Assembly: GCF_016863115.1 (NCBI RefSeq)
Contig: NZ_BOOG01000023.1
Span: 1 to 64,000, forward strand
Direction: 5' to 3'
DNA length: 64,000 bases
From: Sphaerimonospora thailandensis
Lineage (GTDB): Bacteria; Actinomycetota; Actinomycetes; Streptosporangiales; Streptosporangiaceae
Shown: positions 1 through 64,000 of the stretch, one piece after another
Position numbering within the stretch: the first letter of the stretch is position 1
Layout: the number at the start of each line of letters is the position of its first letter
Translations under genes and position numbers: made by a program
Notes under the pieces: model-generated
Databases searched by the model: none
What the model was told of the DNA's origin: nothing
The model's input: the letters and a program-made list of their open reading frames with translations, nothing else

Positions 1-1
1 G

Positions 2-1297
2 GCGCTGCGCGACCTGGTCGCCGCCTGCCGTAAGCGCGGCGTCAAAACCGTCTTCTGGCACTCGGGCGGATCGGTCTCGCGGGCGTTCCCGGCGGCCGAG
101 CACTTCGAGTACGTGCTGACCACCTCCGAGGCCCGGGCCCGCGAGTGGCGGGCCGCGCTGCGGCACGACCGGGTGGGCATCCTCACCCACGCGATCCAGC
201 CGCGCGTGCACAACCCGATCCCCGCGGTCGGCGGCCGCTCCGGGGATGTGGTGACGCTCGGCACGGTCGCCGCGCCCCCAGCGGCCTCCTGGGTGGTGCT
301 GGCCGGACAGGACGAAGCCGACGAGACGTCCTACGACGATGTGCTGACGGCCTACCGGCGGCCTGCGCTGGTGGTCGCGGGCCCCGACGCCGACCCCAGG
401 GCGATCGCCGAGGTCGCGGCCTGCGGGACGCCGGTGCTCCAGGTGCGGGCGGGCGCCCGTGGCGAGGAGATCGCCGCGGCCGCCGAGGTGTTGCTGGCCG
501 ATCCCGCCCGGCTGGCCCGTGAGGCGCACCTGGCGTGGCGGGCCCGAACGAGTGCGACCCCGCTGTTCGACCCGATCCTGGACACTCTCGGTGTGCCGAG
601 CGTGCGCAACAACGCCGTGATCACCGCGGTCACCGCCGTCGCGAGCCGGGCCGAGCTCGATCACCTGCTCGCCCAGGTCGCCCGCCAGCGTCGCCGGCCG
701 GGGCAGCTCGTCATCGTCGCCGACGGCCTCGACGCCGCCCTGGTCGAGAAGGCCGCCCGCGAGGCGCTCTCGAACCCCGACGCGGCGCCGCAGGCCGAGC
801 CCGACCTCGTGATCCGCGCCGCGGACGGGCCCGTCACCCTCGGCGCCGGACTCGACCGCGCGCTGCGGCTCGCCGACGGCGACTACGTCGCGGTCCTCGA
901 TCCCCGCGACGTGTACGGCGAGCACTATCTGGCCGACCTGGTCCGGCATTTCGCCTCGACCGAGGCCGAGGTGCTCGGGAAGGCCGCGTTCTACGCCCAC
1001 CTGCCGGAGGCGGGCGCCACGCTGCTGCGCCAACCGGAGGCCGAGCACCGTTTCCTGCCCGAGGTGGCCGGGGGGACGCTGCTGGCCCGCCGCCAGATCC
1101 TCACCGAGTTGGGGCTGGCCGACGTCTCCGAGGAGTGGGGCGAGGTCTTCATGCGGCAGTGCCGCACCGACGGCATCGGCGTCTACTCGGCCGATCGGTA
1201 CTCCTATGTCTGCGTACGCGACTCCGCCGAAAGCCGGCTGCTCCGCTCGGCTCACCTGGCGGGATACGTGCCCGCCGAACCGCTCGCACTGATCTGA
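2..1297 (+). CDS. Glycosyltransferase, two-domain, 5' end outside the window
   Basis: The reading frame is open from the first bases, so the protein starts upstream of the window. The visible N-terminal part (FWHSGGSVSR, then VLTTSEARAREW) resembles the CgeB/YkvP class of glycosyltransferase-like domains. The second half is a GT-A-like domain with a hydrophobic strand (AVITAVTAV), then VLDPRDVYGEHYLADL, where DPRD replaces the usual DxD. That last block aligns by eye with KWDDDDWYGPEHIADLL of the glycosyltransferase at 6858, so the two are probably related. It precedes nrtL by 34 bp and belongs with the glycosyltransferase cluster further right. Donor and acceptor cannot be told. The degenerate DxD could mean weak or absent catalysis in this half. 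Confidence 0.7.
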   Translation, partial: ALRDLVAACRKRGVKTVFWHSGGSVSRAFPAAEHFEYVLTTSEARAREWRAALRHDRVGILTHAIQPRVHNPIPAVGGRSGDVVTLGTVAAPPAASWVVLAGQDEADETSYDDVLTAYRRPALVVAGPDADPRAIAEVAACGTPVLQVRAGARGEEIAAAAEVLLADPARLAREAHLAWRARTSATPLFDPILDTLGVPSVRNNAVITAVTAVASRAELDHLLAQVARQRRRPGQLVIVADGLDAALVEKAAREALSNPDAAPQAEPDLVIRAADGPVTLGAGLDRALRLADGDYVAVLDPRDVYGEHYLADLVRHFASTEAEVLGKAAFYAHLPEAGATLLRQPEAEHRFLPEVAGGTLLARRQILTELGLADVSEEWGEVFMRQCRTDGIGVYSADRYSYVCVRDSAESRLLRSAHLAGYVPAEPLALI

Positions 1298-1319
1298 ACC
1301 GATGCGCCCGGACCTGCCC

Positions 1320-1325
1320 TAGGCT
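1320..1325 (+). promoter_or_regulatory. Candidate -10 box for a leaderless nrtL transcript
   Basis: TAGGCT (TANNNT type) lies six bases before the ATG at 1332, where transcription would begin at or next to the start codon. No ribosome binding site and no good -35 are seen. The same geometry recurs before lysA, the gene at 5176 and the marR gene. Confidence 0.4.
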
Positions 1326-1331
1326 GCCGGG

Positions 1332-2057
1332 ATGACGCCCGTCCGGCTCGCGGAGATCCTCGGTGAGCTCCTCGGCATGCCGCCGAGAGAGCCGCCGGCG
1401 CCGTACGGATCCTGGGAGCGCGAGGCGGTGTACGCCTCACCGATCGCCCTGCGCGGTGCGCGCGGAACCGCACCGGCGACCAGGCAGGCCCGGGAGGTCG
1501 CGGAGGATCTGGCGGTACGGCTCCGCGCCCATGACGGCGTCGCCGGCGTACGGGTGCGGCCCGATGGTCTCCTCCTGATAGCCGTGACCTGCCCCGGCGA
1601 GGTGGTGCGGGAGATCGTGCAGGCGAACGGCATGCCCCGGTGGGCGGCGGTGACCGAGCCCGGCCGCGCGGCTCCGGATTTCCCCCGGACCTGGGACAAC
1701 CCGGGCTTCGTCGTCAGGTACGCGCACGTGCGCGCCGTCGCCGTACGGCGCTGGGCTCGGGATCTGGGCGTGCCGGAGACGGGGCTGCGGCCCGAGGCGC
1801 TGGACGATCCGTACGACCGGGCGGTGCTCCGGCTGCTCGCCGAACTGCCCAGCCGGGCGGCGAGCCGCGCTCCCTCCTGGGAGACGTACGCCGAGCACCT
1901 CGCGCTCGCCTTCCACGACGCCCACGAACACGCGCCGGCCGTGCCGCGGGCGGACCAGCCGGTGACGGCCGTCCATACCGCCCGTCTCTGGCTCGCCATG
2001 GCCGTGCGAACCGTGCTCTCCGGAGTGCTGTCGACCCCACTTCCCGCCAGATTGTGA
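1332..2057 (+). CDS. nrtL: ArgS-related anticodon-binding protein NrtL
   Basis: 241 aa. The C-terminal half looks like the DALR anticodon-binding domain of arginyl-tRNA synthetase: FVVRYAHVRAVAVRRW (about residues 126-141) matches the ArgRS FVVQYAHAR-type helix, and the end (MAVRTVLSGVLSTPLPARL) resembles an ArgRS C terminus. The HIGH and KMSK catalytic signatures are absent, so it cannot be a synthetase. Proteins of this type sit beside argS and lysA in many actinomycetes and are named NrtL; their role is not established. Here it sits directly before lysA. ATG is chosen because it follows a -10-like box at leaderless spacing. Confidence 0.75.
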   Translation: MTPVRLAEILGELLGMPPREPPAPYGSWEREAVYASPIALRGARGTAPATRQAREVAEDLAVRLRAHDGVAGVRVRPDGLLLIAVTCPGEVVREIVQANGMPRWAAVTEPGRAAPDFPRTWDNPGFVVRYAHVRAVAVRRWARDLGVPETGLRPEALDDPYDRAVLRLLAELPSRAASRAPSWETYAEHLALAFHDAHEHAPAVPRADQPVTAVHTARLWLAMAVRTVLSGVLSTPLPARL

Positions 2058-2170
2058 GCCGCCCGCAACTTTTTGGCCATTTCTTCCGCTGGAATCACCT
2101 GATTTCCGGATTTAATGTTGTCGTTGTCTCGCCAGATGGTCAGCTGTCTCTCGTGGGTGGCGAGGTCGGA

Positions 2171-2176
2171 TAGCCT
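2171..2176 (+). promoter_or_regulatory. Candidate -10 box for a leaderless lysA transcript
   Basis: TAGCCT is followed by seven bases and then the GTG chosen as lysA start. There is no Shine-Dalgarno sequence before that GTG. A convincing -35 is not visible. Confidence 0.4.
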
Positions 2177-2183
2177 CGTTCGG

Positions 2184-3593
2184 GTGAGTCGCTTCGCCCA
2201 CACCGCCGCGTCAGATGACGGACAGGCGGCCCCCGTCGCCGCGACGCCGGAAGGCCCGCCGCACGCTCCCGTCGACCTCAACGCGCTCGATCTCAACGCG
2301 CTCGACCCGGCGATCTGGCCCCGAACGTCCGGCCGGATCGACGGCGCCGTCGCGATCGGCGGCGTCGACGTCCGGGAGTTGGCGAAAGACCACGGCACGC
2401 CGCTCTACGTCGTCGACGAGGAAGATTTCCGCTCCCGCTGCCGCGACTACCGGTCCGCCTTCCACGACGGCGAGGTCCACTACGCCGGCAAGGCGTTCCT
2501 GTGCCGCGAGATCGCCCGCTGGGTCGACCAGGAAGGGCTCGGCCTCGACGTGTGCAGCGCGGGCGAGCTCGCGGTCGCGCTCAGCGTCGGGTTCCCGCCC
2601 GAGCGGATCACGATGCACGGCAACAACAAGTCGGTCGCCGAGCTGGAGAAGGCGGTCGAGGTCGGCGTCGGTCACATCGTGGTCGACTCGTTCGAGGAGA
2701 TCGCCCGGCTCGGACGGCTCGCCGAGCGGTACGGCGCCCGCCCCAAGGTCATGATCAGGGTGACCGTGGGGGTGGAGGCGCACACCCACGAGTTCATCGC
2801 CACCGCGCACGACGACCAGAAGTTCGGCCTGTCGCTGAACAGCGGCGCCGCGGCGGAGGCCGTACGGCGCATCCTCGCGCTGCCGAGCCTCGAACTGGTC
2901 GGCCTGCACTCCCACATCGGATCGCAGATCACCGACACGGCCGGATTCGAGGTGGCGGCCCGCCGCCTCGCCGGCCTGCTCGTGGAGATCAAGGACGAGC
3001 ACGGTGTGATCCTTCCCGAGCTGGACCTCGGCGGCGGCTACGGCATTCCGTACGTGGCGGGGGACGAGGCACCGGACATCAAGGTCATCGCGGACAGTCT
3101 CCACGAGATCGTCACCAAGGTGTGCGGGGCGGCCGGCCTGCCCGTACCGCGACTCACCGTCGAACCCGGCCGCTCGATCGCGGGACTCGCGGGCGTGACG
3201 GTCTACGAGGTCGGTACCGTCAAGGACGTGGAGGGCCTGCGGACCTACGTGAGCGTCGACGGCGGAATGAGCGACAATATCCGCACCGCGCTGTACGGCG
3301 CGCAGTACACGGCGGCCCTGGCCTCCCGGGAGAGCCGGGCCGAGCCCATGCTGTCGCGTCTGGTCGGCAAGCACTGCGAGAGCGGCGACATGGTGATCCG
3401 CGACCTGTGGCTGCCGGGTGATCTGACGCCCGGCGACCTGATCGCGGTTGCGGGCACCGGCGCCTACTGCCGCTCTCTGGCCAACAACTACAACTACCTG
3501 CCCAAGCCCGCCGTGGTCGCGGTGTCAGCGGGCCGCTCGCGGGTTATCGTGCGCCGGGAGACCGAGGACGACCTGCTGCGGGGCCAGCTGTGA
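2184..3593 (+). CDS. lysA: Diaminopimelate decarboxylase
   Basis: Catalyses the last step of lysine synthesis, meso-diaminopimelate to L-lysine plus CO2, in the cytoplasm with pyridoxal phosphate. 469 aa from GTG 2184. Visible family marks: the PLP lysine in HYAGKAFLC (Lys103), HSHIGSQI, the glycine-rich phosphate loop [18 protein letters not shown], the active-site cysteine in KHCESGDMV, and [16 protein letters not shown] near the C terminus. An upstream start at 2115 is open but would add 23 non-conserved residues lying over the likely promoter. A 15-bp tandem duplication at 2277-2306 encodes LNALD twice in the variable N-terminal region. It is followed by hom after 67 bp. Confidence 0.95.
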
Positions 3594-3625
3594 GCATCAG
3601 CCGGGGAAATCGGCGGTGGGCGAAG

Positions 3626-3664
3626 CGAGGAGGACTCGTGGGTCGAGTCGAGGAGGGCTCGTGA
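3626..3664 (+). promoter_or_regulatory. Duplicated ribosome binding site and 8-codon leader ORF before hom
   Basis: The 15-base block CGAGGAGGACTCGTG (3626-3640) is repeated with one change (CGAGGAGGGCTCGTG) at 3649-3663. Each copy is an AGGAGG site followed by GTG. The first GTG (3638) opens an 8-codon frame (VGRVEEGS) whose TGA (3662-3664) overlaps the hom GTG (3661). The second copy is the hom start. This geometry permits translational coupling, but it may only be a short tandem duplication. Confidence 0.6.
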
Positions 3665-4974
3665 GTAACGCTGGCGGTAAACCGGCGCTCAAAGTGGCGT
3701 TGCTGGGCTGCGGTGTCGTCGGATCGCAGGTCGTGCGCCTGCTGCGAGAGCAGGCCGATGACCTGGCCGCCCGGGTCGGCGCGCCCCTGGAGTTGGCCGG
3801 CGTGGCCGTGCGGAGGCTCGGACGCAAACGCGACACCGAGGTCGACCCCGCGCTGCTCACGACGGACGCCGAAGCCCTCGTCACCCGTGACGACGTGGAC
3901 ATCGTCGTCGAGGTGATCGGTGGCATCGAGCCCGCCAGGTCGCTGATCCTCGCCGCGATGGCGCGCGGCAAGTCCGTGGTGACCGCCAACAAGGCCCTGC
4001 TGGCCGAGGACGGCGCGACCATCCACGGTGCGGCCCGGGACAACGGCGCGGACCTCTACTTCGAGGCGAGCGTGGCCGGTGCGATCCCGCTGCTGCGTCC
4101 GCTGCGCGAGTCGCTGGCCGGCGACCGGGTACGCCGCGTGCTCGGCATCGTCAACGGCACCACCAACTACATCCTCGACAGGATGGACTCCTCGGGCGCG
4201 TCGTTCACCGAAGCGCTGGAGGAGGCGCAGGCGCTGGGGTACGCCGAGGCGGACCCGACCGCAGACGTGGAGGGCTTCGACGCCGCGGCCAAGGCCGCGA
4301 TCCTCGCCGGGATCGCCTTCCACAGCAGGGTCACCGCCGCCGACGTCCACCGTGAGGGCATCACGGAGATCACCGCGGCGGACGTCGACTCCGCCAGGGG
4401 CATGGGTTATGTGATCAAGCTGCTGGCCATCTGCGCCCGTTCCGACGACGGGCGGTCGATCGGCGTCCGGGTGCATCCCGCGATGATCCCGAGGTCGCAC
4501 CCGCTGGCCGGGGTCCGGGAGGCGTACAACGCGGTGTTCGTCGAGGCCGAGTCGGCCGGACGGCTGATGTTCTACGGCGCGGGCGCGGGCGGTGCGCCCA
4601 CGGCCTCGGCGGTCCTCGGGGACATCGTCGCGGTGGCGCGCAACCGGCTCGCCGGCACCCGCGGCCCGGAGGAGTCGACCTACGCCGACCTGAAGGTCCA
4701 CCCGATGGGCGACACGGTCACCCGCTACCACATCTCGGTCGACGTGGCGGACAAGCCCGGCGTGCTCGCCCGGGTCGCGGACATCTTCGCCAAGCACGAC
4801 GTGTCCATCCAGACGGTCCTGCAGGAGGGGCGCGGCGACGACGCGCAGCTCGTCCTGGTCACCCACCGGGCGAGCGACGCCGCCCTGTCGGCCACCATCG
4901 AGGAGCTGCGCGACCTCGACATCGTGCGCGCGGTGGCGAGTGTGATGCGCGTCGAGGGTGACGAAACGCCCTGA
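3661..4974 (+). CDS. hom: Homoserine dehydrogenase with C-terminal ACT domain
   Basis: Reduces aspartate semialdehyde to homoserine, the branch toward threonine and methionine. 437 aa from GTG 3661, which has AGGAGGG four bases upstream. The N terminus has the NAD(P) fold VALLGCGVVGSQVVRLL. The catalytic domain shows GIVNGTTNYILDRM and YAEADPTADVEGFDAAAK. The last 85 or so residues are an ACT domain (ISVDVADKPGVLARVADIF), usual for monofunctional actinobacterial Hom and consistent with threonine feedback control. It follows lysA in the same direction. thrC and thrB, normally next, are displaced by 6.6 kb of mostly glycosyltransferase genes. Confidence 0.96.
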   Translation: MSNAGGKPALKVALLGCGVVGSQVVRLLREQADDLAARVGAPLELAGVAVRRLGRKRDTEVDPALLTTDAEALVTRDDVDIVVEVIGGIEPARSLILAAMARGKSVVTANKALLAEDGATIHGAARDNGADLYFEASVAGAIPLLRPLRESLAGDRVRRVLGIVNGTTNYILDRMDSSGASFTEALEEAQALGYAEADPTADVEGFDAAAKAAILAGIAFHSRVTAADVHREGITEITAADVDSARGMGYVIKLLAICARSDDGRSIGVRVHPAMIPRSHPLAGVREAYNAVFVEAESAGRLMFYGAGAGGAPTASAVLGDIVAVARNRLAGTRGPEESTYADLKVHPMGDTVTRYHISVDVADKPGVLARVADIFAKHDVSIQTVLQEGRGDDAQLVLVTHRASDAALSATIEELRDLDIVRAVASVMRVEGDETP

Positions 4975-5001
4975 TCAGAAGAAACTGCATGACTCGACGG
5001 A

Positions 5002-5024
5002 CCCGGTCGGCGATCACGGCCGGG
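5002..5024 (+). terminator. Possible hom terminator hairpin
   Basis: CCCGGTC pairs with GGCCGGG (7 bp, one G-U pair) around a 9-base loop. No T tract follows, as is common in GC-rich actinomycetes. It would separate hom from the glycosyltransferase genes. Confidence 0.4.
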
Positions 5025-5140
5025 CCTGTTGAATCGTGGAGTTCGATCGCGCCGCCTTGACCTTGTGCTCCTGGCTGGAGACACCGGCGGGATGGATGCC
5101 ACCGGATGATTCGTTTCGGTAACAACGTCACCGTTTGCGG

Positions 5141-5169
5141 TTGAGCAAGGCGAAGTGTTTCCTTAGCCT
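5141..5169 (+). promoter_or_regulatory. Promoter of the polytopic glycosyltransferase gene
   Basis: TTGAGC (5141-5146), a 17-base spacer and TAGCCT (5164-5169) form a good housekeeping-type promoter. The -10 ends six bases before the ATG at 5176, so the transcript is probably leaderless. This is the best-formed example of that pattern in the window. Confidence 0.6.
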
Positions 5170-5175
5170 GCCGGG

Positions 5176-6759
5176 ATGGTCACTCTTGCGGGGGAGGGGT
5201 CGGCGGCCGTCCGTCACGGTTCCCATCGGCGCAGCCGGCCGGGGGATCGGGAGCCGGACGGGAAGCGCGGTCGGCGACGGCTCCCAAGATGGACCCCGGT
5301 GGCCGCCGGGGCCGTGGTCACCGGCGTGGCGATCTCCGGGACGTCCGCGTCGCTGTCCGGTGACGAACTGGCGACGTACAGCGCGGTGACCCGCTCGCTG
5401 AGCGGGCTCTGGCTGCTCGTGCAGCACATCGATGGGCATTTCCTGCCCTACTACCTGTTCATGCACTTCTGGGCGATGCTGAGCGACGCGGAGTGGTGGC
5501 TGCGGCTGCCTTCGGCGCTCGCCCTGGGCGTCGCGGCCGGGTTCCTGGCCGATCTCGGGCGCCGGCTGCACAGCGCGCGTGCCGGGCTGCTCGGCGCCGC
5601 GCTGTTCGCCGTGCTGCCCTCGGTGTCGTACCACGGCGCGAACGCCCGGCCGTACGCGTTCGCCGCGGCGGCCGCGGTGATCTCCGCATGGGCGCTGCAC
5701 CGGCTGGTCGAGGCGCCGACCACCCGGAGGGCCTGCTGGTATGCGGGCGGCGTGGCCCTGCTCGGATGCACGCACCTGTTCTCGGTGCTGGTGCTTCCCG
5801 CGCAGCTTCTGGCCGCGGCCTGGCTGCTGCCGCGCCGCGAGATCCTGACCAGGGCGCTGCCCGCGATGGCCGCCGGGTGCCTGCCCGTGGCGGTCCTCGG
5901 ACTGGTCGGGTGGGGTGAGCGCCACGCCATCAGCTGGATCAAGCCGCACGGCCCCGACGTGCTGCTCAAGTTCCCGAAGATGGTGACGGGATCGCCCACC
6001 CTGGGGCCGGCGTTGTTCGCGGTCGCCGTGGCCGGCGTCGTGATCCTGCTGCGACGCCCCGCAGACCGGGCCGACCGGGCCGACCGGACTGGCCGGACTG
6101 GCCGGGCCTGGGGGGCGCTGCTGGGCGGCTGGCTCGTGTTCCCGCCCGTTCTCCTGCTGCTCGTCTCGGCGGTGCTCACGCCGGCGTACGTGGACCGGTA
6201 CCTTTTCGTGGCCGCGCCCGCGCTGGCCCTTACAGCGGGAGTCACGCTGGCCGCCGGCTACGACCTGCTGCGTTCCGGAGTCCTGATCCCCAGGCTCACC
6301 GCATGGGGAGCCGTGCTGATCGCCGCGGTGCTGGGCATGCCGGATCAGATCGACTACCGGCAGCAGAACGGCCACTACGACGATTTCCCCGGAGCGGTGC
6401 GGGTCGTCCAGTCGAAGGCCCGGCAGCGTGACGCGATCCTGTACGGCCAGAGCTGGTTGCGTACCGGATTCGGTTACTACGGCCGGGGCGTTCTCCCTGA
6501 TGACGTCATGCGGGTGGGTACGGCCTCGGGCACGGCCTTCGAATATCCGGAACGTTCCGACGTCGCCGCCGCGTTGAAGGGCCGCACCCGGGTCTGGATC
6601 GTCTGGCGCGGCACCAAGCAGTCCGGCCTCACAGGCTCGAAGTTTCCCGAGGTCACGGCGGTGCGGGCGGTCGGATTCCGGCTCTCCTCCGCGTGGCACT
6701 CCGCGGAGCTTCCCGGCCTGACGGTGGCCCTGTTCTCCCGGACTGTTCCAAACCCGTGA
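5176..6759 (+). CDS. Polytopic membrane glycosyltransferase, GT39/ArnT-like
   Basis: 527 aa. After a basic N terminus there are about ten hydrophobic segments. The first extracytoplasmic loop carries SGDELATYS, the acidic motif expected of GT-C enzymes that use polyprenyl-phosphate sugars. LRLPSALALGVAAGFLADL and GANARPYAFAAAAAV are typical of the PMT/ArnT superfamily (family 39). Such enzymes move a sugar from a lipid carrier to a protein, lipid or polymer outside the membrane. It opens the inserted cluster, runs in the same direction as the two soluble enzymes after it, and has its own promoter. The acceptor is unknown. Confidence 0.75.
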   Translation: MVTLAGEGSAAVRHGSHRRSRPGDREPDGKRGRRRLPRWTPVAAGAVVTGVAISGTSASLSGDELATYSAVTRSLSGLWLLVQHIDGHFLPYYLFMHFWAMLSDAEWWLRLPSALALGVAAGFLADLGRRLHSARAGLLGAALFAVLPSVSYHGANARPYAFAAAAAVISAWALHRLVEAPTTRRACWYAGGVALLGCTHLFSVLVLPAQLLAAAWLLPRREILTRALPAMAAGCLPVAVLGLVGWGERHAISWIKPHGPDVLLKFPKMVTGSPTLGPALFAVAVAGVVILLRRPADRADRADRTGRTGRAWGALLGGWLVFPPVLLLLVSAVLTPAYVDRYLFVAAPALALTAGVTLAAGYDLLRSGVLIPRLTAWGAVLIAAVLGMPDQIDYRQQNGHYDDFPGAVRVVQSKARQRDAILYGQSWLRTGFGYYGRGVLPDDVMRVGTASGTAFEYPERSDVAAALKGRTRVWIVWRGTKQSGLTGSKFPEVTAVRAVGFRLSSAWHSAELPGLTVALFSRTVPNP

Positions 6760-6857
6760 CGCTCTCCCGGAACCGGAGAGAACGAGGAAGCCATCCTGAA
6801 CGGTTGCTGACAACGGAGTTAACCGGTTTGATCTGACAAGGGTCCACCACGACTCGA

Positions 6858-8090
6858 ATGATCTTTGTGGGCGCGGGAGGTGCGGTGGCGACGGACATCT
6901 GCTCGCCGGTGGGGTTCACCCGATCTCCGGCCGAGGGAACCGCTGAGCTGTCCTGGAACGCCGGACAATGGATCGCCGATGGATTCTTGGAGCGCGCCCC
7001 GAAGGGCCCGGAAGGAGTGGAGCGCTCCGCTGGGCGGTCGCCGGGCCACCGGGTGACCAGGGAGGAGATCGACGCGCTCCGGCCGCTGCGCGGGCTGCGG
7101 GTCGGCTGGCCCGCCACGCCCACCCGCCAGGCGGAGGAGGCGCTGGCGGCCGTCACCGACCTCGCCGCCGCGGGAGTGCCGCTCACCTCCGGCCCGCCGC
7201 CGCCCTGGGTCCGCCGAGCCGATCCCGTCCTGGCCGACCTGGTCGCCAACTGGACCCCGGAGCCGGACGAGGGCACGCCGGACTCGGTCGGTGATCTGCG
7301 CAGGGAGGAGCACAGCGTGCGGCTGCGCCGGCACGCGCTGCGCGCGAGCGGCGTCGGCCGTACGGCACCGGCGGTGACGGTGGTCATGGCGACGCGCCGG
7401 CCGCACCTGCTGGACGCCGCGCTGCGGCAGATCGCCCGCCAGCGCGGGGCGGACCTCGAGGTGATCGTCGCCTCGCACGGTTTCTCCGCCGCGCTCGCCG
7501 AAAGGGCGGTGGCGGGCTTCCCCTGGCCCGTCATCGTGCTGGAGTCGGACCGGGCCACGCCGTTCGGGGAGGTGCTCAATCTGGCGGCGTCCCACGCCAC
7601 GACCGACACCATCCTCAAGTGGGACGACGACGATTGGTACGGCCCCGAGCACATCGCCGATCTCCTGCTCGCCAAGGCGTACTCCGGCGCCGACGTGGTG
7701 GGCACCGCCCAGGAGTTCTTCTACCTGGAGCCGCTCGACGTCACGGTCCGGCGGACCGACTACGGCAGCGAGAGGTGGACCGACCACGTCGCCGGGGGCA
7801 CGATCATGATCGGCAGCGAGCTCTTCCGGGAGGTCGGCGGTTTCGGACCGTACCCCCGGGGTGAGGACGCCCACCTGCTGCGCGCGGTCGTCGCCCGGGG
7901 CGGGCGGATCTACCGCACGCATGGGCTCGGGTACGTCCTGCGGCGCTCGCTGAGCGGCGAGAACACCTGGCAGCGGCCACTTGCGCACTTCCTGAGAGTT
8001 TCGGGCAAACAGTGGCGAGGCTTCCGGCCCAGTGTGATCCTGGAGGACGGTCAGGTCGCGGGGGACGGCGAGAGCGTGGAGGCGGGATGA
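6858..8090 (+). CDS. Family 2 glycosyltransferase
   Basis: 410 aa, soluble. The first 165 or so residues are poorly conserved. The GT-A domain starts at VTVVMATRRPHLLDAALRQI and carries the metal/nucleotide-sugar motif in LKWDDDDWYGPEHIADLL, then GGTIMIGSELFREVGGF and PYPRGEDAHLLRAV (the usual acidic ED motif). This is a complete inverting GT2 signature; the sugar cannot be deduced. Its stop overlaps the next start (ATGA), so the two enzymes are translationally coupled and probably act on the same product. The upstream gap of about 100 bp has no obvious promoter, so co-transcription from 5141 is likely. Confidence 0.8.
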   Translation: MIFVGAGGAVATDICSPVGFTRSPAEGTAELSWNAGQWIADGFLERAPKGPEGVERSAGRSPGHRVTREEIDALRPLRGLRVGWPATPTRQAEEALAAVTDLAAAGVPLTSGPPPPWVRRADPVLADLVANWTPEPDEGTPDSVGDLRREEHSVRLRRHALRASGVGRTAPAVTVVMATRRPHLLDAALRQIARQRGADLEVIVASHGFSAALAERAVAGFPWPVIVLESDRATPFGEVLNLAASHATTDTILKWDDDDWYGPEHIADLLLAKAYSGADVVGTAQEFFYLEPLDVTVRRTDYGSERWTDHVAGGTIMIGSELFREVGGFGPYPRGEDAHLLRAVVARGGRIYRTHGLGYVLRRSLSGENTWQRPLAHFLRVSGKQWRGFRPSVILEDGQVAGDGESVEAG

Positions 8091-9805
8091 CGCCGCGAAT
8101 CCGGGGAAACGACTACACCGTCCTCGACCCGCCCGCGCTGGGATCGTCGTGGACGCCACGGCTCCGGGTGAGCCTCGTCGTGCCGGCCCATGCGAACCAG
8201 TCCAAGCTCGACCTCACGCTGGCGGGTCTCGCCGTCCAGACATATCCGGCGGACCTGATCGAGGTCATCGTCGTCGACAACGGCAGCGAGCCGCCGCTGC
8301 GCCTGCCGGACATCCGGCCGGAGAACACCCGCCTGCTGGTCTGCCCGACCCCCGGCCGCGCCGCGGCGCGGAACATGGGGTTGGCCGCGGCCATCGGCGA
8401 CGTCATCCACTGGATGGACTCCGACATCGTGCCGGAGCGGGAAGAGGTGGAGGCGCACATGCGCTGGCACCACCTCGCGCCCTACCTGTCTGTCACGTCC
8501 TATCTGCGCTTCACCACCGCGCCGCTTCCCGACGCGAAGGAGGTGGCCGAGGCCGAGGACCTCGCGAAGTTCTTCGAGCCGACCGAGCCGCACGCGTGGA
8601 TCGAGGACATGGTCGACCGGACGGACGGGCTGACCCGCACCCACAGGGCGTTCAGCATCCATATCGGCGGGGCCACCTCGGTCGGGGCGCGGCTGTTCGA
8701 ACGGGCCGGACCCATGGATCCCGACATGGTCCTCGGCCAGGACACGGAGATGGGATACCGCCTGGCTCAGGCCGGGGCGGTGTTCATCCCCGATCCCGAG
8801 GCGCGGGCCTATCACCTCGGCCCGTCGATGCGGATGCGGGACGCCGAGTCGATCAGCCGGGTCAGCCACCCGCTCGTGGCCGACCGCGTCCCCGTCTACC
8901 GGTGGCTGCGCAAACACCCCACCCGGCAGTGGAAGGTCCCCCTGCTGGAGGTGGTGGTCGACGCCGCCGGCGCATCGTGTGACGACGTCATGGCGACCGT
9001 GGACGCGGTCCTGGCCGGTACGCTGACCGACCTGTCGGTGCTCGTGACCGGTCCGTGGGACGAGGTCAGGCCGGAGCAGCGCGCACCGCTCACCGATCCC
9101 CATCTCGATCTCGTCCTGCTGCGCGCGCACTACGGTCACGAGGGCCGGGTCCGGCTGGTCTCCGGGCTCTCCGACAGCGTCGCGCCGTTCCGCCTGCGCC
9201 TGCCGCCGGGCTGGGCGCCCGGCGAGGACACCCTGTCCCAGATCCTCGGGCTGGCACAGGAGCAGGACCTCGGGCTGGTCAGCATCCTGCTGGCCGAGGA
9301 CCCGGAGGGCATCACCGGGGCACGTCTGGAGAGCACCCAGGCGTTCGCCCGCGCCGCCCTGCTCGTCTCCCCGCACGAAGCGGACGGTGAGGGGGAGACC
9401 ATGGCGCACGGTGACGGCGGTGACGGCGGGGACGTCGACGCCTTCGTCGACGAGGTCTTCGGCACGTTCTGGGCCGACGGCGAGACGTACGGTTTCACCT
9501 CGGGGTCCGAGGCCGGACCGTTCCCGAGCGTCCGGGCCGCCTACCGGGCCCGGGTGCAGGCACAGGCCGAGGTCGAGCGGCTCACCAAGGAGGTCGAGCG
9601 GATCCGCGGCCAGGTCGCCAAGTGGCGCGAGGAGGCCGGCCGGTGGCGCAGAACGGCCGTCGGCTACCGCCGGGAGGTCGGCGCTCTCCGGCGGCAGGTC
9701 TCGACGCTCCGGCGCACCCAGAGCCGGCGTGGCCTGCGGAGCCTCAGGCGAATCAAGGTCCTCGCCCGGGGCCTCACCCGCACGTTCAACGGCAGGAAGT
9801 CCTAA
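8087..9805 (+). CDS. Family 2 glycosyltransferase with C-terminal coiled coil
   Basis: 572 aa from the ATG that overlaps the previous stop; a longer frame from 8012 is less likely. The GT-A domain is VSLVVPAHANQSKLDLTL, EVIVVDNGSEPPLRL, HWMDSDIVP (DxD) and GQDTEMGYRLAQAGAVF. The first 110 residues are strikingly like those of the protein at 9833-11359 (shared pattern IRxNDYxxLxPP then PAHxxQxxLxLTLAxLAxQTYPA), so the two are paralogues. The last 100 residues are basic and heptad-like (RAQVQAEVERLTKEVERI-type pattern, many Arg/Lys), predicting a coiled coil, perhaps for membrane or partner contact. It converges with its paralogue. Confidence 0.8.
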   Translation: MTPRIRGNDYTVLDPPALGSSWTPRLRVSLVVPAHANQSKLDLTLAGLAVQTYPADLIEVIVVDNGSEPPLRLPDIRPENTRLLVCPTPGRAAARNMGLAAAIGDVIHWMDSDIVPEREEVEAHMRWHHLAPYLSVTSYLRFTTAPLPDAKEVAEAEDLAKFFEPTEPHAWIEDMVDRTDGLTRTHRAFSIHIGGATSVGARLFERAGPMDPDMVLGQDTEMGYRLAQAGAVFIPDPEARAYHLGPSMRMRDAESISRVSHPLVADRVPVYRWLRKHPTRQWKVPLLEVVVDAAGASCDDVMATVDAVLAGTLTDLSVLVTGPWDEVRPEQRAPLTDPHLDLVLLRAHYGHEGRVRLVSGLSDSVAPFRLRLPPGWAPGEDTLSQILGLAQEQDLGLVSILLAEDPEGITGARLESTQAFARAALLVSPHEADGEGETMAHGDGGDGGDVDAFVDEVFGTFWADGETYGFTSGSEAGPFPSVRAAYRARVQAQAEVERLTKEVERIRGQVAKWREEAGRWRRTAVGYRREVGALRRQVSTLRRTQSRRGLRSLRRIKVLARGLTRTFNGRKS

Positions 9806-9827
9806 GTCGCTCCCTGGGGGAAACGAC
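9806..9827. terminator. Possible shared terminator between convergent glycosyltransferases
   Basis: GTCG-C-TCCC and GGGA-AA-CGAC can pair across the 27-bp gap between two convergent stops, with small internal mismatches. It would serve both directions. Confidence 0.35.
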
Positions 9828-9832
9828 CTGAG

Positions 9833-11359
9833 TCACGAGCGGCGGAACAGGCCGCCGAGGCGCTGCCGCGGCCGCTCGGGTTGAGTCACGGGCGGTTGAG
9901 CCACGGGCTGCTGAACAGGCCGAGACGCTGGGGGAGTCGCCGGGGCAGGCTGCCGTTGGGGCGCAGTGAGGAACTCCTTCTCCGCGGCGTGCCGTATGCC
10001 GTGGGTCTCCTCGATGACGGCGGAGAGATCTTCACCGGGGCGGGCGAGCAGGCGGGCCCGGGCGGCGGCCTCCGTCCGTTCGAGGGCGGCGGTGCGGCCG
10101 TCCGGCAGTTCGACGACCAGCAGGCCGAGTCGCTCCTCCAGCATCGTCTTGGTCATCCGCTCCAGTTCGTCCGCGGCCGGAGGCGAGTCGATCGGCGTGG
10201 TGTAGCGGAAGGGCGCGGGAGCCGCGGTCGGCGCCGCCCGCTCGGCGAAGCGAACCCGCTGATCGTGGCGGAATGCCTCCCGCACCAGGGCGAGATCGAA
10301 CGCCCTGCTCCCCGGCGCCTGGCTCGCCCGGTCGGAAAGGCCCGGCCAGGGCCCCACAAGCGTGATGGCGATGTCGGTGAGCCCGGCATCGGTTCCGGTG
10401 AGGATCGCGTCGACGGACGTGCGGATCAGCGTCTCGTCCGCGCCGGTCACGTCGAGCACGATCTCCACGTACGGCACCGGCCGCCGCCGGTCGCGCTCCT
10501 TGCGGAGATCCCGCCGCAGCGGCACCTTCTGCGCCAGATGGGTCTCGACCAGCCGGACGATCGCCTTGCCGTGCTCACCGCGCTGGGCCGGCAGCCCGAG
10601 ATGCACGGCCCGCGCCGTCATGTCCGGCACGAACACCGCCCCGGCCTGGGCGAGCCGATAGGCGAACTCGGTGTCCTGGCCGCGCACGACCTCCGGGTCG
10701 AAGCCGCGCACCTCACGCAGCAGGGCACGGCGCAGCGAGACGGTGGGCCCGGTGCAGACCTGGTAGGGATTGCGGCTGGCCCGCAGCCCGCCGAGGCGGC
10801 GGATCGTCTCCTCGGTCGAGCTCGACACGAGCGCCGCCGGGTCGAACAGCGTTTCCGGCGTGCCGTGCCGCACCGCGTCGTACACCTGCTCGGGAGTCAG
10901 AGCGGGCTCCTCGGCGAACTTCTTGCCGCCGATCGTCACGAGATAGTCCGTGAGGTGGTGCCAGCGGAAGAGCGCCTCCAGGTGCTCCCGGCAGATCACC
11001 ATGTCGGCGTCCAGACGTTGGACGATCTCGCCCGTCGCGACCTCGACGCCCGCGTTCATCGCGTGTCCGGCACCCCAGCCTCCTGGCGGGCTGGAGATGA
11101 TCCGCGTGTTGTCCGGGCGGATCTCCGGGAGCCGCAGCGGCGGATCGCTGCCGTCGTCGACGACGATGACCTCGGTGAGGGAGGCGGGGTAGGTCTGCGC
11201 GGCGAGCGCGGCCAGCGTCAGGTTCAGACGGTGCTGCCGGCCGTGCGCGGGGATGACGACGCTGGCGGGCAGCGTCGGGACCCACTCCCCGACGGGCGGC
11301 GGGGCCAGCGGGGAATAGTCGTTGTGCCGGATCCTCGGCCTGACGTGGCCTCCCGTCAC
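9833..11359 (-). CDS. Family 2 glycosyltransferase, paralogue of the convergent neighbour
   Basis: 508 aa from GTG, with GAGGAG upstream. GT-A motifs: ASVVIPAHGRQHRLNLTL, EVIVVDDGSDPPLRL, QRLDADMVI (DxD), and VRGQDTEFAYRLAQAGAVF. The first half matches the 8087-9805 protein closely. The C terminus differs: a Pro/Gln-rich linker (PVQQPVAQPPVTQPERP) ending in a basic tail GGLFRRS instead of a coiled coil. It is the only gene of the cluster on this strand. Inverted duplication followed by divergence of the C terminus is the simplest history. Confidence 0.8.
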   Translation of the reverse strand: MTGGHVRPRIRHNDYSPLAPPPVGEWVPTLPASVVIPAHGRQHRLNLTLAALAAQTYPASLTEVIVVDDGSDPPLRLPEIRPDNTRIISSPPGGWGAGHAMNAGVEVATGEIVQRLDADMVICREHLEALFRWHHLTDYLVTIGGKKFAEEPALTPEQVYDAVRHGTPETLFDPAALVSSSTEETIRRLGGLRASRNPYQVCTGPTVSLRRALLREVRGFDPEVVRGQDTEFAYRLAQAGAVFVPDMTARAVHLGLPAQRGEHGKAIVRLVETHLAQKVPLRRDLRKERDRRRPVPYVEIVLDVTGADETLIRTSVDAILTGTDAGLTDIAITLVGPWPGLSDRASQAPGSRAFDLALVREAFRHDQRVRFAERAAPTAAPAPFRYTTPIDSPPAADELERMTKTMLEERLGLLVVELPDGRTAALERTEAAARARLLARPGEDLSAVIEETHGIRHAAEKEFLTAPQRQPAPATPPASRPVQQPVAQPPVTQPERPRQRLGGLFRRS

Positions 11360-11541
11360 GATCGCCGCTCCTCACCTTGCGATACCTCGCGAGACCTTGC
11401 GATCTCCATCGGACGCCGTTCACCCTAACCAAGCCGGCCGACGGTTTCGCGGGGCGAGCGTGGGAATCCCCTGGAAACGGCGATGCCCGCCCAGATGTCC
11501 ACCAGTTGGACGGCGCATCCCGGACGTCAGGCGGATGGCCG

Positions 11542-11594
11542 TAGACTCGTTGCCCGATACCGCAGGTGACACGCGCGTCGCGCGTGGGAGGAGC
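11542..11594 (+). promoter_or_regulatory. thrC promoter -10, leader hairpin and ribosome binding site
   Basis: TAGACT (11542-11547) is a TANNNT -10 box. The short leader contains a perfect 7-bp hairpin (CACGCGC-GTC-GCGCGTG, 11570-11586) ending just before the GGAGGAG ribosome binding site (11588-11594). A stem abutting the Shine-Dalgarno could influence translation. No threonine-rich leader peptide is seen. The rest of the 243-bp divergent region shows nothing else recognisable. Confidence 0.4.
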
Positions 11595-11602
11595 AAGCAA
11601 TC

Positions 11603-12661
11603 ATGTCCAGGGCTTGGCGTGGCCTGATCGAGGAGTACCGCGACCGTCTGCCGGTCTCCACGACGACGCCAGTGGTGACCCTGCTCGAGGGCGGCACACC
11701 GCTCCTGCCCGCCAGGCGCGTGTCCGAGATCACCGGCTGCGATGTCCACCTCAAAATCGAGGGCCTCAACCCCACCGGCAGCTTCAAGGACCGCGGCATG
11801 ACCGTGGCCATCAGCAAGGCCGTCGAAGAGGGCGCCAAGGCCGTCATCTGCGCCTCCACCGGGAACACCAGCGCCTCGGCCGCGGCATACGCCGTACGCG
11901 CCGGGCTGCGCTGCGCCGTCCTCGTGCCGCGCGGCAAGATCGCGATGGGCAAGCTCGCCCAGGCGCTCGTGCACGGCGCGAAGCTGCTGCAGGTGGAGGG
12001 ATCGTTCGACGACTGCCTGGAGATGACCAGGAAGCTCGCGGAGAACTACCCGATCGCGCTGGTCAACTCCGTCAACCCGCACCGCCTCCAGGGGCAGAAG
12101 ACCGCGGCGTTCGAGATCGTCGACGCGCTCGGCGACGCGCCGGACGTCCACTGCATCCCCGTCGGCAACGCGGGCAACATCTCGGCCTACTGGATGGGCT
12201 ACAAGGAGTACGCCGACGACGGCCTGGCCACCAAGCGGCCGCGGATGCTGGGCTTCCAGGCCAGCGGCGCAGCCCCGCTGGTGTCCGGCGCCCCGGTGAC
12301 CCACCCCCAGACGATCGCGACGGCCATCCGGATCGGCAACCCGGCCTCCTGGCGGCTCGCGGAGGCGGCCCGCGACGAGTCCGGCGGCGGCATCCAGGCC
12401 GTCACCGACCGGCAGATCGCCGCCGCGTACAGGTTGCTCGCGCAGGAGGAGGGCGTCTTCGTCGAGCTCGCCTCGGCCGCGAGCGTCGCCGGACTGCTGA
12501 CGGCGCACGAGCAGGGTCTCCTCACGCCGGGCGAGCGCGTGGTCTGCACGGTGACCGGCAACGGACTCAAGGACCCTGACTGGGCCATCTCGGGTGCTCC
12601 GTCTCCGGTGACGATTCCCATCGACGCGTATGCCGCCGCCTCCGCGCTCGGTCTCGCCTGA
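11603..12661 (+). CDS. thrC: Threonine synthase
   Basis: Converts O-phosphohomoserine to threonine with pyridoxal phosphate. 352 aa, the length of the short actinobacterial class. The PLP lysine is Lys62 in [27 protein letters not shown] and the cofactor phosphate loop [15 protein letters not shown] are present. The ATG has a strong GGAGGAG site. It is followed after 107 bp by thrB, and both work downstream of hom. It is normally adjacent to hom; here the glycosyltransferase cluster separates them, and thrC has its own promoter. Confidence 0.95.
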
Positions 12662-12768
12662 CATCTCCCGCCCGGTGCCCGGCGTTTGCCCACGTCTGCC
12701 CGGCGCCTCGTCGGCATGCCCCGACTACGAGACGCCGTTCGTCCATCCGAGATGAATGGAAACCATGA

Positions 12769-13734
12769 ATGACGGATAGTCACGGCGTCGTGGTCCGGGT
12801 GCCGGCGACCAGCGCCAACCTCGGCCCCGGATTCGACAGCCTCGGCCTCGCGCTCGACCTGTACGACGAGGTGGAGGCCGCCGTGCTCGACGCGGACGGC
12901 GCGCGGCTGCGGGACGTGCGGGTCGAGGTCGAGGGGGAGGGCGCGGGCACGGGCGAGCTGGACCGGGGCGAGAGCCATCTGATCGTCAAGGCCATGCGGA
13001 CCACGTTCGACCGCATGGGCGTCGTCCAGCCGTCCGGCATCCGGTTGCGCTGCCGCAACCGGATCCCGCACGCGCGCGGCCTCGGTTCGTCCTCGGCCGC
13101 GATCTGCGCCGGCGTCCTCGCCGCCCGTGCCCTCGCGCCCGCACTCGCCGACGGCGCGGCGGGAGCCGTACGGCCCCTGCCGGACGACGAGGTGTTCGCC
13201 CTGGCCACCGAGTTGGAGGGGCATCCGGACAACGTGGCGCCCTGCCTGGCGGGCGGACTCACCATCGCCTGGACGGACCAGTCCGGAGCGTCGAGTATGG
13301 TGAAAGTGACTCCGCACGAGGATGTCCGCCCGGTCGTGTTGATCCCGGACTTCCGGTTGTCCACGGAAGAGGCGCGGGGGCTGCTGCCGAAGGACGTTCC
13401 ACACGCGGATGCCGCGTTCAACGCGGGCCGCGCGGCATTGCTCGTAGCGGCGCTCACACAACGGCCGGAACCCGGCCTGCTGCTCGCCGGTACAGAAGAC
13501 CGCCTCCATCAGGATCACCGTGCGTCGGCGATGCCGCGCACGGCGGAACTGGTACGCGGGCTTCGTGCGGCCGGTGTGCCGGCTGTGGTCTCGGGGGCCG
13601 GTCCCACGGTTCTCGTTTTCATGACACGGGACACCAAGGATTTGATCGCGCCTAAAGTGGGTAATGACTGGCACATCCAGCCAATGAACGTCGACCCACG
13701 TGGTGCGTACGTTCGGTTTCCCGAGACACGCTGA
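12769..13734 (+). CDS. thrB: Homoserine kinase
   Basis: Phosphorylates homoserine with ATP, making the ThrC substrate. 321 aa, GHMP kinase family: substrate loop VPATSANLGPGFDSLGLALD at the N terminus, the glycine/serine ATP loop PHARGLGSSSAAICAG (about residues 100-115), and the C-terminal motif VSGAGPTVLVF. A GAATGG sequence precedes the chosen ATG; another ATG four bases earlier is out of frame. The 107 bp between thrC and thrB show no terminator, so the two are probably co-transcribed. Confidence 0.95.
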   Translation: MTDSHGVVVRVPATSANLGPGFDSLGLALDLYDEVEAAVLDADGARLRDVRVEVEGEGAGTGELDRGESHLIVKAMRTTFDRMGVVQPSGIRLRCRNRIPHARGLGSSSAAICAGVLAARALAPALADGAAGAVRPLPDDEVFALATELEGHPDNVAPCLAGGLTIAWTDQSGASSMVKVTPHEDVRPVVLIPDFRLSTEEARGLLPKDVPHADAAFNAGRAALLVAALTQRPEPGLLLAGTEDRLHQDHRASAMPRTAELVRGLRAAGVPAVVSGAGPTVLVFMTRDTKDLIAPKVGNDWHIQPMNVDPRGAYVRFPETR

Positions 13735-14147
13735 TGCCTCTTCGACCTTCAGGGAATAGTTGTGCGCGCTGGTGATGTTAGGCTGATAGCCGCACCAGGT
13801 GCCCCCGTGTTGGGTGCGTGCTTGTCATTCGCACATCGCTGCACTTCGCTCCGCGTCCTTCGACGCGGGCATGGCGATTTTCCCGAAACCGTTACCTTCA
13901 GTCAGCTCACCTGCGAGTGGCCTGGCGAGAGGCGGGGTTCTCGGAGACATGCGCGTTCGATCCACCAAGACATCTGGTTGGTGACGGCAATCCGGGGGAA
14001 GTCCCCCGGGCACCTACCGCTTGCGAGTCCCGAGGGTCATCGACACATGAGACTCGTCAAGCCCGGCCCGGTCTGTCCCGCCGGGTCGCACCACCGGGAC
14101 GCCTGGACGCACGATTCTGGCGCCCAACCCCTGGGAAGGACCCTTAG
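13735..14147 (+). other. Long leader/intergenic region before rho
   Basis: 413 bp without a convincing gene. TAGGCT (13779-13784) and TAGCCG (13787-13792) near the left end are possible -10 boxes, which would give a leader of about 350 nt. A strong hairpin lies at 13992-14009. An open frame across the region has no protein-like composition. The segment is less GC-biased than its neighbours. Rho mRNAs often have long leaders used for autoregulation, which would fit. Confidence 0.5.
13992..14009 (+). promoter_or_regulatory. Strong hairpin in the rho leader
   Basis: CCGGGGGA and TCCCCCGG are perfect complements separated by only AG, giving a 7-bp stem with an AAGT loop. It lies about 140 nt before the rho start and has no T tract, so it reads as a leader structure or attenuator rather than a classical terminator. 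Confidence 0.45.
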
Positions 14148-16139
14148 TTGAGCGACACCACCGAACTCCTCTCCGACGGCCAGGCCGCCGGCGACACCCC
14201 CACCAGCGCCCCGGCCCGACGTCGTCGCTCCGGCACCGGCCTCGCCGGCATGGTGCTCCCCGAGCTGCAGGCCCTGGCGTCCACCCTGGGCATCACCGGG
14301 ATCGGACGGATGCGTAAGAGCCAACTCATCGCGGCCATCCAGGAGAAGCAGGGCGAGCAGGGACAGGCCTCCGCCGAGCCGAAGGCGGCCGAGTCCGCCG
14401 CCCCGGCCGAGGCGCCGGCCGCCGAACGTCCCACGCGCGGCCGCAGGGAACGTTCCCGCGCCGCGAAGCCCGCCGCCGCTGAGCAGACGACCATTGAGCA
14501 GGCGACGCCTGAGCAGCCCGCCGTCGAGCGTGAGGAGCGGCCCGCCGCGTCCGAGCCCGTGGTAAGCGCACCCGCTGCTGTCAGCGCTCCCGCCGACAGC
14601 GTGACCGCCGGATCGCCCGCCGCCTCGTCGGTGGCGCCGGCCGAGTCGCAGGCGGATGCCGCGCCGGGCGAGACGCGCACCGAGGGCCGGTCCGAGCGGG
14701 GCGGCGACCGGCGTGAGCGCCGTACCCGCGGTGAGCGCGGGGACCGGCGCGACCGCTCGGATCGTGATGGCCGTGACGGTCACAGTGGTCGTGACGGCCA
14801 CAACGGCCGTGACAGCCGGACCGAGCAGCGCCCCGCCGCGGTCGACGCGGGCGACGGCCAGAGCCGCGGCCGCGACCAGCGCGGCGACGGCAGGAACGAC
14901 CAGCAGGGCGATGACGGCCGCGGCCGGCGTGGCCGGTTCCGCGAGCGCAACCGCCGCGGCCGTGACCGGTTCGACAGCGGCGAGCCGGTGATCAGCGAGG
15001 ACGACGTCCTCATCCCGATCGCCGGCATCCTGGACATCCTCGACAACTACGCGTTCGTGCGGACCAGCGGTTACCTGCCGGGGGCCAACGACGTGTACGT
15101 CTCGCTCGCACAGATCCGCAGGCATGGCCTGCGCAAGGGCGACGTCGTGACCGGCGCCGTACGGCAGCCGCGCGACGGTGAGCGCCGCGAGAAGTTCAAC
15201 GCGCTCGTCCGTCTCGACTCGGTGAACGGCATGGAGTCGGATCAGGCCCGTCAGCGGCCCGACTTCAACAAGCTCACGCCGCTCTACCCGCAGGAGCGCC
15301 TGCGTCTGGAGACCGAGCCGAACATCCTCACCACGCGGATCATCGACCTGGTCTCGCCCATCGGCAAGGGCCAGCGCGGTCTCATCGTCTCGCCGCCCAA
15401 GGCCGGAAAGACGATGGTGCTGCAGGCCATCGCCAACGCGATCACCCGCAACAACCCCGAGTGCCACCTGATGGTCGTCCTCGTCGACGAGCGTCCGGAA
15501 GAGGTCACCGACATGCAGCGGACGGTGAAGGGCGAGATCATCCACTCGACCTTCGACCGGCCGGCCGAGGACCACACCACCGTCGCCGAGCTGGCGATCG
15601 AGCGGGCCAAGCGCCTGGTCGAGCTGGGCCACGACGTGGTCGTCCTGCTCGACTCGATCACCCGGCTGGGCCGCGCCTACAACCTCGCGGCGCCCGCGAG
15701 CGGCCGGATCCTGTCCGGTGGTGTCGACTCGACGGCCCTCTACCCGCCGAAGCGGTTCTTCGGCGCCGCCCGCAACATCGAGAACGGCGGTTCGCTGACG
15801 ATCCTCGCCACCGCGCTGGTCGAGACCGGCTCGAAGATGGACGAGGTGATCTTCGAGGAGTTCAAGGGCACCGGCAACATGGAGCTCAAGCTCAACCGGT
15901 CGCTGGCCGACAAGAGGATCTTCCCCGCGGTGGACGTCGACGCGTCCAGCACCCGCAAGGAGGAGATCCTCATGGGCAAGGAGGAGCTGTCCATCGTGTG
16001 GAAGCTCCGCCGCGTCCTCCACGCCCTCGACATGCAGCAGGCGCTGGAGCTCCTCATCGAGAAGATGAAGGAGACCAAGTCCAACGCCGAGTTCCTGCTC
16101 CAGGTGCAGAAGACCACGGTCAGCAGCGACCGCGACTGA
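14148..16139 (+). CDS. rho: Transcription termination factor Rho, actinobacterial long form
   Basis: Hexameric RNA-dependent ATPase that ends transcription. 663 aa from TTG, with GGAAGGA upstream. Order: Rho_N helix domain (about residues 30-66), a 210-residue Arg/Asp/Ala/Gly-rich insert (about 70-278, with RDGRDGHSGRDGHNGRD-like repeats), the cold-shock-type RNA-binding domain (VLIPIAGILDILDNYAFVR), and the RecA-like ATPase with Walker A SPPKAGKT (415-422), DERPEEVTDM and VVVLLDSITR. The low-complexity insert is typical of Actinobacteria, where it binds RNA and helps termination on structured GC-rich transcripts. A perfect 16-bp hairpin follows the gene. Confidence 0.97.
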   Translation: MSDTTELLSDGQAAGDTPTSAPARRRRSGTGLAGMVLPELQALASTLGITGIGRMRKSQLIAAIQEKQGEQGQASAEPKAAESAAPAEAPAAERPTRGRRERSRAAKPAAAEQTTIEQATPEQPAVEREERPAASEPVVSAPAAVSAPADSVTAGSPAASSVAPAESQADAAPGETRTEGRSERGGDRRERRTRGERGDRRDRSDRDGRDGHSGRDGHNGRDSRTEQRPAAVDAGDGQSRGRDQRGDGRNDQQGDDGRGRRGRFRERNRRGRDRFDSGEPVISEDDVLIPIAGILDILDNYAFVRTSGYLPGANDVYVSLAQIRRHGLRKGDVVTGAVRQPRDGERREKFNALVRLDSVNGMESDQARQRPDFNKLTPLYPQERLRLETEPNILTTRIIDLVSPIGKGQRGLIVSPPKAGKTMVLQAIANAITRNNPECHLMVVLVDERPEEVTDMQRTVKGEIIHSTFDRPAEDHTTVAELAIERAKRLVELGHDVVVLLDSITRLGRAYNLAAPASGRILSGGVDSTALYPPKRFFGAARNIENGGSLTILATALVETGSKMDEVIFEEFKGTGNMELKLNRSLADKRIFPAVDVDASSTRKEEILMGKEELSIVWKLRRVLHALDMQQALELLIEKMKETKSNAEFLLQVQKTTVSSDRD

Positions 16140-16160
16140 CGCGCCGTCTGATCGGAAGAC

Positions 16161-16195
16161 GAACGCCCCGTACGGCCCTGCCGTACGGGGCGTTC
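16161..16195 (+). terminator. rho terminator
   Basis: A perfect 16-bp stem (GAACGCCCCGTACGGC with its complement) around the loop CCT, starting 22 bases after the rho stop. No T tract follows. Confidence 0.75.
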
Positions 16196-16261
16196 GCCTG
16201 TTCGGGCCGTGGCTCTGTGGGCGGGTCTTGTCGCCTGGAATAAGTCCATGGCCTGGGCTGG

Positions 16262-16367
16262 TTGAAGGATCTGGCACACTGGTAGCCGAACCGCCGCGGT
16301 ACCGGTTCCCGCACGCGCGCATACAAGGTGTGCCGATGCGCGCCAGCCGTACGGCGCAGCCGTACGG
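16262..16367 (+). promoter_or_regulatory. rpmE promoter candidate and leader hairpin
   Basis: TTGAAG (16262-16267) and TAGCCG (16283-16288) are a possible promoter with a short 15-base spacer. Downstream, CCGTACGGC and GCCGTACGG (16347-16367) form a perfect 9-bp stem with loop GCA, about 45 bases before the rpmE start. It may be a leader structure; the same CCGTACGG core also occurs in the rho terminator. Confidence 0.35.
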
Positions 16368-16412
16368 GCAGAAGCGACCCGGCGACCGCACTCTAGCGTT
16401 AGGACTGAGGAC

Positions 16413-16634
16413 ATGAAGCCCGACATCCACCCGGAGTACGTGGCCACACAGGTGACCTGCACCTGCGGGAACTCCTTCACCACCCGTAGCACGGCGAAGA
16501 ACGGCGTCATCCACGCCGACGTCTGCTCGGCCTGCCACCCGTTCTACACGGGCAAGCAGAAGATCCTCGACACCGGTGGCCGGGTGGCCCGCTTCGAGGC
16601 GCGCTTCGGCAAGAAGGCCCAGACGGGCAAGTAG
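16413..16634 (+). CDS. rpmE: Ribosomal protein L31, zinc-binding (C+) form
   Basis: 73 aa component of the large ribosomal subunit. The four zinc ligands are visible: Cys16 and Cys18 (VTCTCGNSF) and Cys38 and Cys41 (CSACHPFY). The C terminus is basic. In actinomycetes that also carry a cysteine-less L31, this form is the one used when zinc is plentiful. GAGGA lies just before the ATG. Position between rho and prfA is the usual one. Confidence 0.97.
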
Positions 16635-16641
16635 CGCATCC

Positions 16642-16692
16642 CCGGACGCCGGCTCGGGTGCGGCTCTCTGTCAACGAGAGGCCGCGTCCGGG
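16642..16692 (+). terminator. rpmE terminator structure
   Basis: An inner stem (CGGCTCTC with GAGAGGCCG, one bulged base) is extended by an outer pairing of CCGGACGC with GCGTCCGG that leaves a side loop. It starts seven bases after the stop codon. Confidence 0.5.
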
Positions 16693-16771
16693 TCGGCGTT
16701 CTTGGTGATCGGGGTTGGGGACACCCCGGCGCCCGGCTGGATCCCGAGGATCGTGCGGAAAGGAGCGTGAG

Positions 16772-17827
16772 TTGAACCTCGACGAAATCATGGGTGAGTA
16801 CGCGGACCTCGAACTGCGACTCGCCGACCCCGCTGTGCATGCCGACCAGGCCAGAGCGAGGACCTACGGCAAGCGCTACGCGGTGCTCACGCCCATCGTC
16901 ACCACCTATCGGGAGTTGGAGGCCGTACGCCAGGACCTCGCCGCCGCCAAGGAGCTGGCGGCCGAGGACTCGGCGTTCGCGGAGGAGGCGGCCGAGCTGG
17001 AGGGCCGCATCCCGGGCCTGGAGGAGAAGCTGACGCACCTCCTCGTCCCCCGCGACCCGAACGACGACAAGGACATCCTCATGGAGATCAAGGCCGGTGA
17101 GGGTGGGCAGGAGTCCGCCCTGTTCGCCGGCGACCTCCTGCGGATGTACCTCAGGTACGCCGAGCGGGTCGGCTACAAGACCGAGATCATCGACGCCCAG
17201 CACTCCGACCTCGGTGGCTACAAGGACGTCACGGTCGCGATCAAGGGCAAGGAGGGCGTCTGGGCTCGGCTGAAGTTCGAGGGCGGCGTCCACCGTGTCC
17301 AGCGGGTGCCGGTGACCGAGTCCCAGGGGCGCATCCACACCTCGGCCGCCGGAGTCCTGGTCTACCCCGAAGCCGAGGAGGTCGACATCCAGATCGACCC
17401 GAACGACCTGCGGATCGACGTGTTCCGGTCCAGCGGCCCCGGCGGGCAGAGCGTCAACACCACCGACTCGGCGGTCCGGATCACCCACATTCCGACCGGT
17501 GTGGTCGTCTCCTGTCAGAACGAGAAGAGCCAACTCCAGAACAAGGAGTCGGCCCTGCGCATCCTGCGTGCCCGGCTCCTCGCGGTCGCGCAGGAGGAGG
17601 CCGAGGCCGCCGCCATGGCCGAGCGTAAGTCCCAGGTGCGTACGGTCGACCGTTCCGAGCGGGTTCGTACGTACAACTTCCCCGAGAACCGAATCTCGGA
17701 TCATCGGGTCGGCTACAAGGCGTACAACCTCGACCAAGTTCTGGATGGCGATCTCGACACGGTGATACAGGCTTTGTTGGACGCGGAACTGGCGGAGAAG
17801 CTGGGGGATGTCACCGCCCCTTCGTGA
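16772..17827 (+). CDS. prfA: Peptide chain release factor 1
   Basis: Recognises UAA and UAG and triggers peptide release. 351 aa from TTG 16772, chosen because AAAGGAG lies six bases upstream and the product begins [10 protein letters not shown] as in relatives; the open frame extends further up without conservation. The codon-reading tripeptide is PVT (180-182, in [10 protein letters not shown]), as expected for RF1 and unlike the SPF of RF2. The catalytic GGQ is at 224-226 ([11 protein letters not shown]) and is the substrate of the PrmC encoded next. The stop codon lies inside a 13-bp tandem duplication. Confidence 0.96.
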
Positions 17828-17911
17828 CTGCCCTTCGTGACTGATCCGAGCCGAAACATCAACCGAAGTCAGAATCCCGCAGAAGAACCCACAGAAGAAC
17901 CCGCAGAAGAC
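17818..17911 (+). repeat. Two tandem repeats spanning and following the prfA stop
   Basis: A perfect 13-bp duplication (CCCTTCGTGACTG at 17818-17830 and 17831-17843) includes the prfA stop. Then three 12-bp units follow (CCCGCAGAAGAA, CCCACAGAAGAA, CCCGCAGAAGAC; 17876-17911). The rest of the 137-bp gap is purine-rich and unusually AT-rich, and AAGAGACC is repeated just before prmC. No terminator is seen. Confidence 0.85.
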
Positions 17912-17964
17912 AGAAAAAGCCCGAGAAAGTCCCCGAGCCACAAGAGACCGTGCCGTAAGAGACC

Positions 17965-18819
17965 ATGACCCTCCTGCTCGATGAGATCGCCCTCGCGACC
18001 GCCCGGCTTGCCGAGGCGGGCGTGCCGTCCCCGCGCACGGACGCCGAAGAGATCGCGGCCTTCGTACACGGTGTGTCCCGAGGGCGGCTCCACCTGGTCA
18101 AGGACGCCGATTTCGACGCGCGGTTCTGGGAGGGCATCGCCCGCAGGGAGGCCCGCGAGCCGCTGCAGCACATCACCGGCCGCGCCTACTTCCGCTATCT
18201 GTCGCTCGAGGTCGGGCCGGGGGTGTTCGTACCCCGCCCGGAGACCGAGGTCGTGGCGGGCTGGGCGATCGACCGGCTGCGTGAGATGGACGTGGCGTCG
18301 CCGATCGTCGTGGACCTCGGCACCGGATCCGGGGCGATCGCGCTGTCGATCGCACAGGAGGTCGCGCTCGCCCAGGTGCATGCCGTCGAGATCGACCCCT
18401 TGGCGTACGGCTGGGCGAAACGCAACATCCTCGAGCACGGCCAGGGCCGTACCACGCTCCATCCCGAGGACCTCGCCGACTGCCTGCCCGAGCTCGACGG
18501 GCGGGTGGATCTGGTGATCTCCAACCCGCCGTACATCCCGCCGGGCGCGATCCCGCGCGACCCGGAGGTGCGTGACTACGACCCGACGCGCGCACTGTAC
18601 GGCTCGGGCGAGGACGGCCTGGACGAGGTCAGAGCCGTTGAGCGTACGGCACGCCGGCTGCTGCGGCCGGGCGGGTTCGTGGCCGTCGAGCACGCCGACG
18701 AGCAGGGAAACTCGGTGTACTGGCTGTTCCCGGAGGAGAACGGCTGGCGTGACGTACGCCTCCGCCAGGATCTGACCGGCCGGGACCGCTTCGTCACCGC
18801 CCGCCTGGAACAGGACTGA
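17965..18819 (+). CDS. prmC: Release factor glutamine N5-methyltransferase
   Basis: Methylates the glutamine of the GGQ motif in release factors, using S-adenosylmethionine. 284 aa. The N-terminal helical domain (1-85) is followed by the Rossmann domain with SAM motif VVDLGTGSGAIALSIA (116-131) and the substrate-glutamine motif NPPY (187-190). FVPRPETE is also typical. It follows its substrate gene prfA by 137 bp. No strong ribosome binding site is seen; the ATG is preceded by purine-rich AAGAGACC. Confidence 0.95.
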   Translation: MTLLLDEIALATARLAEAGVPSPRTDAEEIAAFVHGVSRGRLHLVKDADFDARFWEGIARREAREPLQHITGRAYFRYLSLEVGPGVFVPRPETEVVAGWAIDRLREMDVASPIVVDLGTGSGAIALSIAQEVALAQVHAVEIDPLAYGWAKRNILEHGQGRTTLHPEDLADCLPELDGRVDLVISNPPYIPPGAIPRDPEVRDYDPTRALYGSGEDGLDEVRAVERTARRLLRPGGFVAVEHADEQGNSVYWLFPEENGWRDVRLRQDLTGRDRFVTARLEQD

Positions 18820-18859
18820 TCGGCCCTCCAGGAGAGGGCGTGGATGGAAGGATGGGGTT

Positions 18860-19507
18860 GTGAGCCGACGGTATGACTGCGTGGACAAGGCCGGGCGGGC
18901 CGAGGGAGTCGCCGCCGCGAAGACGGCGGTGGGGAACGGGGACCTCGTGGTCATCCCCACCGACACCGTCTACGGCATCGGCTGTGACGCGTTCGTGCAC
19001 GCGGCCGTGAACGACCTGCTCGAAGCCAAGGGCCGGGGCAGGGACATGCCGGTTCCCGTGCTCGTCGGCACCGTCAAGGCGGCCAACGCGCTGGTCGAGA
19101 GCCTCGGCATGTACGGCCAGGACCTCATGGACGCCTTCTGGCCGGGCCCGCTCACGCTGATCCTGCGGGCCAACAGGTCGCTGTCGTGGGATCTGGGCGA
19201 CACCAAGGGCACGGTCGCGGTCCGCATGCCGTTGCACCAGATCGCCCTGGACCTGCTCAAGGAGACCGGCCCGATGGCCGTGTCGAGCGCCAACCGGTCG
19301 GGCATGCCGCCCGCGACCACGGTCGAGCAGGCCGAGGAACAACTCGGCGACTCGGTGTCGGTCTACCTCGACGGCGGCCCGTGCGACGAGAACGTGCCCT
19401 CCACCATCGTGGACCTGACGACGGCCGTGCCCCGGGTGCTGCGCAAGGGCGCGATCCCGATCGAGAAGATCCGCCCCGTCGTGGGCTATCTCGCCACCGA
19501 AGACTAG
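18860..19507 (+). CDS. tsaC: L-threonylcarbamoyladenylate synthase
   Basis: Makes threonylcarbamoyl-AMP from threonine, bicarbonate and ATP for the t6A37 modification of tRNAs reading ANN codons. 215 aa, a YrdC domain without the extra Sua5 C-terminal domain. Visible: VVIPTDTVYGIGCDA, KGRGRDMPVPVLV (the usual K-x-R-x2-x-P site), FWPGPLTLIL and SSANRSGMPPATT. GTG start with GGATGGGG upstream. Adjacent to prmC as in most actinomycetes. Confidence 0.93.
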   Translation: MSRRYDCVDKAGRAEGVAAAKTAVGNGDLVVIPTDTVYGIGCDAFVHAAVNDLLEAKGRGRDMPVPVLVGTVKAANALVESLGMYGQDLMDAFWPGPLTLILRANRSLSWDLGDTKGTVAVRMPLHQIALDLLKETGPMAVSSANRSGMPPATTVEQAEEQLGDSVSVYLDGGPCDENVPSTIVDLTTAVPRVLRKGAIPIEKIRPVVGYLATED

Positions 19508-19594
19508 AACGAGCCCGAAGACTCAGCAGTGCAAGATCACGGGGGCGTGGGGGTTCGAGGGGGGTGGTTTATTTATGCCTTCTGGCTATCGGAC

Positions 19595-19623
19595 TTCATT
19601 TACGCCGCCAGTCAGGCTACGGT
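19595..19623 (+). promoter_or_regulatory. Possible promoter of the two-gene cassette
   Basis: TTCATT, a 17-base spacer and TACGGT lie in a 148-bp gap that is locally AT-rich (GTTTATTTATGCC). The start codon at 19656 has GGAGG seven bases upstream. Confidence 0.35.
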
Positions 19624-19655
19624 GAAGTGCGCGGATATCTCTGTGGAGGCGCGCC

Positions 19656-21452
19656 TTGGCCAAGCTCGACGGAATGGATCCCAAGCTCGTACGCGAACTG
19701 CTGCGGGAGGTTCAGCAGGCCGGCAGGGAGATACAAGACGTCGAGGCCCGGGTCACGGGGGTGATGCGCCAGGCCGGAGTCGCGGCGCACGTGACCTACC
19801 GTCCGGCACAGGTCGCCGACGATTGCACGTCCATGGTCAAAGACGTGACCGGCCGGTTGGCCGTGCTGGAGAAGAAAGAGAAGCAGCGCGGCGGGAACGG
19901 CAAGCCGGCCGAGAACAAGGGCCAGAAGTTCTACCAGGAGCCCGACATCACCATGCCGGCGGATGATCCCAAGCCGGAGGATCATAAGTCGAACGGCGCC
20001 AAGCCGGATCACAAGCCGGAACCCAAGGGCGACCACAAGCCGGACCACAAGGCCGAAGCCAAATCGGAGCACAAGCCGGAACCCAAAGCCGACCACAAGC
20101 CGGATCCCAAGGCGGACGACCACCGGGCGCATGACAAGGCCGCCACCGGAAACGGGGCCGGCACGCACAGCGCGGCCGATGACGCGAAGCCGGCGAAGGG
20201 CGGCGAAAAGAATCCCCGCGTAGCCGAGGGCTCTCTGTCGCAACCTCCGCCAACTGCCGACGAGACAGCACGCACCGGCCAGGCAACGGTCGAGCCCGTC
20301 GGCCAGCCCGTCGGCCAGCCCGCCACGCAGCCATCCGTTCCGCCGGCCGACCCACATCAGGATGCGGCAGGTAACTCGAGCGCGTACGGCACCGGCACGA
20401 CCGATGCGACGAGTCCCGCCACCGGAGCCGGCACTGGAGTCGGTGCGAGTGCCGACGGCGCCGGTAATGCCATGGGCAATCCCGGAGGCGACGCGAGCGC
20501 GGCGGGCGGTACGGCGACCTGCCAGTGCGTCGGCATGTGCCGCTGCGGCATGGCGAACGGCACGGGCACCGCCGCGATGACCGGAGCGGGGGGCGTGCAC
20601 CCGGGCGGTGGCGGCGCCGACGCTGCCACGACGGGGGGCGTGGTCAATGCCTCCTATACCGATGCCGGCCAGGGCACGGCGCCCGCCCCGAGTTCGGGCA
20701 CGGCCGCCGCGCCCGCCGCCGTCCCCAGCGCCAACCAGGTCCCTGACGCCAACCAGGTCAACCAGGTCCCCAACGCCACTGACGCCACGGCCGGGGGCGC
20801 ACCTGGTACGGGCCATGTCGCGCAAGACGTGTCCGGAACTACCGGCGTCCCCGTCCGGGATGACTCCCAGATCTTCGACACGCTGGGAAAGGACCATCCC
20901 GACGACATCGACCAGACCGCGGGCCGCCAGGTGATGGTGGTGGACGGGGTCAAGGTCGTCAGCACGCCGATGAACATGCCCGGAGTCGCGGACACGCAGG
21001 GCGCGGGAGCGCAGCCGGCGAGCATGGTGACCGGTCCCCATCCCGACGGCCCGCCGGGTTTCGTCGAGCCGCTCGAACCCGCCCACTCCGGCTCCGGCCA
21101 GCACACAGGCTCCGGGCACGTCGGCGGCCCCCCCGTCGGGAACACGGGCTCCGCATCCACTGCCTCCGGGCACGCGGCATACGGAAACGCGATCTCCGGG
21201 AACTCCGGTCACTCGGTGCCGGCGCCCGGTCAGTCAGAGCTGGCGCCGGGAGACCCCATGGGCGACTACGTCGGCACGCCCGCTGACAACGTCACCGAGG
21301 ATCCGTACGCCACGGGCGACGCGAGCTCGGCGCCGGGAACGCCCGAGGACCAGGACCGCCCGCTGGTGGTGGAGGTCCACCTGGCGACGCCGGATGACGC
21401 CGGCGGGCCCGGCACGTCCGGCGACCGCGGCCAGAGGGAGGTTACGCTGTGA
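19656..21452 (+). CDS. Unknown protein: helical N-terminal domain with long low-complexity tail
   Basis: 598 aa from TTG (GGAGG upstream). Residues 1-75 look like two amphipathic helices (MDPKLVRELLREVQQAGREI, then PAQVADDCTSMVKDVTGRLA), about the size of a WXG100/ESX-like hairpin but without a WxG. Residues 100-160 are a charged DHKPEPK/DHKPDPK repeat. A Gly/Ala/Thr/Pro-rich stretch follows, interrupted near residue 290 by CQCVGMCRCGM, a C-x-C-x3-C-x-C cluster. A short structured-looking patch (GRQVMVVDGVKVVSTPMNM) lies near 430. No signal peptide or membrane helix. Its stop overlaps the next start (GTGA). The frame is real, judging by third-position GC and the coupled partner, but no family is recognised. 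A substrate or scaffold linked to type VII secretion is a guess. Confidence 0.6.
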   Translation: MAKLDGMDPKLVRELLREVQQAGREIQDVEARVTGVMRQAGVAAHVTYRPAQVADDCTSMVKDVTGRLAVLEKKEKQRGGNGKPAENKGQKFYQEPDITMPADDPKPEDHKSNGAKPDHKPEPKGDHKPDHKAEAKSEHKPEPKADHKPDPKADDHRAHDKAATGNGAGTHSAADDAKPAKGGEKNPRVAEGSLSQPPPTADETARTGQATVEPVGQPVGQPATQPSVPPADPHQDAAGNSSAYGTGTTDATSPATGAGTGVGASADGAGNAMGNPGGDASAAGGTATCQCVGMCRCGMANGTGTAAMTGAGGVHPGGGGADAATTGGVVNASYTDAGQGTAPAPSSGTAAAPAAVPSANQVPDANQVNQVPNATDATAGGAPGTGHVAQDVSGTTGVPVRDDSQIFDTLGKDHPDDIDQTAGRQVMVVDGVKVVSTPMNMPGVADTQGAGAQPASMVTGPHPDGPPGFVEPLEPAHSGSGQHTGSGHVGGPPVGNTGSASTASGHAAYGNAISGNSGHSVPAPGQSELAPGDPMGDYVGTPADNVTEDPYATGDASSAPGTPEDQDRPLVVEVHLATPDDAGGPGTSGDRGQREVTL

Positions 21453-21835
21453 CGTTCGCCGACCCGCCGGCGCCCACGCCACGTCAACCCGGTGAGCAGC
21501 CGCCCACCACGTCGACCAGCGACCTGCTCTCTCCTGGGGGTCAGCCGACGGGCTGGGTGTTCAACCCGGAGTACCAGAAACTCGTCGACCTCTGGTTCCA
21601 GGTGCTCCCGCAGATGGATCGCCTCACCCGGTCGCTCGACAAGCCCTATGCGATGGCGCGCAGCAAGGACGTCTGGGACGCGCCGGTGTCCGGACGCTAC
21701 GTCGAGGACCTGGCCGAATGGCGAAAGAGGCTGGCCATGTACCGCCAGGCCGTGCTCACCGCCATCAGCGATCAGGCGGCGGACACCCCGCGCTGGGTGC
21801 CCGGCGGCACGCGTGCGCCGCACGCGTTCTCCTGA
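21449..21835 (+). CDS. Unknown small protein coupled to the low-complexity protein
   Basis: 128 aa, GTG start overlapping the previous stop, which indicates coupled translation. The first 35 residues are Pro/Thr-rich. The rest predicts helices: NPEYQKLVDLWFQVLPQMDRL, then VWDAPVSGRYVEDLAEWRKR and MYRQAVLTAISDQA. The VWDAP turn followed by a long helix recalls the helix-turn-helix of WXG100 proteins, but the family match cannot be confirmed by eye. It ends 165 bp before the WecA-like gene. It probably forms a complex with the 598-aa neighbour. Confidence 0.6.
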   Translation: MTFADPPAPTPRQPGEQPPTTSTSDLLSPGGQPTGWVFNPEYQKLVDLWFQVLPQMDRLTRSLDKPYAMARSKDVWDAPVSGRYVEDLAEWRKRLAMYRQAVLTAISDQAADTPRWVPGGTRAPHAFS

Positions 21836-22000
21836 CACGCGTCGCCTCTGTCGGCACGGGAGTGACCGCGGGTGCGCTAACGTCTGTGCAAGGGTAAAGG
21901 GGCTGACCGCGGCGCCTCCGGCATATCCCCGTGGTGAGTATGGCGGTCCGTGTCGCTTTCCCGGCACAACGTGTCCGCTTATGCAGGGAAACTGGGTTCC

Positions 22001-23185
22001 GTGAAGGAATATCTCCTCTTGGCGCTCGTCACGGCGGCGGTGACGTACCTGCTGGTGCCGCCGGTGAGGGCATTCGCACTGCGGATCGGCGCGGCGCCGG
22101 AGGTCCGGGAGCGGGACGTGCACAAGGTGCCGACACCCCGCCTCGGGGGACTCGCCATGTTCGGTGGCATGGCGGCCGGGCTGTTCATGGCCACCCAGCT
22201 CCCGCATGTCGGCGGCGCGATAAGCAGCGGGCAGACCGGCAACACCGTGATCGCGCTGCTCGCCGCCGGTGGCCTGATCGTGCTGACCGGCTTCCTCGAC
22301 GACTGGCTGGGGATGGACGCCCTGGTCAAGTTCGGCGGCCAGGTCGCCTCGGGCGGCATCCTCGTCTACTTCGGGATGAACCTGCCGTTCCTGCCGCTTC
22401 CCCAGTCATGGGGTGGTTCGACCGGGCTCGACGGCAACCTCCGCACCGTCCTCACGATCTTGATCGTGGTGGTCGTCATCAACGCGGTGAACTTCGTCGA
22501 CGGGCTGGACGGTCTGGCGGCGGGGATCGTGGGAATAGCCGCGCTCGCGACGTTCGCCTACTCGATCGTGCTGTCGCAGACGAGTAGCGGCTCGCGCATC
22601 AACGTGACGGCCGCGGTCACGGCCATCCTCATCGGGATGTGTCTGGGCTTCCTGCCGCACAACTTCAATCCGGCGAAGATTTTCATGGGCGACACCGGCG
22701 CGATGTTGCTCGGGCTCCTGCTCGCCACCTCGCTGGTAACCGTCACCTCCTCGGTCGAGCCCGTCGCCGGGATCAACAAGTTCCCGGTCATTCTCCCGCT
22801 GGTGCTGCCGATCGCGGTCATGGTCCTGCCGCTGGCCGATCTGATCATGGCGGTGGTCCGCCGGACGTCGGCGGGGCTCTCGCCGTTCCATCCCGACCGC
22901 GGCCACCTTCACCACCGCCTACTGGATCTGGGCCACTCGCAACGTCGCAGCGTACTGATCATGTACGCGTGGACGTTCCTGTTCGCGTTCACCATCGTCG
23001 GATTGTCGATCGGCGGGGTTCCGCTCATCCTGTTCCCGCTGACGATCCTGCTGGCCGTGGCCGTGCTGGTCCTGATGGCGCTGCCGAAGTTGCGGTCGCG
23101 GCAGGACGCCACGCGCTACCACCGGAGCGTCGGCGCGCACGCGGCCTCTCCCACACGTCACCGGGATGTTACAACTCCCCGGTAA
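22001..23185 (+). CDS. wecA: WecA-like undecaprenyl-phosphate N-acetylhexosamine-1-phosphate transferase
   Basis: Moves a sugar phosphate from a UDP-sugar (usually UDP-GlcNAc) to undecaprenyl or decaprenyl phosphate, starting cell-wall polymer synthesis. 394 aa from GTG 22001; in-frame GTGs at 21950 and 21971 are possible. About eleven membrane segments. Catalytic loops of the MraY/WecA family: FLDDWLGMDALVKFGGQ, NFVDGLDGLAAGI, NPAKIFMGDTGAMLLG, and the histidine loop HPDRGHLHHRLLDLGHSQ. The HLHHRL loop is typical of the WecA/TagO branch rather than MraY. Location just before the atp region is common in actinomycetes. Confidence 0.88.
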   Translation: MKEYLLLALVTAAVTYLLVPPVRAFALRIGAAPEVRERDVHKVPTPRLGGLAMFGGMAAGLFMATQLPHVGGAISSGQTGNTVIALLAAGGLIVLTGFLDDWLGMDALVKFGGQVASGGILVYFGMNLPFLPLPQSWGGSTGLDGNLRTVLTILIVVVVINAVNFVDGLDGLAAGIVGIAALATFAYSIVLSQTSSGSRINVTAAVTAILIGMCLGFLPHNFNPAKIFMGDTGAMLLGLLLATSLVTVTSSVEPVAGINKFPVILPLVLPIAVMVLPLADLIMAVVRRTSAGLSPFHPDRGHLHHRLLDLGHSQRRSVLIMYAWTFLFAFTIVGLSIGGVPLILFPLTILLAVAVLVLMALPKLRSRQDATRYHRSVGAHAASPTRHRDVTTPR

Positions 23186-23201
23186 CCCGACCGAACTCCC
23201 A

Positions 23202-23241
23202 GGACTCGTATGGACTCGTATGGACTCGCTGGAACTCGATA
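23202..23241 (+). repeat. Four 10-bp tandem repeats before the atp region
   Basis: GGACTCGTAT occurs twice exactly, followed by GGACTCGCTG and GAACTCGATA, so four units spaced one helical turn apart. They lie in the 174-bp gap after the WecA-like gene. The remaining gap holds nothing I recognise. Confidence 0.7.
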
Positions 23242-23359
23242 GAAACGGCAGGTAAAGGCGGCACTCCGGAGCTTGTGATAGCTTTCACTAGCAGGGGTTG
23301 CCCCGCCGCATCCCGCGAGGTACCAAACGCTCGCTTGACATCCGACACGTGGAGTTCCG

Positions 23360-23794
23360 ATGCAGGCCAACGACATGCGCGTGCTCAAGAGCGCGGCGCT
23401 GCTCACTCTCGCAGTGGGACTGCCGGCCATCGTGGTCGCGATGCTCGCCGTCGGCGTGAAGGGGGCGATCGGCGCGGGCATCGGTCTCGCACTGGTGGCG
23501 GTGTTCTTCACCATCGGCCTGGTCTTGGTCTCCTGGGCCGGCCGGATCTCACCCGCGGTCATGATGATGGCGGCGGTTTCGGGCTATCTGGTCAAGGCTC
23601 TGCTCATCATGGCGTTCCTGAAGGCGTTCGAGAACACCACCGCGTTCCACCCCCGGGCCTTCGCCTGGACCGTGATCGTCTGCACCGTGGTATGGACCAT
23701 TGGGGAGATGCGCGGTTTTGTGAAGTTGAAGATGCTGTACGTCGAGCCTGGCCGTGACGCGATTCCCGGTCGAGGTGGCTCCGATGTGGCCTAA
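23360..23794 (+). CDS. Small membrane protein, ATP synthase protein I-like
   Basis: 144 aa with four hydrophobic segments (about 12-32, 35-57, 64-84 and 97-116) and a charged C terminus. Its size, topology and position just before the atp operon match the AtpI-like proteins found there in actinomycetes. AtpI-type proteins assist c-ring assembly or magnesium handling. The sequence itself has no diagnostic motif. GGAG lies seven bases before the ATG. It is followed by the AtpZ-type gene after 47-62 bp. Confidence 0.65.
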   Translation: MQANDMRVLKSAALLTLAVGLPAIVVAMLAVGVKGAIGAGIGLALVAVFFTIGLVLVSWAGRISPAVMMMAAVSGYLVKALLIMAFLKAFENTTAFHPRAFAWTVIVCTVVWTIGEMRGFVKLKMLYVEPGRDAIPGRGGSDVA

Positions 23795-23796
23795 AG

Positions 23797-23846
23797 TTGA
23801 CGAGGGCGGGTCCGATATGACTAGCCCTGCTTCCGACTGCTATGGT
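23797..23846 (+). promoter_or_regulatory. Candidate promoter region for the atp operon
   Basis: TTGACG (23797-23802) is a good -35 but lacks a good partner; ATGACT (23817-23822) and TATGGT (23841-23846) form a pair with an 18-base spacer. TATGGT overlaps the first possible start of the next gene and favours the later ATG at 23857. Confidence 0.3.
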
Positions 23847-24072
23847 CATGCCCGCGATGAGCGAAAAGGAGCGTCGGCCCGAGGACGACGGCCGCGACTT
23901 CGCCAACGCCGCCTGGTCGATTCCCAGCTACGTGCTCGCGGGGATCATTCTGTACGGCGGCGCCGGCTGGTTGCTGAGCCGTTGGACCGGCGTGGCCGTC
24001 TTCACGCCCATCGGGGTGATCCTCGGGGTCGTGCTCTCCATCTATCTGGTCTATCGGAAGTTCGGTCGCTGA
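23842..24072 (+). CDS. AtpZ/AtpI family protein
   Basis: 76 aa if started at 23842, 71 aa from ATG 23857 (MSEKERRPEDDGRD), which is more like relatives. An acidic N terminus is followed by two membrane segments, SYVLAGIILYGGAGWLLSRW and FTPIGVILGVVLSIYLVYRK, the pattern of AtpZ-type proteins that sit before atpB and help assemble the Fo part. It is 67 bp from atpB. No strong ribosome binding site is seen for any of the starts. Confidence 0.75.
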   Translation: MVMPAMSEKERRPEDDGRDFANAAWSIPSYVLAGIILYGGAGWLLSRWTGVAVFTPIGVILGVVLSIYLVYRKFGR

Positions 24073-24139
24073 CCTCAGGCGACGGTCATCTTTCCGATGA
24101 GGCCTTCCTGATCCATTTCCACATCGAAGGGAACGCCGC

Positions 24140-25215
<1,076 letters not shown>

Positions 25216-25247
25216 GGTCAGACAACCCCTGACGGAAGGCTGCAGCC

Positions 25248-25793
25248 ATGACAACGGCAGCTACACTTCTCGCGGTTGAGGGCGAGAGCCCGATCATGCC
25301 GCACGCTTATGAGCTGGTCGTCGGCGGCTTCGCGTTCCTCGTGGTCTTTCTCGTCGTCGGCAAGATCCTCACCCCGCGCATCCAGAAGACGCTGGCGGAG
25401 CGGACCGAGGCGATCGAGGGCGGCATCAAGAAGGCCGAGGATCTTCAGGCCGAGGCTAAGAGCACCCTTGAGGAGTACCGTACCCAGCTCGCCGAGGCCC
25501 GCCAGGAGGCGTCGAGGCTGCGGGAGGAGGCGCGCGAGCAGGGCGCCCAGATCAAGGCGGAGCTGCGCGAGGAGGCCCAGGCCGAGGCTCGGCGTCTCAT
25601 CGAGGCCGCGCACGCCCAGATCGAGGCCGACCGGCAGCAGGCACTCGCCCAGCTGCAGAGCGAGATCGGCCGGCTGTCCACCGAGCTCGCCGGTCGCATC
25701 GTCGGCGAGTCCCTGGAGGACGAGGCCCGCCAGCGCCGGATCATCGACCGGTTCCTCGACGAGATCGAGGCCCGTCCGGAAGCGGTCCGCTGA
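25248..25793 (+). CDS. atpF: ATP synthase Fo subunit b
   Basis: Peripheral stalk subunit. 181 aa: a membrane helix at about 19-40 (LVVGGFAFLVVFLVVGKIL) followed by a long charged right-handed coiled coil (IKKAEDLQAEAKSTLEEYRT, EEAREQGAQIKAELREEAQ). Its TGA overlaps the atpH ATG by one base. Confidence 0.96.
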   Translation: MTTAATLLAVEGESPIMPHAYELVVGGFAFLVVFLVVGKILTPRIQKTLAERTEAIEGGIKKAEDLQAEAKSTLEEYRTQLAEARQEASRLREEAREQGAQIKAELREEAQAEARRLIEAAHAQIEADRQQALAQLQSEIGRLSTELAGRIVGESLEDEARQRRIIDRFLDEIEARPEAVR

Positions 25794-26602
25794 TGCGTGG
25801 TCTGAGCAGGACCGCCCGGGCGGAGGTCGAGGAGCGGTTCAACGCCGTCGCGGCGTCGGCCGACCTCGGCACGCTTGCCGAGGAGGTGTTCGCCGTCGTC
25901 GATCTGTTCGACCGCGAGCACGGGCTGCGGCGGAACCTGTCCGACCCCGCCCGTCCGGCCGAGCAGAAGGCGGAAGCCGTCCGCGCTCTGCTGACGGGCA
26001 AGGTCGGCGCGACCGCGCTCGAGGTCACGGTCGCCGCAGCCCGGGCCCGGTGGTCCAGGGCCGGTGACCTGCCCGACACCCTGGAGCGCGTCGGTGTCAT
26101 GGCGGCGGCGGCCGAGGCTGAGTCCGCGGGCCGGATCGACGACGTCGAGGACGAGCTGTTCCGGTTCGGCCGCATTCTCGCGGCCAACCCGGCGCTGCGC
26201 CGCGCGCTCAGCGACCCGGCCGTCCCCTCGGAGCGAAAGCGGGACCTGCTCGTCGCGCTGCTCGGCGGCAAGGTCGCCCCGTCGACACTGCGCCTGGTCA
26301 CGCAGCTCGTCGCACATCCGCGAGGACGTAGCCTGGAGACGGCCCTCGAAGAGTACGGCTTGATCGTGGCCCAGATCCGGGAGCGCCTGGTCGGGGTCGT
26401 ACGCAGCGCCGTACCACTCGGGGAACAGCAGAAGCAGCGGCTCGCCGCCTGGTTGCGAGCCACCTACGGGCGAGAGGTCCACCTGAACGTGGAAGTGGAC
26501 CCGAAGGCACTCGGTGGATTCTCCGTCAAGATCGGGGACGACTACATCGACGCCACGATCGCCGGACGCATCGAAGAAGTCCGCCGCCGGTTGGCCGGCT
26601 AA
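25793..26602 (+). CDS. atpH: ATP synthase F1 subunit delta
   Basis: Joins the peripheral stalk to the F1 head. 269 aa, the long form usual in Actinobacteria, longer than the roughly 180 aa of enterobacteria. The conserved C-terminal section is VVRSAVPLGEQQKQRLAAWL, then LNVEVDPKALGGFSVKIGDD and IAGRIEEVRRRL. Start overlaps the atpF stop. Confidence 0.95.
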   Translation: MRGLSRTARAEVEERFNAVAASADLGTLAEEVFAVVDLFDREHGLRRNLSDPARPAEQKAEAVRALLTGKVGATALEVTVAAARARWSRAGDLPDTLERVGVMAAAAEAESAGRIDDVEDELFRFGRILAANPALRRALSDPAVPSERKRDLLVALLGGKVAPSTLRLVTQLVAHPRGRSLETALEEYGLIVAQIRERLVGVVRSAVPLGEQQKQRLAAWLRATYGREVHLNVEVDPKALGGFSVKIGDDYIDATIAGRIEEVRRRLAG

Positions 26603-26626
26603 GGCGAATAGGGAGACAGAGAAGAG

Positions 26627-28276
26627 ATGGCGGAGCTTACGATCCGGCCGGATGAGATCCGGGACGCGCTTGAGCGCTTCGTCCAGGCGTACGAGCCGGA
26701 AGGCGCCGCGCGGGAGGAGATCGGGACCGTCGTCGACGCCGGCGACGGCATCGCCCATGTCTCCGGCCTGCCCTCGGCGATGGCGAACGAACTGCTGGAG
26801 TTCGAGGGCGGCACCCGCGGCCTGGCGCTGAACCTGGACGTCCGGGAGATCGGCGCGGTCATCCTGGGCGACTTCAGCAAGATCGAGGAAGGGCAGCAGG
26901 TCCGCCGTACGGGCGAGGTCCTGTCGGTCCCCGTGGGCGACGCCTTCCTCGGCCGCGTGGTCGACCCCCTGGGCAACCCGCTGGACGGCAAGGGCGCGAT
27001 CGAGGCCGAGACCCGCCGCGCCCTGGAGCTGCAGGCGCCCTCGGTGGTCCAGCGCCAGCCCGTGAAGGAACCGCTGCAGACCGGCCTCAAGGCGATCGAC
27101 GCGATGACGCCGATCGGTCGCGGCCAGCGTCAGCTGATCATCGGCGACCGTGGCACCGGCAAGACCGCGATCGCCGTGGACACGATCCTCAACCAGAAGG
27201 AGAACTGGCTCTCCGGCGACCCCAGCAAGCAGGTCCGCTGCGTCTACGTCGCCGTCGGCCAGAAGGGCTCGACGATCGCACAGGTGCGCGGCCGCCTGGA
27301 GGAGGCGGGCGCGATGGAGTACACCACCATCGTCGCCGCCCCGGCCTCCGACCCGGCGGGCTACAAGTACATCGCCCCCTACACCGGTTCGGCCATCGGC
27401 CAGCACTGGATGTACCAGGGCAAGCACGTGCTGATCGTCTTCGACGACCTGACCAAGCAGGCGGACGCCTACCGCGCGGTCTCCCTGCTGCTGCGCCGCC
27501 CGCCGGGCCGTGAGGCCTTCCCGGGCGACGTGTTCTACCTGCACTCCCGGCTGCTGGAGCGCTGCGCCAAGCTCTCCAGCGAGATGGGCGGCGGCTCGAT
27601 GACCGGTCTGCCGGTCATCGAGACCAAGGGCAACGACGTGTCGGCGTTCATCCCGACCAACGTCATCTCCATCACCGACGGGCAGTGCTTCCTGGAGACG
27701 GACCTGTTCAACGCGGGTGTCCGCCCGGCGATCAACGTCGGTGTCTCGGTCTCCCGAGTCGGTGGCTCCGCCCAGATCAAGGCCATGAAGAAGGTCGCCG
27801 GCACGCTCCGTCTGGCGCTGTCGCAGTACCGCGACCTGGAGGCGTTCGCGGCCTTCGCCTCGGACCTGGACGCGGCCTCCCGCGCCCAGCTCGAGCGCGG
27901 CGCCCGCCTGGTGGAGCTGCTCAAGCAGGCGCAGTACAGCCCGTTCCCGGTCGAGAAGCAGGTCGTGTCGGTGTGGGCCGGCACCACCGGCGAACTCGAC
28001 GAGGTCCCGATCGAGGACGTCCGCCGCTTCGAGACCGAGTTCCTGGAGCACCTGCAGCACGAGCACAAGGGCATCTTCGACGGCATCCGGGAGACCAAGG
28101 ACCTGTCCGACGACGCGGTCACCGTGCTCAAGGGCGCCATCGCGGAGTTCAAGAAGGGCTTCACCACCTCCAGCGGTGAGCTGCTGGTCAAGGACATGCC
28201 CGTCGAGGCTCTGGAGGCCGGCGAGGTCGGCCAGGAGACGGTCGTTCGGCGCGTCCGCAAGACCGAGAAGAAGTAG
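26627..28276 (+). CDS. atpA: ATP synthase F1 subunit alpha
   Basis: 549 aa nucleotide-binding, non-catalytic head subunit. P-loop GDRGTGKT (173-180), [35 protein letters not shown], and the arginine-finger region in [19 protein letters not shown]. The C terminus KSDV-like extension is longer than in E. coli, as in mycobacteria and streptomycetes. AGGGAGAC precedes the ATG. Confidence 0.97.
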
Positions 28277-28279
28277 CGC

Positions 28280-30611
<2,332 letters not shown>

Positions 30612-30636
30612 CCAATCGGCTCGGAGGGAGCTGAAA

Positions 30637-31038
30637 GTGGCGAAGCTACACGTTGGTTTCGTGTCGCCGGAGCGTGAGCTCTGGTCCGGCGAGGCCGACA
30701 TGGTGATTGCCAAGACGGTAGAGGGCGAGATCGGTATTCTGCCTAATCACGCTCCTGTTCTCGGCGTGCTCGTCGAGGGCGGCGTGTTGCGCGTGAAGCG
30801 CGACGGCGAACTCGACCTCGTGGCCGCGGTGCACGGTGGATTCATCTCGGTCGCCAACAACGAGGTGGCGGTTCTGGCGGAGGCGGCGGAGCTCGGCTCC
30901 GAGGTCGACGTCGAGGCGACCAAGGACGCGCTGCAGCGTGCCCAGGCCTCGATCGAGGCGGGTCAGGCCGGCGCCGACGCGAGGCTGGAGGCCAAGCGTG
31001 CGGCGGCCCGGCTGCGCGCGGCCGGCGAAGAGGTCTGA
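30637..31038 (+). CDS. atpC: ATP synthase F1 subunit epsilon
   Basis: 133 aa from GTG 30637, with a strong GGAGGGAG seven bases upstream. The N-terminal beta sandwich is LHVGFVSPERELWSGEADMV with GEIGILPNHAPVLGVLVEG. The C-terminal helical hairpin (about 88-133) is Ala/Arg-rich (KDALQRAQASIEAGQ). It regulates ATPase activity. Last subunit gene of the operon. Confidence 0.95.
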   Translation: MAKLHVGFVSPERELWSGEADMVIAKTVEGEIGILPNHAPVLGVLVEGGVLRVKRDGELDLVAAVHGGFISVANNEVAVLAEAAELGSEVDVEATKDALQRAQASIEAGQAGADARLEAKRAAARLRAAGEEV

Positions 31039-31060
31039 TACAGCGAAGGGGAGGGCGGCG

Positions 31061-31465
31061 ATGACGGCGCTTGGGATTCTTCTCGGGATGCTCGTCGTGG
31101 CCGCCCTCCTGTTCGTACGTGCCTTCGCCCTGGCCCACAGCCGGGGCGCCATCATCTGCCGGGTACGCGTACGGGACGGGGACTGGAAGAACGGAGTCGC
31201 CCGCTATGTCGGGGGAGAGCTCCGCTGGATCCCGTTCCTTGGACTGCGACTGAGGCCGCGCCGCGCGATCGCGAGGCGCGGCCTCATCGTTTCCGACCGC
31301 AGGAGGCTCGCCACGGGCGAGGGGCCGGCGGGCTACTGGGCGGTCGTCTGCTCCGACGGGGGCGGCCCGGTGTCCCTGGCGATGAGCGAGGACGCGCTGA
31401 CCGGCTTCCTCGCCTGGCTCGAGTCCGCCCCACCCAGCGCCTATTTGGATCTCGACGCCGCCTAG
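31061..31465 (+). CDS. DUF2550 family protein
   Basis: 134 aa with a single N-terminal membrane anchor (LGILLGMLVVAALLFVRAFA) and a soluble domain with CRVRVRDGDWKNGVARYVG and LRWIPFLGLRLRPRRAIARR. This is the DUF2550 protein regularly found after atpC in actinomycetes; function unknown. The ATG has GGGGAGGG upstream and lies 22 bp after atpC, so it is part of the operon. Its stop is only five bases from the stop of the convergent adenosyltransferase gene. Confidence 0.85.
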   Translation: MTALGILLGMLVVAALLFVRAFALAHSRGAIICRVRVRDGDWKNGVARYVGGELRWIPFLGLRLRPRRAIARRGLIVSDRRRLATGEGPAGYWAVVCSDGGGPVSLAMSEDALTGFLAWLESAPPSAYLDLDAA

Positions 31466-31470
31466 CCTCC

Positions 31471-32061
31471 CTAGCGGGTGCCGCCGGGTTTCCAGAGGAT
31501 CTCGTCGCCGCCGGACACGATCCGGCAGAGGATGAACATGAGGTCCGACAGCCGGTTCAGGTACTTCGCGGTCAGCGGGTTCACGTCGTCATGGGCCTCC
31601 ATCGCGGCCCAGGCTCCCCGCTCGGCACGCCGTACGACCGTGCGGGCGACGTGCAGCAGGGCCGTGCCCGGCGTGCCACCGGGCAGGATGAAGCTGCGCA
31701 GCGGCTTCAGTTGCGCGTTGAACCGGTCGCACTGGGACTCAAGCCAGGTGATGTACGTCTCCTCGACCCGCAACGGCGGGAACTCGGGATTTTCTACGAC
31801 CGGGGTGCACAGGTCGGCGCCGACGTCGAACAGCTCGTTCTGGACGCGCACCAGGACCTCCGCGACCTCGTCGCTGAACTCCTCGGTCGCCATGGCGGCG
31901 CCGATGAAGGCGTTGGCCTCCTCCACGTCCGCGTAGGCCGCCAGCCGGGCGTCGGTCTTGCGGGTGCGGCTCATGTCACCGAGCGCGGTCGTCCCGTCGT
32001 CGCCCGTCTTCGTGTAGATCTTCGACAGCACAACCGGCTTGTCCTTGTCAGCTCGTGTCAT
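31471..32061 (-). CDS. Cob(I)alamin adenosyltransferase, PduO type
   Basis: Adds the 5'-deoxyadenosyl group to cobalamin, making the cofactor of acyl-CoA mutases such as the one at 56412. 196 aa. Motifs: ATP-binding N terminus KIYTKTGDDGTTALGDMSR, VRVQNELFDVGADLC, and RTVVRRAERGAWAA with YLNRLSDLMFILCR near the C terminus. It is found beside atpC in many actinomycetes. It runs against the atp operon, with no room for a separate terminator. Confidence 0.93.
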   Translation of the reverse strand: MTRADKDKPVVLSKIYTKTGDDGTTALGDMSRTRKTDARLAAYADVEEANAFIGAAMATEEFSDEVAEVLVRVQNELFDVGADLCTPVVENPEFPPLRVEETYITWLESQCDRFNAQLKPLRSFILPGGTPGTALLHVARTVVRRAERGAWAAMEAHDDVNPLTAKYLNRLSDLMFILCRIVSGGDEILWKPGGTR

Positions 32062-32096
32062 GGTCGTCAGCGTATCCAGTGGCCGTCCCGGGCGAG

Positions 32097-32126
32097 TTGA
32101 CAGATGTCATCTGCAAGCGCTGATAT
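32097..32126 (+). promoter_or_regulatory. Promoter with overlapping inverted-repeat operator before the ABC/two-component operon
   Basis: TTGACA (32097-32102) is a perfect -35; TGATAT (32121-32126) is a weak -10 after 18 bases. Two overlapping inverted repeats lie on it: TGACA-GA-TGTCA (32098-32109) and CAGATG-T-CATCTG (32101-32113). A repressor dimer there would block polymerase. The binding protein is unknown. Confidence 0.5.
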
Positions 32127-32169
32127 CGGCGACTTCTGGCCGCGGGCGGACTGGCGGGATGATCGTCGC

Positions 32170-33048
32170 ATGTTGCAGATAACGGACCTGCGCAAGACAT
32201 TCGGCGCGGCGAAACGGGCGCTCGACGGGGTGAGCTTCGCGGTACGTCAGGGCGAGATGTTCGGATTCGTCGGCGCGAACGGCGCGGGCAAGACCACGAC
32301 GATGCGGATCGTGATGGGCGTCCTGCAGACCGACGAGGGGGAGGTCCGCTGGAAGGGCAGCCCACTGGATTTCACCGAGCGGCGGCGGTTCGGCTACATG
32401 CCCGAGGAGCGCGGCCTCTACCAGAAGATGAAGGTGGCCGAGCAGATCGGCTACTTCGGACGGCTGCACGGGCTCTCCCCGGTGGGAGCCCGCAAGGCGG
32501 CCGACGAACTGATCGAGCGGCTCGGGCTGACCGAGCGCGTCGGCGACGCGGTCGAGGCGCTGTCGCTCGGCAACCAGCAGCGGGTGCAGCTCGCGGTGGC
32601 CCTGGTCCACGACCCCGACGTGCTCGTCCTGGACGAGCCGTTCTCCGGGCTCGACCCGCTGGCCGTCGACGCCCTCGCCGAGGTGCTGCAGGAGCGTGCC
32701 CGCGGCGGCGTACCGGTGATCTTCTCCAGCCACCAGCTTGAGCTGGTGGAGCGGCTGTGCGACTCGGTGGGCATCATCTCGGCCGGTCAGATGGTCGCCT
32801 CCGGCACCGTCGACGAGTTGCGGTCGTCGGTCGGGCGGCGGCTGCGGGTCGTGGTGGCCGAAGCGAAGTCCGGCTGGGCGGACGGGCTGCCCGGCGACCT
32901 CAGGGTGGAGAACGGCCGGGAGGTGCTGATCGCCACTGATGGGGACGATCAGCACATCCTGCATGCCGCCGTACAGGCGGGGCGGGTCGAGCACTTCGGC
33001 GTCGAGCAGCCGACGCTGACCGAGATCTTCAGGGGGGCCGTGGCGTGA
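32170..33048 (+). CDS. ABC transporter ATP-binding protein
   Basis: 292 aa from ATG 32170 (upstream starts such as 32104 would add an unrelated tail). Walker A VGANGAGKTTTM, Q-loop region FGYMPEERGLYQKMKV, a slightly divergent signature LSLGNQQR in place of LSGGQ, Walker B VLVLDEPFSGLDPL, and an H-loop SSHQL. The PEERGLY motif and C-terminal extension resemble the NatA/drug-export type ATPases that pair with ABC-2 permeases. It overlaps the permease gene (GTGA). First gene of a four-gene operon. Confidence 0.9.
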   Translation: MLQITDLRKTFGAAKRALDGVSFAVRQGEMFGFVGANGAGKTTTMRIVMGVLQTDEGEVRWKGSPLDFTERRRFGYMPEERGLYQKMKVAEQIGYFGRLHGLSPVGARKAADELIERLGLTERVGDAVEALSLGNQQRVQLAVALVHDPDVLVLDEPFSGLDPLAVDALAEVLQERARGGVPVIFSSHQLELVERLCDSVGIISAGQMVASGTVDELRSSVGRRLRVVVAEAKSGWADGLPGDLRVENGREVLIATDGDDQHILHAAVQAGRVEHFGVEQPTLTEIFRGAVA

Positions 33049-34160
33049 ACGGCATGCTGTTGGTGGCCGGACGTGAGATCCGGACGCAGGTGCGGACCAA
33101 GGGGTTCTTCGTCGGGCTCGCCGTCACGGTGGTGCTGATCGTCGGGATCACGCTCGCGCCCAAGCTGTTCGGCGGGCCCGACTCCTACACGATCGGCCTG
33201 GTCAACAGCCAGGAGCTGGCGGTCCACGGAGGCGGCGACACCGAGATCGAGTGGCGGACCTTCTCCGACGAGGCGACCGCCAGGCGCGCGGTGCTCGACG
33301 GGGACGTGGACGCCGCCATGATCGGCGGGACCGCGGGGATCAGGGTGCTGTCCGACGGGGAGATCGACAGCGAGCTCGGCCTGATGCTGCAGGCGGCCCA
33401 CCGGGAGGCCCAGATCCAGGCGGCCGGAGTGCGGACCACGCCGCTGAGCATGGAGTCGATCGGCGCGGACACGCGTTATGAGGAGACCCGCTCCCAGATG
33501 GCGTTCATGCTGGTGCTGATCCTGTTCATGCTGGTCGTCGGGACTCCCATGATGGTCGCGATGGGCGTGGTCGAGGAGAAGGGCAGCCGGATCGTCGAGA
33601 TCCTGTTCACGTCGGTGCGGCCCTGGCAACTCCTCGGCGGCAAGGTCCTCGGCCTCGGGGTGGTCGGCCTGATCAACCTGGTCGTCGTCCTGGCGGCGGG
33701 ACTGGGCGCCGCGTTCGCCTCGGGTCTGGCGGTCGACTTCCCGCCGGGGATGGCCGGCATCGTGGCCGGGATCGTCGTGTGGTTCGTGCTCGGCTACGCG
33801 TTCTTCGCCGCGGTCGCCGCCGCGCTGGCCTCGCTCGTCTCCCGGCAGGAGGAGGTCGGCAACGTGCTGACGCCGATGACCATGACGATGTTCGCGTCGT
33901 ACGGCGTCGCCTTCTTCGCGGCCAAGGAACCCACGAGCCTGGTGGCGACGATCGCGTCGTACGTCCCGCCGTTCTCGTCGATGGTGATGCCGGTCCGGGC
34001 CACGGCGGCGGCGACCCCGGCCTGGGAGATCCTGCTCTCGGGTGCCCTGATGGTCGTGGCGGTCGCCGCCATGGTGCTCTTCGCCGGCCGGGTGTACGAG
34101 CGCGCCGTGCTCCGCACAGGGGCCAGAGTACGGCTTCGCGAGGTCGTCGGATCTCGATAA
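33045..34160 (+). CDS. ABC-2 type transporter permease, NatB-like
   Basis: 371 aa. One N-terminal membrane segment (VGLAVTVVLIVGITLAP), a large extracytoplasmic domain (about 50-155), then five segments. GVVEEKGSRIVEILFTSVRP and the large loop after TM1 are typical of NatB-type exporters. The substrate (ion, peptide or drug) cannot be told. GTG start overlaps the stop of the ATPase, so the two are made together. Confidence 0.85.
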   Translation: MNGMLLVAGREIRTQVRTKGFFVGLAVTVVLIVGITLAPKLFGGPDSYTIGLVNSQELAVHGGGDTEIEWRTFSDEATARRAVLDGDVDAAMIGGTAGIRVLSDGEIDSELGLMLQAAHREAQIQAAGVRTTPLSMESIGADTRYEETRSQMAFMLVLILFMLVVGTPMMVAMGVVEEKGSRIVEILFTSVRPWQLLGGKVLGLGVVGLINLVVVLAAGLGAAFASGLAVDFPPGMAGIVAGIVVWFVLGYAFFAAVAAALASLVSRQEEVGNVLTPMTMTMFASYGVAFFAAKEPTSLVATIASYVPPFSSMVMPVRATAAATPAWEILLSGALMVVAVAAMVLFAGRVYERAVLRTGARVRLREVVGSR

Positions 34161-34195
34161 GCTGAGCAAGATCTCGCTAAAAGACGGGCTGAGCG

Positions 34196-35443
34196 GTGGA
34201 TGACGGGCTGAGGCGGGCGCGCAGAGTCGTCAGGTGGACGATGTACGTTTCGCTCACCCTTCCCTGGTTCTTCGTCGCCATGGCGACGCCGGCGGGGCTT
34301 GAGGCCGGGACGACGACATGGTTCCGGACGCTGGCCGCGGGGGCCGGGCTGGTGGTGTTCAGCTGGCTCTACGTCCGCATCGTTCGCGCGGTCCTGGATT
34401 ATGAGTACGCCCGGCGGGACGTCGTGGTGGCCGCTGCCGTCTCCCTGGCGGTGGCGCTCATCGGGGGTTCTCAGATGATGGGCTGGGGGTTCGTGCCCAT
34501 CTCGTGGCTTTCGGTGGCCGCGCTGGGGGTCTCCCGGCGGTCCGCGTTCCTGCTCGGCGCGGGCACGGCCGTCGTCGTGACCCCGCTGACCTTGATCGCG
34601 ACGCTGCGGGGTCATGACCCCACGGTGTCGACGGACGATCTCGCCCAACCCGGCGTCACCGCGGGCGTCATCGTCAGCATCATCGTCTACCACCTGGCGA
34701 TGAGCGGTCTCTTCCCCTGGACCAACCGGCTGTGGGTGTGGATCTGGCGCCTCGCCGAGGAGGCGCACGCCGGGCGGGAGGCGCAGGCGCGGCTGGCCGT
34801 GGCCGAGGAACGGTTGCGCTTCGCCCGTGATCTGCACGACCTCGTCGGTCACCAGCTCTCGGCCATCGCGGTGAAGAGCGAGGTCGCCGTCCGGCTGAGC
34901 GCCGCCGACGTGGTCGCCGCCAGGGAGGAGATGAGCGCCGTGCGGGGCCTGGCCCGTACGGCTCTGCGTGAACTTCGGGAGGCCGTCAGGGGCTATCGCA
35001 GGCTCGACCTCACGGCGGAACTGGGCGCGGTGCGCGGGGTGCTGGAAGCCGCCGGGGTGAGCTGCCACCTTCACCTGCCCTACCGCGAGATGCCGCGGGA
35101 GGTCGCCCCGGTGTTCGCCTGGGTGGTCCGCGAGGCGGTCACGAACGTGCTGCGGCACAGCTCGGCCTCCCGATGCGACATCGTGCTGCGGCATTCCGAA
35201 AAGGAGGCGGTGCTCGAGGTGCGCAACGACGGGGTCGCCCCGGTCGCTTCCAGGGATGCGGACGGCGGGGGGAACGGCCTGGCCGGGCTGACCGAGCGGA
35301 TGGCGGAGATCGGCGGGACGCTGACCGCGCAGCCGACCGGATCGGGGGAGTTCACACTGCGCGCGGTCGCCCCGCTGCCCGTCGCGTCCGCCGGCGCAGT
35401 CGAACGTGCCAAGGGCGGCGAGCAGGTCGAGGTGACGACGTGA
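34196..35443 (+). CDS. Sensor histidine kinase, DesK/NarX type
   Basis: 415 aa. Four to six membrane segments in the first 170 residues with short loops, so it probably senses within the membrane. Dimerisation helix with phospho-acceptor His214 in RFARDLHDLVGHQLSAIAV (HisKA_3). ATPase with EAVTNVLRHSSAS (N box) and GNGLAGLTERMAEIGG (G box). GTG start 35 bp after the permease; the direct repeat GACGGGCTGAG flanks it. The stop overlaps the response regulator start. It likely senses the substrate or target of the linked exporter. Confidence 0.9.
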   Translation: MDDGLRRARRVVRWTMYVSLTLPWFFVAMATPAGLEAGTTTWFRTLAAGAGLVVFSWLYVRIVRAVLDYEYARRDVVVAAAVSLAVALIGGSQMMGWGFVPISWLSVAALGVSRRSAFLLGAGTAVVVTPLTLIATLRGHDPTVSTDDLAQPGVTAGVIVSIIVYHLAMSGLFPWTNRLWVWIWRLAEEAHAGREAQARLAVAEERLRFARDLHDLVGHQLSAIAVKSEVAVRLSAADVVAAREEMSAVRGLARTALRELREAVRGYRRLDLTAELGAVRGVLEAAGVSCHLHLPYREMPREVAPVFAWVVREAVTNVLRHSSASRCDIVLRHSEKEAVLEVRNDGVAPVASRDADGGGNGLAGLTERMAEIGGTLTAQPTGSGEFTLRAVAPLPVASAGAVERAKGGEQVEVTT

Positions 35444-36033
35444 TCCGGGTCCTGCTGGCCGACGACGAGCGGCTGATCCGGGTGGCGATCGCCACGCTCC
35501 TCGGGCTCGAACCGGACATCGAGGTCGTCGCACAGGTCGGGCGGGGGGACGAGGTCGCGCAGGCCGTACGGGAGCACGAACCGGACGTGATCGTGCTGGA
35601 CGTCGAGATGCCGGGCATGAACGGGCTGTCCGTGGCGGAGAGCCTGCCCGGGCGGGCCATGCTGATCCTGACCAGCTTCGCCCGACCCGGATATCTGCGG
35701 CGCGCCCTCGCGGCCGGGGTGCGCGGCTTCATCCCCAAGGACGCGTCCGCCGACGAGCTGGCGACGGCGATCCGGAAGGTGCACGCGGGCAGTCGCTATC
35801 TCGACCCGGAGATGGCGGCGGCGGCCATGACGGCGGGGGAGTGCCCGCTGACCCAGCGCGAGCGCGACGCGCTCGCGCTGGCGGCCGAGGGCGCACCGAT
35901 CGCCAGGATCGCCGCGACCCTGCACCTCTCCGAGGGCACCGTGCGCAACTATCTGTCCAACGCGATCAGCAAGCTGGGTGCGGGGAACCGGATCACCGCG
36001 ATCCGCGCCGCCCGGGAGATGGGCTGGATCTGA
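35440..36033 (+). CDS. Response regulator, NarL/LuxR type
   Basis: 197 aa from GTG 35440, which overlaps the kinase stop. Receiver domain with phospho-acceptor Asp54 in VIVLDVEMPGMNG and conserved Lys in GFIPKDASADEL. LuxR-type helix-turn-helix at the C terminus: LTQRERDALALAAEGAPIAR and GTVRNYLSNAISKLGAGNR. Forms a two-component pair with the preceding kinase and probably regulates the operon promoter at 32097. Confidence 0.92.
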   Translation: MIRVLLADDERLIRVAIATLLGLEPDIEVVAQVGRGDEVAQAVREHEPDVIVLDVEMPGMNGLSVAESLPGRAMLILTSFARPGYLRRALAAGVRGFIPKDASADELATAIRKVHAGSRYLDPEMAAAAMTAGECPLTQRERDALALAAEGAPIARIAATLHLSEGTVRNYLSNAISKLGAGNRITAIRAAREMGWI

Positions 36034-36061
36034 GATTCTCCGACCGTTCGGGTTGCGGGAG

Positions 36062-36106
36062 CCGGCGCCCGGAGGAACATCGGCAGGAGAGGGGGCTCCG
36101 GGCCGG
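36062..36106. terminator. Terminator between convergent response regulator and tetR genes
   Basis: GCCCGGAG (36067-36074) and CTCCGGGC (36096-36103) form a perfect 8-bp stem that can extend by CCGG pairing past a two-base bulge; the loop is 21 bases. Confidence 0.5.
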
Positions 36107-36115
36107 GCCGTATTC

Positions 36116-36727
36116 TCAGGTCTCCGGTTGGAGCGAGCGGTGGAAGACGTGGGTGGCCGTCTCGATCAGCCCGTCGACGGGAGGTGCCGGGTCGGCGAGC
36201 ACCCACTCGATCAGTAACTCGGTGATCGCTCCCGTCAGGCCGAGCGAGAGCAGGTGCAGGTCCGGGGGCAGGGCGTGCGGCACGTCGCCCACCGCGTTCT
36301 GGATGACCTGGCTGAACCCTTTCACCGCGAGTTGCCGCGCGCTGCTGAGGACGTCGCCGGCGCGGCGTACCTCGAGGTGCATGAGTCGCGCCCGCCGTAC
36401 GTCCATGGTGACGAACCGGATGTATTCCCCTACCCCCGCCAATATCCGGTCGTTCAGGGTGGGGGCCGCCTTCTCGACTGCCCGGCTCACCGCGTCCAGG
36501 GTCTCCTCGACACAGCGCTCGTAGACCGCGCACATCAGCTCGTCGCGATTGGTGAAGCACTCGTAGAAGGCGCGGTTCGAGATGCGGGCCGTGGAGCAGA
36601 GCCGTTCGATGGTCGTGTCATGGAAACCCGGCTGAGCGAACAATGTGTACGCCGCCGTGATCAGCCTCTCCCTTCGATCGGCGAGCCTCTGCTCCGCCGT
36701 CATCCCCCGATATTCACGCCCCGCCAC
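36116..36727 (-). CDS. TetR family regulator
   Basis: 203 aa from GTG (GAGGTGA upstream); an internal ATG at residue 9 is possible. N-terminal helix-turn-helix: RLITAAYTLFAQPGFHDTTI, ERLCSTARISNRAFYECF. The C-terminal ligand domain is not assignable. It lies between two four-gene ABC/two-component modules, convergent with the first and downstream of the second on the same strand. An inverted-repeat cluster in its upstream region suggests autoregulation. Confidence 0.85.
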   Translation of the reverse strand: MAGREYRGMTAEQRLADRRERLITAAYTLFAQPGFHDTTIERLCSTARISNRAFYECFTNRDELMCAVYERCVEETLDAVSRAVEKAAPTLNDRILAGVGEYIRFVTMDVRRARLMHLEVRRAGDVLSSARQLAVKGFSQVIQNAVGDVPHALPPDLHLLSLGLTGAITELLIEWVLADPAPPVDGLIETATHVFHRSLQPET

Positions 36728-36766
36728 TTGTTCACCTCATCATGTCAGGACCCCCCCAAGTACATC

Positions 36767-36795
36767 ATTATGACCCCAAGATCCTTTTTATGGAA
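36767..36795 (-). promoter_or_regulatory. Possible tetR promoter in an AT-rich patch
   Basis: Read on the minus strand, TTCCAT, 17 bases, CATAAT (one base from the TATAAT consensus). The surrounding 144 bp are unusually AT-rich for this chromosome. Confidence 0.4.
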
Positions 36796-36843
36796 GTATC
36801 GGCAAATCCGTACTTTCCAGTCATGCCAAAGACGCCGAAAGGG

Positions 36844-36866
36844 TTGACAGCGCGGTCAAGTTGACA
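36844..36866. promoter_or_regulatory. TTGAC inverted-repeat cluster, probable TetR operator
   Basis: Three half-sites: TTGAC (36844), GTCAA (36855-36859) and TTGAC (36861-36865), giving TTGAC-n6-GTCAA and GTCAA-n1-TTGAC. TetR operators in actinomycetes are often built on TTGACA/TGTCAA halves. The site is about 117 bp upstream of the tetR start. Confidence 0.5.
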
Positions 36867-36871
36867 CTCTG

Positions 36872-37492
36872 CTACCGCAGCAGGCCTCGTTCCAGGGCGG
36901 TCGTGACGGCGGCGGTGCGGTCTGAAACACTCAGCTTGGTGAAGATCCGCAGCAGATGCGTCTTGACGGTGGTCTCACTGATGAAGAGCGCCTTGCCGAT
37001 GTCGGCGTTGGTCAGCCCCCGGGCGACGAGCGCCAGCACCTCCGTCTCGCGCTTGGACAGCGACCCCGTGACGGGGCTGCGCAGGTGGGTGACCAGCTTG
37101 GTGGCCACGGAGGGGGACAGCACGGTCTCGCCGCGCGCGGCCGAGGCGATGGCGGCCAGCAGGTCCGCCCGGGAGGTGTCCTTCAGCAGGTAGCCCGTCG
37201 CGCCCGCCTCGACGGCCCGCACGATGTCCTGGTCGGTCTCGTACGTCGTCAGCACGATGATGCGGCTCGCCGGCCGGTCGGCCAGGATCCGCCTGGTCGC
37301 CGCCACGCCGTCCCCGCCGGGCATCCTGAGATCCATCAGGATCACGTCGGGCGTCAGTACGGCGGCGAAGGCCACCGCCTCGTCGCCGGACCCGGCCTCG
37401 CCGACGACGGTGACATCCGGATCGGACTCCAGCATGCCCCGCAGACCCTCCCGTACGACGGGGTGGTCGTCCACGATCAGCAGACGAATCAC
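36872..37492 (-). CDS. Response regulator, NarL/LuxR type (second module)
   Basis: 206 aa from GTG 37492. Receiver domain [20 protein letters not shown] with phospho-acceptor Asp54 in [13 protein letters not shown] and Lys in [13 protein letters not shown]-terminal helix-turn-helix [20 protein letters not shown] and [16 protein letters not shown] longer open frame upstream overlaps the kinase gene and is not conserved. It follows the kinase by seven bases. Partner of the kinase at 37500-38714. Confidence 0.92.
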
Positions 37493-37499
37493 GGCAAGA

Positions 37500-38714
37500 T
37501 CACACTCCAGTTTTGCGGCGCATGGTGACGGTGAGGACGGCGCCCCGGCCGGGGGACGACTCGATGGCGAACGTGCCGCCTTCCTGCTCGACCCGGGTGC
37601 GCATCGACCGCAGGCCGAATCCCTGAGCGTCGTCGCCGGCGTGGAAGCCCACACCGTTGTCGTGCACCGTCAGCGTCGCACCGGCCTCGCCGTACCGCAG
37701 GGACACCGCGACCGACGAGGCCGTCGCGTGCTTGCGCACGTTCGCCAGGCCTTCCTGGGCGGCCCTGATGAACACGACCTCGGTGCTCGGCGACAACGGC
37801 ACGGAGGCGCCCTCGACCGTGAAGGAGGTGTTGATGCCCAGCTCCTCGCCGAGCCTCCCGGTGACCCGCCGCAGCGCCTCCTCCAGTGAGGACCCGTCGA
37901 GCGGCACGGGAGCGAGCTCCGCGATCAGGGCACGGGCCTCGGCCAGATTCTCCCGGGCGGTCCGCACGGCCAGTGCCAGGTGACGTGACGGGTCCGCCTG
38001 GGCCTCGGCGGCCTGGATGAGCATGATGATGCTGGTGAAGCCCTGGGCGAGGGTGTCGTGGATCTCCCCGGCCAGCCGTGCGCGTTCGGCCAGTGCGCCG
38101 CGTTCGGCCGACAGCCGGGCCACCTCGATCCGGCTCGCCCTGAGCTCCTCGATCAGATGGGCGCGTTCCGCGCTCTGCTTGATGATCCGGACGATCCACG
38201 GGCCGAAGATCAGCGCGAACGTGGCGCCGATCGCCGCCGTCACCACGAAGATCGCCAGCTCCGTCACGCTCGTCTCCCCCCGGACCGCGAACTGCACCCC
38301 GGGCGCGAAGTTGAGCAGGAGCACCGCGATGACCGCGGTGCGCAGGCGCAGCATCATGAACGCCTGCGGGCAGAGGGCGAACAGCGTGAACGAAGCGGGC
38401 TGGGAGATGACCGAGGCCGGGACGAAGGCCAGGAGGATCAGCGCCCAGTAGAGGAGGCTCCGCCCGCTGTCGTCGTCGTCGCCCTCCCTGATCGCGGGAC
38501 GGCCGAGCAGCAGATAGGCGATGGTGCACAGGAGCAGCAGTGTGATCGTGGTCGCCCTGGCCCAGGCCGGGACGTCAGAGTCCAGGATCACGGAGAAGAT
38601 CGCCACGGCCAGGGCGACGGCGAAGAGCGCCTCCCACCCGCGCGAGGCCTGCCACGCGTGCGAGCCGGACGCTTCGGCGCCCGGCTCGCTGTCCGCCGTG
38701 CCGTACGGAGTCAT
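37500..38714 (-). CDS. Sensor histidine kinase, DesK type (second module)
   Basis: 404 aa from the ATG overlapping the permease stop. About six membrane segments (28-172), then a linker coiled coil and the HisKA_3 helix with His219 in [20 protein letters not shown]. ATPase N box [16 protein letters not shown] boxes [12 protein letters not shown] and [16 protein letters not shown]. The HDT variant after the histidine is normal for this class. The same frame stays open far upstream over the ABC genes, which is an effect of GC bias. Paired with the next regulator. Confidence 0.9.
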
Positions 38715-39559
38715 CCGTCGCGACGGCCCTTCCAGCGGAACGTCGTCAGGCACAGTACGAGACCTCCGATGAGCCAGGCGGCGAGGATCAAGGCTACGCG
38801 ATCCAGTTCGTACGACTTCGTCAGCTCCAGGGCGGCCCCCGCATCGCCCAGGAACACCGACCGGAAGCCCTGGCACATCCACTTCAGCGGGAAGATCGAC
38901 GCGATGTTGATCAGCCACTCGGGCATCTGGGTGAACGGGATGAAGACCCCCGAGATGAACTGCAGCACCACGAACGGCATGCTGATCACAGCGGCCGCGC
39001 TCTTGGCCGAACGCGGCAGGCTGCTCGCCGCGACGCCGAGCAGGGCCGCCCCCGACACGCCGAGCAGGAACACCCAGGAGAACGTCACCCAGCTCGACGC
39101 CTTCGACGGCAGGTCCAGGTCGTACAGAAAGACGCCGATGGCGAGCAGGATCACGGTCTCGAGCAGCGCGATGACCAGCACGTTGATGACTTTGCCGATG
39201 AAGTAGGCGGCACGCGGCATGGGCGTGCCCGCCAGCCGCTTGAGCGTGCCGTCCTCGCGGTCGCCGGCGATGCCGATGCCGAGGTTCTGGAAACCGGCGC
39301 CCATCACGCCGGCGCCGATCAGGCCCGCGGTGTAGAGCTGGGAGACCGTGATCCCGGTCCCCTCCATGCTGCCGGAGAAGATCGATCCGAACAGCACGAG
39401 GAGGATGATCGGGAAGGAGAAGGTGAAGATGACGGCGTCCTTCTCGCGGAAGAACATCTTGTTCTCGAGGGCGCCGCGGGCCAGGCCGAGTCTCAGGACG
39501 GACGGCATCGGGCGGTCGGCGGCCGCCGTACGGGTGACGGCGGTGGCGGTTCTGGTCAT
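38711..39559 (-). CDS. ABC-2 transporter permease, DrrB/Daunorubicin-type
   Basis: 282 aa from ATG 39559, with GAGG upstream; a TTG five codons earlier is less likely. Six membrane segments, ABC-2 motif GIAGDREDGTLKRLAGTPMP after the second segment, and FISGVFIPFTQMPEWL before the last. ABC-2 proteins with this motif order export drugs or lipids. The stop overlaps the kinase ATG (ATGA), coupling export and sensing genes. Confidence 0.87.
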   Translation of the reverse strand: MTRTATAVTRTAAADRPMPSVLRLGLARGALENKMFFREKDAVIFTFSFPIILLVLFGSIFSGSMEGTGITVSQLYTAGLIGAGVMGAGFQNLGIGIAGDREDGTLKRLAGTPMPRAAYFIGKVINVLVIALLETVILLAIGVFLYDLDLPSKASSWVTFSWVFLLGVSGAALLGVAASSLPRSAKSAAAVISMPFVVLQFISGVFIPFTQMPEWLINIASIFPLKWMCQGFRSVFLGDAGAALELTKSYELDRVALILAAWLIGGLVLCLTTFRWKGRRDG

Positions 39560-39595
39560 GGGGGGCCTCAGCAATCGGGACGAGAAGATTTCGGG

Positions 39596-40429
39596 TCAGT
39601 TGGCGGAGGGCTCGATGAGCCGCAGGTAGATGTCCTCCAGCGTCGGGCGGGTGACGGTGAGGCCGGGGACCTCGCCGCCGAACCGCCGGGAGAGCTCCAG
39701 CACGGTCCTGGTCGGGGTGTCGGTCTCCACCGAGCCGTCGGCCCAGGTCACCCGGGCCTTGGCGGCCTCCCGGCCGCCCAGCGTCGCGGGCGTGCCCTCG
39801 GCGACGATCCGGCCTCGCGCGACGACCGCGACCCGGTCGGCGAGCGCCTCGGCCTCGTCCAGATAGTGCGTGGTCAACACGATCGTCGTGCCGTCGTGCG
39901 CCAGGCCCTCGATCAGCTCCCAGAACTGCCGCCGCGCCTCCGGGTCGAAACCGGTGGTCGGCTCGTCGAGGAACAGCAGCTCGGGGGAGCCGACGATGCC
40001 GAGCGCGACGTCCACCCGCCTGCGCTGACCTCCGGACAGCTGGCGTACCCGCTTGCCGGCCTTCGCGGTGAGCCCGACCCTCTCGATGACCTCGTCCGGA
40101 TCGTGCGGATTGGGGTAATAGCCGGCGAAATGCCGTACGGTCTCCCGGACGGTCAACTCGGCCGCGTCGTTGGCCGTCTGCAGGACGATGCCGACCCGCG
40201 ACCGCCACTGCCTGGTCGGCCGGGCCGGGTCCACGCCGAGCACGCTGACCTCACCCGAGTCGCGGGAGCGGTACCCCTCGAGGATCTCCACCGTCGTCGA
40301 CTTGCCCGCGCCGTTCGGGCCGAGGATGGCGAACACCTCGCCCTGCCTGATGTCCAGGTCGAGGCCCGCGACCGCTTGGACGTCGCCGTACCGCTTCGTC
40401 AGGCCGCGCACTTCAATCGCGTTTGTCAT
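39596..40429 (-). CDS. ABC transporter ATP-binding protein (second module)
   Basis: 277 aa. Walker A LGPNGAGKSTTVEIL, signature QLSGGQRRRVDVALG, Walker B LLFLDEPTTGFDPE, H-loop TTHYLDEA. The FDPEARRQFW and C-terminal VTRPTLEDIYLRL motifs are those of DrrA/CcmA-type ATPases pairing with ABC-2 permeases. First gene of the second module; 36 bp separate it from the permease start. A leader with CTCAAGCG is upstream but no clear promoter is seen. Confidence 0.92.
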   Translation of the reverse strand: MTNAIEVRGLTKRYGDVQAVAGLDLDIRQGEVFAILGPNGAGKSTTVEILEGYRSRDSGEVSVLGVDPARPTRQWRSRVGIVLQTANDAAELTVRETVRHFAGYYPNPHDPDEVIERVGLTAKAGKRVRQLSGGQRRRVDVALGIVGSPELLFLDEPTTGFDPEARRQFWELIEGLAHDGTTIVLTTHYLDEAEALADRVAVVARGRIVAEGTPATLGGREAAKARVTWADGSVETDTPTRTVLELSRRFGGEVPGLTVTRPTLEDIYLRLIEPSAN

Positions 40430-40464
40430 GCCTCAAGCGTCCACGCCGTACGGCTCCCGCGACA

Positions 40465-40503
40465 CCACCGGCGGAATGAACCTCGATGTCCTCCGACCGG
40501 TGG
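40465..40503 (-). terminator. Possible nucS terminator
   Basis: CCACCGG (40465-40471) pairs with CCGGTGG (40497-40503) over a 25-base loop in the 154-bp gap between nucS and the ABC gene, which run in the same direction. CCTCGGCCGT is also duplicated in this gap. Confidence 0.3.
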
Positions 40504-40583
40504 ACAGCGCCCTCGGCCGTCCTCGGCCGTTTGACGTACGCCGAAACGCCCATCAAGGGCTTAGGCCGTGTCCCTGGAACGCC

Positions 40584-41255
40584 TTAGAACAGGGTGTCGG
40601 TGCGCTCGATGCCGCGCAGGGCGTCGTAGTCGAGGATGACGCAGTCGATGTCCCGGTCGGCGGCGAGGACGCGGGCCTGCGGCCTGATCTCCTGCGCGGC
40701 GAAGATCCCCTTGACCGGGGCCAGGCGGGGATCGCGGTTGAGCAACTCCAGATAGCGGGTCAACTGCTCAACACCGTCGATCTCGCCACGCCGTTTGATT
40801 TCGACGGCGACGGTGCCGCCGAGCTCGTCGCGGCACAGGATGTCCACCGGCCCGATCGCCGTCATGTACTCCCGGCGGATCAGCGTCCAGCCGTCGCCGA
40901 GCGTGGTGATGTGCTCGGCGAGGAGTTCCTGCAGATGCGCTTCGACGCCGTCCTTCCGCAGCCCGGGGTCGACGCCCAGCTCGTGGCTGTAGTCGTGCAG
41001 GATCTCCTCGATGGTCAGCACGAGCTTCTCGCCGGACTTGCTGTGCACGACAGACCACGTGAGCACGCCGTCGATGGCCTCCTCGCGGAGCTTGCAGGGC
41101 GGGCTCATCCAGTTGAGCGGCTTGTACGCCCGGTCGTCGGCATGCACACTGACCGATCCGTCCGCTTTTATCAGGATCAGTCGGGGCGCCATCGGTAGAT
41201 GGGCCGTCAGCCTTCCCACGTAATCCACGCTGCACCGAGCGATGACCAGCCGCAT
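40584..41255 (-). CDS. nucS: Endonuclease NucS, non-canonical mismatch repair
   Basis: Mismatch-specific endonuclease that replaces MutS/MutL in most Actinobacteria by cutting both strands at G-T, G-G and T-T mismatches. 223 aa. N-terminal DNA-binding domain with [11 protein letters not shown] and [15 protein letters not shown]. Nuclease core: Asp138 (GPVDILCRD), Glu152 and Lys154 (VAVEIKRRG), Gln164 and Tyr168 (QLTRY). It ends in RTDTLF, which fits the beta-clamp-binding tail of the family. Divergent from the dehydrogenase gene with 58 bp between starts. Confidence 0.93.
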
Positions 41256-41313
41256 GAGCGCCAACACTACCTGGGTTACGGGCGCCGGGGGGTGCTCTGC
41301 GAGACTGACTGGC

Positions 41314-42822
41314 ATGACACGGACGTTCGAGACGGTCGGAGTCGTCGGGCTCGGGACGATGGGCGCCGGGATCGCGGAGGTGTTCGCCCGTGCCGGGCTG
41401 CGCGTGATCGGCGTCGAGGCCGACGAGAACGCGCTGTCCAGAGGCCGCGGCCATCTGGAGAGCTCGACGGGCCGGGCCGTCGCCCGGGGCAGGATGACCG
41501 CCGAGCAGCAGCGGGAGGTCCTCGAGCGGATCGCCCTCACCACCTCCCGTGAGGATCTGGCCGACGCCGACCTCGTGGTCGAGGCCATCCCGGAGATCAT
41601 GGAGTTCAAGCGCGATCTGTTCGCCGACCTCGACCGCATCTGCAAGCCGTCGGCGGTGCTGGCGACCAACACGTCCTCCCTGTCGGTGACCGCGATCGCC
41701 GCCACCACCTCCCGCCCCGGGCAGGTGATCGGCATGCACTTCTTCAACCCGGCGCCGGTCATGCGGCTGGTCGAGGTGATCAAGACCGTCGTCACCGAGG
41801 AGGGGCTGCCCGCCGAGATCGCGGAGCTCGCCCGGCGGCTCGGCAAGACGCCCGTCGTCGCGGGCGACCGGGCCGGGTTCGTCGTCAACCGGCTGCTGCT
41901 CGGCTACCTCAACCACGCGTGTCATCTGCTCCAGTCCGGGCTGGCCGACCGGGACGACATCGACACGGCGATGAAGCTGGGCGTGGGCCTGCCGATGGGG
42001 CCGTTCACGCTGCTCGACCTGATCGGCCTGGACACCTCCTACGAGGTGTGCGAGGTGCTGTTCCGGGAGAGCCGCGACCGCCGTCACGCGCCCGCGCCGA
42101 TCCTCCGCGAGCTCGTGACCGCCGGGCTGCTGGGCCGCAAGACCGGGCGGGGGTTCCACTCCCACGCCGGCGAGGGTACGGCTCCCGCCCCCGAGGCGCT
42201 GTCGAAGCCGGCGATCTCGCTGGTCGGCGTCGTCGGCGACGGGCCGGCCGCGGCGTCATTCGCCGCCGGTCTCGACACCGCCGGGTTCAAGGCCGTGCTC
42301 GCCGAGGCGTCCGACATCGGCCCGGTGGCCGATGCCGACCTCGTCGTCGCGCTGTCGGACGCCCCCGTCGTCGAGTTCGCCGTACGGCTCCCGCGTCCCG
42401 ATCGGCTCGTGGGCCTGCACCTCGTGGGCGAGAGCGTGGCCGAGGTGGTGTCGACCGTGCTCACCTCCGCGGAGGCGGTGACCGCGGCGTGCGATCTCGT
42501 GACCGTGCTGGGGCGTACCCCGGTGCGTTGCGCCGACCGGGCGGGGCTCGTGGTCGACGCGCTGCTCTACCCGTACTTGAACGACGCGGTGCGGATGCTG
42601 GAGTGCGGGTACGCGACCGCGGCCGACATCGACGAGGCGATGCGGCTCGGTTGCGGCTACCCGGCCGGGCCGTTCGAGATGCTGGACGAGATCGGCCTGG
42701 CGAAGGTCAGGGACGGCCTACGTGCGCTCTACGCCGAATATCGCGACCCCGCCTTCGCACCCGCGCCCCTGCTGGATCAGCTCGTGACCGCCGGGGTGCC
42801 GAGCATCCGGTCGGCCGGGTAG
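41314..42822 (+). CDS. 3-hydroxyacyl-CoA (3-hydroxybutyryl-CoA) dehydrogenase, duplicated form
   Basis: 502 aa from ATG 41314. Residues 1-285 are a complete enzyme: NAD fold [32 protein letters not shown], the catalytic histidine in [18 protein letters not shown], and the C-terminal helical domain ([18 protein letters not shown]). Residues 290-502 repeat the layout, but the NAD motif is degenerate ([20 protein letters not shown]) while the second helical domain is well kept ([19 protein letters not shown]). Ordinary family members are about 285 aa. The 3' end overlaps the convergent ABC gene by 46 bp. Confidence 0.9.
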
Positions 42823-43868
42823 GCCAGCACGTCGCCGGTGACGGTGAGCCGGACCAGCTCGCCGGGCACCGGCAGGTCCTGGCCCAGGACCCGGGCGGTG
42901 ACCCGCGGCCCGTCCGGCAGGAGGTCCAGCCGGACGGCGGCGTCGTGGCCGAAGAAGCTGACGTCGGCGACCTGCGCCCCGACTCCGGCGGCGTCGGCGA
43001 AGGGATGCAGCCGGATCTGCTCCGGACGGATCAGCACCGCGCCGCGCCGCGGCTGCGCCGACGCTTCGGCGGCATCGTCCGAGTCGCGGAGCGGGAGGAC
43101 GCCGAGAGCGCATTCGGCTTCGCCGTCCCGCAGGTCCGCCGGGAGGAGCACGGACTCTCCGACGAAGCCGGCGACCCCGGTGTCGCACGGGTACCTGTAG
43201 AGCTTCGCCGGGGCGTCGAGCTGGATGAGACGGCCCTGCCGCATCACGGCCACCTGGTCGGCCAGCGACAACGCCTCGGCCTGATCGTGGGTGACCAGCA
43301 CGGCGGTGGCCGAGATCTCGCGGAGCGCCTGGACCACGGCCCGCCGGGTCCCCTCGCGCAGGCCCGCGTCCAGGGAGGAGAAGGGCTCGTCGAGGAGGAC
43401 GACCGAGGGCCCGGGGGCCAGCGCCCGGGCCAGCGCGACCCGCTGCTGCTGACCGCCGGAGAGCTCGTGCGGGAACCGGGTGGCGAGCCGCCGGTCCAGG
43501 CCGACCAGGTCGAGCAGCTCTGGCACGCGCTCACCCGCCCTGCGTGCGGAGCGGGACAGCCCGAAGGTGATGTTGGCGGCCACGGAAAGGTGCGGGAACA
43601 GGGCGCCCTCCTGGGCCACATAGCCCACCCGCCGCCGCTGTGGCGGGACCGACCTTCCCGGGGCGAACACCGTCTGGTCGCCGATGGCGATGGCGCCGGC
43701 GTCCGGATCGGCGAAGCCGGCGATCAGCCGCAGCAGGGTGGTCTTCCCGCAGCCCGAGGGGCCGAGCACGGCGGTGAGGCTCCCAGCGGGGACGTGCAGG
43801 TCGATTCCTTCGAGCACGGATGTGGTCCCGAAAGACTTGGTGACCCCGATGATGGTCAGCGCTGTCAT
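42777..43868 (-). CDS. fbpC: Iron(III) ABC transporter ATP-binding protein
   Basis: 363 aa. Walker A LGPSGCGKTTLLRLIAGF, signature HELSGGQQQRVALARAL, Walker B VVLLDEPFSSLDAG, H-loop VTHDQAEAL, then a TOBE-type C-terminal domain (GAVLIRPEQIRLHPF). The EGALFPHLSV Q-loop and TOBE domain are typical of ferric-iron importers. ATG overlaps the permease stop. The last 46 bp overlap the end of the convergent dehydrogenase gene. Confidence 0.88.
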   Translation of the reverse strand: MTALTIIGVTKSFGTTSVLEGIDLHVPAGSLTAVLGPSGCGKTTLLRLIAGFADPDAGAIAIGDQTVFAPGRSVPPQRRRVGYVAQEGALFPHLSVAANITFGLSRSARRAGERVPELLDLVGLDRRLATRFPHELSGGQQQRVALARALAPGPSVVLLDEPFSSLDAGLREGTRRAVVQALREISATAVLVTHDQAEALSLADQVAVMRQGRLIQLDAPAKLYRYPCDTGVAGFVGESVLLPADLRDGEAECALGVLPLRDSDDAAEASAQPRRGAVLIRPEQIRLHPFADAAGVGAQVADVSFFGHDAAVRLDLLPDGPRVTARVLGQDLPVPGELVRLTVTGDVLAYPADRMLGTPAVTS

Positions 43869-45508
43869 GCACGCGCTCCTTTCCTCGCCTCTCGGGTGAG
43901 CAGGTAGGTGGCCGGTGCCGAGATCAGCACCATGAGCGCCGCGTAGGGAGCGGAGGCGGCGTAGGCGATGCTGTCGCTGTGGCTCCAGAACTGGGTCGCG
44001 AGCGTGTGCGTGCCGATGGGCGCGAGCAGCAGCGTGGCCGTCAGTTCGGTGACGATGGCGATGAAGACCAGGGCGGTTCCCGCGCCCAGGCCCGGGGCGA
44101 TCAGCCGCAGTGTGACCCGCCGGAAGGTGGCCGACCGCCCGGCGCCGAGGGCGTGCGCGACGTCCTCGAGCACCGGGGGCGCCTGGGCCAGCGCGGACCG
44201 GACGTTCACCATGGTCCGGGGCAGGAACAGGATCGCGTAGGCCGTCAGCAGCAGCGCCGTCGTCTGGTAGAGCGCGGGGGTGAGCCGGATCGCGATCGTC
44301 ACCAGCGCGAGCGCCACGACGATGCCGGGCAGCGCGTTGCCGAAGTAGGTGCTGCGCTCCAGGATCACACTGAGCCGGCCGGGCCGGCGGACGCACAGCC
44401 AGGCCACCGGCAGCGCGATGACCGTGGTGAGGATCGCGCCGGCCGCTCCCAGCCCGACCGAGGTCAGCGTGGTCGTGACCAGCATCCCGACCGGGAAGGC
44501 CGACGAGGTTCCCATCGTCAGCCAGTAGCCCAGGCTGCCCAGCGGTACGCCGAGCGCGAGCGCGATCAGCACGCCCAGGCCGAGCAGTACGGGAGCGGTG
44601 CCGCGGCCGAGCCGCGTCCGCGGGGAGGGGCGGGCCGATCCGGCCCCCAGACGCGCGTAGCGGGCCCGCCCGCGCAGTCTCAGTTCGGCCAGGAGGAGCA
44701 GCAGGCACAGCACCACCAGCACCCCCGCGAGCATGTTGGCGGCGGGACCGTTGAACGTCGACTGGTACTGGTCGTAGATCGCCGTTGTGAAGGTGGGGAA
44801 GCGCAGCATCTGCAGCGCTCCGAACTCCGCCAGCAGGTGCAGGCTGATCAGCAGCGAGCCGCCGAGCAGGGCGGGCCGCAACTGGGGCAGGACGACCCGC
44901 AGGAAGGTCCGCCAGGGGGAGTGCCCGAGCGCGTGTGCGGACTCCTCCAGCGCCGGGTCGAGACCGCGCAGCGCGGCGGCGACCGGGAGGTAGACCAGCG
45001 GGAAGTACGAGAGTGTGACGATGAGCAGGGCGCCGCCATATCCGGTGGCCCCGGGCATGAGCGACACCCAGCCGAAGCTGTTGACGAACGCGGGGATGGC
45101 CAGCGGGGCCACCAGCAGCACGTTCCACACCCGGAGGCCGGGGAGTGCGGACCGCTCGACCAGCCAGGCCGCGCTCACTCCGATCACCGCGCAGAGCAGC
45201 ACGCAGCCGGCCGCGAGCCGGACGGTGTTCCACAGCAGTTCCCCTGTGCGCGGCCGGAAGACGAGCCGGGCCGCCTCCGTCGGGCCGATGCTCGCCGAGT
45301 AACCGACGACGAAGCACAGCGGGATCAGCGCGATCAGCGACACGGACACGGCGGCGGCCAGCATCAGCGGCGGGTAGGACCGCTCCGTCCGGCCTGTCCC
45401 CGTTCTGCGCTTCATGCGCTTCATGTCGGGAAAGCGTACGGCGGGGCTCTCCCCGTTGACGCCGCGGGGGGCGCGCTCTGGGGAGGGCCGGACGGGTGCG
45501 TGGCGCAT
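43865..45508 (-). CDS. fbpB: Iron(III) ABC transporter permease, fused two-domain
   Basis: 547 aa if started at 45508, 15 bp after the stop of the binding protein gene; ATG 45424 (519 aa) is equally possible and gives the usual FbpB length. Neither has a clear ribosome binding site. About twelve membrane segments in two homologous halves, each with a binding-protein-dependent EAA loop: EESAHALGHSPWRTFLRVVL and EDVAHALGAGRSATFRRVTL. This fused architecture is that of FbpB/SfuB iron permeases. It stands in one operon with the ATPase and the binding protein. Confidence 0.87.
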   Translation of the reverse strand: MRHAPVRPSPERAPRGVNGESPAVRFPDMKRMKRRTGTGRTERSYPPLMLAAAVSVSLIALIPLCFVVGYSASIGPTEAARLVFRPRTGELLWNTVRLAAGCVLLCAVIGVSAAWLVERSALPGLRVWNVLLVAPLAIPAFVNSFGWVSLMPGATGYGGALLIVTLSYFPLVYLPVAAALRGLDPALEESAHALGHSPWRTFLRVVLPQLRPALLGGSLLISLHLLAEFGALQMLRFPTFTTAIYDQYQSTFNGPAANMLAGVLVVLCLLLLLAELRLRGRARYARLGAGSARPSPRTRLGRGTAPVLLGLGVLIALALGVPLGSLGYWLTMGTSSAFPVGMLVTTTLTSVGLGAAGAILTTVIALPVAWLCVRRPGRLSVILERSTYFGNALPGIVVALALVTIAIRLTPALYQTTALLLTAYAILFLPRTMVNVRSALAQAPPVLEDVAHALGAGRSATFRRVTLRLIAPGLGAGTALVFIAIVTELTATLLLAPIGTHTLATQFWSHSDSIAYAASAPYAALMVLISAPATYLLTREARKGARA

Positions 45509-45523
45509 CTGGAACCCGAAGCC

Positions 45524-46552
45524 TTAGAGCAGCCCGGCCTGCTGCATCAACTCGACCACCTTGGGGCCGTTGAGGGTGGCCACGTCGATGGCGGGCGGGT
45601 CGAGCTCGCTGAGCGGCTTGAGCGCGGGGTTGGCGGGCACTCCGCTGGCGATGCTGTATTCCAGTGCCTTGCTGTCGGACAGGATCCGCTGGCCGTTCTC
45701 GCCGGTGAGATACTTCACCAGCTGCTGGGCCTGCGCCTGGTGCTTGCTCGACTTCAGCACGCCCGCGCCGGAGATGCTCACGAACGCTCCGGGGTCCTTG
45801 CCGTCGAAGAACTTCAGCTCGGTGTCGGCGCTGTTCGCCCCGGACTCCGCCCGGTCCTTGTACCAGTAGTAGTGATAGATCACCCCGGCCTGGATCTCGC
45901 CGGCGTTGACCGCTTTCATGACGGCGCCGTTGCCCTGGTAGATCTTCGCGTTGGCCTTCAGGCCCTTGAGCCAATCCGCCGCCGCCTGCTCCCCCTTCAC
46001 GGCGACGACCGCGCTGACGATCGCCTGGAAGTCGGCGCCGCCGGCCGCGACGCCGACCTTGCCCTGCCACTCCGGCTTGGCGACATCCATGATCGATTCG
46101 GGGAGCCGGTCGGGAGTCAGTGCCTTGGAGTTGTACGCGAGCACGGTCGCCCGGGCGGCGAACCCCACCCAGTTATGACTCGACGGGACATATTGGGCGG
46201 GCACCTGGGCCACGGTCTCGTCGTCGACCTTCGCGAACCTCCCGTTGCCGTCCACCAGCGTCATGGCGGGGGAGTTCTCGGTCAGGAACACGTCGGCGGG
46301 TGAGGCGTCCCCTTCCTGGACGAGCTGGTTCGCCAACTCGAAGTCCTTGCCGGAGCGGATGTCGACCTTGATGCCGGTCTCCTTGGTGAAGCCCGCCACC
46401 ATGGCCGCCACGAGGTCGTCGTGCTGGGCGTTGTACAGCGTTAGCGTGCCGGCGTCCGACTCCGAAGAGTCGTTCCCGCAGGCCGCCGCCAGCATGGTGA
46501 GCGCGGCGATTCCCGCCACCACCGGAGCCAGTCGCTTCAAACGTCGCATCAT
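45524..46552 (-). CDS. fbpA: Iron(III) ABC transporter substrate-binding lipoprotein
   Basis: 342 aa. Lipoprotein signal: basic MMRRLKRL, hydrophobic core, lipobox LAAAC with Cys25 as the lipidated residue. Mature part begins TLTLYNAQHDDLVAAMVAGF, as in FbpA/IdiA ferric-binding proteins; YHYYWYKDR (near residue 230) carries the tyrosine cluster expected to bind Fe(III). It captures iron outside the membrane and passes it to the permease. First gene of the operon, preceded by an iron box. AAGGA precedes the ATG. Confidence 0.92.
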   Translation of the reverse strand: MMRRLKRLAPVVAGIAALTMLAAACGNDSSESDAGTLTLYNAQHDDLVAAMVAGFTKETGIKVDIRSGKDFELANQLVQEGDASPADVFLTENSPAMTLVDGNGRFAKVDDETVAQVPAQYVPSSHNWVGFAARATVLAYNSKALTPDRLPESIMDVAKPEWQGKVGVAAGGADFQAIVSAVVAVKGEQAAADWLKGLKANAKIYQGNGAVMKAVNAGEIQAGVIYHYYWYKDRAESGANSADTELKFFDGKDPGAFVSISGAGVLKSSKHQAQAQQLVKYLTGENGQRILSDSKALEYSIASGVPANPALKPLSELDPPAIDVATLNGPKVVELMQQAGLL

Positions 46553-46603
46553 CGTCCTTGCCTCTCGGAGGGAGAGCGTCGGCTGGGCCCGCCGATCAAT
46601 ATC

Positions 46604-46622
46604 TTAGGTTAGGCATACCTTA
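46604..46622. promoter_or_regulatory. Iron box (IdeR/DmdR operator)
   Basis: TTAGGTTAGGCATACCTTA matches the 19-base DtxR/IdeR/DmdR consensus TTAGGTTAGGCTAACCTAA at 16 positions. It lies 52 bp upstream of fbpA. With iron bound, the regulator would repress the iron importer. The neighbouring TATACATACC is AT-rich and probably part of the promoter. Confidence 0.85.
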
Positions 46623-46740
46623 TACATACCTCTGGGCGCTTCGACGGGGACCCCCTGTAAGAATGAGGACCGGAACAATGAGGATCGATCCGCCGTTGCC
46701 CCCCCCGCACATGAAGCTCACCCGAGGACCGTTAGTTGCC

Positions 46741-47058
46741 ATGAGCCCCCGCCGTGCCAGACGCCGTGACCCGTTCCAGCGCCCGGACGGGCGCGGTGCC
46801 GTACGGCCGATAACCTCGGTTCCGGGAGTGGACCGGATCGAGTCCGCGTCCGACGGGGACTGGGTCGTACGGGACGTGCCGGGCGCCGCTCCGGCCAGGA
46901 CCTATCGCTGCCCTGGATGTGAGCAGGAGCTCCGGCCCGGTCTGCCGCACATCGTGAGCTGGCCCGCCTGGCCGGGCGGCGAGGAGGAGCGACGGCACTG
47001 GCACACCGCCTGCTGGCGGAACCGGACCAACCGGGGCCCGGGGCGTCGCCGTTACTGA
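46741..47058 (+). CDS. Small conserved protein with a Cys/His zinc-site pattern
   Basis: 105 aa from ATG 46741; an in-frame ATG at 46711 is possible. The N terminus is basic. The C-terminal half has YRCPGCEQELRPGLPHIVSW and RRHWHTACWRNR, that is C-x2-C, H, then H-x-H-x3-C, a likely zinc site. This pattern occurs in a small actinobacterial family (sometimes called ATP/GTP-binding, without support). Function unknown. It is divergent from fbpA and 43 bp before the hydrolase gene, so the two may be co-transcribed. Confidence 0.7.
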   Translation: MSPRRARRRDPFQRPDGRGAVRPITSVPGVDRIESASDGDWVVRDVPGAAPARTYRCPGCEQELRPGLPHIVSWPAWPGGEEERRHWHTACWRNRTNRGPGRRRY

Positions 47059-47101
47059 GCAGTCAGCCGGTAATCACAGGAACATCAAGCAAGGGGTTCG
47101 C

Positions 47102-47812
47102 GTGGGTACGGACATCAGAGCGTCCACGGTGCTGGCGGCTCGGCGGGAGAACATCGAACTGCACACGGCCGACGGGCTGACGCTGGTCGGCGAGCTGGCG
47201 CTGCCGGCGAGCCGGCCGCCGGTCGCGACGCTGGTCTGTCTGCACCCGCTGCCCACGCACGGCGGCATGATGGACAGCCATGTGCTGCGCAAGGCGTCCT
47301 ACCGCCTGCCGGCGCTGGCCGATCTGGCCGTGCTCCGCTTCAACACGCGGGGCACGACCTCCGAGCGCGGGACCTCGCAGGGGTCCTTCGCCGAGGGGGA
47401 GGGCGAGCGGTGGGACGTGGCCGCGGCCCTGGAGTACGTCGACTTCCACGATCTGCCGAACCCGTGGCTGGTGGGCTGGTCGTTCGGCACCGAGCTGGCC
47501 CTGAAGTGGGGACGCGACCCGATCGTGGCCGGCGCCATCCTGCTCTCGCCTCCGCTGCACCGGGCGACCGACGAGGATCTCGACGCCTGGGCGGCCTTCG
47601 GCCGACCGATGGTCGCGCTGGTGCCCGAGTTCGACGACTACCTGCGGCCGACGGAGGCCGCACCGCGCTTCGCGCGGGTGCCGCAGGCGGAGGTCGTCGG
47701 GGTCGAGGGGGCCAAGCATCTGTGGGTCGGTGAGCCGTACGTGCGGATCGTGCTCAACGAGATCGTCAAGCGGGTGAACCCGGCGGCGGTCCCACTGCCC
47801 ACCACTGTCTGA
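47102..47812 (+). CDS. Alpha/beta hydrolase
   Basis: 236 aa. Central strand TLVCLHPLPTHGGMMDSHVL with the oxyanion-hole HP, LRFNTRGTTSERGTS, nucleophile Ser in VGWSFGTELAL, and a catalytic His in EGAKHLWVGE. This is the short dienelactone-hydrolase-like or acyl-peptidase-like form common in actinomycetes; the substrate is unknown. GTG start with AAGGGG upstream. Its stop codon is inside a 16-bp tandem repeat. Confidence 0.8.
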   Translation: MGTDIRASTVLAARRENIELHTADGLTLVGELALPASRPPVATLVCLHPLPTHGGMMDSHVLRKASYRLPALADLAVLRFNTRGTTSERGTSQGSFAEGEGERWDVAAALEYVDFHDLPNPWLVGWSFGTELALKWGRDPIVAGAILLSPPLHRATDEDLDAWAAFGRPMVALVPEFDDYLRPTEAAPRFARVPQAEVVGVEGAKHLWVGEPYVRIVLNEIVKRVNPAAVPLPTTV

Positions 47813-47849
47813 TCCCACCACTGTCTGATCCCGCCACGGTCTGATCCCG
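47802..47849 (+). repeat. Three 16-bp tandem repeats spanning a stop codon
   Basis: CCACTGTCTGATCCCA, CCACTGTCTGATCCCG and CCACGGTCTGATCCCG follow one another. The first unit contains the hydrolase TGA, and each further unit carries another TGA in a different frame. Confidence 0.85.
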
Positions 47850-47895
47850 GACCGCCGGCGTCGTCACCCCGAGGATGTCACGATCCAACGATGAA

Positions 47896-47929
47896 GCAGG
47901 GCCCGGCGATGATGTCCGCCGGGCCCTGC
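47896..47929. terminator. Bidirectional terminator between hydrolase and coiled-coil gene
   Basis: GCAGGGCCCGGCG (47896-47908) and CGCCGGGCCCTGC (47917-47929) form a perfect 13-bp stem with an 8-base loop between two convergent genes. A weak T run (AATTTTCC) lies to the right. Confidence 0.75.
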
Positions 47930-47975
47930 TCAGTCAGCCGTCACGAATTTTCCACCTGCCGCTTCGGCGCGGCGG

Positions 47976-49274
47976 TTACTCCTGCCACCACTCCGAGTCG
48001 TCGTCGCTCTTGGCGGCCGGTGCGGGCGCCGGGGCCGACGACACGGACGGCGTCTCGCTGACGGACGGCGCGGCCGACAGGGCCGGCTTGGCCGGGGCGG
48101 CCGCGACGGGAGCCGGCTCGGAGTCCATGCCGGGCAGCGGGGCGCCGCCGAGCAGCTGCCGGAGCTGGGCGAGGTGGCTGGTGATGCTGTCGCGCTGACG
48201 GGTGAGCTCGTCCACCTGACGCTGCATCGAGGTGCGGGTGCGCTCGGCCTCGTTCTTGGAGTCGGTCACGATCGACTCGGCGCTCGCCTTCGCCTCGGCG
48301 ACGAGCTGATCCGCGTTCTTGCGCGCGTTGGCGAGCAGCTGCTTGGCGTGGGTGTCGGCCTCGCGGCGGGTCTGCTCGGCCTGCTGGGTGGCCTTGGCCG
48401 CGCGCTGCTCGGCGGTGGCGGCCCGCTGCTCCGCCTCGGCGACCAGCTTCTGGGTGTTGGCCTGGGCGGTGGCGTGGCGCTCGGCCTCCTGGCGCTCGGC
48501 CTCCTCGCGGCGGGCGGCGAGCTGGATCTCGAACTCCGCCTCGTCCTGCGCCCGCTTGGCCTCGGACTCCTCCAGGATCCGCTGCGCCTGGGCCCGCATC
48601 TCGTCGGCCTGCCGCTTGGCCGTGGTGAGGACCTCGTCGCGCTCGCGCTTGGTGGAGGCCCGCAGCTGGGCGACCTCGCGCTCCGTCGTGGTGCGCAGCT
48701 TGGCGATCTCCCGCTCGGCGTCGGCCCGCTTCTCCGCGACCTCGTGGTCGGCGGTGGCGCGGATCTTGGCGACCTCGCGCTCGGTGGTGGCGGTCAGTTC
48801 GTCGGCCTCACGCCTCGCGGTCGAGCGGATCTCCTCGGCGTCGCGGTCCGCGCTGGTCCGCATCTCGTCGACCTCGCGGGCGGCGAGCGCCCGCTTCTCC
48901 GCCGCCTCGTTCTCCGCGGCGGCCCGCAGGTCGGCGGCGTCCACCTTGGCCGCGGCCCGGATCTCGTTCGCCTCGGACCTGGCCGCCTGCACGAGCTCGG
49001 TGGCCTGCTCCTCCGCCAACCGCAGCAGCTGCTCAATCCGGGCGCCCAGTCCCGAGTAGGTCGGGCGCTCCTGCTCCTGGAGCTGGCGCTTCGTTTCGGA
49101 CAGCTCCCGCTGAAGGGTGCCGACCTGCTCCTTGGCCTGACGCAGGTCGGTGTCGATTGTCTTCAGGTGGTCGTGGACCTGGTGCCGGTCATAGCCCCGG
49201 AGCACCACGTCGAATTCGCGAGAAGGGGCGTCTTCGAAGAAGTTGTTGAGCTGGGCGTCGATGTCGGACTGCAT
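47976..49274 (-). CDS. Hendecad coiled-coil cytoskeletal protein, FilP/Scy/DivIVA-like
   Basis: 432 aa. The N terminus (EFDVVLRGYDRHQVHDHL, 20-37) is like the DivIVA membrane-targeting segment. Residues 86-239 are 14 consecutive 11-residue units (such as TTEREVAKIRA and DAEREIAKLRT), a continuous hendecad coiled coil; further helix follows to about 370. The tail is Pro/Ala/Ser-rich and ends in DDDSEWWQE. In Streptomyces the polarity proteins FilP and Scy are encoded at this place, next to mce, thiolase and meaB, and use similar repeats. A role in tip growth or cell stiffness is inferred. Only one such gene is present here. Confidence 0.85.
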   Translation of the reverse strand: MQSDIDAQLNNFFEDAPSREFDVVLRGYDRHQVHDHLKTIDTDLRQAKEQVGTLQRELSETKRQLQEQERPTYSGLGARIEQLLRLAEEQATELVQAARSEANEIRAAAKVDAADLRAAAENEAAEKRALAAREVDEMRTSADRDAEEIRSTARREADELTATTEREVAKIRATADHEVAEKRADAEREIAKLRTTTEREVAQLRASTKRERDEVLTTAKRQADEMRAQAQRILEESEAKRAQDEAEFEIQLAARREEAERQEAERHATAQANTQKLVAEAEQRAATAEQRAAKATQQAEQTRREADTHAKQLLANARKNADQLVAEAKASAESIVTDSKNEAERTRTSMQRQVDELTRQRDSITSHLAQLRQLLGGAPLPGMDSEPAPVAAAPAKPALSAAPSVSETPSVSSAPAPAPAAKSDDDSEWWQE

Positions 49275-49472
49275 GGGGCTCGATCCTGGGTTGTCGAGAC
49301 GGCTACAGAGGGCCGGACGGGAGGTGGATATCCGAGGCGGGGGAGCCTATGAGCACCCACGTCCGGTGATACGCCAGCGTACTCCGGTGCTGCGGGATTG
49401 GAGGCTCCCTCCGACTTTCTGCGCGAGTTGTTACGTATGAACGTTTCTTGCGTTACGTGTTACAGGTTCGAG

Positions 49473-49895
49473 TCAGTGCCGGGCTGTCTGCACAAGTTCC
49501 GTAAGGACTCCGCCCACGTCCTTGGGGTGCAGAAACGCGATCGATGCCCCCATCGACCCATGCCGGGGTCGCTCGTCGATCAGCCTGACGCCCTTCGCGC
49601 CGACCTCCTCAAGGGCCTTGGCGACGTCCGCGACGCCGTACCCGATATGGTGCACGCCTTCGCCCCGCTTGGCGAGGAACTTCCCCACCACCGTGTCGGG
49701 GTGCAGCGGCTCCATCAGCTGGACGTACGAGGCGCCCTGCGCGCCGTCCGCCACGTGCAGCATGGCCTCGCGGACCCCCTGCTCCTCGTTGATCTCCCGG
49801 CTCACCACCGTCAGCCCGAACGTGGACTCGTAGAACTCGATTTTCTCTTCGAGGTCATGGCACGCGATGCCGACGTGATCGATCCTGAGCAGCAT
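49473..49895 (-). CDS. mce: Methylmalonyl-CoA epimerase
   Basis: Interconverts (S)- and (R)-methylmalonyl-CoA, linking propionyl-CoA carboxylation to the B12 mutase. 140 aa glyoxalase-fold protein with metal-binding residues in [20 protein letters not shown] (His), [11 protein letters not shown] (His) and the glutamate in MEPLHPD-type strand. GGAGAG lies just before the ATG; an ATG six codons earlier is possible. Divergent from the thiolase gene. Confidence 0.93.
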
Positions 49896-49997
49896 GTCTC
49901 TCCATTCGCGCATGATCGGGCCGGGCTGCCGCGGGCCGCCCGAATACTCCCTGGGTATCGTGACACGGTCGCCCTGATCCTCGTCATGGAGGTCCCG

Positions 49998-51182
49998 ATG
50001 TCTGGTTCCGTCATCGTCGCCGGAGCTCGTACGCCAATTGGACGGCTGCTGGGCTCGCTCTCCGGCCTGTCCGCCGCCGAACTCGGCGGCATCGCCATCA
50101 AGGCCGCCCTGTCGCGGGCAGGCGTCACACCCGACCAGGTGCAATATGTGATCATGGGACAGGTGCTCCAGGCAGGCTCTGGGCAGCTCCCGTCCCGGCA
50201 GGCCGCGGTGCACGCGGGCATCCCCATGTCGGTCCCGTCCCTGACGATCAACAAGGTCTGCCTGTCCGGCCTGGACGCGATCGCGCTGGCCGACCAGCTC
50301 ATCCGCGCCGGGGAGTTCGACATCGTCGTCGCCGGTGGCATGGAGTCGATGACCAACGCCCCGCACCTGCTGCCCGGCCTGCGCAAGGGCGTCAAGTACG
50401 GCAACGCCGGCGTGCTGGACTCGATGGCCTTCGACGGGCTCACCGACGCGTTCGACCAGGTCGCGATGGGAGAGTCCACCGAGTGGCACAACGCGCGACT
50501 GGGCCTGACCCGCGAGGAACAGGACGAGTACTCGGCCAGGTCGCACCGGCTCGCCGCCGAGGCGACCGAGAAGGGCCTGTTCGACGACGAGATCGTCCCC
50601 GTGCCCGCGCCCGGGAAGCGGGAGCCGGTCACGGTCACCGCTGACGAGGGCATCCGACCGGACACCACCGTCGAGACCCTGGCCAAGCTGCGCCCCGCGT
50701 TCACCAAGGACGGCACGATCACGGCCGGGTCCTCCTCGCAGATCTCCGACGGCGCCGTGGCCGTGGTGGTCATGTCCCGGGCCAAGGCCGAGGAGCTGGG
50801 CCTGGAGTGGCTGGCCGAGATCGGCGCGCACGGAAACGTGGCCGGCCCGGACAACTCGCTGCAGTCGCAGCCCGCCAACGCGATCAAGCACGCCCTGGCC
50901 AAGGAGGGCCGCACGACGGGCGATCTCGACCTGGTGGAGATCAACGAGGCGTTCGCGCAGGTCGTGCTGCAGTCCGTCAAGGAGCTGGGGATCGATCTCG
51001 ACAAGGTCAACGTGAACGGCGGCGGCCTCGCTCTCGGCCACCCGATCGGCGCGTCCGGCGCCCGCATCGTGCTGACGCTGGCGCACGAGCTCCGGCGCCG
51101 CGGCGGTGGTCTCGGCGCGGCCGGCCTGTGCGGCGGCGGCGGCCAGGGCGACGCCCTGATCATTCGCGTGCCCTCCCGGTAG
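49998..51182 (+). CDS. Acetyl-CoA acetyltransferase (thiolase)
   Basis: 394 aa. Condenses two acetyl-CoA or cleaves acetoacetyl-CoA. Acylated cysteine Cys88 in [12 protein letters not shown]; catalytic His in [17 protein letters not shown]; second catalytic Cys in [22 protein letters not shown] is also typical. The ATG at 49998 is chosen because GGAGG lies five bases before it; another ATG at 49986 is in frame. Its TAG overlaps the meaB GTG by one base. Can feed or drain the 3-hydroxybutyryl-CoA pool served by the dehydrogenase at 41314. Confidence 0.93.
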
Positions 51183-52213
51183 TGGTGATCCGGCTCCATG
51201 GGAATGACCCGGTCGTGGACGGGTCGAACGCGGGGAGCCGGAAGCTCGCGGCCGAGGCGATGCTGGGCCGGCCGCGGGCCGTCGCGCGGCTGATCTCGCT
51301 GATCGAGAACGCCGTCGCCGGTCCCGATCGCGCGCCGGACGCGGGTACGGCCCTGCGCGAGGTCATGGCCGAGCTGGCCACCGGGACGCGCGAGCCGTAC
51401 CGGGCGTGGGTGATCGGCCTGACCGGCGCTCCCGGCGTGGGCAAGTCCACGACCACGAGCATGCTCATCCGGACGTTGCGCGGCCGCGACGCCCGGGTGG
51501 GCGTGCTGGCGGTGGACCCGTCCAGCCCGTTCACCGGAGGGGCCCTGCTCGGCGACCGCGTACGGATGCAGGAGCACGCGACCGATCCGGACGTCTTCAT
51601 CCGCAGTATGTCCAGCCGGGGTCACCTCGGCGGGCTGGCCTGGGCCACGCCGCAGGCGCTTCGGGTGCTGGAGGCGGCCGGGTGCGACGTGATCCTGGTC
51701 GAGACGGTCGGGGTGGGTCAGGCCGAGGTGGACATCGCCAAACTGGCCGACACCACCGTCGTGCTGCTCGCTCCCGGCATGGGGGACGGCGTGCAGGCCG
51801 CCAAGGCGGGCATCTTGGAGATCGCGGACGTGTTCGTGGTCAACAAGGCCGATCGCGAGGGCGCTCGGGCGACCGTACGCGAACTGCGGAACACGGTGAG
51901 CCTCGCGACGGCGCCGTGGCGGCCCCCTGTCGTGACCACCGTCGCCGTCAGGGGCGAGGGCGCCGACGAACTGTCGACCGCGCTGGACGGGCACCTGGCG
52001 TACCTGGAGGAGTCCGGCGAGGCGCGCCGCCGCCGACTGGCCCGCGCGAGGGACGAGATCGAGGCCATCGCGCTGGCCCGGCTCCGGTCCCGGTTCTCCG
52101 GACTCCACGGTGACCGGCTCGACGCCCTGGCGGAACGTCTGCTGGCCGCGGAGATCGACCCCTACACCGCCGCCGACGATCTCGTCGCCGCCGTCGCCCA
52201 CGCTGAGAGGTAG
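51182..52213 (+). CDS. meaB: GTPase chaperone of acyl-CoA mutases, MeaB/ArgK
   Basis: 343 aa. Loads and protects adenosylcobalamin in methylmalonyl-CoA or isobutyryl-CoA mutase. P-loop GAPGVGKS (82-89), VLAVDPSSPFTGGALLGDR with the metal/switch residues, ETVGVGQAEVDIAKLADT, and the base motif VNKAD. C-terminal dimerisation helix ALAERLLAAEIDPYTAADDL. GTG start overlaps the thiolase stop, so translation is coupled. The mutase at 56412 is a likely client. Stop codon is one base from the convergent DUF4230 gene. Confidence 0.93.
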   Translation: MVIRLHGNDPVVDGSNAGSRKLAAEAMLGRPRAVARLISLIENAVAGPDRAPDAGTALREVMAELATGTREPYRAWVIGLTGAPGVGKSTTTSMLIRTLRGRDARVGVLAVDPSSPFTGGALLGDRVRMQEHATDPDVFIRSMSSRGHLGGLAWATPQALRVLEAAGCDVILVETVGVGQAEVDIAKLADTTVVLLAPGMGDGVQAAKAGILEIADVFVVNKADREGARATVRELRNTVSLATAPWRPPVVTTVAVRGEGADELSTALDGHLAYLEESGEARRRRLARARDEIEAIALARLRSRFSGLHGDRLDALAERLLAAEIDPYTAADDLVAAVAHAER

Positions 52214-52214
52214 A

Positions 52215-52997
52215 TCAGGGTTTGGCGGCGTGGTCGATGACGACGGTCGTGAAGCCGAGGGACTTCAACATGCCCTCGAGCATGGCCCTGGTGTTCTTGT
52301 CGGCCCGGTCACGCAGGTCGCTGGCCGCGGCGGCCTCAGAGATCTTCCGCTCGGCCAGCAGGTAGAGCTCCTGCTGGTCCCGCGGCGACGACGACAGCAG
52401 GTCGGAGATGCGGTCGAAGAGCCCCCGCTGCTGGGCGAAGACGTACGACCGCTTGTTGTCCAGATTGGCCTTCTCCAGTTCGGCGTGCGGCAGTCGTACG
52501 GTCACGGCCGAGCGGTCAGGAGAGACCGTGACGGCGCCCTTGGGCAGGCCGGAGAAGTCGACGTAGGCGTCGACTCTGCCCGCGCCGATGAACAGGGTCC
52601 TGCTGCCCTTGATGGCGTCGGGGAGGAAGGCGGCGTCCTTCTCCAGGTCGACCACGACCTGGAAGTCGCCGGTCGCGGCCTCGAAACGACTCAGATCCTG
52701 CATCGACCGCAGCAGCACAGGGCCGCTGCGGTCGACGATCCGCTCCCCGAGAGGGTCCAGCCAGGACCAGGTGAGCCGCGCGCCGACCACGACGAGGAGG
52801 ACCGCGAAGAGGAGGCCGGCCAGCCACCGCCAGGCCCGGCGGGAACGCCGGGCGGCGGTGCCGGGCGGCGGCTGCGGCGGCTGCGGAGGCTGCGCGGAAG
52901 GGGATGGCGTCTGGCGGGCCCCGGTTTGCCGAGCCCCGGTTTGGCCGGCAGGAGTTCGGCGGGCTGGAGTTCGGCGGGCTGGAGTTCGACGGTCCAC
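52215..52997 (-). CDS. DUF4230 family membrane-anchored protein
   Basis: 260 aa if started at GTG 52997, the first usable start after the neighbour's stop; the frame is open further upstream. The N terminus is a 5-residue repeat region (RTPAR, QTGAR) then Pro/Gln-rich. One membrane helix (WLAGLLFAVLLVVVGARL) is followed by an extracytoplasmic DUF4230 domain: FQVVVDLEKDAAFLPDAIKG, VDAYVDFSGLPKGAVTV, and the C-terminal ARKISEAAAASDLRDRA-like helix and LGFTTVVID. Function unknown. It runs in the same direction as the membrane protein gene upstream, 16 bp away. Confidence 0.75.
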   Translation of the reverse strand: MDRRTPARRTPARRTPAGQTGARQTGARQTPSPSAQPPQPPQPPPGTAARRSRRAWRWLAGLLFAVLLVVVGARLTWSWLDPLGERIVDRSGPVLLRSMQDLSRFEAATGDFQVVVDLEKDAAFLPDAIKGSRTLFIGAGRVDAYVDFSGLPKGAVTVSPDRSAVTVRLPHAELEKANLDNKRSYVFAQQRGLFDRISDLLSSSPRDQQELYLLAERKISEAAAASDLRDRADKNTRAMLEGMLKSLGFTTVVIDHAAKP

Positions 52998-53620
52998 GGG
53001 GGGAATCTTCCCGCTATTCCGCCGATTGCACCCCTCCGCCGAGCCCGTCCAGCAGCCCGAAGCCAGGGGAGGGGCTGGGAGCAGGGGTCGACCGGGTTCG
53101 TCCGGGCCCTGTCGACCCGGGCCCTGTCGACCCGGGCCCTGTCGACCCGGGCCCTGTCGACCCGGTGCCTGCCGGTAGGGGAGCTGTGCCGGGAGGACTC
53201 TCCGGTCCTCGCGAGGCCCGCTGGGTCCGCCCGCGGTACGGGCCTTCGCCGCGGTCCTCGTTCCCGCCCGCTCCGCTCGCCGAGGGGGGATCCGAACGGC
53301 GACCGGAGCTCCGGTCCGGGAGATCGAAGCCGCGGCCGGGGCGGTCCCTACGGTGTGCCGAGACGGGGCCGCGGCGCCGTCCGGGGTTGCGTGCGGAGTC
53401 GCCGTCCCGCCGCCGGGGCTCACGCGGTCCCGATTCGCGTGATCCAGACTGGCGTGATCCGGACTGGCGTGACCCGGACTCGCGGGGCGCGGGCCCGCCC
53501 CGAGCCGGATCGCGAGGTGCCGGATCGCGAGGGGTGGCGGCGGTCGTCGTCGGTCCGGCTGACGCGGGGACGGGTGACGCGGGCACGGGCGAAGCGGGGA
53601 CGGGCGAAGCGGGGACGGGT
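52943..53620. repeat. Cluster of 15-bp tandem arrays over two adjacent genes
   Basis: Four arrays of 15-bp units: 52943-52987 (three, RTPAR type), 53111-53170 (four, GTCGACCCGGGCCCT, encoding STGPG), 53436-53480 (three, encoding SGSRQ/E) and 53561-53620 (four, encoding SPVPA). All units are multiples of three and keep the minus-strand frames open, which supports both frames being translated. Confidence 0.85.
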
Positions 53621-55080
53621 GACGACGGTCCGGGAGAAGGAGGGAGGGCGGGCGAGTCGGGGAGCCCGGGGGTCGCGGCCGGGGTCGGCGCTGGAGATAA
53701 GCCGGCCCGGGGCGGTAGCGCGGCGCCCGGTGTCTCGTGGTGCTCCGGCTCCGGATCCAGGTGGTAGCTCGGATTGACGGGATAGGCGGGCGCGTACGCG
53801 GGGGTCGGATTCACCGGATAGCTGATCAGGTTGGGGTCCGCGGGCCGGGTGCCGCCGCCGAAGTGCCTGCTCTGCAGCCGGCAGGAGGCGAAGTCGGAGT
53901 AGAACATCCGCAACCAGTTGTGTCGCTGGTCCTCGGTCAGGCCGGAGAACCACACGGCGGCGTACCGGTGCTCGGGCAGCGGACCGGCGGGCAGCGGCTC
54001 GCCGCGCAGCCAGGAGGCGACGATGGACCGGTAGCCGTTGGAGATCGTGCCGGGGCACGGCCGGGCCAGGCGGTCGAGGAACTCGGTCACCGCCCGCCGG
54101 GAGAACCCGGCGCTGAGATCGTCGAGATGCACGACCGCCACGCCGGGAGGAACCGGGGCGTGGTCGGCGCGGTCCCGCTGCTCGACCCGGTCGAAGGCGG
54201 CGGGAGTGTCGGCCAGTCGCCGCGCGAGCATGGTGAACACCCCGGCCAGTTCGGTCAGGCCGTCCCGCATCGAGGGGCGGACGCACACGGGGAACGGCCA
54301 CGACTGGCAGGAGGACGCGAGCCGTTCGGTGGCGGCCACCGTCCGCGGCTCCGCCACCAGCCGTGCCGCCCCCGTGCCCGCGGCCAACATGGCGATGACC
54401 GTGGCGACCATCGCCAGCATGCGCCTGGTCACCAGGGCGATCCAGCCGAGCAGCAGCGCCGTGCTGAGGCCCATGAGCCAGAGCGTCTGATCCGTGAACG
54501 CCGCCTCGCCGGCCCCGGCGAACAGGTCGTACGGCCTGCGTGTCGCCGGGGTCAGCCGGTCCGCCCAGGACGAGCCGACCGCCACCCATGTGAACAGCCC
54601 GTAGGTGCCGATCCCGGCGATCACGGGTGTGACGGCGAACGGCAGCACCCAGCCCGCCGTCCAGCCGATCATCACGTACAACGCCAGGCCGGCCACGCAC
54701 ATGGCCAGCCCGCCGATCGGCAGATGGCCCGACTGGTCGGCCAGCGCGGCGCGCAACCCGAGCAGCAGCACGGTCACCGCGAACGAGCAGATGACGACCG
54801 CGAGAATGCCGAGCGGCGCCTTCGCGGCCCGCCACGGCGTCAGTGCACGGCCGCGGTTCGCGCGGCGTCTGCGCAGCGCGACCCATGCGGTGAACATGGC
54901 CGCGACCGGACCCGTCAGCCGAAGCGATCCGATGACGGCGGTGACCATGTCATCCCAGTCCATGAAGCCGGGAATGAGGACGCTCCACGCGATGATGAGT
55001 CCGAGCGCGAGCAGCACGGCCATCGCGACGACCGCGCCGTGTCTCAGCTCTCCGCGTGGAACGCCCCTGTGGTCACCCAC
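53014..55080 (-). CDS. Polytopic membrane protein with long repetitive tail
   Basis: 688 aa from GTG 55080. Seven or so membrane segments in residues 1-245 (for example AVVAMAVLLALGLIIAWSVL and GLSTALLLGWIALVTRRMLA). A soluble domain follows (about 250-420) with SSCQSWPFPVCVRPSMRDGL and FYSDFASCRLQSRHFGGG. From about 430 the protein is Pro/Ser/Gly/Arg-rich with 5-residue repeats and is probably disordered. The arrangement recalls ABC-type permease-like proteins of actinomycetes with an extracytoplasmic peptidase-like region, but no family is certain. Where the functional protein ends could be questioned; the frame has no stop before 53014. Confidence 0.65.
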   Translation of the reverse strand: MGDHRGVPRGELRHGAVVAMAVLLALGLIIAWSVLIPGFMDWDDMVTAVIGSLRLTGPVAAMFTAWVALRRRRANRGRALTPWRAAKAPLGILAVVICSFAVTVLLLGLRAALADQSGHLPIGGLAMCVAGLALYVMIGWTAGWVLPFAVTPVIAGIGTYGLFTWVAVGSSWADRLTPATRRPYDLFAGAGEAAFTDQTLWLMGLSTALLLGWIALVTRRMLAMVATVIAMLAAGTGAARLVAEPRTVAATERLASSCQSWPFPVCVRPSMRDGLTELAGVFTMLARRLADTPAAFDRVEQRDRADHAPVPPGVAVVHLDDLSAGFSRRAVTEFLDRLARPCPGTISNGYRSIVASWLRGEPLPAGPLPEHRYAAVWFSGLTEDQRHNWLRMFYSDFASCRLQSRHFGGGTRPADPNLISYPVNPTPAYAPAYPVNPSYHLDPEPEHHETPGAALPPRAGLSPAPTPAATPGLPDSPALPPSPGPSSPVPASPVPASPVPASPVPASAGPTTTAATPRDPAPRDPARGGPAPRESGSRQSGSRQSGSRESGPREPRRRDGDSARNPGRRRGPVSAHRRDRPGRGFDLPDRSSGRRSDPPSASGAGGNEDRGEGPYRGRTQRASRGPESPPGTAPLPAGTGSTGPGSTGPGSTGPGSTGPGRTRSTPAPSPSPGFGLLDGLGGGVQSAE

Positions 55081-55429
55081 AGCACGGCGCGGCCCCTGGC
55101 CACGCCGACGGCGATATCCGGCGCGTACGGTGCGCCGGGACAGGCATGCTGCCCATCAAGTCAACCCCCCGTGCCTGTGTGAGCAGCGTGCGCCGGACCG
55201 CGTCCCCCGACGCCGTCCGCCGGCCGGCCTCGCCACGCCTGCGTTCGACTTTCCTGGTCGGGCTTCCCCACTGAGCTTTCCCAGTGGGGCGCCTAGCAGA
55301 CATGGTTCCCCGTGGCGTCCGGTGTTTGCCGCCGCCTCACCTTTCGACGTGGCAACCATAACGGAGCGTGACCCGTGGGGAGGGAGTTCTGGGGTCAAGG
55401 AATGAATCCGGTTACGCTCGGTTCCCAGG
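55081..55429. other. Intergenic region between divergent membrane-protein and marR genes
   Basis: About 350 bp without a convincing gene. It contains a perfect 8-bp hairpin (CCCCACTG at 55267-55274, CAGTGGGG at 55283-55290). On the minus strand TTGACTTGATGG could be part of a promoter for the membrane protein gene. Small open frames here lack coding character. Confidence 0.5.
55267..55290. promoter_or_regulatory. Hairpin in the divergent intergenic region
   Basis: Perfect 8-bp stem CCCCACTG/CAGTGGGG with loop AGCTTTCC. Lies about 190 bp upstream of the membrane protein start and 175 bp upstream of marR. No known riboswitch class is recognised around it. Confidence 0.4.
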
Positions 55430-55457
55430 TTGATCATGTTCGGCGTCGCGATAGCGT
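55430..55457 (+). promoter_or_regulatory. marR promoter, leaderless type
   Basis: TTGATC (55430-55435), 16 bases, TAGCGT (55452-55457), then eight bases to the GTG at 55466. Another -10-like TATAGC lies four bases further. Confidence 0.5.
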
Positions 55458-55465
55458 ATAGCGCT

Positions 55466-56023
55466 GTGTCCGTTTCGCCGAATGTCCCGCCCAGCTCAGG
55501 CCCACTGCCGTCCGGCTCGGCCAAGCCGCTCGGCCTGCCGTTCGACCCGATCGAGCGCGCCGCGGAAACCTGGCGTGCTAGGTTCGGCCCGTCGTCCGCG
55601 ATGGCCGCCGTCACTTCGATCATGAGAGCCCATCAGATCCTGTTGGCGCAACTGGACACGCTGCTCAAGCCGTACGATTTGACCTTCGCCCGTTACGAGG
55701 CGCTGGTGCTGCTCACGTTCAGCCGGGATGGCTCGCTGCCGCTGTCGAAGATCGGTGAGCGGCTCATGGTCCACCCGACGAGCGTGACGAACACCGTGGA
55801 CCGCCTGGAGCGAGCCAAACTGGTCCGCCGGATGCGCAACCCGAGGGACGGCCGCGGCGTGCTCGCCGAGATCACCGATGAGGGCCGCGAGATCGTACGG
55901 CGGGCCACCGCCGATCTGCTGGACGCCGGTTTCTGTCTGGGAATGTACGGCGACGAGGACCTTGAGCGGATGTTCGACCTGCTCAGGACCCTTCGTGTCG
56001 CGGCCGGCGACTTCACCCCCTGA
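55466..56023 (+). CDS. MarR family regulator
   Basis: 185 aa from GTG 55466, supported by the leaderless promoter; a start at 55430 would lie over the -35. Winged helix-turn-helix: DLTFARYEALVLLTFSRDGS, LPLSKIGERLMVHPTSVTNT (recognition helix), LVRRMRNPRDGRGVLAEITD (wing). Dimer helices flank it. In Streptomyces a MarR gene also lies near the isobutyryl-CoA mutase gene. A palindrome upstream of that mutase gene (56359) is a plausible target. Confidence 0.88.
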   Translation: MSVSPNVPPSSGPLPSGSAKPLGLPFDPIERAAETWRARFGPSSAMAAVTSIMRAHQILLAQLDTLLKPYDLTFARYEALVLLTFSRDGSLPLSKIGERLMVHPTSVTNTVDRLERAKLVRRMRNPRDGRGVLAEITDEGREIVRRATADLLDAGFCLGMYGDEDLERMFDLLRTLRVAAGDFTP

Positions 56024-56061
56024 CCGGCCCGCTCTCGTGAGCAGGCCGGACAGGAGTGCCT

Positions 56062-56310
56062 TTACGGGTGCTTCATCGCGTTGTCCGCCTGAGGGGATTC
56101 ACCGGCCCGGGGAATCTCCGCCGCCAGGAATCCCACCTGCGGGGCGAGCGCCCGTAGCCTGCGGTCGAGTTCCTTCCGGCTCGTCGGCGCCGGCCGGTTC
56201 TCGATCGTGAACAGGAGGCCTCCGATCTTCCCGTCGGCGTCCACTGAGATCGCGAGCCGCAGCTGGCCCTGGCCGGTCGTCACGATCCCGGTCAGGGCGG
56301 GTGGGTGTCG
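56062..56310 (-). pseudogene. Remnant of a Cpe/LpqF-type serine hydrolase
   Basis: A 73-aa frame (GTG 56283) reads GQGQLRLAISVDADGKIGGL, then TSRKELDRRLRALAPQVGFL, like the N-terminal accessory domain of beta-lactamase-related Cpe/LpqF proteins (usual pattern RLAVDxxGxIxGLxxxP, then SWxELDxRLRxLAP). Similarity continues upstream of the start (PALTGIVTTG) without an initiator, and the protein stops right after this piece, lacking the catalytic SxxK domain. Recognition is from memory of the family, so moderate. Confidence 0.4.
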
Positions 56311-56358
56311 TGTTCGAACGGCGCGTCGGAGGCGGCCAGGGCCGATGGGTGGATTTAT

Positions 56359-56370
56359 TAGGACGTCCTA
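56359..56370. promoter_or_regulatory. Perfect palindrome overlapping the icmA promoter
   Basis: TAGGACGTCCTA is a perfect 12-bp palindrome; its last two bases begin TAGTAT (56369-56374), a TANNNT -10 candidate. It lies 42 bp before icmA. A repressor here would block transcription. The adjacent MarR protein is the nearest candidate. Confidence 0.6.
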
Positions 56371-56411
56371 GTATTTTCTCGGGGAACTGAGACGGGGGAG
56401 GGACGTGACGT

Positions 56412-58106
56412 ATGGACCAGCACGCGACGAGTGGCGTCTCGCTCGAGGCGGGCGCGATCGAGGCGGGCAGGGCCCGCTGGCAGGCGCGGTACGACGCCGC
56501 CTACAAGCGCGACCGCGAGTCCAGGACCCTGTCCGGACTGGAGGTGGACGCGGTCTACGGGCCGCCCGGCGACGACCCGCGCTTCGAGCGCATCGGCTGG
56601 CCGGGGGAGTTCCCGTACACCCGCGGCCTGTACCCGACGGGTTATCGAGGGCGGCCGTGGACCATCCGGCAGTTCGCGGGCTTCGGCAACGCCCGGCAGA
56701 CGAACGAGCGCTACAAGATGATCCTCGAGGCGGGCGGTGGCGGCCTGTCGGTGGCCTTCGACATGCCGACGCTGATGGGCCGCGACTCCGACGACCCGCG
56801 CTCGGCGGGCGAGGTCGGCCACTGCGGGGTGGCCGTCGATTCGGCGCTCGACATGGACCTGCTGTTCGCCGGGATCCCGCTGGGCGAGGTGACCACGTCC
56901 ATGACCATCAGCGGGCCGGCCGTACCGATCTTCTGCATGTACGTGGTCGCCGCGGAACGGCAGGGCGTACGGGCCGGGAAGCTGAACGGGACGTTGCAGA
57001 CCGACATCTTCAAGGAGTACATCGCGCAGAAGGAGTGGCTGTTCGCCCCCGAACCGCATCTGCGGCTGATCGGCGACCTCATGGCGTTCTGCGCCGCCGA
57101 GATCCCCGCCTACAAGCCGCTGTCGGTCTCCGGCTACCACATCCGTGAGGCCGGCGCCACGGCGGCGCAGGAGCTCGCGTTCACGCTCGCCGACGGGTTC
57201 GGGTACGTCGAGCTCGGGCTGTCGCGCGGCCTCGACGTGGACGTCTTCGCGCCCGGCCTGTCGTTCTTCTTCGACGCCCACATCGACTTCTTCGAGGAGA
57301 TCGCGAAGTTCCGCGCGGCGCGCCGGATCTGGGCCAGGTGGCTGCGCGACGTGTACGGCGCACGCACCGAGAAGGCGCGGTGGCTGCGCTTCCACACGCA
57401 GACGGCGGGGGTGTCACTGACCGCGCGGCAGCCGGACAACAACATCGTCCGCACCGCGATGGAGGCGCTGGCGGCCGTGCTCGGCGGCACGAACTCGCTG
57501 CACACCAACGCCCTGGACGAGGTGCTCGCGCTGCCCTCGGAGAAGGCCGCCGAGATCGCCCTGCGCACCCAACAGGTGATCATGGAGGAGACCGAGGTCG
57601 CCAACGTGATCGATCCGCTGGGCGGATCGTGGTACGTCGAGGCGCTCACCGACCGGCTGGAGTCCGAGGCGGAGGCCGTCTTCTCGCGGATCCGTGAGAT
57701 GGGCGCCGGGGACATGACCTCCGGGATCCTGCGCGGCATCGAGGACGGCTGGTTCACCTCGCAGATCGCCGAGGCCGCCTTCGAATACCAGCGGAAGCTG
57801 GAGAAAGGCGACAAGCGGATCGTCGGTGTGAACTGCCACACCGCGACCGTCGAGGAGCCGCTGGAGATCCTCCGCATCGGCCACGAGATCGAGCTGGAGC
57901 AGCGCCGCACGCTGGCCGAGCGCCGCGCCGCGCGGGACGTGAGGGCGGTGGACACCGCGCTCGCCGGGCTCGCGAGCGCGTCCAGGACCGAGGAGAACAT
58001 GATTCCGCCCATGCTGGAGGCCGTCCGGGTGGAGGCGACGCTGGGCGAGATCTGCGACGTGCTGCGCGCGGAATGGGGCACCTACGCCGAGCCCGCCCGC
58101 TTCTGA
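56412..58106 (+). CDS. icmA: Isobutyryl-CoA mutase large subunit
   Basis: 564 aa, B12-dependent acyl-CoA mutase substrate-binding subunit. Core motifs: [40 protein letters not shown], and [20 protein letters not shown]. Substrate markers: the residue equivalent to Tyr89 of methylmalonyl-CoA mutase is Phe88 (IRQFAGF), and that equivalent to Arg207 is Gln206 ([10 protein letters not shown]). This Phe/Gln pair is the published signature of IcmA, which interconverts isobutyryl- and n-butyryl-CoA. No cobalamin-binding domain is present, so a separate IcmB is needed; none is seen here. GGGGGAGGG precedes the ATG. It lies after MarR and a palindromic operator. Confidence 0.9.
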
Positions 58107-58212
58107 GGTCCCGAGGTCCTGGGCCCGTCCCGATGTCATGAGCCGCCGGGCAGAGCTCCGACGACGGAGGGATGGCACGGATCAGCCGTGAGCGTGCGGC
58201 AGGATGGGGACT

Positions 58213-59145
58213 ATGGCAGCGGAGTTCTCTCGACCTGGATCGCTCTACGGAGCGATCGACCTAGGCGCTCGCAAGCAGGCACTGGAGGCGCAGGCACGAC
58301 GCGAGGCGGCCGGGCCCGCCGGAGCCGGACCCGGCGCCGGAGGAGTGGCCTCGACGGTCGTCGAGGTCACCTCGGCCACCTTCAACGCCGATGTCCTGGA
58401 GCGGTCGCTGACCGTTCCCGTCATCGTCGAGGCGACGGTGCGCAGAGCGGAGCAGGCACAGCAGTTCAGCGGCACCCTGGAGAAGCTGGCCGCCGAGGCG
58501 GGGGGCGCCTGGGCGCTGGCCAGAGTGGATGTGGAGGCGGATCCCCAGCTCGCCCAGGCCCTGCGGATGCGCGCGATCCCCACCGTCTACCTGGCCCTCC
58601 AGGGGCAGCTCATGCCCCTGTTCGAGGGGCCGCTACCGGAGGCGCAGCTCCGGCAGGCGCTGGCGCAGGTGTTCGAGCAGCTCGGCGTCGAGCCGGCCGC
58701 CCCCGCGGAGGCGGCCGAGGCGGAGCCGCCCGCCGATCCCGATCTCGTCGCGGCAGAGACGGCCATGGAGCAGGGGGACCTGGACGCGGCGGCCGCCGCC
58801 TATGAACGACTGCTGGCGCGCTCGCCCGCCGACGAGGCGGCCAGGATCGGCCTCGCCGGTGTCGGCCTGCTGCGCCGGACCCAGCACCTCGACGAGGCGG
58901 ACGTGCTCCGCCGGGCCGCCGCGGACACGGCCGATGTGGACCTGCAGTTGCAGGCGGCCGACCTGGAGATGCTGAACGGGAAGGTGGACGAGGCCTTCGA
59001 ACGGCTGATCGGGTTCGTCCGGCGGACGCGGGACGGCGATCGCGACCGGGCGAGGGTCCACCTGCTCGGGCTCTTCGACGCGCTGCCCTCGGACGACCCA
59101 TCGGTGTCCAAGTCCAGGCGGGCCCTGTCCAGCGCGCTCTTCTAG
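58213..59145 (+). CDS. Thioredoxin-fold/TPR protein, YbbN (CnoX)-like
   Basis: 310 aa from ATG 58213 (AGGATGGGGA upstream); ATG 58204 is also possible. Residues 45-160 are a thioredoxin fold (VPVIVEATVRRAEQAQQFSG, RVDVEADPQLAQALRMRAIP with the cis-proline IPT), but the CxxC active site is missing (RRAEQ at its place). Residues 175-310 are TPR-like helices (AMEQGDLDAAAAAYERLLA, LQAADLEMLNGKVDEAFERL). This matches the YbbN co-chaperone family, which holds unfolded proteins rather than exchanging disulfides. Confidence 0.85.
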   Translation: MAAEFSRPGSLYGAIDLGARKQALEAQARREAAGPAGAGPGAGGVASTVVEVTSATFNADVLERSLTVPVIVEATVRRAEQAQQFSGTLEKLAAEAGGAWALARVDVEADPQLAQALRMRAIPTVYLALQGQLMPLFEGPLPEAQLRQALAQVFEQLGVEPAAPAEAAEAEPPADPDLVAAETAMEQGDLDAAAAAYERLLARSPADEAARIGLAGVGLLRRTQHLDEADVLRRAAADTADVDLQLQAADLEMLNGKVDEAFERLIGFVRRTRDGDRDRARVHLLGLFDALPSDDPSVSKSRRALSSALF

Positions 59146-59260
59146 ACGCGGCCACATGTGAGCATGGGGAAGGCTGAAACACCCGGCCGGGGGTGGCAGG
59201 ATGGATAGGTTTCAACGCGGCGCCGTCAAGCCGGAAGCACCCGCAAAGGAGCGGATTAAC

Positions 59261-60670
59261 GTGGCCACCGTGCCCAGCGTTTCCTATTCGATCACTGTTC
59301 GTCTCGAAGTGCCGGCGGGCGGTAAGGCCGTCAGCCTGCTCACCCACGCCGTCGAGACCGCCGGCGGCGTGGTCACCGCCCTCGACGTCACGAATGCGGG
59401 CCACGAGAAGCTCCGCATCGACGTCACCTGCGCGGCCAAGGACACCGATCACGTGCAGGCGATCGTCGACAGCCTCGGCGCGGTCGAGGACGTGACCATC
59501 CACAAGGTCTCCGACCGTACCTTCCTGATGCACCTCGGCGGAAAGATCGAGATGCAGTCGAAGGTCCCGCTGCGCAACCGTGACGAGCTGTCCATGGCGT
59601 ACACGCCGGGCGTGGCACGGGTGAGCCTCGCGATCGCGCGCAACCCCGAGGACGCGCGCCGGCTGACGGTCAAGCGGAACTCGGTGGCCGTGGTGACCGA
59701 CGGCTCGGCAGTTCTGGGCCTCGGCAACATCGGCCCCGCCGCGGCGCTGCCGGTCATGGAGGGCAAGGCCGCGCTGTTCAAGCGGTTCGCCGGCATCGAC
59801 GCCTGGCCGATCTGCCTCGACACGCAGGACGTCGACGAGATCGTACGGACCGTCCAGGTGATCGCGCCGGGCTTCGGCGGCATCAACCTGGAGGACATCT
59901 CCGCGCCGCGCTGCTTCGAGGTGGAGCGGCGGCTGCGCGGGCTGCTGGACATCCCGGTGTTCCATGACGACCAGCACGGCACCGCGATCTGTGTGCTCGC
60001 CGCGTTGACGAACGCGCTGAAGGTCGTGGGCAAGGACCTCGCGCACGTGCGGATCACCCTGGCCGGGGCGGGCGCGGCCGGCACCGCCGTACTGCGACTG
60101 CTGCTCGCCGCCGGCGCGCAGCACGTGATCGTCTGCGACTACCTCGGTGCCGTCCACCTGGGACGTGAGGACCTGGACGACTCGCTGCGCTGGGTCGCCG
60201 AGCACACCAACGCCGGCGGGTACGCGGGTGATCTGCGCGGCGCGGTGAAGGGCGCCGACGTCTTCATCGGCGTGTCAGCGCCCGGCATCCTCACCGGCGA
60301 GGACGTCGCGGCCATGGCGGACGGGTCCGTCGTGTTCGCCCTGGCCAACCCCGAGCCCGAGATCACGCCGGACGACGCCCGCGAACACGCGGCGGTCGTG
60401 GCCACCGGCCGCTCCGACTACCCGAACCAGATCAACAACGTGCTCGCGTTCCCGGGTGTCTTCCGCGGCCTGCTGGACGCGCAGGCGACCGTCGTCACGC
60501 CGGAGATGCTGATCGCCGCGGCCCGGGCGCTCGCCGCCGTGGTGACGGCGGAGGAACTGGGTCCCAACTACATCATCCCCAGCGTCTTCCACCCCGACGC
60601 GGCGAACGCGGTGGCGGCGGCGGTGCGGGAGTCGGCCGGCGGAAAGGCCCGGGGTTTCACCGAAGCCTGA
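59261..60670 (+). CDS. NAD-dependent malic enzyme with N-terminal ACT domain
   Basis: Oxidative decarboxylation of malate to pyruvate. 469 aa from GTG 59261 (AAAGGAG ten bases upstream). Residues 1-80 form an ACT domain ([20 protein letters not shown]), a ligand-sensing module. The catalytic part has [39 protein letters not shown], the catalytic Lys in [18 protein letters not shown], metal site [15 protein letters not shown] and [10 protein letters not shown], and nucleotide motif [15 protein letters not shown]. The ACT domain suggests amino-acid or metabolite feedback. A single-gene unit. Confidence 0.92.
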
Positions 60671-60765
60671 GAGACCGAAGCCGGTGATCGACCGGAGGCC
60701 GAACACATTTCGCACATGTCCTGACGCGAAAAGTAATCTGGTGCGTCGAGCAGGGGGCGACGTGC

Positions 60766-61374
60766 ATGATTCGGCATTCCTCCCTCATCATGGGAGGTAT
60801 GGCGGAGGCGATCTACGTCGGCGGTTTGCTTGTGGCGACGCCACTGCTCGACGACCCCAACTTCCGGCGTAGCGTCGTGCTCGTGCTGGAGCACGACGAG
60901 GACGGCGGCACGCTTGGAGTGGTTCTCAACCGGCCCAGCGAGGTCGAGGTGACCCAGGTGCTGCCCTCATGGGACGCCCTGGTCACCGGTCCTCCGGTGC
61001 TGTTCGAGGGCGGACCGGTGCAGACCGACAGCGCGCTGGCCCTGGCCGTCGTGCTGAGCGGGGAGGAGCCGCTGGGCTGGCGGCGGCTCCAGGGCAGGTC
61101 GGCGGTGTCCCGTCTGGGCACGGTAGATCTCGACGCGCCGCCCGAGATCCTGGCGGGGGAGATCTCGCAGATGCGGATCTTCGCCGGCTATGCCGGATGG
61201 ACGGCGGGTCAGCTCGAGAACGAGTTGCGAGAGGGCGCCTGGTACGTCGTGGATTCGGAGCCGGGGGACACCTTCCACTCCGACCCGGCCTCGCTGTGGC
61301 GTTCGGTGCTGCGCCGCCAGCGCGGCGATCTCGCGCTCGTCGCCACCTTCCCCGACGATCCCATGTTGAACTGA
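60766..61374 (+). CDS. yqgE: YqgE/AlgH family (UPF0301) protein
   Basis: 202 aa if started at 60766. YVGGLLVATPLLDDPNFRRS, VVLVLEHDEDGGTLGVVLNR and FEGGPVQTDSALALAV, then AGYAGWTAGQLENELREGAW are characteristic. Function is unsettled; AlgH is linked to regulation and conformational change upon binding a partner. Possible starts are at 60766, 60790 and 60799; the second and third sit close to GGGAGGT. TAATCT at 60734-60739 may be the -10 box. A hairpin follows the gene directly. Confidence 0.9.
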   Translation: MIRHSSLIMGGMAEAIYVGGLLVATPLLDDPNFRRSVVLVLEHDEDGGTLGVVLNRPSEVEVTQVLPSWDALVTGPPVLFEGGPVQTDSALALAVVLSGEEPLGWRRLQGRSAVSRLGTVDLDAPPEILAGEISQMRIFAGYAGWTAGQLENELREGAWYVVDSEPGDTFHSDPASLWRSVLRRQRGDLALVATFPDDPMLN

Positions 61375-61379
61375 CAGAT

Positions 61380-61410
61380 GTGGCCGGACACGGCGTGCGC
61401 GCCCGGCCAC
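61380..61410. terminator. Bidirectional terminator hairpin after yqgE
   Basis: GTGGCCGG (61380-61387) and CCGGCCAC (61403-61410) form a perfect 8-bp stem with a 15-base loop, six bases after the yqgE stop. It also lies directly after a minus-strand short frame. Confidence 0.6.
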
Positions 61411-61425
61411 GGGGATGGGGAGGGA

Positions 61426-61476
61426 TCAGTTCGAGGCGGAGAGTGCCGCGCCCGCGGCGATGAAGCGTGTTTTCAT
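61426..61476 (-). CDS. Candidate 16-residue peptide
   Basis: ATG at 61476 with GAGGTAG five bases upstream, reading MKTRFIAAGAALSASN then stop. TAGCGT (61532-61527 on this strand) could be the -10 for a transcript starting near 61520. A hairpin at 61410-61380 would end it after about 140 nt. The peptide is basic then hydrophobic, like a truncated signal segment. It may equally be a small RNA or nothing. Confidence 0.25.
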   Translation of the reverse strand: MKTRFIAAGAALSASN

Positions 61477-61565
61477 GAGCTACCTCGGTATGGGGGGTCA
61501 CGCAGTCTGCGGAAGCGCTCGCGCGAACGCTAGGCGCGCCATGAAGCGGCGTACGGACTTAACCG

Positions 61566-61594
61566 GTCTGGTCGGGTGTCCTCGCCGACCAGAC
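61566..61594. terminator. Strong hairpin in the yqgE-exporter gap
   Basis: GTCTGGTCGG and CCGACCAGAC pair perfectly (10 bp) around a 9-base loop. No known leader RNA class is recognised. It could be a terminator or a structured part of an exporter leader. Confidence 0.5.
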
Positions 61595-61643
61595 ATTGCC
61601 TGAGCTGCGGGATCCGGTCTCCGGGCTGAACCGGGTGGGCGGT

Positions 61644-61655
61644 GTTTCATGAAAC
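61644..61655. promoter_or_regulatory. Operator-like palindrome before the exporter gene
   Basis: GTTTCATGAAAC is a perfect 12-bp palindrome. It overlaps a second inverted repeat, TGAA-ACG-TTCA (61650-61660). Such sites commonly bind TetR- or MarR-type repressors of drug exporters. No regulator gene lies beside it in the window. Confidence 0.5.
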
Positions 61656-61820
61656 GTTCAACAGGCGGCGGCCGGGGCGACGGCCCGGCCGCGACGTTGC
61701 GGGGCACCCGAACCCGGAGAAAACCGGTGGGCTTGATGTCGGTCGGCTCCCATAGGATGCCGAAGGTCGCGAGAGCGGCTCGATTGTTTTTTCGAATCAC
61801 ACATCCAAGGGGGACCGTCA

Positions 61821-63392
61821 ATGATGACTCAAGCGGTAGCCGAGCGTGCCGAGGCGCCGCCGCCCGGGCGCGGACAGGGGTCCGCGTGGCTGACGCTGTT
61901 CGCGGTCTCCCTCGGTGTGATCATGGTCATGCTCGACGGCACGGTCGTCGCGATCGCCAACCCGGTCATCGCCATGGATCTCCAGGCGTCACTGGCGGAC
62001 CTGCAGTGGGTCACCAGCGGTTATCTGCTCGCGCTCGCGGTCTTCCTCATCACCGCGGGCAAGCTGGGCGACCTCTTCGGCCACAAGCGGATCTTCCTGA
62101 TCGGCGTGGTCGGGTTCACCCTGGTCTCGCTCGCGATCGGTTTGTCGTCCTCGGTGGCCATGCTGATCGCCCTGCGCGTACTGCAGGGCCTGTTCGGCGC
62201 GTTGCTCCAGCCGGCCGCGCTGGCGCTGCTGCGCATGGCCTTCCCAGGCGAGCGGCTCAACATGGCGATGGGAGCGTGGGGTGCGATCATCGGCCTGTCG
62301 AGCGCGGCCGGTCCGATCGTCGGCGGCGTGCTCGTGGAGAACGTGAGCTGGCAGTCGGTCTTCTTCATCAACGTGCCCGTCGGTGCGGCCGCGCTGGTCT
62401 TCGGCCTGTGGGCGCTCAGGGAAAGCCGGGCACAGACGCTGTCACGGGTGGACTGGCCGGGTGTGCTGCTCCTGTCGGTCACCATGTTCGCGCTGGTCTG
62501 GTCCATCATCAAGGCGCCCGACTGGGGCTGGGGCGACCTCAAGACGATCGGCTTCCTCGCCGTCGCCGTGGTGGTCGGAGCGATGTTCCTGTTCTGGCAG
62601 GCCAAGGCGCGCGAGCCGCTGCTGCCGCTGTCCCTCTTCGCCAACGCCTCTGTCTCCATCGGCACCGCACTCATGATCCTCGTGGCGTTCTCGATGATGG
62701 GCGCGATGTTCTTTCTCACGTTCTTCTTCCAGGGCGTGCACGGGTTGAGCCCGCTCGATTCCGGCCTGCGCATGCTGCCGATGAGCGCCGGCATGATCGT
62801 CGCGTCGCCCATCGCCGGTGTCCTCATCGGCAAGCTCGGCCCGAAGATCACTATCGCGGGCGGCATGCTGGTCACCGCCGTCGCGATGTTCCTGATGTCG
62901 CGGCTCAGCGTCGACGCGGCGTTCGTCGACAGCGCGATCCCGTTCGTGTTGCTGGCGTTCGGTCTGTCGCCGGTCTTCGTGGGCGCCACCGAGATCATCG
63001 TCGGCAATGCCCCGGAGGAGCTCAGCGGCGTCGCCGGCGGTGTGCAGAACTCCGCCATGCAGGTGGGCGGCGCGCTCGGCACCGCCATCCTCGGGGCGAT
63101 CGTGGCCGCCAAGGTGGCGAGCGTGCTCCCCGGTCACCTCGGGGAGGCGGCCGCCGCCATCCCGCCCGAGCAGATGGAGGGCCTGAAGCAACTCGCCACC
63201 GTGGGCGCGGCCCCGCCCGGGCTCACCGGGCCGGCGGCCGAGGTCATCACGAACGCGGCGCACATGTCCTTCATGGACGGTCTGCACCTGGGCTTCCAGA
63301 TGAGCACCGGCGTCGCCGTCCTGGCCGCGGTCCTCGCGCTGTTCGTCAGGGCCGGCCGCAAGACCGAGGGCGGTGCCGTCCATGTCGGCTGA
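61821..63392 (+). CDS. Multidrug exporter, MFS DHA2 (EmrB/QacA) family
   Basis: 523 aa, 14 predicted membrane segments. SLGVIMVMLDGTVVAIANPV is the DHA2 TM1 motif with the conserved Asp; motif A GKLGDLFGHKRIF; motif C-like GAIIGLSSAAGPIVGGVLVE; and WQSVFFINVPVG typical of this family. Drug-proton antiport is expected; the drug is unknown. ATG 61821 (or 61824) has AAGGGGGA six bases upstream. A palindrome 165 bp upstream suggests inducible expression. Confidence 0.92.
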   Translation: MMTQAVAERAEAPPPGRGQGSAWLTLFAVSLGVIMVMLDGTVVAIANPVIAMDLQASLADLQWVTSGYLLALAVFLITAGKLGDLFGHKRIFLIGVVGFTLVSLAIGLSSSVAMLIALRVLQGLFGALLQPAALALLRMAFPGERLNMAMGAWGAIIGLSSAAGPIVGGVLVENVSWQSVFFINVPVGAAALVFGLWALRESRAQTLSRVDWPGVLLLSVTMFALVWSIIKAPDWGWGDLKTIGFLAVAVVVGAMFLFWQAKAREPLLPLSLFANASVSIGTALMILVAFSMMGAMFFLTFFFQGVHGLSPLDSGLRMLPMSAGMIVASPIAGVLIGKLGPKITIAGGMLVTAVAMFLMSRLSVDAAFVDSAIPFVLLAFGLSPVFVGATEIIVGNAPEELSGVAGGVQNSAMQVGGALGTAILGAIVAAKVASVLPGHLGEAAAAIPPEQMEGLKQLATVGAAPPGLTGPAAEVITNAAHMSFMDGLHLGFQMSTGVAVLAAVLALFVRAGRKTEGGAVHVG

Positions 63393-63425
63393 CGGCCCGG
63401 ACGGCTCTCGCGCTAAGTAGACTCG

Positions 63426-63683
63426 ATGACCGTGAGCAGCACGAAGATTCTTCCCGAGAGCGAAGTCGCGCCGCGGCTCTCCCATGGCGATGGCGACCAC
63501 GAGCGGTTCTCTCACTACGCCGACAAGAACAAGATCACAGAGAGTTATGTGACCGGCAGTCCGGTCCGAGCTCTCTGCGGCAAAGTGTGGGTGCCCAGTC
63601 GCGATCCGAAGAAGTACCCCGTCTGCCCGGAGTGCAAGGAGATCTACGAGGGCCTGCCGAAGGGCGAACCTTCCGGCGAGTGA
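63426..63683 (+). CDS. DUF3039 family protein
   Basis: 85 aa. A histidine-rich stretch (HGDGDHERFSHYADKNKITE) and then a zinc-ribbon-like pair ALCGKVW and YPVCPECKEIYEGL (C...C-x2-C). This is the DUF3039 family, confined to Actinobacteria, function unknown. The start has no Shine-Dalgarno; TAAGTA (63414-63419) six bases before the ATG would suit a leaderless transcript. It lies 33 bp after the exporter gene. Confidence 0.85.
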   Translation: MTVSSTKILPESEVAPRLSHGDGDHERFSHYADKNKITESYVTGSPVRALCGKVWVPSRDPKKYPVCPECKEIYEGLPKGEPSGE

Positions 63684-63754
63684 GTGTCGATACGGGATCA
63701 TGACCCCCGGGACGGCTAACGTCGACCTCCTGACCAGCCGTAACGGGGGAACGT

Positions 63755-64000
63755 ATGGCCCGGGGCGTGATCGCCGTCTGCCTTGCTTGTCTCTTCGTGG
63801 TGGGCGGCGACCCCGCCGTGGCCCGTGCGTCCATGGCCCGTGCGTCCGCCGCTGCTCCGAGCGAATGCCAGAAACAGGAACGCCAGGCCGGCGGCGGTCG
63901 CGTCCGCGGAGTCGTGGCTCCCCACGGAGTGCGCGGCCGTGCCCGCACCCGCGATCGTGGCCGCGCGCTCAGGCTCAGCCATGCCCTGGAGCCGCGTCTG
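63755..64000 (+). CDS. Putative secreted protein, 3' end outside the window
   Basis: ATG with GGGGGA four bases upstream. The first 30 residues (MARGVIAVCLACLFVVGG, then AVARAS) resemble a signal peptide with an A-x-A type cleavage site. The mature start contains SECQKQERQ, then an Arg-rich stretch. A perfect-but-one 15-bp duplication (63818-63847) encodes ARAS twice. The frame runs past the window edge without a stop. An opposing frame (63716-63982) exists but lacks a good start context. No family recognised. Confidence 0.45.
   Translation, partial: MARGVIAVCLACLFVVGGDPAVARASMARASAAAPSECQKQERQAGGGRVRGVVAPHGVRGRARTRDRGRALRLSHALEPRL

What the first reader, a model, noticed from the sequence alone, without database searches (positions are those of the whole stretch)
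19656..21835. Unrecognised two-gene cassette between tsaC and the WecA-like gene
A 598-aa protein and a 128-aa protein are translationally coupled (GTGA overlap) and placed in an otherwise conserved block of housekeeping genes. The first has a helical domain of about 75 residues, a long repeat-rich disordered part and a cysteine cluster. The second has helices and a VWDAP turn. Size, pairing and helical layout recall WXG100/ESX partners, but no WxG or secretion tail is clear. That a secretion or envelope scaffold system is encoded is inference.
Basis: partly seen in the sequence, partly recalled or inferred. Interest (0 to 1): 0.65.

Follow-up and report, generated by a model that had tools for sequence, protein, structure and literature searches.

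The report
WXG100-like gene pair beside tsaC
A family of soil bacteria carries, at one fixed place among housekeeping genes, two neighbouring genes whose products look like distant cousins of the paired helical proteins that bacteria export through type VII secretion, one of them with a long floppy tail; what the pair does is not known.

Summary
Two translationally coupled genes (598 and 128 aa) lie between tsaC and a wecA-like gene; neither has a Pfam or NCBIfam match. In the 80 best named relatives (Streptosporangiaceae by their record names, one MAG unplaced), P1 precedes P2 in all 73 loci whose contig reaches that far. Most sister genera go from tsaC to wecA without it, so the pair is probably an insertion fixed in one clade. 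P2 and the P1 N-terminus are under purifying selection; the tail evolves fast and its cysteine cluster is private to one genus.

P2 is homologous to ~100-aa proteins with an invariant WxG. The P1 N-terminus is homologous to the N-terminus of larger proteins encoded near most of those. So both genes belong to one family of two-gene pairs, which shows weak but non-random similarity to WXG100. P2 itself has WxA, and YxxxD/E is absent. AlphaFold models each as a helical hairpin, apparently packed together. Best reading: a WXG100-like heterodimer with a disordered tail, probably a type VII-type substrate. Export is inferred; canonical EccB is absent from 5 of 14 carrier genomes, this one included.

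The parts
19645..19649 (+). Shine-Dalgarno-like GGAGG, 6 bases before the TTG start of P1
   Evidence: read directly
19656..21452 (+). P1, 598 aa, helical N-terminus plus long low-complexity tail
   Evidence: orthologues in 73 of 80 named loci, the other 7 cut at a contig end
19656..19895 (+). P1 N-terminal helical hairpin (residues 1-80), homologous to the N-terminus of the larger members of other pairs
   Evidence: hhalign 95.8 %, 72 columns; 0 of 100 shuffles reach the score; modelled on the L158 orthologue
19896..21449 (+). P1 low-complexity tail, 326-1143 aa total P1 length across orthologues
   Evidence: composition, lengths, median dN/dS 0.27-0.66
20520..20546 (+). cysteine cluster CQCVGMCRC, genus-specific
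   Evidence: 2 of 73 P1 sequences
20889..20984 (+). conserved island in the tail, KDHPDDIDQ...VVDGVKVVSTPMNMPG
   Evidence: VDGVKV-type motif in 57 of 73, KDHPDD-type in 49 of 73; matching stretch modelled as a beta hairpin in the L158 orthologue, moderate confidence
21449..21452 (+). GTGA overlap, P2 start and P1 stop
   Evidence: 4-base overlap in 7 of 70 named loci, spacing of 30 bases or less (overlaps included) in 47 of 70
21449..21835 (+). P2, 128 aa, WXG100-like helical hairpin with WxA turn
21674..21685 (+). WDAP turn of P2, at the place of WTGP in the related ~100-aa proteins
   Evidence: aligned; W and A invariant in 14 of 14; W-x-A in 78 of 79

Best explanation
P1 and P2 are a clade-specific, vertically inherited pair descended from a wider actinobacterial family of two-gene pairs related to WXG100 proteins. 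The P1 N-terminal hairpin and P2 form a four-helix heterodimer, as EsxA/EsxB or PE/PPE do. The heterodimer works as the recognition and carrier part, and the long acidic, Gly/Pro/Ala/Asp-rich tail of P1, with its short conserved islands, is the functional cargo. It is most likely handed to a type VII-type ATPase and ends up in or across the cell envelope. The one candidate machine common to the carrier genomes is the EssC-like ATPase that, where I looked, lies beside a WXG100 gene and Tad-pilus genes. Shown: pairing, homology of both members, selection, fixed locus. Predicted: hairpins and their packing. Inferred only: export, which machine, and place of action.
For: Both members are homologous to both members of other pairs (controls). 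The two related profiles resemble WXG100: small member 68.8 %, larger member 47.5 %, 0 of 100 column shuffles reach either score. The small-member profile's best PDB sequence match is S. aureus EsxA, E 0.014 and 0.018 for two constructs, above threshold and mixed with unrelated helical chains. 4 of 19 small members touch WXG100 and 4 touch EspB_PPE, none below E 0.03. The joined model has both hairpins at block pLDDT of 89-98, and single helical-bundle chains align over 114-139 residues across both parts, more than the 72 helical residues of the P1 part, so the two parts pack together in the model. An EccC/EssC-like ATPase hit and a WXG100 gene are in 14 of 14 carrier genomes.
Against: No YxxxD/E in any orthologue and WxA in place of WxG. 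Direct profile comparison of P1 or P2 with WXG100 is at noise or barely above it. No secretion gene lies beside the pair in any of the loci listed. EccB is missing from 5 of 14 carrier genomes. WXG100 genes are also in 9 of 15 same-family genomes without the pair, so co-occurrence is weak. The model has pTM 0.51 and no interface score was returned.
Confidence: 0.45

Rival explanations
1. The pair is a WXG100-like heterodimer that has lost export and works inside the cell as a scaffold, the tail binding partners through its short islands; WxA and the missing YxxxD/E record the loss.
For: Missing export motif and WxA turn, no machine nearby, persistence where EccB is absent, steady expression context inferred from housekeeping neighbours.
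Against: The related pairs also lack obvious export motifs, so a loss in this clade is not shown; the fast-evolving Gly/Pro/Ala/Asp tail is unusual for a core cytosolic scaffold (inference).
Confidence: 0.3
2. The pair is an ordinary substrate of the canonical actinobacterial ESX (T7SSa) system.
For: EccB and an above-cut-off EccC are in 9 of 14 carrier genomes.
Against: The window's own genome and four others with the pair intact have neither EccB nor an EccC over the cut-off.
Confidence: 0.08
3. The pair is a derived remnant of the larger pairs, whose partner lost its ~550-residue DUF6571-like C-terminal part and kept only the dimer and an unconstrained tail, with little function left.
For: The larger partners carry a DUF6571 match at least in L044 (E 3.5e-12) that P1 lacks; tail dN/dS up to 0.66.
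Against: P2 dN/dS 0.13-0.25 and 57 of 73 tails keep the VDGVKV island; kept in all 73 testable loci.
Confidence: 0.12
4. The open reading frames are not genes.
For: None beyond the high G+C, which gives many long chance frames.
Against: Conservation, order, spacing and selection.
Confidence: 0.01

Closest known systems
WXG100 family (PF06013), EsxA/EsxB
   Same: about 100 aa, helix-turn-helix with a Trp turn; operon pairs; relatives of P2 have WxG and a weak profile link
   Different: P2 has WxA; no YxxxD/E; no Pfam hit; one partner has a tail of hundreds of residues; no machine nearby
LXG effectors with Lap1/Lap2 partners (T7SSb; passages of PMC9600955 seen)
   Same: a longer protein with a helical N-terminal domain next to a small helical-hairpin partner thought to target it
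   Different: P1 N-terminus is one hairpin of about 80 residues, not an LXG domain of about 200; no toxin domain; LXG and Lap profiles were not hit in the Pfam and NCBIfam scans
PE/PPE and EspB of mycobacterial ESX (recalled, plus passages of PMC9600955)
   Same: side-by-side helical pair, one partner with a long variable tail
   Different: no PE or PPE hit for P1 or P2; 4 of 19 related small proteins touch EspB_PPE only at E 0.03 or worse
Unnamed pairs of a ~650-aa (partly DUF6571, PF20211) and a ~100-aa protein in Streptosporangiaceae and another actinobacterial family
   Same: both members homologous, same hairpins, members encoded near each other
   Different: those have a long globular C-terminal part, WxG, and scattered loci, sometimes with a small extra gene between; P1 has a disordered tail and the locus is fixed

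Membership tests
WXG100 (PF06013) | match to the Pfam profile above cut-off | tested here: not met
   0 hits for P1 and P2 at E up to 10
WXG100 (PF06013) | WxG in the turn | tested here: not met
   WxA in 78 of 79 P2, 1 without the pattern; related small proteins have W and G invariant in 19 of 19
WXG100 (PF06013) | about 100 residues, two antiparallel helices | tested here: met
   P2 model, helices 40-61 (with 64-71) and 78-112, mean pLDDT 79.5; 94-97 in most core blocks of the joined model; prediction only
WXG100 (PF06013) | remote homology by profile comparison | tested here: inconclusive
   P2 2.5 %, P1 1.9 % direct; through relatives 68.8 and 47.5 %, above all 100 shuffles
Type VII secretion substrate | YxxxD/E after the hairpin of one partner | tested here: not met
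   0 of 79 P2 and 0 of 72 P1 N-termini, first 95 residues; window also lacks it by reading
Type VII secretion substrate | heterodimer of two hairpins | tested here: inconclusive
   joined model packs the two parts, judged by aligned lengths only; no interface score
Type VII secretion substrate | export depends on an EccC/EssC ATPase | not testable with these tools
   EccC/EssC-like hits in 14 of 14 carrier genomes; no secretion data
LXG / Lap | LXG domain in the long partner; Lap1 or Lap2 family in the small one | tested here: not met
   no Pfam or NCBIfam hit for P1 or P2 at E up to 10 other than two unrelated weak ones
Two-gene pair family (larger partner with F-x-G-I/M-D-P start, small partner with NP...WTGP) | small partner homologous | tested here: met
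   98.6 %, E 8.7e-16, 85 columns; HMM hits to 20 proteins, one in each of the 20 paralogue loci, E 1e-4 or better
Two-gene pair family (larger partner with F-x-G-I/M-D-P start, small partner with NP...WTGP) | larger partner's N-terminus homologous | tested here: met
   95.8 %, E 8.2e-9, 72 columns; single-sequence HMM hits weak in the loci (best E 0.018), one independent hit E 1.2e-4 falls in such a protein
Two-gene pair family (larger partner with F-x-G-I/M-D-P start, small partner with NP...WTGP) | globular (DUF6571-like) C-terminal part | tested here: not met
   no hit in P1; low-complexity tail. Members in L061-L063 also have short or different C-terminal parts

The most novel reading that the evidence does not exclude
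The pair is the fixed envelope or sporangium protein of Streptosporangiaceae: a WXG-like heterodimer that carries a disordered, rapidly evolving tail out of the cell through an undescribed minimal type VII machine, made of the EssC-like ATPase and WXG100 protein found beside Tad-pilus genes in these genomes, without EccB. It would define a type VII substrate class recognised without WxG or YxxxD/E.
Probability: 0.15. Interest if true: 0.75.

Novelty: new variant of a known kind. Interest (0 to 1): 0.42.

Why it matters
It links an unannotated gene pair kept in a whole bacterial family to the WXG100 world through a family of two-gene pairs that no profile library names, and shows how far the WxG turn and export motif can drift while the pair is kept. 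If exported without EccB, it would make the minimal requirements for type VII recognition testable. If not exported, it is a case of a WXG-like heterodimer recruited to work inside the cell.

Tried and rejected
Pfam and NCBIfam on P1, P2 and the P1 N-terminus: nothing usable. Foldseek against PDB with the P2 model: 119 matches, none at E below 0.001, mostly generic helical pairs. Foldseek with the joined model: none below 0.001. VIA-align gave ferritin-like and other helical bundles at Z up to 9.9; for helical bundles the tool itself says this may mean only a common arrangement, so I use it only for the joint packing, not for a family; no type VII chain was listed there. PDB sequence search with the larger-partner profile: unrelated helical proteins only.

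The cysteine cluster was considered as a metal or redox site and dropped as genus-specific. A repeat-unit count against tail length gave no relation, r = 0.20. DUF6571 has no paper in the library searched; the searches for Sphaerimonospora with type VII secretion and for WXG100 with actinobacteria and Nonomuraea gave none. I found no description of this pair, but only by those searches, listings only apart from PMC11217815, PMC3935865 and PMC9600955, of which I read passages.

Apparent exceptions checked: L143 has a 1198-base gap between P1 and P2 because a run of unknown bases breaks the P1 frame, and the tail continues in another frame to near P2. L145, L147 and L151 lack tsaC upstream because polysaccharide-type genes lie there; P1-P2-glyA-wecA stay together. 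L156's odd gene order is an artefact of an extended frame.

Rows dropped: L128 (P1 present, start not matched by my regular expression), L131 (start of P2 misassigned) and the 7 contig-edge loci were left out's spacing count; L177 also fell out there for want of a P2 match, giving 70 of 80. One search's start pattern missed L034 and L035 (P1) and L036 (P2); I added them afterwards.

Full report
Observation. The two genes are as described. P1 spans 19656-21452 and P2 21449-21835, overlapping by GTGA. A ribosome-binding site lies 6 bases before the TTG of P1. The block is prmC, tsaC, P1, P2, wecA-like, atp genes. No Pfam or NCBIfam profile matches either protein.

Distribution. P2 has strong orthologues (E 7e-42 or better) in 14 of 60 genomes searched, own included, all among the 37 genomes of the window's family in that set. 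A search with the P1 N-terminal profile finds the same 14 of 60. A scan of named genomes found 110 relatives and kept 80; their titles name Streptosporangiaceae genera (Sphaerimonospora, Microbispora, Planotetraspora, Nonomuraea, Streptosporangium and others) except one MAG called only an Actinobacteria bacterium (family membership of the genera is partly recalled). The closest named match is Sphaerimonospora mesophila at 95 %, so the window is probably a Sphaerimonospora. P1 lies upstream of P2 on the same strand in 73 of 80; the other 7 loci begin at a contig end shortly before P2. tsaC is upstream in 70 of those 73; in three Streptosporangium loci polysaccharide-type genes lie there instead.

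Absence elsewhere. Of 23 same-family genomes without the pair, 21 have tsaC. In 18 of these 21 a wecA-like gene follows tsaC within the fetched 1.5 kb with no such pair between; in the other 3 no wecA-like gene was within reach. The pair therefore looks like an insertion fixed in one clade.

Selection. Median dN/dS is 0.126, 0.216, 0.205 and 0.249 for P2 in Microbispora, Nonomuraea, Streptosporangium and Herbidospora, 0.15-0.43 for the P1 N-terminus and 0.27-0.66 for the tail, whose alignment is poor. P1 is 326 to 1143 aa long. The tail keeps a VDGVKV-type island in 57 of 73, a KDHPDD-type in 49 of 73 and an xPxDMP-type in 48 of 73, and the CxC..CxC cluster in only 2 of 73.

What it is related to. 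P2 finds two more proteins in its own genome (C85 and C19) and more in relatives. These are about 100 aa, begin near NP and have W and G of WTGP invariant in 19 of 19 aligned. In 15 of the 20 paralogue loci taken an N-terminus of the type F-x-G-I/M-D-P was aligned; L049 and L051 have a divergent one and L061 a shorter relative, and in L050 and L060 I found none. One of them matches DUF6571 at E 3.5e-12. Profile comparison gives 98.6 % for P2 against the small members and 95.8 % for the P1 N-terminus against the larger ones; cross-comparisons as controls give 2.5 and 0.3 %. None of 100 column shuffles reaches either true score, and reversed profiles fail. In single-sequence HMM searches the P1 link is weak, E 0.018 at best in those loci, and 1.2e-4 for a further protein of the same type. 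Both genes thus come from one family of pairs. A class-wide sample found the small member in 24 of 197 genomes, own included, mostly the window's family and one other.

Link to WXG100. Against an alignment of 20 WXG100 domains, which I chose from the hits for having a W-x-G turn, the small members score 68.8 % and the larger N-termini 47.5 %, both above all 100 shuffles; P2 scores 2.5 %, also above all 100 shuffles but at a low score, and P1 1.9 %, reached by 1 of 100 shuffles. So membership in WXG100 is not shown for P1 and P2; descent from a WXG100-like ancestor is likely but rests on the bridge family. P2 has WxA in 78 of 79 and no YxxxD/E; P1 N-termini have none in 72 of 72.

Structure. 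AlphaFold models P2 as helix 40-61, short helix 64-71, WDAP turn and helix 78-112, mean pLDDT 79.5. To see both partners together I used the shortest orthologue, Thermoactinospora rubra (L158), where P2 follows P1 in frame, and read the stop as a residue. The P1 part gives helices 9-39 and 50-80, the P2 part helices 364-384, 388-395 and 403-435, block pLDDT 89-98 in these; most of the tail is below 60, with a beta hairpin at the VDGV island around 75; pTM 0.51. Single-chain helical bundles align to 114-139 residues running from the P1 part to the P2 part (rmsd 2.7-4.6 A in the five best rows), which neither part could supply alone, so the model packs them into one bundle. That is indirect, since no coordinates or interface scores came back.

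Machine. The own genome has one WXG100 gene, beside a 1644-aa FtsK-type ATPase whose best NCBIfam match is EssC of Firmicutes (475 bits, below the cut-off), and Tad-pilus-like genes. EccB is in 9 of 14 carrier genomes and missing from the window's own. EccC-type hits are in 14 of 14, above the curated cut-off in 9, WXG100 in 14 of 14. WXG100 is also in 8 of 8 carriers and 9 of 15 non-carriers of the family examined, which are not independent, so this is weak support at most.

Verdict. Shown: a real, conserved, paired operon with remote kinship to a WXG100-like family. Predicted: two hairpins in one bundle. Inferred: export of a disordered tail by a type VII-like route, more likely through the EssC-like ATPase than through ESX, since 5 carriers lack EccB. 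A cytosolic role is the main rival. Passages, not whole texts, of PMC11217815, PMC3935865 and PMC9600955 were read for the features of type VII systems, WXG100 and LXG/Lap pairs.

Noticed in passing
own genome C22: L070:12821-18044 and L071; same layout in L217, L218, L219: A WXG100 gene beside a 1500-1850-aa EssC-like ATPase gene and Tad-pilus-type genes in 4 of 4 carrier genomes looked at; best NCBIfam match is the Firmicute EssC model, below cut-off. The passages I read of PMC11217815 describe Tad-linked type VII variants only from Bacillota, so this may be an undescribed variant in actinomycetes.
   Followed up: partly
L044, L046-L049, L051-L059 and others: A family of two-gene pairs (DUF6571-like or other larger protein plus ~100-aa WTGP protein), often with a small lipoprotein-like or other small gene nearby, in Streptosporangiaceae and another family.
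   Followed up: partly
window 21836-21970: glyA, found between P2 and the wecA-like gene in most relatives (58 of 80 loci show it), is missing at this place in the window and its genus mate.
   Followed up: no
L145, L147, L151 before P1: Polysaccharide-type genes (chain-length protein, low-molecular-weight phosphatase, deacetylase, glycosyltransferase by eye) sit where tsaC is expected in three Streptosporangium species.
   Followed up: no
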